This document shows, piece after piece, positions 1-64,000 of a stretch of DNA of 64,000 bases (positions are counted from its first letter, which is position 1; every line of letters starts with the position of its first letter). The DNA is taken from the NCBI GenBank assembly GCA_001692895.1, contig KV748179.1, positions 3,609,222 through 3,673,221 of the forward strand, in the 5' to 3' direction. The notes under the pieces are model-generated. The model was not told where the DNA came from, ran no database searches, and was given only the letters and a program-made list of their open reading frames with translations. The position numbers and the translations under genes are program-made. The DNA is from Cenococcum geophilum 1.58. Its lineage: Eukaryota; Ascomycota; Dothideomycetes; Gloniales; Gloniaceae.

Positions 1-267
1 GCGGAATAAATAGGGAAAATAACGGTAATAAAGAGGATAAAAGTAAAGAAGGTAGCGGGATAAACGGGGAAAATAATAGTAAAAATAATAATAAAAATAA
101 AGATAATTAGGGGTTTAATAGTACGGTACTATTATCGCGGTGGGACTTATATAAATATTAAACTTAAAATAGTAGGTTAACTAAAGGGCATTATTAGGCG
201 TATTAAGGTTATACTATACTACTATTAGGTCGAAATATATTTTTTATATAGTATATACTAGGCGTAT

Positions 268-429
268 AGAATAAGTAAAGAATACTAACTATATAGAATA
301 AGTAAAGGGTACTAACTGCGTAGAATAAGTAAAGGGTACTAACTGCGCAGACTAAGTAAAGTATACTAATTACGCGGAATAGGTAAATACTATTAACTGC
401 GTAAACTAAGTAAATACTATTAAGTACGC
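268..429. repeat. 27-bp tandem repeat, about 6 copies
   Basis: Six consecutive 27-base units begin agaataagtaaa and end in actgcg or a variant. Copies 2 and 3 are nearly identical. Copies 5 and 6 have drifted and share aaatactattaa. Many differences between units are C/T or G/A, as expected after RIP. Confidence 0.85.
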
Positions 430-585
430 GGGAAGAGCAACGCTTATCTATTACTTAAAGTAAATAAGATATATAGAATACGTAAGGGGGGCATTATATA
501 TTAATTGCGTATTAAGTATAGAGAGAGCTTAATAAAATAAAGGTACTACTTTTTTAGGTAGCTATAAATACGTAATTAGCTATAC

Positions 586-914
586 CGCGTTATTAAATGC
601 GGCAGTATGCTATACTATATTATTAAATATAGTAGTATACTTATACCGTGTTACTAAATATAGTAGTATACTATATTATATTACTAGATATAGTAGAATA
701 CTATACCATGTTATTAGATGCGGCAGAATGCTATACCGCGTTATTAGATGCGGTAGAATACTACACCGCGTTATTAGATATGGTAGTATACTTACACCAC
801 ATTACTAGATACGGCAGTATACTACACTACGTTGTTAGATATAGCAGTACACTATATTACGTTATTAGATGCGGCAGTATACTGCACCACGTTATTAGAT
901 ACGGTAGTATACCG
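586..914. repeat. 30-bp minisatellite, about 11 copies
   Basis: Units of 30 bases follow the pattern cgcgttattagatgcgg then tagaatactacac, repeated about eleven times with mainly C/T and G/A substitutions. Because 30 is divisible by three, one frame stays open from 648 to 968 and reads as a 10-residue repeat (LLDAVEYYTA-like). I regard this as a product of the period and not a gene: there is no recognisable domain, signal peptide or neighbouring gene structure. Confidence 0.9.
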
Positions 915-1136
915 CATTTAAGTCGATACTATACGCTACACGTTATAGTGCGCGGATTGCGCATTTAGCCACCAAATGCCGCTGAATGCTACGAAAATGC
1001 TGGTAAATTTTTTCCTAACGAAGGGGATAGAAAATGCCTTACGGCTAATAGCTAGAGTCTAAGGCGGTATAGTAGCGGGAAAGAAAAGAGGAGATAGAGT
1101 ATAAGGGCAATAGTAGTAAGGGAGAAGGCCTTTTAT

Positions 1137-1321
1137 TGTCAGATAATCTGTATTCTCGGTGGCGTAGGACATGCACTGGTCACGTGCATGGGTCACGTGT
1201 ATTGTAAATATCTTCGTCTAAGCCCAGGGGCCCTAGGTCAAGAAACGATCGAGACACGATCAACATCATCGATCAATCAACCCATTTCATTAATAAATAG
1301 CTCTATATGAGTTATCTGACA
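1137..1321 (+). repeat. 5' LTR of copia element
   Basis: This is the same length as the 3' LTR and collinear with it. It begins tgtcagataa and ends ttatctgaca. It is less mutated than the 3' LTR at its start (tgtc against tatt), although the 3' copy keeps acgtgc where this one has acatgc. The two LTRs were therefore hit independently. It contains the near-palindromic tcacgtgcatgggtcacgtg segment around 1178-1200. Confidence 0.95.
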
Positions 1322-1559
1322 GTTATAAGCCCGGTCCACCAACACAAGAAGCTATTCAGCTATTACTTAATCATTTAAACAAATTCTACCTTATCGTCAG
1401 ACTCTGACACCTCATCGTCACAAGACGACCCTGATCGAAATCCTACCTCAATTGTCACAGGACGAGATTCCATGAGATTCCACGAGATTCCACCTTAATC
1501 GTCAAAGGACGATCCTGATGACAAGGACGATCCTGTCGACAAAATACCATCTTAATTCC

Positions 1560-4500
1560 TCTCTTGCCTATCAGTTAAATGACTCTACTAAGGTCGAGTT
1601 TGTCTACCACGATTATCCTCAATAAGCCAGAAGACTGGGAGTAATGGATCTGGCAACTATAAGCCCTTATAGACAAACGAATTTGGGCCCACGTTAACCT
1701 AGACAAGGAAGCACCTTAACGAGGTCTACTATAAGAACTAGCCTATCCAGAAGTTACAGATTTTAATGAGAATGCAACCTTATATATATAGCTCTCGACG
1801 AATTAATAGAGGGCGTACAAGAATAGCAGACGATACTATAATTAGGATATGAAGTATTTCCTAAAATAAGAAGAGCACCTTTAATAGATCTGCACCCAAA
1901 TTACGTCTATAGTATTAATTTAGAAGAAGCTACTGCTTAACCCTTCCTTAATAGTTAAAGAATGGCTATCTTAACTAAAGGAGAACACAGAACCTACCTT
2001 GTCGTTTATTAGGAAGAAGGTATAACACTAGTATACGGAAGCCCTTAAGGGGTTTAAATACTTGTTAAAATTAAATTAGTGGTTAGATTAATGGGAATAT
2101 ATAATAGTACTAGGAGAGAAGTATAAGATCCCTTAAATATCCAATAGAATCTAGCTTTAAGAATTAATAGAAGTTATTTAACCTTTTAGCGACACCTATT
2201 ATATAAAGTATACTACTAAGTTAAATAACCCTTAGAAGTTGAGATCTTCTAAATACTATAGAGTAGCAAAGGAGCCATAAGAAGGACTTATAATACCCTT
2301 AAAGAAAGCTAATACTACTATAAAAGGGAGTACCTTTAATATAGACTTTATAGAGTAAGCCACGATAGATTACTCTAATACTACTAAAGGTTTAGGGAAA
2401 GGAACCTTAGTATATACTAGACGCTTAAAGAGAGCTAGGTTACTAATAGACGAGGAGACGTCCCGCAAGAAGCTACTACCTATATGCTTAGCGTACGAGA
2501 AACAAGGATATTCCCTTTAAAACTATTAGTATTTATTTAAAGACAAGAAACCCAAAGGAGTTATAATTAGAGATACTTGCATTAAAAGGGTGCTAAAGAA
2601 GATAGAAAAGAATAAGAATCTCGCTAACTAAGTTATAAAGATTAGACTTAAAGAACAGGAAGATAAGGCTTAACAACGATAGGACAAGAGTTAGGAAGTT
2701 AAGATTAAGGGAGAAGCTAATGCGATATTCCTAGAATTATATTATACAGGTTAAATCTATTTACTAAAGCTATTAACTATTCTTAACTTAGGAACCACTC
2801 TCTATATCTTTAATAACCTCTCTCGTTTCTATAACTTTAGGAAAGCTTTAAGACTTAAATACGTCATCGCCGGCAGCTTAAAAGTGCCTATACTAGGCTA
2901 TAGTAACGTCACTATCTAAGTTACAAAACTAGACAAGAGTAAGGGAATCCTATATCTTAAGGACGTTGCCTTTTATAAGGACTTTAATACGAATCTAGTG
3001 TTATTCTATCTACTTTAAAAATAAGGGTACTACTAAAACAATAAAGGAGAGAATAATCTTCTAGTTTAAAAGGATAACTTAGTCCTATATTAAATGGAAG
3101 AACGTTATAGATAATAGACTATCAAATACGTCCAACTAGAAAGTCTATTAGCGTTTAATATAAGCTAACTGCTACGCTAACGGAAGCGCAGAGTATTATT
3201 AAGAGACGCTCGTCTAGATTTAAAAGGAGATGCATATTTATAGTATCTACGTCTAGGTTATCCAGGACCTATAAGCCTTTATTATTTAGGTCTTAACGCC
3301 CTAGGAGTTAAGCTTTAAGGCCCAAAGATAACGGAATATTAATATTGCAGTCTCGCTAAAATTAAGCGTTAGGTTTTAAGAAGGTTCTTAAAACAAAATA
3401 TTAATAAACCTTATCTTAACCTCTATATTAACTGGACTAACCTTAAGAAAGCATATACTGGATTTGTACGAGTTATATTTATCTATAACACCTTCTTAAA
3501 AAGAACCTTCCTGTATTTTATAACAACGCATAGCAAAGAGAAGGAGATACTATAAATGCTTAAAGATTTCACCTAATAGATTCGTCTAAGGTATAACCTT
3601 AAGATTAACACTATTAGATTAGACAACGAGCTAGAGAAAAGAAGAACCCTTAAATAGCTACGGACTTAAGGAATTATATTTAAGCCTTTAGCGCTATATA
3701 CCTAAGCTTAAAATAGTACCGCCAAACGCTTAAGGGGTATAATTATTAAGAGATTATAAGTAATAAGAATTACTACTAATTTACCACACGACCTATAAAA
3801 CGAGATAGTTAACTATATAGTATACCTTTAAGATTAAACGCCACTAAAAAGCAATAGTTAAAAATCGCTATATAGGAAGTTCTATACCTTCCTAGCCAAT
3901 AGGTTAAGAAAGCCGCAACTAGCGCACCTAAAAGCCTACAGCTATAGGGCGTATACAATAACGTCAGACGCCTAGCTAAAGAAGAAAAGGCTAAGCAAGC
4001 TAGATCCGCGAGCCCATATCGGCTACCTTATTGGCTATAACTCTACCAATATCTATAGAATCTGGATCCTATATAAAGGTATTATTATCTCTACTAGGGA
4101 CGTCATCTTTAACGAGAAGACGTTTTTTAACGGCAAGTAAACGGATATCTTAAAGGACCTATACGCCGAATTAGATATACTAATTAAGAAGATTTAACTA
4201 CCTAATACCTAGACTAAGAATGAGGTCCTTCTAGAAGATAATAAAGAAGTATTTAAACCGTTAATTTAAGAGGAAGACGACGACGTCGATAAGCCAGTTT
4301 AAGCCTTTAATAAGTTAGCAGATCTTAAGCTTATAAGAGCTCTTAAAGACGTATATCGTACGCCATCTCCAACGAAAGAAGACGAAGAATCTCTATATAC
4401 CTTTTACGTTAAGTATCCTACAAAGTTAGATGTACAAGGTACTAATTAAGACGTTACTTATTAAGTAGGAGATGCGTTTAACACTTAGGGGGTGTCCAAC

Positions 4501-6460
4501 AACTTAGTTAAAGACTTGTTTAAGGAAGCCAGCAATAATAGGTTTAAAGACTTTGTTACTAAAAGGATTACATTAGCCTATTACGGCGCCTTCTTAGCAG
4601 AAAGGAAGTTTAACCTTAATAGTTAACTTAACAATAGCAAGCTAAAATTAGGCAGAATATATAATATTAGATTATATAAGAAGAACCTACCTCCGCCACC
4701 CTAGTTAATCTAAGACCTTAATACGTATCCTCTTTAAGATTAGTTCTAAGAGGCTTAACGAGCCCATCTCCAATCTCATTATAAAATAAGGTTGTTTTAA
4801 GAAACAGATAAAAAGCACGCAAAGGGATAATAGGTCCTTAGCTTAATATAAGTGTTCGTCTATAAGACGGACAAGCACGGATTTCTCTAGAAATATAAGG
4901 TACGCTTAGTAGTCTATAGAAATCAATAGGCCCTAGGAGACCTACCTATAAGAGCTACTATATTAGCTAGTACGACCTTCTAAACCCTTATAGCGATTAC
5001 TATAAAATTCAACCTAGAGACGATATAGATAGATATAGTTAATGCGTTTGTCCATTATAATCTTAATAAGGTTATCTATATAAAGCTACCGCTAGGGTTT
5101 AATAAAGGAAAGACAGATAAAGTACTACGCTTAAGAAAAGCCCTATACGGACTATAACGATCACCACTATTATAGCAGAAGAATCTCATAAGCTTATTAA
5201 ACGAATTAGGTTTTAAAGAAGTACCCCAGGAGCTATATATTATGCTAAAAGGTAGAATAGTCGTCTTCTTCTACATTAACGATATTGTCTTCTGCTACCG
5301 AAAGATAGATAAGAAGAAAGCTTAAGAAGTAATTAAGGAGCTAAGCAAGGAATACTAGATAAGTACCTTTGGCGAGCTAAAATAGTTCCTAGGAATCTAT
5401 ATGCTACGTAATTGTAGCTAAAGGCTTCTATAGCTATCCCAGGAAGCCTATATTAAGAAGATAGCTAATTAGTATAAGATAGACCTTAGAGGGCGTCTTC
5501 TAGACACTCCTATAGCAGAATCGGAACTCCTCCCTACTAATTACCGTATAATCCGTCCCCTAATATAGACCTATTAGTCCGTCCTATATCTCTACTAGCT
5601 TCTACGATGCTATATTAGAGAAAACTAGGTTTAGTACTCTATATAGCCACTATAACGCGTCCAGATATTGCCTTTGCAGTATTATAGCTGGTAAGGTTTA
5701 ATTAGGACCCAAGCTAAGAGCACTATTAAGCGGCAGATAGAGTTATCTAGTACCTATATAGCACGAGGAGTAGAGTAATCTACTATAGAGGAGATAAGGA
5801 AGGAATAAACGGTAGAGGAAGAGATAAAGGAATACGCGACAAAGGATAAGATAACGGAGGAGACGGTAAAAGTAAAGCGTAATTATTTATCTGTGCTAGT
5901 GACACATTATTTACGGACAACTCCGTCAATAGAAAGAGCTTATAAGGATATACTATAAAGCTATTTAAGAGACCAATCGCCTAGAGAGTAAATAAGTAGG
6001 GTACTGTTACGACGTCGAGCACAAAAGCCGAGTTATTAGCCCTATTATAGACAGTAAAAAAAGCTATCTTTATTAGTAGGCTATTTAAAGTAATAACGTT
6101 ACAACTAAACGAGCCCTTAATTATTAACTGCGATAATACCTAAATGCTCCAACTAATTATAGAAGACACGGCAAAGCTAATTATAAAGCTTTAACACGTT
6201 AACATCTATTAATACTAGCTACGTCAGGAATACGTAAAGAGATAAGTATAATTTTGATAGATAGTAATAAAGGAGATAATCGCCAATGGACTTATAAAGG
6301 CCCTGCCTAAGTAGAGGTTTTAAAGCTTCGTTAATATAATTAGGATAGTGGATATTAAGAAGTGGCTAAATAAGGAAAAGCAACTAGAGGACCTAAGGGA
6401 GAATATTAGAGCGAGACGGAAGGATTAAGATAAGATTATAGTTTAATTAACGCATTAACG
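1560..6460 (+). pseudogene. copia gag-pol relic (integrase, RT, RNase H)
   Basis: This is the former polyprotein, now with in-frame stops throughout. The integrase core is visible around 3604-3640 (TIRLDNELEK, where the family has an R-x-DN-G-x-E-like motif). The copia-type integrase tail is near 4020-4140 (RDVIFNEKTFF). Reverse transcriptase spans about 4860-5440, with the catalytic box at about 5270-5285 reading FYINDIVF, so the first Asp of Y-x-DD is now Asn. RNase H is marked by SSTKAELLALL at about 6015-6048 and INCDNT at about 6124-6141. The gag end near 1560-2750 is too degraded for domain calls. The start is not assigned because no convincing initiator survives. Confidence 0.85.
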
Positions 6461-6513
6461 GACATAAGAAGGTAGCTAGCTTCGTCCTTAACCAGGTCAA
6501 AGCTAAGGGGGTA

Positions 6514-6698
6514 TATTAGATAATCTGTATTCTTAGTGGCGTAGGACGTGCACTGGTCACGTGCACGGGTCACGTATATTATAAATATCTTCGTCTAAGC
6601 CCAGGGGCCCTAGGTTAAGAAACGATCGAGACACAATCAACATCATTAATTAATCAACCCATTTCATCAATAAATAGCTCTATATGAGTTATCTGACA
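6514..6698 (+). repeat. 3' LTR of copia element
   Basis: 185 bp, collinear with 1137-1321. The differences checked by eye are almost all transitions (for example ctcggtgg to cttagtgg, atcgatcaatc to attaattaatc). Its terminal atctgaca is intact, followed by the target duplication tttat. Confidence 0.95.
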
Positions 6699-6703
6699 TT
6701 TAT

Positions 6704-9700
6704 AGTTAAGGTTAAGGTTAGGTCTTAGCCAAACTAGGGTAAAAAAGTAAGCGCGCCTTACTTATAAAGGAACCTCTATTTCCTAATACATGGTCTTAAT
6801 TTTGTTTTTTACGCTTATATATTTTATATAAAGTAAGAAGTAGTTTAAAAACAGATATAATAGTTAAAATAATATAAGTTTTTTTTTTTTAAAAAAAAAT
6901 AGCTAAGGTACGTTTTAGCATTCTACTGGATTAATTTACTAGACTAATAATATTTATTATAAATCCTTCTATTATAGTTCTGCTTAAGGAAAGTAACTAA
7001 GCTCCTCTACTTCTAGCCTATCTAGCTATTATCCCTAGCCGCTCCACTACGCCTTTTAGAAATTCCCTAGCCCCTTATATTATAACATTATCTAGTATAG
7101 GCGTATAATAGGTCTTAATTAGTGCTATATAAAATTCGCGGATATTCCGTTTTATAATAGTATAATAAGCCTAGAGCTTATAAAAGGGCCCTTAGGTACA
7201 AATAGAGAAAACTAAAGGGATTTTTGCTAGTAAGTAAGGACTTTATAATAGGGCGTCTTTAAAAAAAGAGGCTTATTAGGCTAGATAGTTAAGATTGTAT
7301 TAAATTTTAAGTACGCATACCCCTAAGGCTATGGTTTAATTCTTTACATTAAAGATATACTTGCTAGTTGTATATAATTTGCCCTCTATAACTAAAAAAG
7401 GGAAGCGAATTTAGAGCGCTTTTTAAGTTAGCTTGCTGCAAAGTATAGGTTCTCTTTATCTCCCACTATCTTAACGCATAGTCTTCTACTAGAGATCTTT
7501 TAGAAAATACTTTACCTAGATATAGTCAAGACCCTATATACAATGTAATTCTTATACTAATATATCTTAAAAGATATCGATAGTAATATCTAGACGAGGC
7601 GTCTTAATAGAAGAGTTATCTATTTCCGTTTAGGACTGGGTAGGTAGTAAAGGTAGTAGTATAGCTTTATTTACTGCTAGTACCTTATAATAATTAGCAT
7701 TTAGCCTAGCTCTAATAACCGCTATCCTTAATTTAAAAGGTTATAAAAAGCTACTATAAGAGACTTACTTTATCCGCGATATTTAATTTACCTATAATAA
7801 TAGATTTAGAGGATTATTATAGGGAAAGGTACTTAGTGGCTGCCTACGCTTGTTTTCTTAGAATAACCTAAAAGACGGTTTCGTTAGGGACTTCTTTAGT
7901 CGCTTCCCCCAGGAGTACATTATTGTTAGGATTATTGCCAGTCTTATCTAAAAAACTAAAGTCCTAGGAGGAATAGGTATAAGGCTTAAAAACTAGTCGC
8001 TAGTTTAATAATTAGATATATATTATAAGTTAGCATTTTAGTTAAAGGTATAGCAGTTTTATTAAGAGAAATACGGAGAAATAGAGTACTATACCTACTT
8101 TTCTTAAGTATATAAACTTATCCCCAAGAAATATATAGAAAAGTGTCTTATAGAGAACTTCCACGCAGTTATCTTCCCTAGCCACCCTACGTAGAATCGT
8201 TAAGAAGTTACGACAGAAATCTTTAGTAAGCTTATTTAGCTCTTCCTTTCTTACTAGAGAGATTTCACTCTAAATAACAGCCTTAATAGATTTTTAAACT
8301 TCTTTTAGCGGTAATTTAGCTTTAATATATATTCTTACGCTCTCTAATTTAATAAAGCAATAATTAATAGCGGTATAAGACGTTTTCTAAGACCTTTATA
8401 TTAATATCTCTAGATTAAACTCAGCGGTAGCGCTCCTTCTTAAATAGCGCGACTAACTTTATAACGGCCTTCTACTGCCTCTCCCCCTTAAAGAAGTAAC
8501 TAATCCAGCGTCTATCTTTTCTTGCGCTAGCTAAGCAGATAATTTATTAAACTTTTCTAAGTTAGATTGGGTTAGGCTATACCTAGTAGTTACCTCTTTA
8601 CTAAGTATATACTTTAAAAGGGGGTATATAAAGGATTATTATAGTTGCTTTTAAAGGTATTCCGCTAGAAGTAAATCTTTAGGCTTATATAATCGCTTCC
8701 TTTTTATTTATAGAGGTGCTAATAGGTCTTAGTATAGCTAGATATAGATAGGTTTTATAGTATAGTAAGAGGGATTCTAACGGAATAGCAGTAGCATACT
8801 TTACTTTGGGTTTTGCTATTTATAGGGATCGCTAAGCTGCAATTATATAATTCCTTAAGAGTTGCTATGCTTTTTAAGTATACGCTTTTATAAAGAGGTA
8901 TTTACGTTCCTCCTTTCTTAATACCTTAAGGACTTTTCCCTATTAATTATTAGCGTAGTAGATTATAATAAAAAGGGCGCAATCTTACTCTTTACCACCA
9001 GTTTCTGCCGCCTATATTTTTTAGTTATCTATTGGCGATTACAGGCCATATTAGTTAGTAGAGAGAGGGGTAAAAAATAGGCTTATATTGTCGCCAATGT
9101 TTAAAGCTAAGGATTATAGTAGTTCTGTTTAGGAGGGTGGTTCTATTTAGGAAGGTGCGTTTTCTTTAGTAGTCTTAGCATTTAGTAACTAATCTCTATA
9201 GGGTAGCGTATTAGCACTAATATAACATAGTTATGGCTATAACTTAGAGACTACCGCTACGGGTTTAGCCACTCACTTAGCCGGAAGAGTACTATAACTG
9301 GGTTAAATGTCTTTATAGCTATGTTTATATAACAACGCCTTATATAATACCCCCGATCCCATCTTCGGCAAATTACCAAACATTAACTACCTAGAAATTA
9401 CGCCTCTTTATAAAGGGGGGAGGGAGTAAAGTAGGCCGGGGCTTCTCTCTCGTTAGATTTATTGCTTTAATGCTCTTTAGAGGCTGCCTATATATAAATT
9501 CACCCCTACTATTATACTAACAATTCTAGGCCGGCCTAATCTAGTCTTATAATATATATACTCCACCCTACTAGCTAGTAGAAGGGATAATTTTTACACC
9601 TCGCCGCTAAGGGCTACCGCTTAGCTTTATTACGGGAAATAAACCGTTTTTTTAAGAAAATCAAACTACTTAATAAAGCCCCCCTAGTAGACGCGAAGCT

Positions 9701-11426
9701 ATGCCTTTTTCTTCCCTTATGTAGTATTTAAAACGTAGAACGAAGCTATAGCCTATAAAAGAGAACTTTATATTTTTATAGCAAGGGTAAGATTAAGTAC
9801 CTTACCCATTTAGGCAGGTATTATAGTAGGTAGATTGCTAAAAAAAAAAAAAGGTCTAATATAGGACCTATTACTACTTCTAATAATAGCCTAGGCTTAA
9901 GTTCCACCCTACTATAACGGCGCTATCTATTTATTTAAGTTTCTGTAGTATTTCTAAAGGTAAAGGCATAGAAGACAAATAGGTATTATACCGTAAAGGA
10001 GATCCTATAAGCTCTTAAGGTGGAAATGCTAATAGATAATAACCAATGAAATTAGGGGTAGAGGAGCTATAAGATTTAGCTAGTGCCCTTTTTCTACTTT
10101 AGAATTCGGTATAGCTAGGGAAAGTATTAAATATGCGGAGGAAATCGTTTAAGATTACTAGGAGTTTATTATTAGGACACTATTTTATCCTTAGCCTTTA
10201 ATAATACAACTATACATACTTTTAAAGAATGGGTTTTAGGAATAGGATAAGTTACTATTAGATGCAAACGCCCAAATCTTACTTTTAGGCATAAGTTAGT
10301 AAGTAATTTTTTAATAATATATATGCTACCGGTTTCTCAAACTATAAACTAAATCCTAAAGTAGAGTAATATATTTAGTGGTTATATATAGGCATAAGCT
10401 ATATATAAGGAGGTTATATCACGCTAAGGAAAATGCCTCCTAAATTACGGAAACTATTATTACTATCTATTACTTATACTGCTTTAGCGTATATAGTTAC
10501 CTATTACCGCCCTTAAGATTATTTAGAAGCCGTCGGCTAAGATAGGAAAAAGGTAATGCCACTAGTTAAAAGAGGATTAGTAGTGTATATAGTGCGGGAT
10601 TTAAAGTTAGGAATAGCGGCAGTTTATAGGTCCTGCTAAGGGAGGGGGTTTAATAGCCCCCCTGGACGGGGCCGGCAACAATATTAATGTTAGAGTAGGT
10701 CGTGTAATATTTATCTTTCCTATTAGGCAGCCCCGGAACGCCTAGCTCTATTAGCCACTATTATACCTAGTATAATATATACATAGAATCTGTCTTTAAA
10801 TCCGTAGGGATAATAAGGTCAGTCTTATACTACTATTTATTAGTAGACTCGGGCTAGCCAGGAATGGGGTTAGGAAACTCTTTTAAGCATATAATAGAGA
10901 TAGTACCACTATTAATTTAATAGTATCTGTTATTATTAAAGTTCTAAGTAGTTAAGAGTCTCCCTCTCTAGTTACCGCTAGTGCCGTCTACTATCTACTA
11001 TAAAACGTCCGTTAATATTTTATAATTACTTAGCTAGGTAGTTCCGAAAATAAAGACTATACTAGCCGCTCTTAGCTTACCTAGCTAGTTTTACGGCAGT
11101 GTAATATAGCCATTTTTAAGATATTTTATGGCGACGCAAGCCCCTAGTATAGCCTAAAGTTATAAAAAATTCGCCGTTTAGTTAGTGGTTCTCTATATTA
11201 AAGCATATAAAAGATCTAAACTATTTACTCTAATCCTATTTAAGGCTAATAGTGGTAAGAGATAAGTTATTATATTGTTATTAAAACTGGGAAAAGTGTA
11301 AAAGATATATCTATAAGGGTAACTATTAGTCCCTATAAAGATCCTGTTTTTAATAACTATAAGCTATTTATTTTAAGTATAGGTAAAACCTTAGCCGCAT
11401 AGAAGGGCTGTTAGGAGGAGGTAGAG
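6704..11426. other. Unidentified RIP-degraded region
   Basis: About 4.7 kb of AT-rich sequence with stops in every frame. I looked on both strands for reverse transcriptase, integrase, transposase and helicase motifs and for paired terminal repeats, and found none that I would defend. A minus-strand reading from about 9060 down to 8160 has somewhat fewer stops and is Lys/Arg-rich, which hints at a dead coding region without identifying it. Homopolymer runs occur at about 6881-6898 and 9840-9852. GC-richer patches occur near 10640-10680. Confidence 0.5.
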
Positions 11427-11441
11427 AAGTAAATATATAAT

Positions 11442-12307
11442 AATAATTTATTGCTTAACGTCCGATTTGGATCCCTATTAGGCCCACGCGGACTACTCCT
11501 TATTTACATATAGGGAGAAAACTCTATTTAAGAAAAATGAGAAAACCCTATAATCCATCTCCCCGCCTTTTGGGACTCGCCTACAAGTTGCCTATAGTGC
11601 TTTACTACCTTACTGTTTAACCTCCTTAGGAACCACTGCTGCCGTAACAGGCCTACGGACGCGCTAGTATCACAAAATTTTACTCTACTACTGTAGAGTT
11701 ACTAGGGGGCACCTGCTGCTCGCCCCCTTACCTTTTATTACTATTTCCCTTGCAACCCGGAACTAATTTAGCATATTTTAACTAATAAGCCACTAGGTAA
11801 CCGCCTTAAGGCCTTTTTATATTAAGAGCAGTGTATTATAGTTCTCTATACTAGCTACTAAGAGTATTATTTCTTAATTGGTGCGTAGGGGGCATAGCAG
11901 TATTACGTATTTTGGTGTTTGTCTTAGCTAGCCATATTCGTATCTTAGGCTACCTACTAAAATACCCACCCAGTAAAGCTAATCTTTTAGTCCTATTATT
12001 CCTGTTCTTAAGAGTGTTACTATTATATTTTCTACCTTTATTAGGCCTTCTTGGAGCCCTTAGGTATTTACCCCCTATAGCGTTAACCATACTATAGCTT
12101 AGGTTCGTCTTGTATAAGTCAGCCTCTATACCTTCAACTCCCATTCGCCTCTTCAGCGTTAGTCCAACCAGTATTGCATTGCGGTAGATAGTTTCCCGGC
12201 GTTCTTGCGTGTTCTACTTTAGCTCCTTTCTCTGTCTTGCTGTTGTCTTTGCTAACCTCTTGCGCGTCTCCCTTCCTCCTCTATATGGGCCTGGGCCCTA
12301 AAGCGGC
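11442..12307 (-). mobile_element. 5'-truncated LINE (family T), 3' part only
   Basis: An 866-bp fragment of the same non-LTR family as 19637-22290, in reverse orientation. The 3' end lies on the left, with an A/T-rich tail (taataattta) next to the conserved box gcttaacgtccga. It is flanked by an exact 15-bp target duplication, aagtaaatatataat, at 11427-11441 and 12308-12322, which fixes both ends. It contains only the 3' untranslated region and the last part of ORF2. The open frames on both strands at 11912-12144 lie in this untranslated segment, and their counterpart is also open in the other copy (21521-21796). No product is inferred from them. Confidence 0.92.
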
Positions 12308-12322
12308 AAGTAAATATATAAT

Positions 12323-14356
12323 GCGTAGAAAATAGAAGGCTATTTAAATTACTTATAGCAAATATAGAGGCAGAACTGTTGCTATTTAAGCGTATTTTAT
12401 TTATATTACATTTTGTATAGGGTGCATTTCTAGCACCCTAATGGGACTAGTTTTGGGAGCCGCCAAGCCTAAACTATTTATTAATACTATTTACTTTAAA
12501 ATTGCGCATATAAGATACTATTCCGCTATATTCCCCCTTATTTAAGTTCTATTTCTAGATCTTAAGTTCTCTTTTACTTTAATGTTAGGTAATCTCTAGT
12601 TTATTAAGCTAATTTATATAATATTTTAGCAAAGGGATAAGCGGGATTCTTATTTACTAAGTCCGCCTACCTAATAAACAGCAGAATATTAAGGCTGCCT
12701 TAGTACTACCCCTTTTCTTTAGCTAAGTCATACCTAGATAACTCTCCTTAGCATCCTTATCCGAAAACTATACTCCCTTCCTCTCTTCTAGAGCTTTTGC
12801 TAAAACCGCATTAGTATAGCTGTAAGCCGCTTAACTAAACTCGTGTAACGCAGTAAAGCCCTATATCCGCTACTGGCTATATTCTCGCCACCCTTTTAAG
12901 GGGTAGTTAATTAGTAGGTAAAGCGGGGTAATCCCTATTAGGTATGTCTATATATAGACGTCCTAGAGATATATAGGCGGGTAAGCTAAATAGGATCCAC
13001 TAGGCAACTAAGGTCTGTTTTAATTGTTAAAGTTATATATATTACTAGGGGTTTAAGCAACCCTTTGACTATATATAAATTTCTATATAGGTAAGCTTAG
13101 TTGCTTTTACCGTCCGGCCTAAGCTATAGAGAGGATTAGTATTACTTAGCCTAGCTCTATTTTAACTACTCTAGCACAGTCCTAGTTTTATTAGGTCCCT
13201 AAAGCAGGCAAGTAATCTAAGTAGGTTTACTCTATAGTTAGACCTTTTAACTTAAATAAGCTAAGGGCTCTATCGTTTTAAATAGAATGTAGGACATTAT
13301 ATAAGCTAATTAGGTCCTATTTATTACTTCGCAATTAAGACCTAGGGTGCTGCCTTAACTTCCACTAGTCTTCCTAATCCAATGTCTTTAAAGAAAGCTT
13401 AAGAGGATAGTGTATAAGATAGTTTTAGCCATATCTTATTAAGCCAGTAGATTAGAATCTTTGTGTGTATTACTAGCTATTATTTCTTCTCTTAGGCCTA
13501 GAGTATAGTTTTTTACTAGGCGTGGTAGGGTTTATAAGCTAAAATCATCATTATATCCGCTTATTTAGGTATTTAATAGCTCTTTAATAGAGTGGATGGG
13601 TTGCCTTTATATTAGTTACTTAGGCAGGTAGAGTAAATTCTAAGTTAATATTATGGCCTCGCTCCTAAGCCGTAAAATAATAATCTATAAACTTTTTAAT
13701 TAGCCCTAGGGTTTAAAAGAACGGTAGAAAATATAGGGTTAATAAACCTTATAGGGGTAGAATTTGGCTTTATATAGAGGCTTAGAGTTAAGTTTAGTAA
13801 GGGAAAATGGATAAAGTTATAGCCTAGCAGCTTGAGACAAAAAGGGAAAAGTACGTTACGTCACAAAGCTGGGTTAAAAGAGCCTTTTTAAGCCCTAAAG
13901 AGACACGGCGCTAAGCGGGGTAAGGGATTACCCTGTTTTAATTACCCTTACCCTTGCTTACCTAACACTTACCTTAGCTCGCGCGAGCTTAAGGCGGCAA
14001 CGCTTACCCATTAAAACGGGAAAAGAAGTCTTTAAACGCTTATAGAGAAACCGTACCTAGGTGTATATAGGGGGTATACTTAGCAGAGGCACGTATAGAG
14101 GCTATTGGGAATATAGCGGGGACATAAAGTAGAGCTTTGTGTAGAGCCTCGTGTAGAGCCCCTATATATAAAGCTTTGTGTAAAGCCTTATATAGAGCCT
14201 TATGCAGAGCTTTATGCAGTTTTATAGTATTTTTGTTATAGAAAAATTAGGGTTTAGCAAATTGCTAAAATTGCGACTTAAGCGAGTTAAGTAGACCCCA
14301 ATTTTTAGCTGCAATAACGTGCCTAAAAAAAATCTTAATGTATAGTTATGGGTTAT
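12323..14356. other. Unidentified RIP-degraded region
   Basis: The continuation of the DNA into which the LINE fragment at 11442 inserted. Frequent stops and no recognisable domain on either strand. A GC-richer patch at about 13840-14000 (cacaaagctgggttaaaag and onwards) contains no motif I can name. A short tandem array at 14131-14222 is listed separately. The region is interrupted at 14357 by the target duplication of the next element and continues from 16528. Confidence 0.5.
14131..14222. repeat. 12-bp tandem repeat, about 7 units
   Basis: Imperfect 12-base units of the form agagctttgtgt / agagccttatgc are repeated about seven times, with one unit broken by an extra tatata. C/T and G/A variation dominates between units. 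Confidence 0.75.
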
Positions 14357-14369
14357 AAGTCTCTAGTTA

Positions 14370-16514
14370 TAGTCTGCATTATAAACCTTCACCACACATG
14401 CAACCTTACCAAAAGGTAGCGCCACACTCCAAAACTTACGTATATCCATCTTACCATTAAAAAATATCGATTTTCTAACTTTTAAGACCTAATTCCTACT
14501 GCCTAGCGAGCTAGAGGTGGATTTATTTGTCGTTTTACCCCCTTTCTCCCAACAGAAAAATTTCTCTAAGGGTGGCCCTAGCTTATAAGCGAGGCACGGA
14601 CAGAAACACTAAAACTACTACCACTACTACCAATACTACTAATACCAAAACTATAAAATAGGGGCTAGTTTCCCTACTACCTCTTAGCCTAATCTCTCCA
14701 GAAATCTTCTAGTAGGATTAGTAAGGAGAAAGGGCATAAGGATAGTAAAAACTAGGAAAACCCCCCTATAAGAGACATAATGCCAAGGTCCGGTAGGCTT
14801 AAAAAGAAACCTCCTATAGAAATAAGTGATAATGAGTCTACATTTACCTTTTCTGGCCCTTCTCCTTCTCCTGGCCTATTTGGGACAGGAGAAAAAAGAG
14901 GACATTCTTAGTCTTCTACTGAAAAAGAAAACCAAAAACCTGCAAAAAAGACAACTAAACTAATGACTTTTACGGCTGGTATACCTAGTATATCTTTCTC
15001 TCCCCTTTCTCCAGAACAACACCTATAAAAAGCTCTAGATAGCCTAATCTAGGCCTATAAAGGGCTAGAAAAAGAAAAGAAGAAGATAAAAAGGAACAAG
15101 TTAAACAGCTAGAGGACTATACACATAGTATTCTAGCAGGAGAAAATCCCTTTATAAAAGGAAAAGAAAAGACAAAAGATGTCCTAAAAGGACTAGTTGA
15201 AGAAGTAAGAGCTCTCCGTAAGGAGGTAGCCCCTACTAAAGAAACCTACGCAGAGAGGCTAAAAAAGGACCTCCCTACTTCGTCCTCTCTACCCTCCTTG
15301 TTACTACCATTTCCTACTCCTTTTACTTCTACTAGAAGTAAGAAAAAGCAGCTATAAGAAAGAAAGCTAGTCCTAATTATAGACTAAAAGGACTAACCTC
15401 TAGATACCTTCACTATACGAAACAAAGTCAATTAACTATTTGCATTAAAACTGTAAGTAGAAAAACCGGTTTTAGCATCTATAGCTAGAACTAAAGGAAA
15501 ACAAAATATTCTCCTTACGACTACGGAAGAGTATAATGCAGATTTCCTAGTTAAATATAAGGAAATCTGGNATAACTGCTTTACCTTTTAAAGAGNANAA
15601 AAACTAGAACTATGGGTTTAAATTATAGCCCATAGGGTTCCTACCCTACCTTTCTTAGGAGAAGGAGGCTCTAAGCTTCTAAAAGAAGAAATTGAGACTT
15701 TTAATCCTATAAGGATACAAGGACTACCTAGATGGATCTTATTTAGTATAAAAAGACACGATCTACAGACCAGATTTGGCTCTATAGTTTTTACTATAGA
15801 GAACGAAGAAAAAAGACAAGAAATTCTTAAGCAAAAAGAGATATTAATTGCAGGTACAGCTACTAAGGTAGTAAAATACCTTAAAGTCTCTCCTACTACG
15901 CAGTGTAATAGCTGCCAAAATTTGGCTATATAGGAGATAGATGCTCTACTAGGGCCTGTAGATATTGTGCGGCTACATATCTATCTAAAGACCACTGCTG
16001 TCCTACCTGCTTAATAAGCGGCAGGCCTTGTAAGCATACCACCCCTCTTTATATTAATTGTAAAGAAAAACACTTTGCTAATAGTAGAGACTGCGAGAAT
16101 CTTAGAGCAGCTAAACTAGTATATAGTACTAGCGTAGAAGACTCTATGGAAGAATAAAATTAATAGGAGTCTAGAAGGAGGTAACTCCTACTAGGCTTTT
16201 AGGTTAAAAGATAGTAGAGAGCAAAAGGATAGAAATAAATTGTAAAAGGACAGGAACAGGGGTTAGGATTTCTTATAGTTTTTCTTACCATTTTCTCATT
16301 CCCTAGTAGTTGTAGTATCTTAGTATTTTTACTGGGAAACTATAAACTCCTAATTTAGGGGTTTATAAACTACTAGGACATAGCTACTAGTATATATTAA
16401 GCTGCCTAGAAAGGATTTATATATATAGAACTATAGCGCCATAGCCCAGAGGCTGCATGCGTAGTATTGTACGTAGTATAATACAACGGATAAAAATAAA
16501 AATAAAAATAAAAA
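14370..16514 (+). mobile_element. ORF1-only non-LTR element, copy 1
   Basis: A 2.1-kb element bounded by an exact 13-bp target duplication, aagtctctagtta (14357-14369 and 16515-16527). The 5' region (ccttcaccacacatgcaacc) is shared with copies at 26497 and 33471. The 3' end is shared too: gtagtattgtacgtagtat, then an A-rich tail with aaaat units (about 16489-16514). Between them lies a single ORF1 with a zinc-knuckle cluster. There is no ORF2, endonuclease or reverse transcriptase. An A-rich tail with variable target duplications shows LINE-type mobilisation, presumably by the machinery of an autonomous partner. Confidence 0.88.
14780..16157 (+). pseudogene. Tad1-type ORF1 (gag-like, CCHC) relic
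   Basis: ORF1 of fungal Tad1-like non-LTR elements, an RNA-binding gag-like protein. I chose the ATG at 14780 because the reading MPRSGRLKKKPP begins there and the copy at 33843 has the matching ATG; the natural stop appears to be 16155-16157. The N-terminal third is basic and Ser/Pro-rich. The middle reads GLPRWILFS and then IAGTATKVVKYLKV (about 15860-15890), as in Tad-type ORF1. The C-terminal part is Cys-rich (15900-16110), with CINCKEKHFANS among several CCHC-like motifs. Relative to the copy at 34960, one A is missing in the aaaa run near 15918, which shifts the frame within the zinc cluster. Several Gln/Trp codons are now stops. Confidence 0.82.
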
Positions 16515-16527
16515 AAGTCTCTAGTTA

Positions 16528-16814
16528 AAAGCAATTTCCCACTAAAACTTAGCTTCTTTATAGCTCATCTTTATAATAAAAATTATTAAAAGTTTAAGCT
16601 ATAAAATTTAATGATTATAAAAATTTACTTCTTAAATAAAATTTACTTCTTAAATAAAATTGTCTATTTAGATTTTAATAATAAATTTATTTTATAAAGA
16701 TAAATATACTCTAAAGTTTGGACACTTAAGTTTTAAGCGAATTTGTATAGAAAATTAAGATTTTTAACCTTACCCAACTTTATAGCTTTATAATAATTTT
16801 CTACGTAATATATT
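16528..16814. other. AT-rich flank with a small direct repeat
   Basis: No gene. Very AT-rich. Contains two adjacent 18-bp copies of aaatttacttcttaaata (16621-16638 and 16639-16656). The segment around 16712-16745 (gtttggacacttaagttt) could be an end of a DNA transposon, but I found no inverted partner. Confidence 0.5.
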
Positions 16815-17180
16815 AAGAAGAGGAAGGCTAAGAAGAAATGTAAATAAAACGTACTCTTTACCAAATTAATTCTTACTTTAGAAGCTTATCGCTACTAAAA
16901 AGGCCACTTAAAAGGCTAAAGAGTAAGCTTAGCTTACTAAGAAATAGCTTAAAAGGATTATTAAATAGTAGTACAGCTTACTAAGGAGTAAGTTAAGACT
17001 AGAAAGGTCGCTTAAAAAAGGGTTACTAATATTAGGAAGCTAGCTAAGGTTTACTATAAAGAGGTAAAAGAAGTAGAAAAGGTAGCTAAAAAGGCATAAA
17101 AAGACTTCCTTACTGCCGCTAATATAGCTTATAAAAAGCATACTAAAGAAGCTTAATTGGCGGCTAATATAGTAGCTAAT
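16815..17180 (+). pseudogene. Lys/Ala-rich coding relic, family uncertain
   Basis: One forward frame reads as a former protein with about 13 stops in 120 codons. It is rich in Lys, Ala and Glu and has heptad-like spacing (for example VYYKEVKEVEKVAKKA, LAANIVAN). Such charged coiled coils occur at the C-terminus of many fungal pogo/Fot-type transposases, so it could be a transposase tail. No catalytic region is visible, so this remains a guess. The reading stops where the LTR of Gypsy-A begins. A comparable basic stretch follows the other end of Gypsy-A at about 47440-47560. Confidence 0.35.
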
Positions 17181-17490
17181 TGTTATAGGATACCCCCGTG
17201 ATACCTTATATACATTTACCTATTTCTACTAACTTAGTAACTAAAAACCGACTATAAAACGGCAATTTAATAGCAATTTGTGGCAATCTAACGGCAATCT
17301 GCTATATTTTACTATATTCCACTAAATTCTACTAAGTTCTACTAAATTCTATTAAGTTCTGCTAGGACTACTACTTAAATCCTATTCTGCTTTACATATA
17401 TATTAACTAAGCAACTAAGTCCATAATATATACCCTTTCTTCTTATTTTCCCTGCCTTCTTTCCTTACGTAATATCTTAATCTTATTATA
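17181..17490 (+). repeat. 5' LTR of Gypsy-A
   Basis: Begins tgttataggataccccc and pairs with 47027-47316, which begins tgttataagataccccc. Similarity continues to cttattata (here) / cttattaca (3' copy), which I take as the end. The 20-bp size difference comes from internal indels: one extra ttctactaa-type unit here near 17325-17355. I could not find a matching target duplication outside the pair. Confidence 0.85.
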
Positions 17491-17990
17491 ATATACCCTA
17501 TAGGCATATAGTTATTACGGGTATATAGCTACCCTACTAAACCACTAAGGGCAAATATTACGAATTACTTAACTATAAACAATTATATTTATATAGCTAT
17601 CTGCTAGCTAGTTGCTTGCCGTCTAGGGCATATACGCGCTATATATTCTATTAAAGTGCATATACTGCACTTACGTAGTACTTGTTAAGGTGGCTTAACT
17701 ACTTCCTCTACTATTACCGCTACTGCCTCCTTCTATGCAGCTTGTGCACGAAAGGCCCCCTCTACCCCTAATAGAACACCCCCTTTAGCTATATACGTGC
17801 GCTTCTTTACTTTCTTCCTTTTCTAGCGCTAATTTTCAAATTAAAGCTTCTTATTCTCGCTTATAAGTAATACAGCGCTTAATATCGCCATTTTATACCC
17901 CTTAATAAGTTAGCCAAGGGCCTGTTCTGTTAGACTTAGTAGGCTATATATACGCTGCTTAAGATAGCACTTTAGCAAGACTGTCTACTT
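17491..17990 (+). other. Leader of Gypsy-A, gag not recognisable
   Basis: Only about 500 bases separate the LTR from the protease. A complete gag normally needs about 1 kb or more. No nucleocapsid zinc knuckle or gag helix region is visible. Either gag was deleted or this family never carried a standard one. Confidence 0.5.
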
Positions 17991-17994
17991 CTAT

Positions 17995-19474
17995 AGCTCA
18001 GTAATTAATACAGGAGCTAATAGTATAGGATTTATTAATTAAATCTTTATAAAAGATAATGGTTTTACCCTAACCCCCCTTAACTAGCATATTAATATAT
18101 TTGGATTTAATGATAAACGTATAGTCTTAAGCTGAATTACCTATATAGTATACTTAAGGCTCTAATATTTAAACTATAAAGAACCAATTAGGCTTTTTAT
18201 TACTACCTTAGGTTACCTAATAATTCTTAAACAACCCTAGATAAAGCTATATAAGGTAACTATTAATTAAAACAACCTTAAGCTTCTATTTACCACCTCC
18301 TATTATAAGTAGAAGTGCCTTAGAACTTACTACTTAAACCTAGAACTAAAATTTAAAAATCTACTAAGATTTACCAGTCTAAAATTTTTACTAATATCTA
18401 CTTTATATTTAAGAAGTCTACCTAATTTTACTAGCCTAAGAATTCTACCGAATTCCACTAATATAAGACTTTTACCGATATTTACTAAGAATATAAAAAT
18501 TCTACTGATCCCTATAAGTAGACCCTAAGTACTATATTACCCCGCGCTAAGTAAAAGCTTAAGCTTACTATACGAAAATACTAAAAGGACTAGTACTCTA
18601 CTATAAAGAATATACTTAAAGAACCCAAACCTAAATCTAATACTAATTCCGTACCTAATACTAAACCTAAAGCTAAATAAGAAACTATATAAGAAACTAT
18701 AGACGACCTAAGTAAGCTTAACACCCTAGATATCTATATAATTGGAGCTACCCCGCTAGCTTAACTTACTAAAAGACCTAAATATATAATTTTTACTGTT
18801 ATAATAGCCGATATTAAGAAAGCCTTAGTACTAAAGAAGTATACTAACCCTGCTATAAAGGTACTAGTAGAGTATTATAAACGCCTAGAGGTATTTTTAT
18901 AAAGGAAGCTAATAAGCTACTAGAACACTAATTATATAACTATAAGATCGTACTTAAAGAAGGAAAGCGGCCTAGGTTTAGACCTTTATATAAGATATTC
19001 TAAAACAAACTTTAAGTGCTATAAAAGTATTTAGACGAGAACCTAAGTAAAGGATTTATTAGAGCAAGCTCTTTACCTATAGCCGTATTAATAATCTTTA
19101 TTAAGAAACTTAGTGGCGGTCTACACTTCTATATAGACTACTAAGCTCTTAACGCCGTTAATATTAAAAACTAATATCCGATCTAGTTAATATAAGAGAC
19201 GCTAAACTAAATAAGTAAGGCTCGCTATTTTACGATGCTTAATATTATCTCTATATTTAACCGCCTTTATATTACTAAAGGAGACAAATAGCTTACTGCT
19301 TTTTGTACCTAATATAGATTATTTAAATACTTAGTAATACTATTCGGCCTCGTAAACACCCTAAGCTTGTTTAAATATTATATAAATAATACTCTATATC
19401 CTTACCTAGATATCTTCTATACTACTTATATTAATAATATCCTAATATATAGTAACAACCTAACTAAATACTGG
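17995..19474 (+). pseudogene. Gypsy-A pol relic: protease and RT (5' part)
   Basis: The protease begins at about 17998 with SVINTGANSIGFIN, corresponding to the family's D-[ST]-G-A active site with Asp now Asn. Reverse transcriptase follows from about 18790. It includes a Gypsy-typical SKGFIRAS-like segment (about 19045-19075), SGGLHFYIDYQALN (about 19110-19152), and the catalytic box at about 19426-19450, read as YINNILIY where the family has Y-x-DD-I-L-I-Y. Both Asp are changed to Asn, as expected from G-to-A mutation. The reading ends LTKYW and resumes at 44886 with the C-terminal RT. Confidence 0.88.
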
Positions 19475-19636
19475 TGTCACGGCACTAACCTAACGTATAC
19501 TGTTTTATACTATCTCGTACTATCTCGTACTATTTCTTACTATTAGCTAGCCTACCACTAGCGCCTTAGCGGCTAGCCCTACTATTTATATACAATACCC
19601 CCTTTCACCTTCTTCTCCTCTTTATACCACAATGTA
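19475..19636 (+). repeat. Gypsy-B 5' LTR, first part
   Basis: Begins tgtcacggcactaacc, matching tgttacggcactaacc at 44685. It is interrupted at ttataccacaatgta (19622-19636) by the LINE and resumes at 22306. The two parts add up to exactly 196 bp, the length of the 3' LTR. Confidence 0.95.
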
Positions 19637-22290
19637 ATAACTGGAGACGGTTTATAAACGAGTATACTTCTAACCCGAGCCTCCCCCATAACAAGGGCCT
19701 TTGGGCTATGGCGAAATGGGCAAAGAAAAAGGCAGGGCGCCCAGCAGAAGACCCATACCTACCACCCCTACGAAGAGCAGGAGAATCACAGGCCATAAAC
19801 GACAACAATAAGAAGGCAAAGATCCTTACAGAAAGGTTCTTCCCCTAACCGGCTCTAGTAGACCTTAGTAATATCACGGGCGAAACACCGGTGACTTGCC
19901 TGCGGGTTAACAGCGACATAACAACAGAGGAAATGGCTAGAACTATTAGCCGCCTTTTAAACAATACAGCACTAGGACCAGATGGGATTCTAAATAAGGC
20001 CCTAAAAACCTATAGGCCACTTATAGCACCTTGGCTTGCAGATGTAGCCAGAGTATGCTTTGCTATAGGCTACTACCCATAACTTGGAAGATTTATAACA
20101 ATAGTTGTCCTATAAAAAGAAGGTAAAGTAGATTACTTAATCCCAGGAAGCTACCGCCCTATTGCTTTAGAAAACACCCTTAGCAAGATCTTAGAAAGGG
20201 TAATAGCGGAATATATAGCAGATATAGCAGAGGAACACACCCTACTACTATAAAGCTAAATAGGGGCAAGAAAGAACCGCTTAACACTATTAGCACTTAC
20301 GCTACTCGCTACTACTATTAAATCTATATAGGCGATGCGAAAGGACTTTATAGTATTAATGCTTAGCCTAGACATTAGTAGTGCCTACAATAATATACCC
20401 CATAAGCGTCTCCTGTATATCCTTAGGGCAAAGGGCTTCCTAGAATAGATTATATAATTTATCTAAGGGTTTATAGGCCAGAAAGAAANATNACTAGTNT
20501 TTAGCGGATACNANAGCCCCCNNATNANAGTTNNAANAGGAATACNATAANNATNACCCCTCTCGCCTATACTCTTCCTTTTCTTTATAAGCAACCTACT
20601 TAACTCCTTTGAGAAAGGGGCAACCTAGGGAATAGGCTTTATTAATAACACAAACCTAATTATATACGGGCTAACAGCCGTAAAGAATTACAGAACACTA
20701 AAGAAAGCCTATAATACTTATATAGAATAGGCAAAACATTATAAAGTCTAATTCTTACTAAAGAAATACCAGCTAATCTATTTTATAAGAAAACGCAACT
20801 AATCTACAAATCTCTAGCATATAATTCGTATTTAAGGCTTTAGGGGTTAACCAGTTCAGGGCCTAAGGGTATTAGGAGTATAGGTAGATAGTAAGCTCCG
20901 GTGGAGCGTATATACAGCATAAACGGCCCATAAAGGCCAAGCACAGTTCATTACTTTATCTAGGATTATTAATTCTATATAGGGTCCATACTTCCAAAGG
21001 TCACGCCTACTATATATAGCAGTCGTCCGGCCAACCATAACATATAGATCCAGTATTTGGGCCATTAGAGAAACTAAAAAGGGCCCCCCTAAATCACTCC
21101 TTAAACCACTTCAAAAGGTCTAAACAGCCTACCTTTAGAGTATCACAGGCAGGTATAAGCAAACGGCTACAGCACTGCTTAAGAAGGAATCCAATATTCC
21201 CCCCCTATAGTTATATATTAAAGCCGCTATAATATAAAGGACGTAAAATAAACGCAACTCTAATGTTATAAAGTACATTAAGACACGCCTAAGTAAACTA
21301 TAGAGGGACCCTAGGGTGCCCTATAGGAGAATAAACTAATAACCCTAAAGTAGGGAAGAGATATTAGAGAAATAGGTAAAGAAAGTAGAAGAAGAATAGT
21401 GCCGCTTTAGGGCCCAGGCCTATATAAAGGAGGAAGGGAGACGTATAAGAGGTTAGTAAAGATAACAGTAAGATAAAGAAAGGAGCTAAAGTAAAACACG
21501 CAAGAACGCTAGGAAACTATCTACTGCAATGTAATACTAGTTAAACTAATGCTAGAGAGGCGAATGGGAGTTAAAGGTACAGAGGCTAACTTAGGTAAGA
21601 CAAACCTAAGCCATAGTATAGTTAATGCTATAGGGGGTAAATACCTAAGGGCTCTAAGAAGGCCTAATAAAGGTAGAAAACATAATAGCAACACTCTTAA
21701 GAATAGGAATAATAGGACTAAAAGATTAGCTTTACTGGGTGGGTGTCCCAGTAGGTAGCCCAAGATACGAATGTGGCTGGTTAAGATAGACACCAAAACA
21801 CGTAATACTGCTATGCCCCCTATATACTAATTGAGAAATAATACTCTTAGCAGCTAGCATAGAGAACTATAATACACTGCTCTTAATATAAAAAGGCCTT
21901 AAGGTGGTTACCTAGTAGCTTATTAATTAAAATGTGCTAAATTAGTTCTGGGTTGTAAGGGAAATAGTAATAAAAGGCAAGGGGGCGAGTAGTAGGTGCC
22001 CCCTAGTAACTCTACAGTAGTAGAGTAATAGTTTATAATACTAGCGCGTCCGTAAGCTTGTTACGGCAGTAGTGGTTCCCAAAGAGGTTAAATAGTAAAG
22101 TAGTAGAGCACTATAGGCGACTTGTAGGCGCTAAGTAGGCGAGTCCTAAAAGGCGGGGAGATGGATCACAGGGTTTTCTTATTTTTCTTAAATAGAGTTT
22201 TCTCCCCATATGTAAATAAGGAGTAGTCCGCGTGGGCCCAATAGGGATCCGAATCGGACGTTAAGCAATGAATTATTATTATTATTATTA
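19637..22290 (+). mobile_element. 5'-truncated LINE (family T) with RT region and 3' end
   Basis: A non-LTR retrotransposon fragment of about 2.65 kb inserted in the Gypsy-B 5' LTR. The 15-bp target duplication ttataccacaatgta is present at 19622-19636 and 22291-22305. It carries the C-terminal half of ORF2, a 3' untranslated region of about 0.7 kb, and an (att)n tail at 22272-22292. The fragments at 11442-12307, 26969-27440 and 54762-55259 share the same 3' end. It is less mutated at its 5' side than its surroundings. Confidence 0.93.
19640..21540 (+). pseudogene. LINE family T ORF2 relic (reverse transcriptase)
   Basis: The former ORF2 is entered after the endonuclease, which is missing through 5' truncation. 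The pre-RT segment reads GLWAMAKWAKKKAGRPAED (from about 19700). The RT domain follows: NTALGPDGILNKALK (about 19960-20010; a clean frame runs 19891-20082), PGSYRPIAL (about 20145-20170), LSLDISSAYNNIPHKRL (about 20363-20410), and the catalytic box at about 20635-20660, read GFINNTNLI where the family has F-x-DD. The post-RT region has RPTITYRSSIWAI (about 21027-21065). The base calls at 20489-20553 contain many n. The family resembles fungal Tad1-clade ORF2. Confidence 0.88.
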
Positions 22291-22293
22291 TTA
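22268..22293 (+). repeat. (ATT)n tail of LINE family T
   Basis: A run of att trinucleotides at the 3' end of the LINE, next to its target duplication. It serves in place of poly(A) and is recognisable as taataataattta at the left end of the minus-strand copy at 11442. Confidence 0.85.
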
Positions 22294-22305
22294 TACCACA
22301 ATGTA

Positions 22306-22339
22306 GTTATTTAGTCTACTTTATTGTAGTACCGTAATA
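22306..22339 (+). repeat. Gypsy-B 5' LTR, last part
   Basis: 34 bases (gttatttagtctacttt through ccgtaata), collinear with the last 34 bases of the LTR at 44847-44880. Confidence 0.92.
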
Positions 22340-22469
22340 GTTTATAGTATCCCTAATTGCGCCCCATTATAACCTTTGTTTTTCCTTAGTCTATTATTTT
22401 TATTTTCCTAGTATAATTATAACCTAGCGTGACCGATAATACTATACTATAAGTTTTAGACAACCCTAG

Positions 22470-22945
22470 CATAGTTATAGACAATTTTAGTACCATAGCC
22501 AGCCTTATAGACTTTAATTGCCTTATACAGATCCCTTAAAATAGGCGACTATAATATAAATAATACCCTGTCGGCGAATATACGCGAAGCACTCGCCTGC
22601 CTTTTTAATACCTCCTATACCCACATTGCCTGGGCAATTAGGAGTAGCCTAGAGTACCCTAAGGACCTTAACGTAGCAGGAACCTTCTAGTACCTCTCTA
22701 TATATATAACTTTCCTAACTAGCGTTAAGAGCGGTCTCTAAGCCGTCTATAATAAAGGCCGAACTATAAAGTCCTAACTTAAAGAAGCTTAGTATAGAAT
22801 TAACTCCCTTAAGACGCTTAAACTATATATATAATAATACGAACAGTAAGCCTTTATAAATACTTAGACTATATAAAGTCTAAGCCTTTAGATTACTATA
22901 CTTACCTAGACTATTACCAATAAGAATACTGTTACTAACTCTCCT
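22470..22945 (+). pseudogene. Gypsy-B gag relic, N-terminal part
   Basis: A forward frame from about 22556 reads as a degraded gag N-terminus (SANIREALACLFNTS and following), with stops increasing downstream. It is cut at ctcct (22941-22945), the target duplication of Gypsy-C, and continues at 31852. Confidence 0.5.
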
Positions 22946-23171
22946 TATAAGGTAAGGATGTAGATAGGGAGTCCAATAACAAAACAATGGGTATATTGTA
23001 TAGACAGAGACGAATCCTTAAGGGAAAAAGGAGGAGTCTGTGTGCGAGGTAGGAAGGGTTTTCCCTAGGCACGTATAGAGCACGTACCTCACGGGCGAGT
23101 CACCCCTAGGTTGCCCCAGGGTCGCCTATACCTTGCGGCTATATAACTATCTACTTAGGTTTTACTTAATA
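22946..23171 (-). repeat. Gypsy-C 3' LTR
   Basis: 226 bp, collinear with 31621-31846. On the minus strand it starts tattaagtaa, where the 5' LTR has tgttaggtaa. Both end ttaccttata. Most differences are transitions. Confidence 0.95.
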
Positions 23172-23338
23172 ATGCCCCCCCCCTTTAAAAAGGGTCGTCC
23201 CCAATCCTTTATATACTTAAGCCTCAATAAAACCCTATAAAAAACCTTAGTAAGAAAAAAATTTAGAGGGGAAAGAGCGTCTTAATTTTGCGTATAGAGA
23301 GACGGGTAGTATATATACGCGGCGCGAAGATATTAAAG

Positions 23339-23446
23339 AACTTCAACCAGCGGTTAAAGTTGTCTAATTAGTTAGATTTGTCTTACTAAGACTCCCCCGC
23401 ATTTAACCAAGCCAGTAGCGATTTTATATACCCGGCATAGAAAATC
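23339..23446. repeat. Two hairpin modules in Gypsy-C 3' region
   Basis: Two imperfect palindromes near the 3' end of Gypsy-C. The first, 23339-23361, has arms aacttcaacc / ggttaaagtt with a 3-base centre. The second, 23420-23446, has arms gattttatat / atagaaaatc with a 7-base centre. Each is followed by ctaattagt. Related copies of both occur at 44446-44468 and 44556-44582 in Gypsy-B, and of the second at 43450-43476 in the tyrosine-recombinase element. Confidence 0.8.
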
Positions 23447-24139
23447 CTAATTAGTCTATTTAACAGGTAGAGCTAGTAGAGCTTAATACCGTCGCCTAAA
23501 TTTAGTGGACCAGAAATATTCCAAAGCTCGCTTATATAGGTAGGTCGCTAGTACCTCGCGGGTAGGTTATAGGTTATTCGCATACAGCCAGATTCGTAGA
23601 CGGTAAGGCTATATACCTATTAAATCCGCCACTAACCCTACTTTAGCCTTACGCTATACCGGCGTAGCGCCGTATATACTTCGCGGGTAGGTTATAGGTT
23701 ATTTATATACAGCCAGATTAGGACAGTAAGGCTATATACCCATTAAACCCGCCGCTAACCTATACTTTAGCCTTATGCGTTATCTGCGTAGTATATACAT
23801 AGAATAATATATAAGTTATCGGTATAGGTTACTACTAGCGGGTCACCAGTAGGTTATAAACTCCGGTTAAATAGACCCCAGTTATAGACGGGCCTATTCT
23901 CTAATATATAAATAATCTACTTAGCTAGCATAGAGTAACGAACTAGGTCTAGGAAGGGTGCTTTCTAAATTAAAGCTGTAGTTCTTACAGCAATCGTTAC
24001 TTATTCTTTAATCCCTTAGGACGTCCTCTACTCCGCTTTAATGCAGGTTATATTTTAACAGCGGCGCTTACTTTTCGCCTACGCTTTGGCTATAAGGCTA
24101 GGGTATCTCGCTTGCGGTACTCATCTAGCAGTTATTAAC

Positions 24140-24290
24140 AATTCTTAAGTTCTGTCTTATATTTCTATTTATTATACTTATTTAGCCATCCTAGCCATTT
24201 AATAAGGTACTGCGGTTGTCTAGCACAATCTTAGTAGGCGACGATTACTTCTACTTCCCAGCTGCCTTCCTTAAGCTCTTCCACTACCAG
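24140..24290 (-). pseudogene. Gypsy-C chromodomain relic
   Basis: The minus strand reads RQPQYLIKWLGW, then a Trp-to-stop position, then LKNCQQLLDEYRK once stop codons are read as Gln. This matches the chromodomain core Y-L-V-K-W-x-G-W and C-terminal helix found at the integrase C-terminus of chromoviral Gypsy elements, where it directs insertion to chromatin marks. It follows directly on the integrase tail (LEPYRSR, about 24340). Confidence 0.85.
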
Positions 24291-24329
24291 GGGTTAAAAC
24301 CTAGGGCGTGACCTATAAGGCTCTAGTAG

Positions 24330-26490
24330 GGAGATATAAAAGATTAGGTAGAGCCGTGCCATAGTAGGTAAAAGCTCTAGCTTATATACTTACTACCCTA
24401 CGCGCTCTAGGATCTAAAACAGTCCTATAAACTTATAGTTAAGCTTTTTATAGGGACGTTTCGTGCGGATATTCTTGGAGGAAAGTAGGACTCATTTACC
24501 GACGGCGAAATGCTTGGCCAGATGGTGACGATTATAGTATTTTACCTAAAGCTATTAGGCGTACATTATTAACGCTACCGCTGCCTTATATATAAGGCGT
24601 AGGCGTTATAAATACGTCTCTGCAAGTTCGATATTTATTAACTTAGACCCCTCCCTACCTTGCCGGGCGTCTTAGACGCTATCTAGGACTTCGTCTAGGA
24701 CATTTAGTAGCTAGCCATAGGCGAGCTTAATAGGGAAACACTTTATTATAGCATAGACCTTAGAGTTATAGACAAAGGCTGCTTCTTTAAGTAGGGAGGC
24801 CTAATTAGACTATTCCTAGTTTGTAAATATACGTAGGTATACCTTAAGCTCCTAGTTCTAACGCTCTATTTAACTATCTATCTACGGGTAGAATGCGGTG
24901 CTAAGTTTACATTAAACGTAGAGATGGTAGCATATAGTGCTTTAGTACTCGCTTGTAAATATACTACCTTTATTAGAGACGATATTATTTAGAGGTCTTA
25001 TTTATGCAAAGACTCTAAATAAGAGTTCTGCGAGTTGCGTAGCATTAATTATCTTACGCACTAAATAGTAGCATACTAGCTTTATAAAACGGTCTACAAG
25101 GATAAGGACGGAGTTATACTCTATACTATTAGGAGTCTTAAACTCTAAGAGATCCGTAATAAAGTTAAGTAAATAATGCCGCTAGGCTCAAGTAGGGGCC
25201 TAAAGAGGCTACAGCTCACTATAAAGTTTATAGCGGCACGATTTAGAGCGTTAGCAGGCATTATAATTATCTAGGTATTTGCGGAGGTTCTAAATAAGGC
25301 CGTTCTAAGCATACTTCCGCGCAATTACCTTAAAGGTACGGTTAAAACCATAGTAGCCGCCTATAGGATTGTTATAATTCCGCTTAAGGATCTCCTATTA
25401 TAGTAGTGTGCAATTCAACACCTAAACCTTGTTATTTTACCTTAAAAGTCCTTAATTATTAAGGGTATAGTCCTTATTACCAGTAAGGACTTATTCCTAG
25501 GTTAACTAATCACATATAAAGTATATAAAGGCGTCTCTTTTTTATACTCTATAAATAAAATTAACTAATAACTTAGGGGGGTATTCCATAAACGCCATTT
25601 CGGCTAAGGTAGCTACTACTACCTCTTACTATAGCACAAGACTTTGCGCAAAGTCGGTGCTAGTAAAGTAATATATAATACGTAGATAACCCGCTAGGTC
25701 GCTACAGGGGACTATAGCCTAGGCTAAGGGGTCTTCCCTAGGGTTAAGCGCCATTAGGTTAGTTAAAGTAGTCTTAGAGAGAATAGTAGGACGCTCTTAT
25801 CCGCCGGCGCCAAGTTTATAAGGGTCGCTCGCATACTACACGCATACTACTCGCTAGTTTAGTATAGTAGCACCAGGGCCGCCCATAAGGCCTATAACCC
25901 GCAACTTTTGCTGCAATATAGGCAGCATAGCATTAAGGATTATTCTCTTACTACTATCTTTAAAGCCTTTAGTATAATCCGGGTGCCGGGATAGTATATT
26001 AGCAGAATTTATCTTACCTAACTTATATTTAATCTTAAAATCAAACTTAGCTAGTTCCTTAGCGTACCGGGCCTAGCGAGTAGATAAGCTCTTAGTAGTT
26101 ATAAAGTACCTAAGATTGTTATAATTATAGAGCACACGCGTTACATACGCGGCGTATTTAAGGTAATAGCGCTACGTCTTAAAGCATTACACTATAGCAA
26201 GTAGTTCTTTATTATGTATATTATACTATACTTTTAGGCTAGTAAGCTTTTAACTATAATGGGCAATTAGGTGCCAGTGGAGTTAATCTCTCTACCCTAA
26301 AGGCTGCAGAAGTATACCGCTATAGGTATAGTTAAAAGCGTTAGTAATTACTATTAGGGGTAGATTAGGGTTAAAGTGGCGAAGTAGAGGAGCCTATATA
26401 AACGTAGCGCGTAGCTTATAGAACGCCTACTACGCGTCGTCAGGCTAGGACCAGGGTTAATACTATTTAATAGGCCTTTTTAACTTACGC
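24330..26490 (-). pseudogene. Gypsy-C RNase H and integrase relic
   Basis: Reading leftwards from 26490: the RT/RNase H connection and RNase H (LPLIVITNAFNYTYSGILLQ, about 26385-26326; HNKELLAIV, about 26225-26195), then the integrase zinc-binding segment (HH-CC type, with YNACQRSK near 25255), then the core (FITDLLEF, about 25170-25145; IVSNKGSIFTSEY for the second catalytic Asp, about 24980-24940). The order and spacing match Ty3/Gypsy pol. Catalytic positions are partly lost to Asn and Tyr. Confidence 0.85.
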
Positions 26491-26796
26491 TTTTAACCTT
26501 CACCGCACATGCAACCTTACCAAAAGGTAGCGCCACACTCTAAAACTTACGCATACCCATCTTACCATCAAAAACAATTGATTTTCCAACTTTCCCCTCT
26601 AACGATTTTCCTCATCTTTCTTGATGGGATAACCATAACATAATCCACCATCATCATCACCAAAAACCACAAGGACAGGCACGGAGCGAATATTCGATCC
26701 TGGTGGGGATCTCTTTTTAAAAGAACAACCCTATTCCCCCATTTTACTGTTTATTTAAGGTGGAGATCGAGCGATCCGCCATCCTTAATCCAGAAC

Positions 26797-26968
26797 NNNN
26801 NNNNNNNNNNNNNNNNNNNNNNNNNNNNNNNNNNNNNNNNNNNNNNNNNNNNNNNNNNNNNNNNNNNNNNNNNNNNNNNNNNNNNNNNNNNNNNNNNNNN
26901 NNNNNNNNNNNNNNNNNNNNNNNNNNNNNNNNNNNNNNNNNNNNNNNNNNNNNNNNNNNNNNNNNNNN
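26797..26968. other. Assembly gap (172 N)
   Basis: A run of unknown bases inside copy 2 of the ORF1-only element. The sequences on the two sides are not what copies 1 and 3 have at the corresponding place, so the join should not be trusted. The frame running across it is an artefact. Confidence 0.99.
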
Positions 26969-27440
26969 ACCCCGTAATCTATCCCCCGACTTTTAGGACT
27001 CGCCTACTTACACGCCTATAAGTTACCTATAGTGGCCCTCATACCTACCTTACTATTTAACCTTCTTGGGAAACCACTGCTGCCGTAATAAGCCTATGGA
27101 CGTGCCTAGTATTATAAACTATTACTCCTACTACTGTAAGAGTTAACTAGGGGGGTTCCACCTACTGGCTCGACCCCTTACCTACCCTATTACTATTCCC
27201 TTGTAACCTAGAACTAAATTAAGCATATTTTAACAATCAACGCCCACTAAGTAACCGTCCTTAAGGCCTTTTATATTAAGGAGCCAGTGTATTATAGTTC
27301 TCTATACCTAGCTGCTAAGAGCATTATTTCTTAATTAGGTGCATAGGGGGCATAGGCAGTATTATATATTTTGGTGTCGTGTCTTAGCTAGCCATATTTA
27401 TATCTTAAGGCTACCTACTAGGACACCTACCTAGTAAAGG
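26969..27440 (-). mobile_element. LINE family T fragment inside copy 2
   Basis: Corresponds to 11560-11975 in the same orientation (from the accgctgctgccgtaa-like segment through cacctacctagtaaag), but with many one-base insertions and a few deletions relative to that copy. A further piece at about 27790-27830 (ggcctacgccctaaagcggg) matches the 5' border region of the LINE-T fragment near 12285-12307. Confidence 0.75.
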
Positions 27441-27976
27441 CCAAATCTCTATACGACAACAAAATCATCACTATTTGCATTAAAGAGTACTGCTAGTAGA
27501 TTTAAAACCTGTATTAGGGCCATCATCCGGAGCTAGAACTAAGGTATTTAACAAAATATGCGTCTAACTATACTACGGAAGAGCATTACGAATGCGGATT
27601 ACCTAGTAAAATACAAGGAAATCCCGGCATAATTGCTATTTACCTTTTCAAAGAGAAAAAAACTAAACCATGGGTTCAAATTATAGCCTAATGGGTTTCC
27701 TACCGTTCCTAGAGAGAAGGAGTTTCTAAGCTTTTCTAAAAGAAGAAATTGATTTTTACTAAAAAAACTTAAACGACTCCTTAAGCTTCTCTATATAGGC
27801 CTACGCCCTAAAGCGGGCAACATATGCTGCTTATACTTTATTTAACCCTGATTCTCATACAATTACCTAACTATAGGGATTATTAGTCTAAAATCCTATA
27901 GCACAAAAGAGTCCAGCTATAGGTTTAGGCTAAGGCGTATAGTGCAATATAACTCTTACTACGCATGTGAGTAGCT

Positions 27977-28180
27977 ATGTTAATTTCGTATTTCCTATAT
28001 TGGAGAGCAGGCATAAGATGCTTACTAGGGCCTGTATACTGTGCGGCTGCACATTTATCTAAAGACCATTCCTGTTCTACCTGTATAATAAAAGGCAAGC
28101 CTTGCCAGCATACTACCCCTCTTTGCATTAATTGTAAAGAAAAACACTTTGCTAATAGTAAAGACTGCGAGACTTCTTAA
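27977..28180 (+). pseudogene. ORF1 zinc-knuckle segment of copy 2
   Basis: A short clean frame that is the C-terminal Cys-rich part of ORF1 (CSTCIIKGKPCQHTTPLCIN, then CKEKHFANSKDCE), homologous to 15950-16110 and 35020-35160. Cys and His spacing of the CCHC motifs is intact here. It has no independent start: the ATG at 27977 is inside diverged sequence. Confidence 0.8.
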
Positions 28181-28534
28181 AGCTGCTAAATAGTACGCGA
28201 ATTCTGGATAAAGATAGGATCTAGAGGACTCCTACTAGGCTCTTAAAATGATATTAGAGAGCAAAAAGGACAGAATAAAATTGCAAAAGGACAGGGACAG
28301 GGGTTAAGGATTTCTTATAGTTTTTCTTACCATTTTTCTCATTCCCTAGTAGTTGTAGTATCTTAGTATTTTACTAGGAAACTATAAACTCCTAATTTAG
28401 GGGTTTATAAACTACTAGGACATAGCTACTAGTATATATTTAAGCTGCCTAGAAAGGATTTATGTATATAGAACTATAGCGCCATAGCCTAGAGGCTGCA
28501 TGCGCAGTATTGTACGTAGTATAATACAACGGAC

Positions 28535-28568
<34 letters not shown>

Positions 28569-28589
28569 TACGCTTTTTCTTCTTCTCCT

Positions 28590-29450
28590 TATCTAACGTT
28601 AGGTCGCGATGTGCCTATATAAGATATACGTATAGGGGGTATACGGTATCCGAGTAGTTCTAGATAAATCGCCTATAGAAGTTAGCAAAGCTAAGAAAGA
28701 CCTAGATATCCCTATAGGACTTAGGCTTAGGCCATTTCTTAATAGCTTTTACGTAGTTAGGGTCCATTATAATACCCCTAGGGGTAATAATAAAGCCTAG
28801 GAACTTAACGTTCTTAGTATAAAAGATACATTTTAATAGTTTGGCGTATAGGCCCTAAGCGCGGAGCTATTACAGTACCTACTTAACGTGCTCAACGTGC
28901 TTGTCCTTATTATTTAAGTAGATAAGAATATTATCTAGGTAAACCACGTAGATGGTATCCACTAGGGTTTCTAGAGCTTTATAAATATAGCTCTAAAAAG
29001 TTGTAGAGGCGTTAGCAAAACTAAAGGGCATTATTAGGTACTTAAAGTAACTATAGCGTGTCTTAAATGCGGTCTTCTATTCGTCTCCCTTTTTAATACA
29101 AATCCTATAGTACGCATCATAAAGATCCAGCTTTGTGAATATCTTCGTATGGCTAAGCCTATTAAAGAGGTCGCCGACCAGTAGTAGGGGGTACCAATTT
29201 TTAATCGTAATCTTATTTAGGCGTCTATAGTTAACGCATAGCCGTATTATACTATCTACTTTCGGTATAAAGAGGATAGGCGCTCTAGTAGGCGACTTGC
29301 TAGGCCTAATCCAGCCCTTCTTAAGAGCACTGTCTAGGTACTCTGATAAGATCTATAACTCTTTTTATAAGAGGTTATAGAGGGGCATTTACAGTAGCGT
29401 CTTACCTTCTTTTAAGTTAATTGCGTAGTTATACTTAGAGTTCTACGGTA
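28590..29450 (-). pseudogene. Gypsy-C reverse transcriptase relic
   Basis: Minus-strand reading of the RT domain. The catalytic box at about 28918-28950 reads VVYLDNILIY, so the second Asp of the YLDD motif is now Asn. It lies directly to the right of the nested element's target duplication, and the reading continues beyond that element at 26490 with the RNase H connection. Confidence 0.88.
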
Positions 29451-29649
29451 GTATGCTTGCTAGCTTATTAGAGAAGATATTAATTTCCTCCTTATATACG
29501 TTCGGTAGGCTAGGGGCTACGGAGGTTAAAGCAACTATTACGTAGTAGTGTGCTTCTAGGAGCTAGTAAAGAAAAGGGTGCGGTTAATATGCGTTTTGTA
29601 GGTATACTTATATAGAGAGTGCATATAGCTCTACTATAGTATACTCAAT

Positions 29650-31568
29650 AGTTTTAGGGTTTTAATTACCTCCCCCTTATATATAGGTAATCTGCGCCGG
29701 CACCAGAGGGTCTCCACGGGTACTCGCTACTAGTAATGGCAGGTCCTCTACTATATTTATAACTAGTGTCTCTATATCCGGAGGGTCTATATAGGTACTT
29801 ACTACCAGTAATAATAGGTCCTCTATTATATTCATAACCGGTATAGAGAAGGAGTCTTCTAGCTATAGCGAATAGACTATTTCACTAGCCTTAATATCTG
29901 CTAGAAGAGTATTAAGGGTAACTATCTAGAGGTATCTAGGGTCTAAAGTACCCTAAATAAACTATCTAAAATAGAAGCTAATTAATAGATCTGCTTCCGC
30001 GAGCCAATCCTATCTAAGAACTATATTATAACCATTAAATAAGCCGCTCTAAAAGATCTACGGGCTAATAGTGCGAGAGGTACCCTAGGAGTCGCTAGTA
30101 GTAACCGTTAGATTATAAGCATCCTAGATTATTATCTAGTTGCTGTTAAGGAAACGTGTAATAGGTTTATATAAATATAGCGCGTAGCGTATAGGCAGGT
30201 TAAACCTATAGACGACATCTTAATTAATAAGGTTAATTTAGCACCTATTATTATATAAAGCATATAGGCGGACTTCGCCCTAGGGCGTATCCATCGCAAT
30301 ATATACCACAATACGTTTCTTCTCTCCCTCTATATTAGGCCCTAGTTGCAGTTAAGAGAGATACGTTACTAGGGCTTTAGGTTTTTCAAAGGCCGAGCTA
30401 ACTTCTCTTTATTAGCCTACTTCTAGTATTCCTTACAGTAGCCGCCTATAGTCCTTTAACTCGCCTACGTAGCACTAGCGTCTAGGGGGTCCCCTAAGCT
30501 ATCCGGCTTTTAGGTAATCTCCCTAGGAGTTTACTTAGAAAAGCGTCGCCCTTTTTAGGTTTTATTCCCTAAGCCTAAGTCTATAAAGCCTATGCTGCGA
30601 CCGCGCTTCGTATATAATAATTTGCCGCTACCACTTATGCGATCTTCCGCGAGCTTTATAGTATCGAGCAATTACTCTATATAGCGGATTTTATTAAAGA
30701 GGTCTTTAGCGGTTCTTACCCGTTAAGCGAAGTTCTGGCGGAAGAGCTCGCCTTATAGGTAGGCTAGGAGATATAAGAACTAAAAGTCTACCTATTATTT
30801 AGGATTAATAAAAGGGGTATATAAGAAGAGGTCCTCTAAGCTACGTATATAGGCTAGGAAGATATTAAACCTCTAGTTCTCCTTTATAACAGCCGTATAG
30901 TACATTATAGCGTTATTAAAGCGTCTTACTATAGGGTTCCTAATCTAGTCTTAGACTATAGTTTTAAATTCGTCCTATAGTAAAGGACCCTTATCTTTAG
31001 TGCCTAACCAGCAATAAACTAGTTAGGCGATTATCTTCTCTTTTATAAGACCTTTAATAGCCTAGCGCGTGCGTTACTTATAGTTATAGTTAGCGTTATT
31101 AACCTTAAATCGGTTCTTAACTACGGCAATCCACCGGTTAAAATGCTGTTAAGTAGTACCGCTAATATCGGGTAGCAACTTCTTAACCAGGGCGTTAAGA
31201 TTTAATCGGCGTATATATTCGCTATATAACTTATACTCTTTACTAGAGAGGCGACGGGAGGGCTTTATTAAATTAATAATGCTCTATAAGTTGGCTATTT
31301 TCTTAGCCAGCTTATCTAGCTCCTTTATATTAGCGGTATTAGATAGGACACTAGTAACCTTACTAAGCTCCTATTAAGCCTAGGTATATAAGTTAAACTA
31401 GTTTCTAGCGTTCGTAGATATCTAATCATTTTAAAATTTAGAAAATGGTTTAGATACCACTAGTGTACTTCTAGCGGTTTTATTTACACTAGATCCTAAG
31501 GCGTTCTACAGTTACATTGCTAGCGTATTACCGTTAGGTATAGGCGTTGGTTTTCTTTTTAGAGGCAT
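29650..31568 (-). pseudogene. Gypsy-C gag and protease region relic
   Basis: The minus strand opens with ATG at 31568-31566 (MPLKRKPTPIPNGN), about 50 bases downstream of the 5' LTR, a plausible gag start. Further along, readings such as KKLLPDISGTT (about 31180) and SLEDLFLYTPFINP (about 30830) fit a helical gag with many Gln/Trp-to-stop changes. A protease is expected near 30200-29700. It is too degraded to mark its active site with confidence. Confidence 0.6.
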
Positions 31569-31620
31569 TATAAAAAAATTAAACCGGCTATCCTCCTAAG
31601 GGGATTGGTAAGGATTTAAA

Positions 31621-31846
31621 TATAAGGTAAGGATATAAATAGGGAGTCTAATAATAGAATAATGGGTATATTGTATAGACAGAGACGAATCCTTAAGGCA
31701 AAAAGGAGGAGTCTATATGCGAGGTAAGAAGGGTTTTCCCTAGGCACGTGTAGAGCACGTGCCTCACGGGCGAGTCACCCCTAGGTTGCCCTAGGGTCGC
31801 CTATACCTTACGGCTATATAACTATCTACTTAGGTTTTACCTAACA
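31621..31846 (-). repeat. Gypsy-C 5' LTR
   Basis: 226 bp. On the minus strand it starts tgttaggtaa and ends ttaccttata, followed on the plus-strand right side by the target duplication ctcct. It contains the CACGTG-type tract cacgtgtagagcacgtgcct near 31746-31765, largely kept in the 3' LTR as cacgtatagagcacgtacct. Confidence 0.95.
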
Positions 31847-31851
31847 CTCCT

Positions 31852-32700
31852 TTTCTAACTAAGCCCTATAGAAAAAAGCGTAAAGTAAAAGATCTAACCC
31901 TATTTAATAGTAAGGGATTACTAACTAAAAAGTTTTTTTTTAAAATATGGGAAATAAAGATTTAAGGCGTTTTTTGGAGGGATATAAAGTGCTTTAAGAC
32001 CCTAATAGACGAAGTCCTCTATATATTAGACATGCTAATAGATAAGCTTATAACTATATTAAGCATAGCCTTAATATACTACGTATACATCTAAATAACT
32101 TAAGTAAATAGACCTTCTTTAATTAAAAGTTTATGTTTATATATATAAGGAAGTACTATAAGACTATAGATATAACCTAAGTAGCTAAAAATAAGCTAGA
32201 TATCTTAAGCTAAGGTAAGCGTAACTACTAGTCCTAGAAAGCAGAGCTTAATAAGTTAATAATTAAAGTAAATAAGACTGAGGAATAAAAAGTAGATCTA
32301 CTTAAAAAGAATATTTCCTCTAAGATAAAGGACCTGGCCCTTACCCTTAGCCGTAAAATTGGCGATGCTAATTATAAAGGCTAGAGTGAGTAGATGGATA
32401 TATTTGCCTATAACCTATAGAATTATACCTACTATACTAAGCTAAATACCGCTAAGCTAAGTACCGCTAGCGGCTATTAACCTATATTATTATAGAATAA
32501 CCTAATAGACCTTAACGCCGTTAAGTTCGGCAGTAGTAGTAATAGTCTCCCTAATAATATCTAAAGATATTATATGGATAATAGACTCTATATAGCGTGT
32601 GGTTAACCTAGCTACTAAAAAGATGCTTATAACCCCTAAAAAAACCTAAATCCCCTTTTAATGCTACCGTGCTAACCCCCTTTTAGCCGCGGCGGATTCT
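31852..32700 (+). pseudogene. Gypsy-B gag relic, C-terminal part with zinc knuckle
   Basis: Continuation of gag after the Gypsy-C insertion. Around 32580-32632 the frame reads LYIACG, stop, PSY, stop, KDAYNP. This is a nucleocapsid CCHC knuckle (family pattern C-x2-C-G-x-P-G-H-x4-C) in which the first and last Cys have become Tyr and the His is also Tyr, all explainable by C-to-T or G-to-A changes. Confidence 0.65.
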
Positions 32701-33189
32701 TTAATAGAGGGGATAGTAATTAAGGTAGTAGCCATAGATAAGGACATAGGTTTAGATATAAAGACCTACCCCTATAATTCCCTTCCCCAATATAGCCTTA
32801 GCTAATAGTCCCGTATATAAACTATAGATAAGTACTTTATGCTACTACTAATTATAAGACCGGCTGTATTATTGGTAAAGTACCTTTTAGTATATATACA
32901 CCGTTAGAGACTAATACGTTAGAATATACTAGCTAAGACTATAGCCACTAGCTAAGCCCTATAATTCAGCCATTAAAAGGCTAACCCTTAAACTAAGTTG
33001 CCTCTAAGGGTTAGAACTATACAGGGAGGAGGATAAAAGGATTAGATCTATACTACTAGATTAGTTAAACCTTATTTTAAACTAGCTACTACTTAACCTT
33101 AAAATAGTAAATAGCGATAGAAATACTATCCTTATTTAGATCTACCTCTCCTTACCGCATAACCTACTCCTATAAGTTCTTATTAAAAC

Positions 33190-33468
33190 AGTAAGCCTTA
33201 TTAATACTAGTAGTATAGCACTAGTGTTTATAGATAAAGACTTGCTTATAAAAAAGTATAATATTATAGTAAAAAGACTCCTAGTCCTAAAACTACTCCG
33301 CCTTACTAATAGACTCCTATCCGGGTTTATTACCTACTACTTTATAGTAATAATAATAATTGGCCACTATATAGAATCTATGCTCTTCTACGTTATAAAG
33401 TTATTACCCTCTATACTAGTAATTCTTAAAATGCCCTAGCTTAAAAAGCATAACCTAAGGGCAGACTT
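33190..33468 (+). pseudogene. Gypsy-B protease relic
   Basis: The clean frame 33224-33439 is the retropepsin region. FIDKDLLIKKYNI (from 33227) corresponds to the segment following the D-[ST]-G-A active site, which itself reads SSIALV just upstream and is damaged. LLSGFITYYF and LLPSILVILKMP (to 33439) match the flap and the I-L-G-M-x-W-L segment of Gypsy proteases. The reading is cut at 33468 by the next ORF1-only element and resumes at 35542. Confidence 0.72.
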
Positions 33469-35529
33469 AACCTTCACCACACATGCAACCTTACTAAAAG
33501 GTAGCGCCACACTTCAAAACTTACGCATACCCATCTTACTATCAAAAACAATAGATTTTCCAACTTTTAAGACTTAATTCCTACTGCCTAGCGAGCTAAA
33601 GGTGGATTTATTTGTCGTTTTACCCCCTTTCCCCTAACAGAAAATTCTTCTTAGGGGTGGTCCTAGCTTATAAGCGAGGCACGGACAGGAACACCAAAAC
33701 TAAATACCAAAACCACGAAATATAGAGGCTAGATTTTCTATTACCTTTTAGCCTAATCTCCCCAGAAATCTTCTAGTAGGATTAGTAAGGAGAAAGGGTA
33801 TAAGGGTAGTGAAAACTAGGAAACCCCCCTATAAGATACAAAATGCCAAGGCCTAATAGGTCTAAAAAAAACCTCCTACAGAAATAAGTGATGAAGATTC
33901 TACATCTACTTTTTCTCCCCCTTCTCCTTCTCCTGGCCCATTTAGAATAGGAGAAAAAAGAGAACGTCCTTAGTCTTCTCCTAAAAAAGAAAACCAAAAA
34001 CCTGTAAAAAAGACAATAAAACCAACGACTACTACGGCTAGTACGCCTAGTATACCTTCCCATTCTTGTTCTCCAGAACAATATTTAAGCGAGGCTTTAG
34101 AGAACCTAATTAAGGCCTATAAAGGGATATAAGACAAGGAAAAAGAAAAACAAGTTGGACGTCTAATAGACTATACAGAAAGTATCCTAATAGGAGAAAA
34201 CCCCTTTGCAAAAGAAGAAGAAGAAAAGGCAAAAGATGTCCTAAAAGGACTAGTTGAAGAAGTAAGAGCTCTCCGTAAGGAGGTAGCACCCTACTAAAAA
34301 AAACCTACGCAGAGAGGCTAAAGAAGAACCTCCCTACTTCGACCCCTCTACCCTTATCACTACCGTCTCTTACCCCTTCTACTTCTACTAGAAGTAAGAA
34401 AAAGCAGCTATAAGAAAGGAAGCTAGTTCTAATTACAGACGAAAAGGACTAACCTTTAGATACCTTCTCTATACGGAATAAAGTCAACTAACTATTTACA
34501 TTAAAACTGTAAGTAGAAAAGCCAGTATTAGCGTCTATAGCTAGAACTAAAGGAAAACAAAATATTCTCCTTATAACTACAGAAGAGTATAATGTAGATT
34601 TCTTAGTCAAATATAAGGAAATCTGGTATAACTGCTTTACCTTTTAAAGAGAACAAAAACTAGAACTATGGGTTTAAATTATAGCCCACGGGGTTCCTAC
34701 CCTACCTTTTCTAGGAGAAGGAGGCTCTAAGCTCCTAAAGGAAGAAATCGAGACCTTTAATCCTATAAGGATACAAGGGCTACCTAGATAAATCTTATTT
34801 AGTAAAAAAAGACACAATCTACAGACCAGATTTAGCTCTATAGCTTTTACTATAGAGAATAAAGAAAAAAGACAAGAAATCCTTAAGCAAAAAGAGATAT
34901 TAATTGCAGGTACAGCTACTAAGGTAGTAAAATACCTCAAAGTCTCTCCTACTACGCAGTGTATAAGCTACTAAAAATTTGGCCATATAGGAGACAGGTG
35001 CTCTACTAGGGCCTANAGATACTGNGCNGCTGCACATTTATCTAAAGACCATTCNTGTTCTACCTGTATAATAACAGGCAAGCCTTACTAGCATACCACC
35101 CCTCTTTGCATTAATTGTAAAGAAAAACACTTTGCTAATAGTAAAGACTGCGAGACTCTAAAAGTAGCTAAACTAGTATGTAAAGAAGATTCTATAGAAG
35201 AATAAAACAGATAGGATTCTAGAAGGAGGCAACTCCTACTAGGCTTTTAAAAAGATATTAGAGAGCAAAAGGACAGAAATAAATTGCAAAAGGACAGGGA
35301 CGGGTGTTAGGATTTTTTATAGTTTTTCCTACTGTTTCTTATTCCCTAGTAGTTGCAGGAACTTAGGGTTTACTAAGGAACTATAAACTACCAGAACATA
35401 GCTACTAGTATATATTAAGCTGCCTAGAAAGGATTTATGTATATAGAACTATAGCGCCATAGCCTAGAAGCTGTATGCGCAGTATTGTATATGGTATAAT
35501 GTAATCGGGTTAAAATTTTTTTTTAAAAA
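33469..35529 (+). mobile_element. ORF1-only non-LTR element, copy 3
   Basis: A 2.06-kb copy bounded by the exact 12-bp target duplication aagggcagactt (33457-33468 and 35530-35541). It has the same 5' region (ccttcaccacacatgcaacc) and 3' end as copies 1 and 2, with a T-then-A tail (35515-35529). It is collinear with copy 1 throughout and likewise has no ORF2. This confirms that the short form is a repeated structure and not a one-off deletion. Confidence 0.9.
33843..35205 (+). pseudogene. ORF1 relic of copy 3
   Basis: The ATG at 33843 (MPRPNRSKK) matches that of copy 1. The middle region reads LPFLGEGGSKLLKEEIE (about 34700-34750) and IAGTATKVVKYLKV (about 34904-34945). The zinc-cluster region lies at 34960-35160, with CINCKEKHFANSKDCE at the end and several n base calls at 35017-35055. 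The stop corresponds to that of copy 1 (gaagaataa). In-frame TAA/TAG replace Gln and Trp, and a few one-base indels shift the frame. Confidence 0.8.
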
Positions 35530-35541
35530 AAGGGCAGACTT

Positions 35542-38500
35542 CCCCGCCTTAGAGCTTAAGTTTAACTTTAATTACTATACCTATAACTATCTCCCTTAGT
35601 ATATTCCCAACTATAACTAAGTAGTACTATATAGACGCATTATATAGCTAACGCTTAAATACCGTCAGCTAATAGTAAAAGAGGTGCCTAATACTAGTGA
35701 GCTAATATACGCAGTAAACTAAGCAGAGATTCTGGAAGACTAGACTACCGCTTTATTCCCTAAAAAATAAACACTACTAGAACTATAAGTCCCCTATATA
35801 TACCTACTTAACCTAGGTTAGCTAATAAGATACCTAACCCTAAGTTATTTACTATACGTATATATAACCACACGTATAATAGCTAAGGGCGTTATAGCTA
35901 AGACTAAAACTAGAGTAATTAAGACCTCCCCCCTATAACGCCTAATCTTATACCTATCTCCCGCGCGTACCGTATAGGGCCACCGCCTTATTTCCACCCC
36001 CTTAGGCTAACTAAGCTATGCTAGCCTAGCTATAGCACTAGAGAACTAAACACGCCCTAACCTAGACAACATTAGATGTACTTATACCGTTAATTTTACC
36101 TAGTTCTATAAATAAAAAGATATAAAGGTAATAAGGATCTATATAGCGGAGCTAGTAGAACTAGTTAAATAAGAAGAGCATTAATAGCTGCTTAAGGAGC
36201 TGCCTATAGGCCTAATAGAAGTACTAAACCGATTAGAAAGGTCTTTTCGCTGGCTAGTAGAAGGCAACTATATAATAGACAAAGCCCGTAAAGCGCTACC
36301 CCTTTATTTTTATAACTTTCTTAAAATAAACCTAAAAATAAAGTCTAAGTCTCTACGCCGAAAGATAGTTGATACTAATATTAAGAAATTTCTAAAAGGC
36401 AACTAGGATTAACCTGTAGAGACATTTTATAATGCTTACTAAAAGAGTTTCGCGAATATATTAAATACTTCCTCCCTAAGAATGTAGATAAGCTGCCCCC
36501 TTACTAACTATGGGACTATAAAATTAAGATTATACCTAGAAAGCAGGCCCTATATTATAAAAATAGACTACTTTTACCTACTAAACTTAGTTATATAAAG
36601 AAGTAGATTAATGAAATACTGGATAAGAGTTTTATCCGAGAATTAACCTTACTAGCTACCGAACTATTCCTCCTTACTATAAAACCTAGTAGCGGTATAT
36701 AAATCTGCTATAACTACTAAGGCCTAAATATAGTTACTATTAAGAATTAGTATCTATTATTACTAGTCCGCGAGATACTTAATGTACTCTATAGTGCTAA
36801 GTACTTTACTAAGCTTAATATAATTGCTATATTTAACTAAATCCAGATTATAAAAGGCCATAAATGGCTTATAGCATTTATTACCCGGTTTGGGCTCTAT
36901 AAAATATTAGTTATACTATTTAGTCTCTATAACGCACCCGCTATATTTTAAAACTATATTAACTATATTCTATATAACGCCCTTAATAACTACTATACTG
37001 TATATCTTAATAATATCCTTATCTTCTTAAAAACACGCGCTAAGTATATAAAATATATAAATAAAATTATCTAGAGACTTGGTAATGCTAAACTCCAAAT
37101 TAATATTAATAAGTCTGAGTTTTATACTACCAAAATAAAATACTTTGGCTTAATTATCTCGACTAATAGTATAATTATAGACCCTAAAAAGGTACAGGCC
37201 TTATAGAAATAAAAGGACCCAACGTTAGTTAAGGAACTATAGCAATTTCTTAGCTTCGCAAACTTCTACTAATAATTTATCTAAGGGTATTCTAAGGTAG
37301 TTAAGCCTATAACTAGGCTACTAAAGAAGAGTATTAGCTGGTTATAGGGCCCTAACTAAACACAGGCGTTCCAGACCCTAAAAATAGCGTTTACTATAGC
37401 ACCGGTTCTAGCGTATTATAACTATATAAAGAAGACTATAGTAGAGATAGATGCCTTAAACTAGGCTTTAGGTAGAGTACTCTATTAAGCTAATAAAAGT
37501 AATAAGCTTAAGCTAGTCGTATTCTTCTCTGCTAAGCACTTAGCCCCTAAATATAACTATAAAATATATAATAAGGAGCTTCTAGTAATTATTAAGGCAC
37601 TAAAAGAATAGCGCCCCAAATTATAAGGAACTAAGTAGCCGTTTAAAATTATTACGGACTATAAGAACCTCTAGACCTTCATAATAACAAAATAATTAAA
37701 CTAGCGCTAAGTCCGCTAGGCTAAGTTCCTTTCCTAATTTAACTTTATTAATACCTATAGGCCTAGCACTAAAGCCATAATCTTAAACGCTCTTAGCCGC
37801 CTCCTAGGCGTTGTACCTGCTAATGCTAATAATAAATATCTACAACACCAAGACCGCGTTGTCTTACTACTAAAGAAAGGTAATTTTATTATCCTAGAAG
37901 AGCTATTAAGCGAATCCTAAGACCAGAACATTAAAGACTTTATCGTAGTAATGGACCTAAAGCTTAAAAAAACCCTTAAGGAGCTTATTAAGAATGCCTA
38001 TATAAAGAATAAACTTGCTAGGAATATATTAGCTACGCTATATAAACAGGAAGACTATAAAGTATACCGTTGGCCTAAGCAGATTAGGAAGCTGCTTCAC
38101 TATAATAAATCCGAATATTTAATTATTAACGGCCTAATCTACTATAGGAATTAAGTATTTGTCCCTAATTTACCTAAACTCCGACTAGAAGTTATATACT
38201 ACATATATAGTTCGGGCCGTATAGGCCACCTAGGCCGCGTTAAAACACTAAACCTCCTTAATTAAATATATTAGTAGCTAGGTATTTTATAGTTTATAGC
38301 TACCTTTATAAGAGACTGCGCTCTTTACTTCTGTATAAAGACCCTACACTTAGCACCGCCTAGTTTCCTAAAACTACTAGAACTATTAGTCCGCCTATAA
38401 ACCGATATTTCTATTAATTACGTTATTAACTTACCTAAGTGCCTTTATAATGGCAAAATATATAAATATATTTTTGTTATTATTAACCACCTAATAAAAA

Positions 38501-39420
38501 TAAGACACTTTATTTCTGTTACTAGCCTAAATACTAAGGAGCTTATTAAAGCATTTATTTACACTATCTATAAGTTACACGGCGCTTTAGATACTATTAT
38601 TTCTAATAAAGGCTCTTTATTCATTTCTAACTTCTAATATTGCCTAAACTAGCGCCTAAAGGTAACCCTAAGCCCTAGCTCCGTATAGCACCCTAAAATA
38701 GATAGTTAAACTAAGATTATTAACGCAGTAATAAATAAGTACCTACGCGCCTTTATAAGCTTCACCTAAGATAACTAGGTAGATTAGCTTTCCCTTACTA
38801 AGTTTGCTATAAATAACTAGGTTAATAAAACTATGGGAATCTTACCGTTCTTTGCTAACTATAACTATAACCTATATCTAGGTATTAAACCAGTAGGCCC
38901 TTAGCTATTAGCCCTATCTATATATATAAAAAAGGAGTACCTATAAGCTAATACTATCGCTAACTACTTTAAGCGCATTCTAACCTAGCTTAAAGCCCTA
39001 GCTTATATCTCCTAGCGACGCTATAAAGATAACGCTAATATAAAATAAGATGAGGGTATAATATTTAAAAAGGATAATATAGTTATAGTTAGCCTTAAAA
39101 ATATAAAGACTAACCAGCCTAAAAGGAAGTAGGATAATAACTAGGACGGACCCTAGCCCATCCTAGCTGCCTATAAAGGAGTAGTCATAATTAACCTCTT
39201 AGACTATATCTATGTTAATAAGTCTTTATATACTTTAAAAGTTTGCCTTTAGTTCCCTAAAGAGATCTCTGGTTAAGTATATATTAATAAAAAGGAACGT
39301 TATAATATTATAGGCAGGATAGCTAAAAGGGATAACGACGGCAATATTACGGACAAGTAGGAATTTAAAAAGATCCTTAATATACACAATAAATAAATAG
39401 ACGAGCACGGCTTAATATAT
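35542..39420 (+). pseudogene. Gypsy-B pol relic: RT, RNase H, integrase, chromodomain start
   Basis: RT spans about 36480-37080, with the catalytic box at 37003-37020 (YLNNILIF for YLDDILIF). RNase H follows with IVEIDALNQALGRVLY (about 37438-37485) and YNKELLVIIKAL. The integrase N-terminal zinc region has GRIGHLGRVKTLNLL (about 38216-38258). The clean frame 37951-38154 lies just before it (EYLIINGLIYYRN). The integrase core has a degraded D-x-G / N-K-G-S-L-F box near 38600 and the PFFANYNYNLYL segment near 38849. The chromodomain begins at about 39360 (EFKKILNIHNK) and is cut at cttaatatat (39420) by the next element. Confidence 0.88.
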
Positions 39421-39532
39421 ACTAGCGTCTATATATTGCTTAGCAGCATCCACGTTAGCAACGCACAATGCTAAGACCTCCTGCAATATTCGCGAATATT
39501 AAACGCAGTCACTACGTGGCTAATTCGCTTCC
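39421..39532 (+). repeat. Split direct repeat A1
   Basis: Begins actagcgtctatatattgc and ends ctaattcgcttcc. It pairs with A2 (43826-43938, actagtgtctatatattgc). Both contain the short palindrome atattcgcgaatat. Differences are mostly transitions. Confidence 0.9.
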
Positions 39533-39699
39533 AATATCGCTAAACTTATTAATATTCATCGTATATTTATCATCCATTTGTTTAAGAATTATTTTATAAC
39601 GCTATTACCGCTTATAACCAACTAGGAGATTCGTACGCGTGTATAATCTAAATAAGTAAACCTACTTAGACGACCTACCTCAACTACACCATTGTCTAC

Positions 39700-40660
39700 A
39701 ACCGCTACACCCTCCTCTATTAGTCCTATAATGCCGCCTAAGGCTAATATACGCGCCGCTGCCGTAAAAAAGCGCAAAATTGCTAAAGAGTAAAGGGAAT
39801 AAGCCTAAGATAAAAGGGAGATTTAGAAGTATAAGGAAGAGCGTAAAGCCCGCCTAGTGGAGGAGGCTTACTAGTATAAATACCACCTAGCTTAAATAGC
39901 TTAATTATAGTTAGGCCTGGCCGCTTTAGCCTTATAGGCTACTACAACAGCTATTATAGCTAATGTCCTTAGTAAGCCTCTCCCTCCTAGTATAAAGTCG
40001 CTTAAACTCCGCCTTCTTAGCATTATAAAAAGGGATTACCTAAATATTTTTAAGGGTACCTTCGATCTAGTAAACCTCGCCTGTCTTTAAGTCTATACCA
40101 CTTAAATTAAAATCACCGATAAGATATAGATTAAAAATAGTACTTTAGTTATAAAGAAGGCAAAGGTAAATAGGAAGCTATTTATAGATAAAGGCGTTTA
40201 GTTTAAAGGTTTTACTAACTATATAGTTATTACTGGCACCCTCTATATATGCCCGCTGGACCTTATTACTAGTATACTTCTCTAAATAAATATAATTTAT
40301 ACCTTATTAACCCAGTATATCTAGGTAGGTTGTATACTCGATTTAGCACTTAACTATTATACCTTTATAATAACTAATGGCTAACTAGAGCCCGCTAATT
40401 AGTAAATGCCAGCTTAGTATACAGCGCCATACTTTACAATATCTAGTACTATTAGCTTTGCCGCCTTAAAGAGACCCAGGTTAGATACCTCCTATACCTC
40501 TAATACCTGCCGCAAGTTTAATAGTAGAGGCTGTAACAATATAGCTTATAAATACCCGTATAAGTGCTTAAAGTGTAGTAAAGATTACACTATATTATCT
40601 AAAGCTTGCGCCTAGGAATAGCAAGGCAAACCTTACGAAGTAGGATCTAGCCTAACAATA
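39700..40660 (+). pseudogene. Gag-like ORF relic of the YR element
   Basis: A forward frame from about 39742 starts MPPKANIRAAAVKKRKIAK (when ATG is taken at about 39730) and continues through a charged helical region (YKEERKARLVEEAYQYKYH). The end is Cys-rich at 40508-40615: CRKFNSRGCNNIAYKYPYKC, then LKCSKDY. This resembles the C-x-R-F-N-x-G-x-C / C-x-Y-x-H-x-C-x2-C zinc pattern in gag-like proteins of fungal DIRS/Ngaro elements. The His reads Tyr here. Stops replace Gln and Trp. Confidence 0.7.
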
Positions 40661-40899
40661 ATATTAACTTTAATTACACGCCTAGGACCTAGGCCTAATA
40701 CGTTACTATTATTCCCTACCTTTATAGAGGCGAAGGCTCTCTACTACTCTCTATTACCCCTAAGGATCTTAGCGTAGTACTCCCTTCTATTTAACTACCT
40801 AGGCAATCTATTAGCCATCTTAGTAGGCATCTTAACCTATAGCTGCGAAATAGGAGCCAAATCTATCCCTACCCTAAGATCTTATAGAAACCATAACTC

Positions 40900-42260
40900 C
40901 TCTTAAGATAACCCCAACCTTATCTCTAAGAAGATAATATTAGACCTTAAAAAAGGACATATTAGAATCGCGATAGGGCCTATTATAGTCTTACCTTTTA
41001 GCCTAATACTAAAATTAAATAGAGGATACCGCCAAATTTACAATCTCTTCTTTTTACTAGTATCTTTAGTTAATAACGCAATCCTAGAAGAATATGGAGT
41101 ACTAGTATACACTATAGTTACCACTATTTAAGCCCACGTTATTTCTACAGGTTGTAGATATCTACTACTTAAAAGAGATATTAAAGACGCGTTTTATATA
41201 GTCCCCCTATCTTATAGGGCAAGAACATTAATAGGCTTCTCCTAGGAAGGTATTACCTACTAGGAATACTAACTATCCTTTAATCTTTAAACTACGCCGC
41301 TTATATTTAACCTCTTCGCGGAAGGCCTATACTGGATACTCTATTTATAACTACTTTACGAGGTAGAACACTACCTAGATAACTTTATCTTTATTCTTAC
41401 TAACCCAAATAACTTAGCGGCTATTACCTAGACTTATATCTCTATTACTAACTCCCTAGGTATCCTTTAAAATAGCTCTAAAGATATAGCAGGAACTGTT
41501 ATTAAAGTTCTAGGATATACTATTAATATTATATAAATGCAGACGCGATTATTACTACAGAAACAATTATGTACTATTAAGAAAGTCACTACCACACTCT
41601 AATACGGCTTATTATTGTTCCTTTAAGCCTAGCAGCTTACGGGCTACCTTATATAGTGCGCCTACATAATTAGACTTAGTTAATCTTACTCTAGATCCCT
41701 TTAAATCTTTATTACTGCTTAGCTAGAGACTTTAGCAAATAAGTATAAACCTAGGCGATTTAGTACTAAGTTACGAAGTAACTTATATATCTAGCTTAAC
41801 CTACTTACTATAAGTAATGGGGTATTATTTTTTAACAACGTTAAGCGTGCCCGCATTTATCTCTTTACTAACGCCTCTACCTAGTTTAGGTTTAGCGGCT
41901 TTTACTTTTTTAAGGAACTTAAATATAAGAATAACTGGTAGTAGTATACAGCCAACCTCCCTTAATCTTAGGCGTTTAGTATATTACCTAAGCCCAGTTA
42001 ATAAGTAGACCATATTAATCCGAAAGAGATGTATGCTATTGCTTATGTATTTAATCTATAGTCTACTAACTAGTAGTATAGCGCGCTATCCATTTATACT
42101 AATAGTATAGTGGTTTACTAGGGCATTAAGAAGATTATTATCTATAGTATAGCAAACAAATCACTCTATAAGATTATGCTAGCTACTATAGCTTATAATA
42201 TCACAATATCCGCGAAGTGGATCCTAGGTGATTTAAATGGCTTAGCTAATATACTATCTT
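40900..42260 (+). pseudogene. RT and RNase H relic of the YR element
   Basis: RT of DIRS type: RDIKDAFYIVPL (41173-41208, first catalytic Asp kept in IKDAF), a G-F-S segment (about 41225), LIFNLFAEGLYWIL (about 41300-41345, matching the DIRS-type F-x-x-N-L-F-A-E-x-x-x-W segment), and the catalytic box HYLDNFIFIL (41369-41398), where DD is now DN. RNase H follows from about 41840 with ARIYLFTNAST (Asp to Asn) and KWILGDLNGLANILS at about 42219-42260 (kept Asp). This RT is clearly unlike the Gypsy RTs around it. Confidence 0.85.
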
Positions 42261-42279
42261 AATTCCAGGCCGCGGCTAT

Positions 42280-43375
42280 TTATTAGTTCTGCCCACACTA
42301 GGCCCTTAATTTATTACTACTAAAGCTAATAAGTTTTTAATAGGTGCCGTAAACCCGATAGACTACTTATAACCGCCTATAAACTTTAAAGATAATATTA
42401 ACGCGCTATCTAACCTCTACGCGCTCCTTTTCTAAAACGGCCTTACGCTAGTAACCTATAGGAACTATTCCTTAGTAGTTAATAGCTAGGAGTTATACTA
42501 CGCACTTAAAGGAGTCTTCCTCTACCCGGCTAAGCCGCGTAAACTAGGTAAATAGATTGCCCGCTACGTGTTTAGTACCTCCTAGCTACAGATAGGTAGG
42601 CTTAAGGCCGAAACCTTATAAGCCTATATTTCCGCAATCCGCTCGCGCTATATAGATTACGGCATCTTAATTACAGTATTTAAGGATCCTATAGTACACC
42701 GATTACTCGCCAGAGTAGCCGCTATTTCTCCCTTAGTAAAAAAGGACAAGCAACCTATTACTAGGGATATTTTAGCCTAGGTAATAATACACGGCCCATT
42801 GCTACCAGATGTTAACACTAATGCTATATTTACCCTCGCATTTGCTAGATTTCTACAGATAGGCGAGATTACGTATACTATGGCGGAGCTTAAGAACCGA
42901 ACAACCTTTTTAGTAAAAAAGGCCACCCGATACAATATTACCTTTATACCTAGTAGGATAATATTCTACCTTAAATAGAGTAAAGCCGATAAGTAACACT
43001 AGGGCGTTAACGTCGCCATCGCGGTAGTAGGCGGCCTATTATACCTAGTCGCTGCTATAATAAAGCTGTTTAATAGGGACCCTTAACCCCTTAACTCTCC
43101 TTTATTTAGTCTTAATAGTAAACCCTTTGCCTCTCTAGGGGTTTATAAGATCCTTTCCTCCTATCTAATAGCTGCTAGGATTAACCTAAGCAGCCACCTA
43201 AACTACCCCTCCCGCTAGGGCGCTGCCTAGTTCGCTAAAGATTTAGGGTATTTATATTAGCAAATTCAGCAGCTAAGTTAGTAGTTATTAGAAGCCTTTC
43301 GCCTATATATTAAGACTAAAACCACTAACCTCTATCGCCTTAACTCTTACTTCTAGCGTAGTGTACCGCTCTTAG
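42280..43375 (+). pseudogene. Tyrosine recombinase relic
   Basis: The DNA-cutting enzyme that replaces integrase in DIRS-like elements. The first catalytic region reads FARFLQIGEIT at 42841-42873. The family has F-L-R-x-G-E, so the key Arg is Gln (cag at 42856-42858, one G-to-A change from cgg). The second box reads YPSR, stop, GAA at 43204-43224, where the family has H-x-x-R-x-G-A-A: His is now Tyr (tac from cac) and the Arg at 43213 is kept. The nucleophile region AFRLYI is at 43294-43311, with Tyr at 43306-43308. At least two catalytic residues are lost, both by RIP-type changes. Confidence 0.85.
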
Positions 43376-43449
43376 CGTAAGGATTACTAGGTAGTAGGTT
43401 AAGATATTAAAAGGGCCGCTAAGGCGCTAGTAGTAAGCAAGCTAATAGC

Positions 43450-43476
43450 GATTTTCTATACCGGGCATAGAAAATC
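43450..43476. repeat. 27-bp hairpin in the YR element
   Basis: Perfect 10-bp arms gattttctat / atagaaaatc around the 7-base centre accgggc. It matches, in inverted orientation, the hairpin at 44556-44582 in Gypsy-B, with flanking similarity (ctaatagcg before, ctaattagttgg after). A third copy is at 23420-23446. Confidence 0.88.
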
Positions 43477-43502
43477 CTAATTAGTTGGCTTATAACTTAG
43501 GG

Positions 43503-43645
43503 TTGGCAGAATATGGCAGAATACGACAATATAGCAGAATTTAGTAGAATGCGACAATGTGGCAGAATTTAGTAGAATGCGATAAGGTGGTAGAATTTAG
43601 TAGAATACGACAATATAGCAGAATATAGCAGAATGCGGTAATGTC
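43503..43645. repeat. 28-bp tandem repeat downstream of the recombinase
   Basis: Four to five units of the form agaatgcgacaatgtggcag then aatttagt. A related fragment (gcagaatttag) lies at about 51165 next to an LTR remnant. Confidence 0.75.
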
Positions 43646-43652
43646 TTGTTAG

Positions 43653-43825
43653 GTATAGAAGCTTTGCTTAGGAATATCTGGCTGCTTTAGGGCAAATCCT
43701 TAGCAGATTTAAGTGCTAGGAACTAGCAAAACTGTTAAGAACTAGCCCTAGAGCGACCTTATAGCCCTATACCTCCCAATTATATAAAAATTAAATATCC
43801 CCTTACATAACTGCGATAGATAAAT
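43653..43825 (+). repeat. Split direct repeat B1
   Basis: Shares ctttagggcaaatccttag, gtgctaggaactagcaaaac and aattaaatatccccttac with B2 (44076-44247). It ends gcgatagataaat directly against A2. A shorter, degenerate version of its middle occurs at about 43980-44050. Confidence 0.88.
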
Positions 43826-43938
43826 ACTAGTGTCTATATATTGCTTAGCAGTATCTACCTTAGCAATATATAATGCTAAGACCTCCTATAATATTCGCGA
43901 ATATTAAACACAGTTACTACATAGCTAATTCGCTTTCC
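43826..43938 (+). repeat. Split direct repeat A2
   Basis: Begins actagtgtctatatattgc immediately after B1 and ends ctaattcgctttcc. Collinear with A1 at 39421-39532. Confidence 0.9.
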
Positions 43939-44075
43939 CTACCCGCCATCCCTTATACTTAGTATGCATTATATATAGATAGCGCTTTAAGGTAATTCTT
44001 TAGCAGGTGCTAGGAACTAGCAAACCTACTAAGAACCAGCCTTAGTGCGACTACTATAGTTAGATAGTCTTACAG

Positions 44076-44247
44076 CTATAGGCTTGCGGTTAGGGACATC
44101 TAGCCGCTTTAGGGCAAATCCTTAGCAGATTTAAGTGCTAGGAACTAGCAAAACTGCTAAGAACTAGCCCTAGAGCGAACTTATAGCCCTACGCCTCCTA
44201 ATTATATAAAAATTAAATATCCCCTTACGTGACTGCGATAGATAGAT
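44076..44247 (+). repeat. Split direct repeat B2 and right end of YR element
   Basis: Collinear with B1. It ends gcgatagatagat at 44247, and the next base begins the Gypsy-B chromodomain sequence tgtattaaatgg. Confidence 0.88.
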
Positions 44248-44345
44248 TGTATTAAATGGAAGTATTATAATAAGGAAACCTAGGAACCTAAGAAATCCCT
44301 AAAAGGGTATAAGCGCGTATTACTAAAGTTTTATAAATAATACCC
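44248..44345 (+). pseudogene. Gypsy-B chromodomain, second part
   Basis: Reads CIKWKYYNKET, stop, EPKKSLKGYKRVLLKFYK. This is the strand-and-helix part of a chromodomain (family: Y-L-V-K-W-x-x-Y-x-x-x-x-x-T-W-E-P). The stop is TAG for the Trp TGG of T-W-E-P. It joins in frame to the part ending at 39420. Confidence 0.85.
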
Positions 44346-44445
44346 TAAAAAGCTAGGACCCCTAGACTGGGTATAAGATAAGGGAAAGTTACGCTAAAAC
44401 TATAGCCGACCATAAAGATAATTTATAGTGGTTAAGATCTTATAG

Positions 44446-44582
44446 AACTTTAACCGCCGGTTAAAGTTATCTAATTAGTTAGTTTTTTACCAAAAAGTGT
44501 TATATAGTGGCAGTGTAGAGTTCTACTAACTTTATTTATTAAACTAACCAATTAGGATTTTCTATGCCCGGTATAGAAAATC
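44446..44582. repeat. Two hairpin modules before the Gypsy-B 3' LTR
   Basis: 44446-44468 is a perfect palindrome (aactttaacc / ggttaaagtt, centre gcc). 44556-44582 has perfect arms gattttctat / atagaaaatc, centre gcccggt. Between them, ctaattagttagttt and aaactaaccaattag form a further inverted pair. Similar modules sit near the 3' end of Gypsy-C. Confidence 0.85.
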
Positions 44583-44684
44583 GCTGTTAGCTCAGCTAGG
44601 GGCGGTAAGCAAAAGTAATATCTTTATAGTAAAAATAAGTTACTTATTTAGTTTAGGGACTAAACCTTCTAAGAAGGGGAGTAT

Positions 44685-44880
44685 TGTTACGGCACTAACC
44701 TAACGCATACTGTTTTATACTGTCTTATACTATCTTATACTATTTTTTACTATTAGCTAGCCCACCACTAGCGCCTTAGTAGCTGGCCCTACTATTTATA
44801 TATAATACCCCCTTTCACCTTCTTCTCCTCTTTATACCACAATGTAGTTATTTAGTCTACTTTATTGCAGCACCGTAATA
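44685..44880 (+). repeat. Gypsy-B 3' LTR
   Basis: 196 bp, tgttacggcac through ccgtaata, preceded by the purine tract aagaagggga and followed by target duplication actgg. It gives the uninterrupted sequence (tataccacaatgtagttat) that proves the LINE insertion in the 5' LTR. Confidence 0.95.
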
Positions 44881-44885
44881 ACTGG

Positions 44886-46950
44886 AAATATATTAATCTA
44901 ATTTTATAAGCCCTATAAGGAGCTAGTCTATAATTAAATATAAATAAATATAAATTCTATAAAATAGAAGTCCTATACTTTAGGTTTCTTATTTTTATAA
45001 ATAGTATATAAATAGACTTAAAGAAAGTTAAAGTAATTATAAACTGGTAAGAACCTAAGAACGTTAAGGACGTAAGAGCCTTTATAGGATTTACTAATTT
45101 CTACTAATAGTTTATTAATAACTTCTATGCCCTAGTTTTACCCCTTATAGCTCTAACCTAAAAGGATAAAACCTTTATCTTTAATAAGGAATATAAGAAT
45201 GCCTTTATCTATTCAAAGGTTATATTTATTACTACACCTATACTCTAATACTTTAATCTAAACTAACTAAGTGTTATAGAAGCTAACTTATCTAACTACG
45301 TTACTAAAGGTATCCTATTTTAATATAATAAGAATAGAGTATTACACTCTATAGTATACTTTTTAAAATAACTAAGCCTAATTAAATATAACTACGAAAT
45401 CTATAATAAGGAATTATTAGCTATTATTAGATATTTTAAATAATAGCGACCTAAACTAGAAGGCGTTAGATTTCTAATTAAGGTCCTTAGCGACTATAAA
45501 AACCTATAGTACTTTATAACCATAAAATAGCTAAGCCACTATTAGGCCTACTAGTTAGAATACTTATCCCATTTCTAATTCTTAATTATATACCGCCTAG
45601 GTATTCAAGGCTAAGAGCTTAATACCCTAACTTAACGCTTATAAGATGCGCTAGCATTAGAAGAAGCGGATTTCTACTAAAAGTAGACCTTACTCTATTC
45701 TAAACTATTTAATCCTCCTACTAAAGACCTTATAGTGCACGTTCTTAAAATAATTAACGAATTAATTAAATAGATTATAGTTAATAAATACCTAAATAAC
45801 AAGTTTATCTAAGAAACGCTTCAGCTAATATAAAATAGCATTAAACGCTCTAAAAGAATTTCTTTAAGTAAATATAAAGCCTGTGGGAACTGCTTATACT
45901 ACTAAAACCGCCTAGTTATGCCTAACTATAACGATCTTAAGCTTAAGCTCCTTAAATACGTATATAACCTACTAGTAGCCAGCTACCTAAGCTAAAAAAA
46001 CCCTAGAGCTACTTTAATAGGAGTATTACTAGCTAAATATATATAATATAATATAAAAGTATATTTCTAGCTGCTATATCTACTAATAAGTTAAAGCTTT
46101 ATATAAGATATATAATAGTTTACTAAAGCTACTACCTATTCTAGACTAAAGATAGAAAGATATCTTAATTAACTTTATTATTAGCCTCCCTGTAAGTAAA
46201 GGCTGTATAAGTGTTGTAGTAGTTATAAACCGACTATCTAAGATAAGATACTTAATTGCCTACCCTAATATATTAACGCCTGCCGTTGCCTAACTATTCC
46301 TAAATTATATATGGAAACTCTATAGACTTCTTAATAATTATCTCTAATAGAGGTAGCTAGTTAATCTTTATATTTTAAAAGGAACTAACTACCTAACTCT
46401 ATATTAAAGCACTACTATTTACTATATATTACCTAGAAACGGACAGTTAAATGGAACGTATAAATGCTATAATAAAATAGTATATTTAGATATATATATT
46501 ATATCTATAGAATAACTAGATAGACTGGCTTATATTTACTAAGTTTATCATAAATAATTATATCTCGGAAACTATAAAGGTCTTCCCATTCCTAGCTAAC
46601 TACGGCTAGCATCTATAAATAGGGTTTAAACCCTTTAGTAATGTTTTTTTACCCCGCTTATTACGCCTTATAAGTTATAAAAGTAAATAAATCTATATAG
46701 AAGATAGAGGAACTATAATAGTTCCTTACTAATAAAATAATATAGTCCTAATTTGTCTATAAAGCTATAGCGAATAAGAAATGAACCCTAGCACTAGCTT
46801 ATTAAATTAGTAACTTTATCTAGCTAGATATAAGAAATCTAAATATAAAATAACTTATTAAGAAGCTTAATTAGAAGAACGCTAGCCCTTATAAGGTTGA
46901 GAAGGTTATTTCCTCTTAAGCCTGCTAATTAAAGCTCCCTAATACGGTTA
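44886..46950 (+). pseudogene. Gypsy-A pol relic: RT end, RNase H, integrase
   Basis: The RT thumb and connection read IDLKKVKVIINW and VKDVRAFIGFTNFY (about 45010-45105), typical of Gypsy. RNase H: QLSVIEANLSNYVTKGIL (about 45265-45315; the catalytic Asp reads Glu-Ala, damaged) and YNKELLAIIRYF (about 45400-45440). Integrase: the zinc region around 45880-45920 and core from about 46100, with a degraded second catalytic region near 46330. There is no convincing chromodomain between 46700 and 47026. Stops are frequent. Confidence 0.78.
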
Positions 46951-47026
46951 AAATCCACCCTATTACCCCTATATTAGACGCCCTGCCTAAATAGATATAA
47001 GACCCTCCCCTACTAGTTAAAGTTAC

Positions 47027-47316
47027 TGTTATAAGATACCCCCGTAATACCTTATATATATCTACCTATTTCCACTAACTTAGTAACTAGAGACTAACTA
47101 TAAGATAGCAATCTAATAGCAATCTATAGTAATCCGACGGTAATCTATTACATTCTGCTATATTTCTCTAAGTTTTACTAAGTTCTACTAGGACTACTAC
47201 CTAAATTCTATTCTACTCTATATACGTATTAACTAAGCAACTAAGTCTACAATATATACCCTTTTTCCCTATTTTCCTTACCTTCTTTCCTTATATAACG
47301 TCTTAATCTTATTACA
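47027..47316 (+). repeat. 3' LTR of Gypsy-A
   Basis: 290 bp, beginning tgttataagataccccc and ending cttattaca. Pairs with 17181-17490. Confidence 0.85.
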
Positions 47317-50300
47317 GTTTATATACATAGCTTAATAATATCTACTTTGCTATATATTATCGTCGCTTATACTTACTCCGTGACACTTATTATATAACGT
47401 TAAAATAATTAACTATAGATATACTCTAGAAGTAGGTAAAAAAGTCCTCTATTGCCGGCGCTATAGCTATAGCTCCTATTAAGCAACTCTAGGAGGCCGC
47501 CAAGAGGGTAGTAAAAAAAGCTGCTCTACTAAAAGGACATATAAAAAGGGCAGGAGGACGATAACATAAGCAACCTAAGCGATAAAGAGCTTTTAGATAA
47601 GGAAGTTGAGTTAATTAGCAATATTTAGGAACTAACTCAGTAGTTAATTAAACCCTAAAATATTAAAAATCGACTTTATATAGATTCTATATATATTTAT
47701 GGCTCTATATAAGGGGTATTTTATCCCTTACTTAGGTGCATCGCCTAAGGACCGCTTAGGGGTAGCCAAAGCCTAGTCTTTAGCTAGGCTTAGCACCTCC
47801 TTATAAGTACCTTAGGCTTACAGCCCTTCCCTTCTCATCGGTTTCGTCTTTATACTTAGGCTATTGCCTACCCTTATTACTATATCGTCCTCTTCTATTA
47901 ACTCTCCTATAACTTATACTCAGCTTATTTACTCCCTACTATATACCTAAGCAATATACCTTATACTCTAAGACTTCTTACTAATAATACGATGACTTAT
48001 AATGGCTTTTAATAGTTACTTACTACTAAATTAGCATTTTTACAAATTTTGATTTTTAAAGCGGTTATAACCTAGGTAGCGGTCAAAAACCCATTAACTA
48101 CGTTAGGTGTTTTTAGTAGTAGCCTTAGTGGCCTTCTGTAGTATTTTATTAGTATTGCAGATTTAGTAAGGCTTGCTAATAAAATCACGCTAGCTAGGGT
48201 GTCTGCAGTATACTAACTTAGGTAGGAGCGCCTAAAGCGCCTAATATAAAAAGTCTCTTCTACTATATAAAGGGATAGCAACCTCCCACTGCTGTAAATT
48301 CGTTATTTCCGTAATATACTGGCTTATATAAGATTCTAGCTTATATTACTCGTTCTTATTTATACTTGTAATATATAAGGGGAGCATTAAAGCTAAGTTA
48401 CTAGTAATAGCAGTCTAAGAGCCTAACTAAGAAAATAAGCACCTAATATTAATTAAGGAATATAGCTAATGTAAGCGTCTTTATAAACTACTTTTCTAAA
48501 CCTCTATTAGACGTGGTACTATTCGGAGTATTAATGCTGGAAGATATTAGGTAGGTTATGGTCCACTTAAAAAGGGTTCTAAACCGTTCCATTCCTACGG
48601 AGTCTAGTATAGCGCTATAGTAATAATGGCATCTTCTAACTTGTATTTACATTATAAATCTAAAGTCTAGATATTCCTGTTGTCTATTAATAAAAGTCTA
48701 TAGATTTTTAGAAAAAAGCATATCTAAAGCGTCGAGCGACATAAACACTAGCCGCACAGCTCCTTTAAAAAACCAGTAATATTAAGGCACTTTAGACGCA
48801 CCTTGGCAGGGACTGCCCTAGGGGTAACTATATAGTAGGTCTTAAGAGAGATAGCTGCATAAAGCTTTATTTTCTTACTCCTTATTAATTAAATGCTCGC
48901 TTTATAATATTATTATTTATATTTAGTTCTATATATAAGTCTTAGGCTATAGGGAATTATATATAGACGTGCCAGTACGTAAAAAATTAATGTCAAAACT
49001 AAGAAATAATTTAATGTAGTAAAAACCTGCCTAATTTATTTTAAGATCTTTTTGATAAGGAGATAGTAAATAGATCGAATATTAATTTTCCTGCTATTAG
49101 CCCTAATAACCTTTATTATATCTCGGTTTATAAAGTTAGGGCTAGCCTATATATCTTAGAATATGGTGCTAAATTATATACTATATCCCTCCTAGATCCT
49201 AATACTTAATAAATACAGCATACCGCTTAGAAGACCCTAATTTACTTACAGACCTTAATACGAGTGCTGTTAGCCCCTATAGCTATAGCTTTAGTGCGTG
49301 AACTATTAACTATATTAGCTTTTCTAGCGGTGGAGGCTAGTTTATCCGATATAGTAATTATACAGTTTAATTATTTATAATAGGCACTTTTCCTAAAAAG
49401 TTCTATAAAACTGCTCGGCTATATAATAAACGTAAAACTAGTTATTACCCTAATAATTAAATATTAAATACGACTTTTTTAGCGCTAGAGATATATTTCT
49501 AATTTGGCATTAAGACGGCTTAATAACATAGTATAATATACCTAAGATACTAGTTAATAGTATTAACTTCTATAGCTTATAGGGCCTAGTTTTAGGGAAA
49601 GCTACAATACTTTATCCTTAGGATTTGCGGTTCTTTTTTTTACAGAATTTAAGAGTAAATATTAGATAAGTTTAAGTTATTTATGGAATATCTAGCTAAA
49701 TAGGTGCCTAACGGATTTAGTTATATAGGAGGTTCTAAAGGAAATGGTGCCTATATTTTATAAGGCAGCTATTCTAGTTAATACACCTCCTCCTTTAGCA
49801 GTATTAAGTAAAAAGCTAGGGCTAAAGCCTCTAACACCGTCTCTACCTTAGTAGTAAAAGCCTGCGTTATTTCTAAAACTAGCGTCTCCCTTAATTTAAC
49901 TAAGTTCCCTAGTATCTAGACCTACTTTTACTGCCAGTATATCTAAACCTAGGAATTCCTTTAAACCCCCTAAAAACCCCTCTATAGAGAAAGCTAATAA
50001 ACCTAACTAGTCTAACGTTAAACTAGAATATAGAGCCCTCCTAGAAAAAACCTTTTATAACTTAAAGCCTTTTAAAGGCATAGGCTATATAGCTAGGGAA
50101 ACGGTTATAAATTTTTTTTAAATCCTTAGAGAAGGTCTAACCTTAGATTAATTAGCTAAGATTTAGAACCAAGCTAATAGTAATAAGGGTAGTTAGCTTA
50201 ACCTATCTAAATTTATATATGCCTATAAAATAATAATAGACTTTAAAAGATAGAAGGAGAAGTAAATAATAAAAAGTAAAAGTAAAATAGTTAATAATCT

Positions 50301-50679
50301 AATTAATCTAAAGCCTAATAAAGGACCTTTAAATAATCCACCTCTAGCGTATATACGTTTGGCTGCTATATAACTATAAACTATATCTAAGTAAATATTA
50401 TATATTATATCTCAGAGGATTAATATACCACTTATATGCAGCCTATATTGCAGTATAATTATTAATATCGCACATTACTACTCCATATATAAAAATAGTA
50501 AATTTAATATATATAAACCTTACCAGCTTTAGGGATAATCTTATTCTAGGCATTACAGACTTTAATTTATTAAAATTAAGCTTAATAATAATCTAATAAA
50601 CCAAATAAATAATATAAGCCTAAATAACTAAAAACCTAACCTAGATAACTTAGTTATAAACACTAAAAGCAGGCGCTAA
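47317..50679. other. Unidentified RIP-degraded region with basic coding relics
   Basis: No confident gene. A forward reading at about 47440-47560 is Ala/Lys-rich (PIKQL, stop, EAAKRVVKKAALLKGHIKRA when frames are followed) and could be the other side of the relic interrupted by Gypsy-A. That is speculation. On the minus strand at about 48100-48700 and on the plus strand at about 49030-50290 there are stretches with coding-like composition. The latter has a Pro/Ser-rich part (about 49780-50000). I cannot assign a family. Confidence 0.4.
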
Positions 50680-51020
50680 GGCGATAATAAGCAACTTAAA
50701 GATTTGCTAATAGCCGCTATTATTATTAAAAAACTAAATATAAAATAGGAAGACGTTATAGACCTTAAAGCAGCTAATAAAGATCTATAAGAAGCTATTA
50801 TTTTACTAATTAAGTTTTTATAGCTGTTTATTAGGGAAAGGAAGGTAAAAAGTGGGATATTATTATATAGACCGCCTGGAACGGGGAAGAGTTTTCTAGT
50901 AAAGGTAATTATAACTAAAGTAGATTTAACGCTATTTAGTATTTTAAGTAGTAATATAACGGCTTATATAAATGCCTCTAAACTAAAGCTTATAAATTGC
51001 TATCTAATAAAAATACTAAG
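50680..51020 (+). pseudogene. VPS4-type AAA ATPase gene fragment, RIP-mutated
   Basis: A forward frame reads into the AAA ATPase fold of the VPS4/SKD1 group, the enzyme that disassembles ESCRT-III on endosomes. Visible in order: KQLKDLLIAAII (about 50690), a V-x-W-E-D-V-x-G-L-like segment read NIK-stop-EDVIDLKAA (about 50735-50775), EAIILLIKFL (family EAVILPIKFP), and the Walker A region GILLYRPPGTGKSFLVK (about 50857-50907), where G-P-P-G-T-G-K-S has one Gly-to-Arg change. Then comes a F-S-I-S-S-S-like segment (LFSILSSNI). The reading ends at about 51010, before Walker B. The N-terminal MIT domain is not visible. This is a piece of a host gene, duplicated or captured and then mutated. Confidence 0.75.
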
Positions 51021-51023
51021 CTA

Positions 51024-51160
51024 AGGAGAAGGAAAGGGGGTTGCTAGGGCTAGTATAAACCAATAAGTAGCGCGAGCCGCCAAGGCGTTAGTAGTAGGCG
51101 AGCTAATAGTAAAAAATAGTACTAGATAATATGGGATAATATAAGATAATATAATAGGTA
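51024..51160 (-). mobile_element. LTR remnant related to Gypsy-B
   Basis: The segment ccgccaaggcgttagtagta with aggcgagctaatagtaaaaa matches, in reverse complement, the Gypsy-B LTR (19540-19570 / 44745-44775). The upstream ggagaaggaaaggggg fits the LTR's rc ggtgaaaggggg. The ends are not clear and no internal region follows, so this may be a partial solo LTR of a related family. It truncates the AAA ATPase fragment. Confidence 0.6.
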
Positions 51161-51658
51161 GCAGAATTTAGCAGGTAACGCGCTCTAGCACTATTATATT
51201 ACCCTCCCCCCCTCCTAAAAAAGCCTACCCTTAGGTGTTATCTAAGCTCTTTATTATTGTTTAAATTATTATAGTTATCTAACCCTTCTTCCTAGTATTT
51301 AATCTAGTTATTTAATTTATATAGTAGTCTAGGGAGGTTAGGGTAGGCATATAAAAGACCCGTAGCTTATAGGGAGAGTACTTAAAATTAGATACGGGGT
51401 ACTATTTTAGGTCTTTATTATGGCCTACCTAGCTTATATATACCACCCTGGCGCATCTCACTATAAGTGCCTTATTAGCGCTACTAATTATTTAAAGAAC
51501 GCCGTCTATCTTACTAGGTAAAATAGGGTTAGTCTCTAACGGATTAGCACGCTTAGAAAGACGCCTATATTAAAATCAAATAAAGCCTTTTAAATTAAGC
51601 GATTGTAAGGGATTTTGCCTATATACTAATTTCTATAGAGGACTAATTAAGCGATCGT
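51161..51658. other. Unidentified region left of Gypsy-D1
   Basis: About 500 bases of degraded sequence. The first 30 bases resemble the 28-bp repeat at 43503. I see no protein motif on either strand. The five bases before the LTR (atcgt) do not match those after Gypsy-D1's 3' LTR (ctaag). Confidence 0.5.
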
Positions 51659-52081
51659 TGTTACGGACGCTTTAAGTACAATATTATAACTACTTAGGGA
51701 AGAGTTGGAAGAAGCTAGTTAGTTAATTTAGGCACGGTCTAAAATAGAGCCGGTAGAGCTATATAATAAGGAATAATAATCAAGGTTATATAACGTTATA
51801 CGTAGTATACGCAGTGTACAGAGAGAATGTACGTACAATATATATAATATATATATTACGTATAAGAAGGATTTTATAGGAGTACGGTTGTATATTTAAG
51901 GACCCTTAGTCCCTACCTAGATAGTTTCTTCCTTATAGTAATTCTTAGAATATAATTAGAGTTAATCTATTAAGCAACCACTCCACTAGTTATTATTATA
52001 TTATTAACTTTAATTTATATTACCTATATACCTAGCCTATTAATAAGCCTATTATAGTACTTGCTATAAGGTTCTGTTATA
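51659..52081 (+). repeat. Gypsy-D1 5' LTR
   Basis: Begins tgttacggacgctttaag and ends ctgttata (ccgttaca in the 3' copy), a TGTTACGG / CCGTTACA-like inverted terminus. It contains an AT palindromic stretch near 51836-51860 (tatatataatatatata), read as cgtataacacgtatat in the less mutated 3' LTR. Confidence 0.93.
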
Positions 52082-52129
52082 TAATTACTACCTAGTTACG
52101 GTATTAAATATAGAAAGTTAAACAACATG

Positions 52130-52800
52130 CTACTAAAAGCAGCTACTATAACGCTATTAACAGCGGCAACTACTTTAAGGTTAGGAGGTAACACTAGTAT
52201 AGTAGATACTAACTCGCAGTAACCTATAACGGTTAAATAATTATAAAAGATAGTTAACTAATTAACGGAAAATAATATAACGTTAGAAAATAGGATTAAT
52301 AGGATAGGAGTAGTAAAAATTAAGTTACTATTAATCAAGAGATACTTAGGAGAAAGATTAAAGCTTAAGGGATTTCTTATATAAATGCACTTTAAAGTTA
52401 TATAAGAAGAAGCGAAGCTGCTAATACCTATAGATCGAATAGTATATACGGGACTATTCCCATTAGAAAGGGCACTTAAGTAGTTTAAGCCTTACCTTAT
52501 AGAAATACAAGTAAACGGAATAACAACTACTAACTAGGAGGTGCGGTTTACGTTTATAAGCTAGGAAGGGTTTATAAAGCGGCTTATATAAATATTTAGA
52601 GACCCAAAGGCAGTAACTACGGCAAAAAAAACTCTAAAATATTACGTAATAAACCTTAGCAATTAAGTATATAATATAGTTCCAGATATTGGCTATATAA
52701 GTTAAATAGAATAATAAGGCGCTTATAGTATAGTATAAGTAGGGACTTAAGGCTAAAATCTAGGATATAATTATCTTAATAGAAGATGCGGATACCCTAT
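52130..52800 (+). pseudogene. Gypsy-D1 gag relic
   Basis: Opens near 52125 (MLLKAATITLL) and includes the retrotransposon gag core: LKLKGFLI (52365), then LFPLERALK, stop, FKPYL (52455-52500; family W at the stop), a RFTFIS / GFIKRLI segment (52545-52590), and TTAKKTLKYYVI (52618-52660). This matches the helical capsid of Gypsy gag, with stops at Trp and Gln positions. Confidence 0.78.
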
Positions 52801-54746
52801 AGGAATTAATAGATTAAGTAATTAAGATTAGTAATTAGATTTACTAAAGGGAACAGGCTAAGAGAGGTTAGGATAGAGTTCTATAGTTATATAAGGCGTA
52901 GAGTACATAATAACCAAAGCTAAATTAGATATCGTGGTATAGCGTAAAGCTAATAGACCTAAGTAGTACTAAAGAAGCCCATAAGAGATGGAGTAAGAAA
53001 CTATAAAAACCTAAAGGTTAAGGATCTAGTAATTATAGGACTAAGGAGTAGAGGCTAAACCAGGGATCTTAGTAGTAGAAGACGTTTAGGCAGACTCTAT
53101 AGTAAAGTTAGTGGTTTAAAGATAGAGCTTATATAAATTACGGAAAATAAGGTTACTTTGTAAGGGATTATAAAGATAGTTAGAGTTATTATATAATAAA
53201 GGGAACTAGATTAATAGAAGACACATACGTATAAAGGGATAATAGTGTACTGCAAGGAATAAAGGAATATTCAATTAGAAGTTTTACGTTTTATTATAAT
53301 AACGTATACTAAATTTATAAAGACGCTAAGTACGGCGTAAGCTATTAGCTATAGGAGCTAAAATCCTTAAAATATAGGGGAACTAATAAACTATTACGTA
53401 GATCAGACATTAAAGATAATAAGTTTAACGTAGGCGAAACATTTATAGACGACAAGGTAATAAGGGCAGCTTACTAGAAGCGTATAACCCTTAAAGAAGT
53501 TATATTAGAAGCAGAGACTAAGACCGCTATAGAGTAAGGTTTAGTAACGGGTATTATAATACCGTTAGATATAGTATCTATTGTTTTATAAGATAAAAGG
53601 AAGAGTATCTTACGGAGATTAAGCAAGCAGACGACTGCTAGTGCTAATTTATTACTTAATAAAGGCAAAAGGCCGAAGGCTTAAGGTTCTTAAGATGAAA
53701 TAAGAGACGACTAAGATTCTTAAGATAAGATAAGGTATACCTAAGGACCTATAATAGATAAAAACCGATAGAGTAGGGCAATAGCTTAGTTTAAAGATAT
53801 ATAAATAAGCTTGGGACAGAGTTTCCTATAGGCATAAGATTCTTAAGAAGAGATAAGTAAGATTTAAGACTCTTAAGATAGGATAAGAATACCTAAGCCT
53901 AGTTAGACTAAGGTAGGAGTAAAGCTTAAGATAGAAGCAAGCTTAGAATTAAGAATCCTATAGAACTAAGACTTTGAGACATAAATAAGGACTATTAACA
54001 AGATTAAGAAGTAAGAAGGCTTTAAGGATCTACTTATAAGACGCGAAAAGAAAGAAACCATAGAGGAATTTAGAGCAAGAATTACCTTATAGCAAGATTA
54101 GAAACTAAATAAAAGATTTAGTATACTAAGCCGTATAAGGGATAGAGCACCCATATAAAGAATTACTAATAGGCCTAGGATAGGTATATTATAAGCTAAA
54201 TAGCTTACTAAACTGGAATAAGAAGAGGATCTAGGGATTTTAACTAGATTTAAGGAATGATATATAAAGGGCTATTACAATATAGTAATAAAAGGTTACT
54301 TCCTTACGGACAAGCCGTATACACTTAAGGGGTTATACTAAAAGTGGTATAGACAACGATATAACAACGAGTAGGAAGATTTCTATATATAGTTAGATAA
54401 AAAAAGTTGTCTAAAACCACCCAATTATAGAGAAGGCCATAAGTTATATTAAAGGAGCCTTAATTATAACATTAAAGGATTTAGAGGAGTAATTAGAGGA
54501 CTAGAGGAGCGAAAGGCAAATTTTAGTATCTGCAAATAAAGTCGTAACACTTAGATTAATATAAGAACGGTTTAAACTTAAGGATAAAGACGAACTAAGA
54601 GTTAACCTAAAACACTAAGTATATTACATATTAGTATAGATTGCGTATGTAAATAATATATATAATATATATAGAGCACTAAAAGATAAAAACCGGAAGT
54701 ACCTAATAAGGATATATTAGGCACTAGATAAGGCAAAGTACAAAAA
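52801..54746 (+). pseudogene. Gypsy-D1 region between gag and protease
   Basis: About 1.9 kb of coding-like sequence between gag and protease, longer than usual. 53690-53890 has imperfect repeats of gattcttaagat / taagataagataagg, which read as an acidic/Ser-rich low-complexity stretch. Around 54230-54440 there are Tyr/Gly-rich readings (GYYNIVIKGYFLT) but no zinc knuckle I would defend. The region between 54607 and 54746 is duplicated at the start of Gypsy-D2. The minus-strand frame at 53474-53668 is a shadow. Confidence 0.45.
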
Positions 54747-54761
54747 CGCTAAGTATATATA

Positions 54762-55259
54762 GTAGTAAGTTCTTTAATTAACGTCTGATACGGATCCTAT
54801 CTAGGCCCACGCAGACTACTCCGTACACAAGGGAAACTTATAAATTGACAAGAAGAAAACCCTTGTTGATGTAGGGGACGGAAAAACCCTATGAGCCACC
54901 TCAGTAGGATGAAAAACCCCTGTTTTGCCATGTCCGTCCGTAGCGGCGGCCCTGCGGGCCAACGGCTACGTCCTGTCCTCCTTAGATGTTCGAACTCCTT
55001 GGGAACCACTGCTTCCTTCTCTAGCTTATCCAAAGCTAAGGTTCACTACGTCCTAGCTAGGCCTTGCTATTCGATTGCTGTACTGTTGTTTCCCATATCT
55101 TGACCACCCCCTGTGTACTATCTCTTGTTGACCATTGCCATATACGCCTTGCCTCCCCCCCCCCCTAAGGCCTATCGAAGGCGTAAGGGGGATTCATCCG
55201 TTCTACCATTCTAATACTAAAAACAAAAGCGGGATGTGTGTGTGTGTGTATCTGGGTAT
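54762..55259 (-). mobile_element. Young, unmutated LINE family T 3' fragment
   Basis: About 498 bp inserted into Gypsy-D1, with target duplication cgctaagtatatata (54747-54761 and 55260-55274). The plus strand shows taattaacgtctgatacgg and ggcccacgcagactactcc, homologous to the 3' end of LINE-T at 11451-11495 and 22215-22270, so the element runs right to left and is heavily 5'-truncated. Unlike its surroundings it is GC-rich with abundant CA/TG, so it has escaped RIP. It includes a C run (55158-55168) and a (gt)n tract (about 55235-55249). The open frames on both strands at 54797-55103 are in the untranslated region and are not taken as genes. Confidence 0.85.
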
Positions 55260-55274
55260 CGCTAAGTATATATA

Positions 55275-55920
55275 TAGTTAGCACCTAGTAGAAGTATAAA
55301 GCCTAGGGGACTTAATACTTTATCTAGGAAGATTCCTTACGGAAGAATACCTAGATAGATAATAGTAATAGGAATGCCTAGAGAATACGTGTCTATAGTA
55401 TATTAAAGATAAAAAGTAAACTAAGTATTAGCTAAAGATGGACTAAGTATAAATAGGATTAAGCAGCTAATAATTAGGAAAAGTAGAGGCCTATAGGACT
55501 AGAGGGAACTAGTAGTAGAGCCTTAAACCCTTAAAGGAATTTAAGGATAACACTTAAACCTATAAGTTAAGTAGTAAGATTAATAGTTTAAAGCATTAAT
55601 AGATAGTAGAGCAATAAGGAACTATATATTACTAATAGCAGTTAAAAGAATGGGATTACCGTATAGGAAAAAGGAGTACTTTTACCTATTAGTAATAATT
55701 TTAGGAGACCCGATAGCCTATAGAGGAGGCATTATTAATCTTAAAACAGGACCTATTTAACTAACTATTAAAGGGAGATAAATTAAGATGTCTTTTAATA
55801 TATTACTATTGGGGAATAATAAGGCAGTATTAGAAATGCCTTAGTTACAGGAATATAATCTAAAGATTAATTAGATTATAGGTTAAGTTAATATTAGGGA
55901 TACTTAATGGCGTAAGATAT
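55275..55920 (+). pseudogene. Gypsy-D1 protease relic
   Basis: The frame reads ALIDSRAIRNYI (about 55590-55625), where the family has D-S-G-A-x-x-N-F-I: the active-site Asp and Ser are kept and Gly is now Arg. It continues RMGLPYRKKEY, then GDPIAYRGGIINL (about 55705-55745), then LLLGNNKAVLEMP (about 55808-55840, the family's I-L-G-M-P-W box). The segment 55275-55560 just before it is the linker to gag. Its counterpart in D2 is 60130-60410. Confidence 0.8.
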
Positions 55921-56099
55921 AATAATAAACCAAGTTAGTATAGTACTAAGTAGGAGCAACCTATAAAGAAACAGAAAAAGGACTAAGGTACGTACTAAAG
56001 AGATACTATAAGTATAGCAAAAGACTATAGTCACCAGAAAGTAAAAAGCTATTAAAATATATAATATGGGATTATAAAATAGAATTAAAACTAAGAATA

Positions 56100-58840
56100 A
56101 GTTTAAGGTTCTTTCCAATTTATAAACTTACTAAAGAAGAGGGTAGAGCGTTAAAAGAGTTTATCTAGGAAAACTTATAAAAGGGATATATTAGACTATC
56201 GCAGTTATTAGCGGGTTATCCAGTACTGTTTATACTAAAGAAGAATAGCAAACTAAGGCTGTGTATTAACTATAGATAGTTAAATAGCATTACTAAAAAG
56301 AATAGGTATTCTTTACCCTTAATTAGCGAAATCTAAGATAGGATAGGCAACGTATAAATCTTTACAAAGATAGATCTAAGATAGGCGTACCATTAAATTA
56401 GGATTAAGGAAGGCGATAAATAAAAGGCAGCCTTTAGGTTAAAGGAAGGACTATATAAACTATTAGTTATATAATTTAGGCTTATAAACGTACTAGCGAC
56501 GTTCTAGAAGCGTATTAATAATATATTAGGAGAACACTTAGATAAATTTGTTATGGTATATCTTAATAATATTATTATCTACTTAATAACTAAGGGAGAG
56601 TACGGAGAACATATTAAATGGGTTTTAAAGAGACTATAAAAAGAATAGATGCTAGTAGCAATTAAGAAATACGAGTTCTTTACTAGGAAGACCAATTTCG
56701 TTAGATTTATTATTAAACTAGGCTATAGTAAATTGGCAAAAACTAGAGAACGTTATATAGTTAAGATTATTTTTAGGGTTTTGCAATTACTGCAGAAGGT
56801 TTATAGCGTAATGGTTAAAGGATATTAAACTATTTACGCAACTAACAAAGAAAGAAGAACTATGGGTATAGGGAGAAGAGTAAAAAGAGTTATTTAAAAA
56901 AGTTAAGGAATTATTTACCTAGGAGCTAGTTCTTAAAATCTATTAACTAGGACTAGAGATGGTTGTAAAAATAAATACATTAGACTATATACTAAGGGCG
57001 TGCTTTATGCAAAAATATTAGGATAAATAGCACCTAGTAATATACTATAGTTAGAAGATAATACTACTAAAGTTAAACTATAACATCTATAATAAGGAGT
57101 TGTTAGGTATAGTTATAGCACTAAAGAAATAAAAAGCGTTTTTATAAGGTATAGAAAAACTATTTATAGTTAAAACGGATTATAAAAACCTAATAGGATT
57201 TCTAATAATAAAGGAACTTAACTAAAGGTAGGTTAAATAGGCAGAGATGCTTACAGAATACTATTTTAAGATTTAGTATACTAAAGGTACAGACAATATA
57301 TAAGCAGACGCTCTAAGTTAAAAGGCTAAACTATAGAACAATAAAAAGCTATTAGGGGCTTTACTGTAAAAAGACATAGATGGACTAATTAGGTATAATT
57401 ATCTAAAAATTATAGTAACTTAAGAAGAACTAAACAAAGTTTATAAATTACTAGAAAGCTTTTAGGTACAAAGAATTCTAGAGGTATAACTAGAGGATCC
57501 GCAGATAAATATATACAAGAATTAAGAAATAAAGTATATCCTAAGAAGTATAGCAGAACACTTTATAGAAGATTTCTATAAGGGACTAACTTAAGGACAT
57601 AATAGAGCCACGGGCTTAGTGTTAAGACTCTAAAAAGAGTATATTATTAACAAAACCTAGGGCTTAGCGCGAAAAGTCACTAAAGAATATTTAGATTGCT
57701 AGAGAAATAAACTAATAAGGTATAAGCTATATAGAGGGTTATAACCTATTAAGATACCAGAGAGACTATGGGAGGTTATATTATAGGACTTTATTATTAA
57801 GTTACTAGAGTTAAGAGACCCTATTACCGGATAAGATTATAACGCGATTTTAGTAATAGTAGATAAGCTTATAAAGTAGGGATACTTTATAGCATGCACA
57901 GAAGAAATATTAGTANAAGATGTTGCTAAAATCTATATTAAAGAAGTGTTTATAAGACACGGAGCACTAACTAAAATTATATTAGATAGAGATCTAAGAT
58001 TTATAATAGTATTTTAGGAGGTATTCTTAGCAGAATAAGAAGTTAGAGCAGTAACTTTTACTATATATTATCTATAGACAGATAGTTAAATAGAAAGACT
58101 AAATTAGATACTAGAGTAGTATCTAAAACACTATATTAATTATGTATAAAACAATTAGGTATTACTGTTACTAGTTATATAGTTTATATATAATATAACA
58201 CTACAAGAAGGAATAGGCACATTACTATTTAAGGCGAATTATGGATATAAGCTAAGGATATTACTATTACCACAATAAGTAAAGAAAACGAGTAGTATAG
58301 CTAAAGAAAGAATAAAGATATTAATGAATCTTTATACAGACCTTATAGAATTAGTAAAAAAGGTATAAGAAAGAATAAAGAAGTACTATAATATTAAGAG
58401 ATCTAAGGGACTAGATCTTAAGAAGGGAGATAAAATGTAGCTACTATATAAAATTTTTAAGAGTTAATAACTAAGTAAGAAGTTAGACTACGTTAGACTA
58501 GGACCTTTTAAAATTAAGTAAAGGATTTTACTAGTTACGTTTAAGTTAAACCTATTAGCTAAAATAAAGATTTACTCTATATAGCACATCGCGATACGAG
58601 AGCCAGTATATAGGAATATTAAGCTACCGGTTTATAAAGCAGACACGTATAGAGGATAAGAAGAAGACAAATGGCAAGTTTTAAAGGTTATTAGCTATAA
58701 GGATATTGACGACGAAATATAGTATAAGGTTAAGCGGATAGGCTATAATAAAACTACCTAGGAGCTACTAGAGAACCTAGAAAATACTATAGGAAAGGTA
58801 TAGGAGTATTAGAAGAAATTAGGTTAGGTAGTATTAATAA
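56100..58840 (+). pseudogene. Gypsy-D1 RT, RNase H, integrase, chromodomain relic
   Basis: RT: LFILKKNSKLRLCINYRQLN (about 56228-56288), RLKEGLYKLLV (about 56436-56470), and the catalytic box VYLNNIIIYL at 56554-56583 (DD to NN). A 32-bp stretch present in D2 (from 61574) is missing at about 56723, between gct-containing microhomologies, which shifts the frame at the start of the thumb. RNase H: IYNKELLGIVIAL (about 57088-57126). Integrase core from about 57760 to 58110, with a kept LDRDLRF box (about 57984-58004). Chromodomain at about 58665-58830: DDEIQYKVKRIGYNKTT, then stop, then ELLENLENTIGK. Confidence 0.85.
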
Positions 58841-59546
58841 AAAAGGATTATAAAAAAATAAGTCACCTAAGGGGGACTTAAGAAGAGTAGTTGCCGAGCT
58901 ACTTAGATCTATTTCCTTCTTAGCTAAAAGAGGATCCGTTCTTTTATTACTAAGTTCCTATAGACCCTATTTTATAAGTTTCTACTCCTTAAAACGGACC
59001 TTCTTATAAACCTTCTTAAGACAGAGCAATTAAGCAGACGCCGCGATACGGGCTTTAAGGGCTTTCTATTCTATATTACGAGAACGTTTTAATTTAGTAA
59101 GGGCTTAAGACAGTTTACTATCTAGCTATATAGTAGTAGATTAAACATAAGACCCTAAGATAAGTTAATTAAGGAACTAGACGACTATTAAGAGTAATAG
59201 GTCGCGTATATTTAGCATTAGAGATAAAGCGAACGTTATAGGATGAACAAATATTTGCTTTAGTGCACTCTAAGCAAAAGAACAGTTATCGCGAAGATAG
59301 GTTCGCCAGCGTAATACAAACTAACCCCTCTTTTAAATAGCGAGAATATAGAAATAGTATAATCTTACTAAGAGATAATATCGCAGCAATAGTATAAGCA
59401 CGACGTTACGCCTATAAGGAAGAAGGAGCTTTAGGTATAATAAGTAATAATATTAACTAAATTAATTAGACGGATATTACACCTCTAGTAAATAATTTAG
59501 AGATATTAGGAATCTTTAAGGACAAAGATAGAGAGGAGGGAGATAG

Positions 59547-59969
59547 TGTTACGGACGCTTTAAGTATAATGTTATAACTACTAGGAGAAGAGTTAGAAGA
59601 AGCTAGTTAGTTAATATAAGCACGGTCTAGGATAGATCCGATAGAGCTATATAATAAGAAATAGTAACTAAGGTTATATAACGTTGTACGCAGTATACGG
59701 AGTATACGAAGGGAACGTACGTATAATACGTATAACACGTATATTACGTATAAGGAGGATTTTATAGGAGTACGGTTGTGTATTTAAGGACCCTTAGTCC
59801 CTACCTANATAGTTNCTTCCTTATAGTAATTCTTAGAATATAATTAGAGTTAATCTATTAGGCAACCACTCCACTAGTTATTATTACGTTGTTGACTTTA
59901 ATTTACATTACCTACACACCTAGCCTAATAACGAGCCCATCGTAGTACCTGCTACAAAGTTCCGTTACA
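59547..59969 (+). repeat. Gypsy-D1 3' LTR
   Basis: 423 bp, equal in length to the 5' LTR and less mutated (for example cacacctagcc and ccgttaca are kept). Two n calls lie at 59808 and 59815. Confidence 0.93.
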
Positions 59970-60449
59970 CTAAGACACTAAGTATATTATATATTAGTAT
60001 AGATTATATATATAGATAATACGTATAATATATATAGAGCACCTAAAGACAAGAACTAGAAGTACCTAATAAGGGTATATTAGGCACCAGATAAGGCGAA
60101 ATATAGAAATGCTAAGTATATATATAATTAGCACCTAGTAGAAGTATAAAGCTAAAGGGACTTAATACTTTAGCTAGGAAGATTCCTTATAGAAGAATGC
60201 CTAGACGGATAATAGTAATAGGAATACCTAGAGAATATATATCTATAGTATATTAAAGATAAAAAGCGAACTAAGTATTAGCTAAAAAAGGACTAAGTAT
60301 AAATAGGATTAAGTAGCTAATAATTAGGAAAAGTAGAGGCCTATAAAACTAGAGGGAACTAATAGCAGAGCCTTAGACCCTTAAAGGAATTTAAGGATAA
60401 CACCTAAATTTATAAGTTAAGTAGCAAGATTAACAGTTTAAAGTATTAA

Positions 60450-60760
60450 TAGATAGTGGAGTAATAAGGAACTATATCTCTCTAGTAGCGGTTAAAAGGA
60501 TAGGATTACTATATAGGAAAAAGGAGCACCCTTACCTATTAGTAATAATTTTAGGAGATCTAATAGCCTACAGAGGAGGTATTATTAATCTTAAAATAGA
60601 ACCTATTTAGTTAACCATTAAAGGGAGATAAATTAAGATATCTTTTAATATATTACCATTAGGAAATAATAAGGCAGTATTAAAAATACCTTAGTTACAG
60701 GAATATAATCTAAGGATTAATTAGATTACAGGTTAGGTTAATATTAGGGATACTTAATAA
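60450..60760 (+). pseudogene. Gypsy-D2 protease relic
   Basis: Equivalent to 55590-55900. The active-site region reads LIDSGV, stop, GTISLL: here D-S-G is kept where D1 has D-S-R, so the two copies were mutated independently. The following RRYY / GGIINLK segment is as in D1. Confidence 0.75.
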
Positions 60761-60959
60761 TATAAAATGTAATAGTAAGCTAAGTTAGTATAATACTAAG
60801 TAAGAGCGACCTATAAGGAAACGGAAAAAGGATTAAGCTATATACTAAAGAGATACCACAAGTATGGCAAGAAACTATAGTCACTAAAAAGTAAGGAGCT
60901 ATTAAAGTATATAGTATAGAACTATAAGATAGAATTAGAACTAAGAATAAGTCTAAGGT

Positions 60960-63740
60960 TCTTTTCAATTTATAAGCTTACTAAGGAAGAAGATAGAGCA
61001 TTAACAGAGTTTATCTAGGAAAACTTACGAAAGGGATATATTAGACTATTACAGTTGTTAGTAGGTTATCTAGTACTATTTATACTAAAGAAGAATAATA
61101 AACTAAGGCTATATATCGACTATAGACAGTTAAATAGCATCACTAAAAAAGATAGGTATCTTTTACCCTTAATTAGCGAAATCTAAGATAGGATAGGTAA
61201 TATATAAATCTTTATAAAGATAGATCTAAGATAAGTATACTATTAGATTAGAATTAAGGAAGGCAACAAATAAAAAATAGTCTTTAGGTTAAAGGAAGGA
61301 CTATATAAACTATTAGTTATATAATTTGGGCTTATAAATGTACTAGCAACGTTTTAGAAGTGTATTAATAATATATTAGGAGAACATTTAGTTAAATTTG
61401 TTATTGTATATCTTAATAATATTATTATCTACTTAATAACTAAGGAAGAGTACGGAGAATATATTAAATAGGTCTTAAAGAAACTATAAGAGAAATAGAT
61501 GCTAGTAATAATTAAGAAATATAAGTTCTTTACTAGGAAGACTAATTTTATTAAATTTATTATTAAACTAGGCTAACTTAGTATAGATTTAAAGAAGATT
61601 AAAGCTATAGTAAATTGGTAAGAACTAGAAAATGTTATATAGTTAAGATTATTCCTAGGGTTTTGCAATTACTGCAGAAGGTTTATAGCGTAATAGTTAA
61701 AGGATATTAAACTATTTACGCGACTAATAAAGAAAGAAGAACTATAGGTATAGGGGGAGGAATAGCAAAAATTATTTAAGAAAGTTAAAGAGTTGTTTAC
61801 CTAGGAGCTAGTTCTTAAAATCTATTAACTAGAACTAGAAATGGTTATAAAAACAGATATATTAGACTTTATACTAAGGGTGTACTTTATATAAAAATAT
61901 TAAGATAGATAGTACCTAGTAGTATACTATAGTTAAAAGATAACACTACTAGAGTTAAACTATAATATCTATAATAAGGAGTTATTAGGTATAGTTATAN
62001 NANTAAAGNAATAGANAGNATTCTTATAAGGNATANANAAACTATTTATAGTTAAGANNGATTATAAGAACCTAATAGGATTCCTAATAATAAAGGAACT
62101 TAACTAAAAATAGGTTAGATAGGCAGAGATGCTTATAAAATATTATTTTAAGATTTAGTATATTAAGGGTATAGATAATATATAAGCAAATACTCTAAGT
62201 TAAAAGGCTTTACTATAAAATAACGAAAAGCCATTAGGGGCTTTACTATAAAAAGATATAGATAAACTAATTAGATATAATTATCTAAAAATTATAGCAA
62301 CTTAAGAAGAATTAGATAGAGTTTATAAGTTACTAGAAAGCTTTTAAGTATAAAGGATCTTTAAAGTATAGCTAGAAGAATAGTTAGAGTATCTAGGAGA
62401 AGAAATACTATATAAGTATAAAGAGGTAAAGTATATCCTAAGAAGCATAGCGGAGCATTTTATAGAAGATTTCTATAAGGGAATAACTTAAGGATATAAT
62501 GGAGCTATAGGCTTAGTATTAAGACTTTAAGAGGAGTATATTATTGATAGAATTTAGGGCTTAACGCGAAAAGTTATAAAGGAATATTTAGATTGCTAAA
62601 GAAATAAACTAATAAGGTATAAGCCGTATAAACGGCTACAACCTATTAAAATACTAAAAAGACTATAGGAAGTTATATTATAGGACTTTATTATAAAGTT
62701 ACTAAAATTAAGAAATCCTATTACCGGATAAGATTATAACGCGATTTTAATAATAGTGGATAAGCTTATAAAGTGGGGATACTTTATAGTATATATAGAA
62801 GAAATATCAGTAGAAGATATTGCTAGAATCTATATTAAAGAAGTATTTATAAAATATAGGGTACTAAGTAAGATTATATAAGATAGAGATCTAAGATTTA
62901 TAGTAGTATTTTAGGAGGTATTCTTAGCGGAATAAGGAGTTAGAGTAGTAACTTTTACTATATATTATCCGCAGACAGACAGTTAAATAGAAAGATTAAA
63001 TTAGACACTAGAATAGTATCTAAGATACTATATTAATTACGCATGAAATAATTAGGTATTATTATTACTAATTATATAGTTTATATATAATATAACACTA
63101 TAAGAGGGAATAGGCATATTACTATTTAAGGCGAATTACAGGTATAAGCTAAGAATATTATTATTATTACTACAATAAGTAAAGAAAACGAGTGGTATAG
63201 CTAAAGAAAGGATAAAAACACTAATAAATCTTTATATAGACCTTATAGAATTAGTAAAAACAGTATAATAGAGAATAAAAAGGTACTATAATGCTAAGAG
63301 ATCTAAGGGACTAGATTTTAAAGAGGGAGATAAAATGTAGCTACTATACAAAAATTTCAAGAGTCGACGACTAAGTAAAAAGTTAGACTATATTAAACTA
63401 GGACCTTTTAAAATTATATAGAGGATTTTACTAGTTAGATTTAAGTTAGATTTACTAGCTAGAATAAGAATCTACCCTATATAGTATATTGCAATGCTAA
63501 AGCTAGTATATAGGAATATTAAGCTATTAATTTATAAAGTAGACACGTATAGAGGATAAGAAGAGGATAAATAGTAAGTTTTAAGAATTATTAGTTATAA
63601 GAACGTTAATAACAAAATATAGTATAAAGTAAAGTAGATAGGCTATAATAAGACTACCTAGGAACTACTAAAGAACCTAAAAAACGCTATAGGAAAGGTA
63701 TAGGAGTATTAAAAGAGATTAGGTTAGGTAATATTAATAA
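60960..63740 (+). pseudogene. Gypsy-D2 RT, RNase H, integrase, chromodomain relic
   Basis: RT with LFILKKNNKLRLYIDYRQLN (about 61078-61137; the Asp of the I-D-Y box is kept, unlike D1) and catalytic box VYLNNIIIYL (61414-61443). The thumb region includes the 32 bp missing from D1 (61574-61605). RNase H with IYNKELLGIVI (about 61968-62000) and several n calls at 62000-62057. Integrase core about 62640-62990, with DRDLRFIVVF kept (about 62883-62912). Chromodomain about 63550-63720 (KTT, stop, ELLKNLKNAIGK). The 3' untranslated region continues to the window end. Confidence 0.83.
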
Positions 63741-64000
63741 AAAAGAATTGCTAAAAAATAAGTTACCTAAAGGGGATTTAAGAGGAGTAGTTACTAAACT
63801 ATTTAGATTTATTTCCTCCTTAAATAAAAGGGGGACCGTTCTTTTATTACTATTCCTATAGACCTTATTTTATAAGCTTTTACTCCTTAAAATAAACCTA
63901 CTTATAACCCTTTTTAAGACGGAGTAACTAAGCGGACGCTATAATATAAGCCTTTAGGGCCTTCTGCTCTATATTATAAGAACGTTTTAACTTAATAAGG

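What the first reader, a model, noticed from the sequence alone, without database searches (positions are those of the whole stretch)
39421..44247. Tyrosine-recombinase retrotransposon with split direct repeats, excised in silico to the exact base
Seen: A1 (39421-39532) equals A2 (43826-43938), and B1 (about 43653-43825) equals B2 (about 44076-44247), in the order A1-ORFs-B1-A2-B2. The protein relics are gag-like, DIRS-type RT (LIFNLFAEGLYWIL, HYLDNFIF), RNase H and tyrosine recombinase (FLQIGEIT, Y-P-S-R-x-G-A-A, AFRLYI). Known: this repeat layout and enzyme set define Ngaro/PAT-type YR retrotransposons, which lack integrase and target duplications. Inference: it is a full-length ascomycete member. 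Its removal joins cttaatatat to tgtattaaatgg and restores the Gypsy-B chromodomain frame.
Basis: partly seen in the sequence, partly recalled or inferred. Interest (0 to 1): 0.85.

Follow-up and report, generated by a model that had tools for sequence, protein, structure and literature searches.

The report
Defunct fungal tyrosine-recombinase retrotransposon family
This stretch is a dead copy of a jumping element that probably spread through a fungal genome by copying its RNA into DNA and inserting it with a phage-like recombinase, and its many sister copies let us read exactly where such elements insert.

Summary
Confirmed: 39421-44247 is a full-length, mutated copy of a split-direct-repeat tyrosine-recombinase (YR) retrotransposon of Ngaro type, inside the chromodomain of a Gypsy element. 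Twelve other full-length copies in the same 177-Mb genome share its ends. Of 29 other Gypsy-B sites read, 28 are empty to the base, one differs by one base. Copies differ almost only by RIP-type changes (transitions:transversions 94:1). The RT does not group with the host Gypsy RT. An undamaged database relative of the YR models as a Cre fold. No methyltransferase, the mark of PAT/DIRS, is found or has room. A second YR family shares the layout.

A complete ascomycete Ngaro family is already reported (Zymoseptoria tritici), so this is a new member of a known kind. The one-phase crossover, perhaps single-strand exchange, is the surprising point. The host's being an ascomycete is inferred.

The parts
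39421..44247 (+). whole YR retrotransposon, 4827 nt, RIP-type mutated, defunct
   Evidence: same ends in 12 other full-length copies of 4809-4895 nt (8 of 20 fetched copies are truncated or interrupted); empty sites in Gypsy-B
39421..39532 (+). A1 repeat (112 nt), left end ACTAGCG
   Evidence: 45 left ends
39731..40820 (+). gag-like ORF relic with a Cys-rich zinc-finger-like motif near 40508
   Evidence: read-through frame; motif in 13 of 13 copies by a loose regular expression that allows for RIP; no Pfam match above noise
40820..42337 (+). reverse transcriptase and RNase H relic, motif YLDD decayed to YLDN
   Evidence: aligns to all 506 residues of P0001; RVT_1 4.3e-5, below cut-off, for the relic and 1.2e-13 for P0001
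42338..43353 (+). tyrosine recombinase relic (aligned core 42592-43353; amino end inferred); Arg I, His and Trp lost
   Evidence: 76% to P0029; P0029 model pLDDT 93.1, Cre-like
43504..43654 (+). minisatellite of about 10-nt units before B1; inferred source of most length differences
   Evidence: D1; the palindrome before it lies at element position 4028-4030 in 13 of 13 copies and junction to right end is 418-424 nt where measured
43668..43825 (+). B1 repeat
43813..43844 (+). B1|A2 junction: imperfect 12-nt arms around an 8-nt spacer, proposed recombinase site
   Evidence: 9-11 of 12 arm positions paired in 13 copies; 41 of 2000 Markov-1 random sequences reach 10 or more anywhere in 60 nt
43826..43937 (+). 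A2 repeat
43983..44051 (+). degenerate B-like stretch between A2 and B2
   Evidence: D3
44090..44247 (+). B2 repeat, right end GATAGAT
39412..39420 (+). left half of the target inside the Gypsy-B chromodomain
44248..44260 (+). right half of the target inside the Gypsy-B chromodomain

Best explanation
The segment is a full-length, inactivated YR retrotransposon with Ngaro-type structure. Inferred life cycle (published Ngaro/PAT model, partly recalled, plus this anatomy): the RNA runs from A1 to B2; reverse transcription uses the internal B1-A2 stretch to join the ends into a circle whose B|A junction is a lox-like site; the element's recombinase then exchanges this junction with chromosomal TATA^TA, adding exactly one element length. 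Shown here: the anatomy, exact ends, absence of duplication or deletion, target motif, a crossover between bases -3 and -1, the modelled recombinase fold of a near relative, RIP-type decay, and solo and repeat-less derivative forms. Inferred: the circle, the reverse-transcription route, the cleavage chemistry, and the host being an ascomycete.
Against: Pfam Phage_integrase reaches P0029 only at E 0.018, below the cut-off, and the window's own YR has no Pfam hit. RNase H is weak by Pfam (P0001 0.0091, below cut-off). No labelled Ngaro reference set was available; in the YR tree the one named basidiomycete (Pleurotus djamor) falls in the other half of the midpoint-rooted tree. One left end (L131) reads C instead of T at -1, an exception to the crossover rule. 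No circle or transcript was observed. Host taxonomy not tested.
Confidence: 0.92

Rival explanations
1. It is a PAT-lineage element that lost its methyltransferase, so it only looks like Ngaro.
For: Such a case was described in Caenorhabditis briggsae (PMC4157794, passages); split direct repeats and a zinc-finger-like gag fit PAT too.
Against: Weak: the YR profile reaches Pleurotus djamor among 120 listed hits, and Ngaro expansions are reported in Pleurotus ostreatus (PMC3783388); but that protein falls in the other half of the YR tree, and no PAT reference was compared. This is no clade test.
Confidence: 0.05
2. The segment is a normal internal part of the Gypsy-B element or an LTR-type insertion.
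For: It lies inside a Gypsy open frame.
Against: 0 of 29 other Gypsy-B copies read hold it; no LTRs, no target duplication, no integrase match in the element; RT far from the Gypsy-B RT.
Confidence: 0.01
3. The solo A2-B2 and A-ORF-B forms arose by ordinary homologous recombination between A1/A2 or B1/B2, not by the recombinase or by circle resolution.
For: The products are the same; solo AB repeats in Cafeteria Ngaros were put down to recombination of the repeats (PMC8547959, passages).
Against: Not separable by sequence here: the ends are canonical in L126, L127, L129 and L130, as both routes predict.
Confidence: 0.5
4. The constant crossover phase reflects ordinary double-strand exchange with biased mismatch repair or a very short overlap, not single-strand exchange.
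For: Characterised YRs usually exchange both strands (recalled); repair bias could hide heteroduplex. L131 may be a second phase.
Against: 32 of 32 copies informative at -3 and 3 of 3 informative at -1 show one phase, which would need near-perfect bias.
Confidence: 0.7

Closest known systems
Ngaro family in Zymoseptoria tritici (PMC4502367, passages seen)
   Same: complete YR retrotransposon of Ngaro type reported in an ascomycete
   Different: sequence not available here for comparison; the passage gives no end, target or crossover data
Basidiomycete Ngaro groups 1-4 (PMC3783388; abstract, introduction, Results, Discussion and part of Methods read)
   Same: A-pol-B-A-B repeats, RT, RNase H, YR, no methyltransferase
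   Different: that survey found one truncated, repeat-less element in Ascomycota; here are two multi-copy families with intact ends
Cafeteria burkhardae Ngaro (PMC8547959, passages seen)
   Same: A1-[ORFs]-B1A2B2 layout and isolated AB repeats
   Different: unrelated host; a TATA^TA target and A-ORF-B forms are not in the passages seen
Cre/loxP
   Different: arms imperfect; target shares only a few bases with the junction; function untested (loxP layout recalled)
PAT and DIRS1-like elements (PMC4157794, passages seen)
   Same: YR and RT-RNase H; PAT also has split direct repeats
   Different: they carry a methyltransferase; DIRS1 has inverted repeats

Membership tests
[quoted passage not shown]
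Ngaro | reverse transcriptase and RNase H | tested here: met
   RT clear; RNase H weak by Pfam (P0001: RVT_1 1.2e-13; RNase_H 0.0091, below cut-off); relic aligned over the whole of P0001
Ngaro | tyrosine recombinase | tested here: met
   relative P0029: Cre fold and catalytic residues; the window copy has lost three of six of them
Ngaro | no methyltransferase | tested here: met
   no Pfam match in the read-through pieces and only 254 nt between the aligned RNase H and YR relics, about the size of the YR amino end of P0038; RIP damage weakens the Pfam part
Ngaro | no DDE integrase, no target site duplication | tested here: met
Ngaro | RT/RH/YR fall in the Ngaro clade with named references | not testable with these tools
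   no labelled reference set; four organism names among 120 listed YR hits
Ngaro | zinc finger in gag (variable feature) | tested here: inconclusive
   motif by loose regular expression in 13 of 13 copies, no Pfam match
PAT | methyltransferase domain | tested here: not met
   with the caveat above
DIRS1-like | inverted terminal repeats and internal complementary region | tested here: not met
   one search lists three inverted pairs, none at the element's ends
VIPER | kinetoplastid host and VIPER clade | not tested
   -
LTR/Gypsy | LTRs, DDE integrase, target duplication | tested here: not met
Crypton | YR without reverse transcriptase | tested here: not met

The most novel reading that the evidence does not exclude
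Integration swaps only one strand: the recombinase joins one strand of the element's circle junction to the target at TATA^TA and the host's replication resolves it, much as integron cassettes are thought to insert (recalled). This would explain why all 35 copies with both ends fit a crossover in the same 2-nt interval and phase, and why the target matches the junction on both sides of that point (TA.A before, TA after) but not at the far side of the spacer.
Probability: 0.2. Interest if true: 0.68.

Novelty: new member of a known kind. Interest (0 to 1): 0.42.

Why it matters
YR retrotransposons are thought to insert through a circle, but the insertion step is poorly known. Here a burst of nearly identical copies, frozen by C-to-T mutation, sits among many empty sites, so target choice and the exchange point can be read directly. 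It would also add two multi-copy families to a group that a 2013 survey found almost absent from Ascomycota, if the host is one.

Tried and rejected
Led nowhere: scan of viral contigs with P0001 (one pattern match, none confirmed); PDB sequence search with the YR (one weak match, E 0.28); NCBIfam and Rfam, nothing relevant; structure prediction from 6 YRs (pLDDT 37.7), replaced by one from 62 YRs; search for a published primer to name the host, nothing usable. L128 looked solo by pattern but has B1 upstream and was dropped.

Considered and rejected: internal Gypsy segment; PAT (no methyltransferase); Crypton (RT present); left ends of the opposite phase. On contigs C1-C35, the only part compared, six places are missing: L132 has a C-to-T change in the spacer, L133 and L134 a G-to-A change, L135 is a family-2 member, L067 has one changed base, and L131 keeps the spacer but has C at -1. 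None has the spacer replaced by target sequence.

Weak points: the junction palindrome alone is not strongly significant (41 of 2000). The left ends were picked by similarity to A1 or B1-A2-B2, which favours whole spacers; one search hits start at query base 1 (39) or 2 (1). Of 45 left ends, 10 gave no usable right end (9 not found in the 301 nt fetched, 1 with a short flank). Only 2 of the 35 copies are informative at both -3 and -1 (L076, L105). DNA searches score 40 places, so copy numbers are lower bounds. One LTR row only in the RT tree. RIP-mutated rows have skewed composition in both trees. Of 120 YR hits listed, 19 shorter than 250 aa, among them the Podosphaera one, were left out of the tree.

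Changed on checking: the claim that the 2013 survey found no PAT in fungi was dropped, as it is not in what I read; the odds of the novel case were lowered slightly because of L131 and the two doubly informative copies.
Full report
OBSERVATION. The window holds two interleaved direct-repeat pairs, A1/A2 and B1/B2, in the order A1-ORFs-B1-A2-B2. In the genome that contains the window (177.2 Mb, 162 contigs) 40 places were scored for the B1-A2-B2 unit out of 254 candidates; all 40, the window included, match at 91% or more. Of 20 copies fetched, 12 are full length with clean ends and 4809-4895 nt long; the other 8 are truncated or interrupted.

EMPTY SITES. The left flank was searched in the same genome (40 places scored of 542 candidates) and 30 loci were read, one of them the window. 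Of the 29 others, 28 run from left flank to right flank with 0 nt between, and 1 with -1 nt. The insertion therefore added 4827 nt with no duplication and no loss. Four empty copies were tested for the chromodomain: 4 of 4 match PF00385, 1 above the curated cut-off; the frame of one of them runs through the site apart from in-frame stops.

TREES. The window's RT groups with P0001 and P0006 (100/100), far from the Gypsy-B RT of the same window (branch length 10 in the model; one LTR row only). The window's YR groups with P0029 (SH-aLRT 99) and then Aulographum hederae (97); Pleurotus djamor falls in the other half of the midpoint-rooted tree.

DECAY. Over 78 pairs of 13 full-length copies there are 33382 transitions and 355 transversions in 376198 sites. 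C/T differences lie mostly at CpA (15794) and CpG (9466), although CpT and CpC are commoner in the sequence. This is the signature of repeat-induced point mutation (RIP). Transversions alone affect 0.09% of sites, so the copies were probably alike when RIP began: a narrow burst (inference). Of 309 candidates for the YR, 149 were scored and gave 150 matched rows; each lists at least two stops.

TWO FAMILIES. By my count of those 150 rows, 106 are 62-82% identical to P0029 and 44 are 40-51%. Three of the latter were read. L123 and L124 have the same A1-ORFs-B1-A2-B2 layout, and their right ends leave the element just after GATAG(A). L125 has A1-ORFs-B1 and no A2-B2.

DERIVATIVE FORMS OF FAMILY 1. 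Pattern searches found 180 A starts and 180 B ends genome-wide, reversed-pattern control 0. On contigs C1-C35, where both lists are complete, 37 of 97 A starts are exact B|A junctions. Of three fetched candidates for solo elements, two (L126, L127) are A2-spacer-B2 units of about 422 nt with normal ends and no B1 in the 90 nt upstream; one (L128) is not solo. Both fetched candidates for repeat-less elements (L129, L130) go from B straight into DNA without similarity to the element. Solo AB repeats are known from Cafeteria Ngaros (PMC8547959, passages). Homologous recombination and YR action predict the same products.

WHERE IT INSERTS. In 45 left ends the five bases before the element are TATAT 30, TAAAT 5, AATAT 4, TAGAT 3, others 3; TATAT starts at 0.86% of window positions. 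The element's ACTAGCG is kept in 44 of 45, GCTAGCG in one. Of the 45, 35 gave both ends. In these, base -3 is T 28, A 4, G 3 on the left but G, the junction's base, on the right in 35 of 35; base -1 is T on the left in 35 of 35 and T 32, A 3 on the right. So before the exchange point the left end carries target bases and after it element bases, and the right end is the mirror image: the point lies between -3 and -1 (32 copies informative at -3, 3 at -1, 2 at both). The three copies with A at the right predict a target base other than T. Patterns for their empty sites, up to 3 mismatches, matched 580, 19 and 1467 times (control 0 each). The base is A in the rows listed for the first (100 of 580 listed) and in all 19 of the second, and G or A, never T, in the 100 of 1467 rows listed for the third. 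L127 agrees (C on the right, T on the left). L131 disagrees (C on the left, T on the right in L136). The right arm without the spacer gave 182 places against 180 with it. On contigs C1-C35 six places differ, and none has a replaced spacer.

MECHANISM. The junction GCGATAGATAGA-TACTAGCG-TCTATATATTGC (10 of 12 arm positions in 10 of 13 copies, 9 or 11 in the rest) resembles a lox site; random sequences reach 10 or more in 41 of 2000. A double-strand exchange with the usual 6-8 nt stagger (recalled) should leave heteroduplex and both phases among progeny; the 35 paired copies show one. After the exchange point the target matches the junction at the first two bases (T 32 of 35, A 24 of 35) and not the third (C 1 of 35). 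Either repair is strongly biased, or the overlap is minimal, or only one strand is exchanged. I give the last one chance in five.

KNOWN OR NEW. The survey PMC3783388 (abstract, introduction, Results, Discussion and part of Methods read) found one truncated Ngaro in Ascomycota. PMC4502367 (passages) reports a complete Ngaro family in Zymoseptoria tritici. Repeat tables list Ngaro in Sporothrix and Hortaea (PMC9281073, PMC7601665, passages). Structural definitions come from PMC4157794 and PMC6681497 (passages). Among the papers listed by searches I saw none on this family, nor, by title and the passages read, one that maps a Ngaro crossover; the library is open access only and most listed papers were not opened. 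Its size fits Cenococcum geophilum (177.57 Mb, RIP-like mutation 'Probably', PMC5445492, passages; 178 Mb, PMC5023957, passages, whose main text has neither 'DIRS' nor 'Ngaro'). This is an inference.

VERDICT. Observation and interpretation stand. It is a new member of a known kind, with unusually clean insertion data.

Noticed in passing
window 43450-43476, 44556-44582, 23420-23446: A 27-nt near-palindrome (GATTTTCTATRCCGGGCATAGAAAATC) lies after the YR frame in 13 of 13 full-length copies, and in 13 of 15 Gypsy-B loci checked; in the window it is part of a 72-nt inverted match between the two elements; 161 exact places genome-wide, control 0. A short element or hairpin shared by unrelated retroelements.
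   Followed up: partly
window 43504-43654; L123 5473-5711: Both YR families carry a minisatellite of about 10-nt units just before B1; the family-2 unit (AATTCTGCTA) is the reverse complement of a family-1 unit (TAGCAGAATT).
   Followed up: no
window 43983-44051: A third, degenerate B-like stretch between A2 and B2, as if the spacer had once been another B copy.
   Followed up: no
P0003 and P0029 (database proteins): RT P0003 and YR P0029 share source and longest-contig length (5090), as do P0004/P0038 (4553) and P0012/P0056 (8875), suggesting RT and YR on one contig; but P0003 is only 46% to the window RT while P0029 is 76% to its YR, which would be a mosaic, a nested pair or coincidence.
   Followed up: no
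L126 (G000:C27:851060-851640): The flank of this solo A2-B2 element looks richer in G+C and less RIP-mutated than most flanks read, by eye only; short solos may escape RIP.
   Followed up: no
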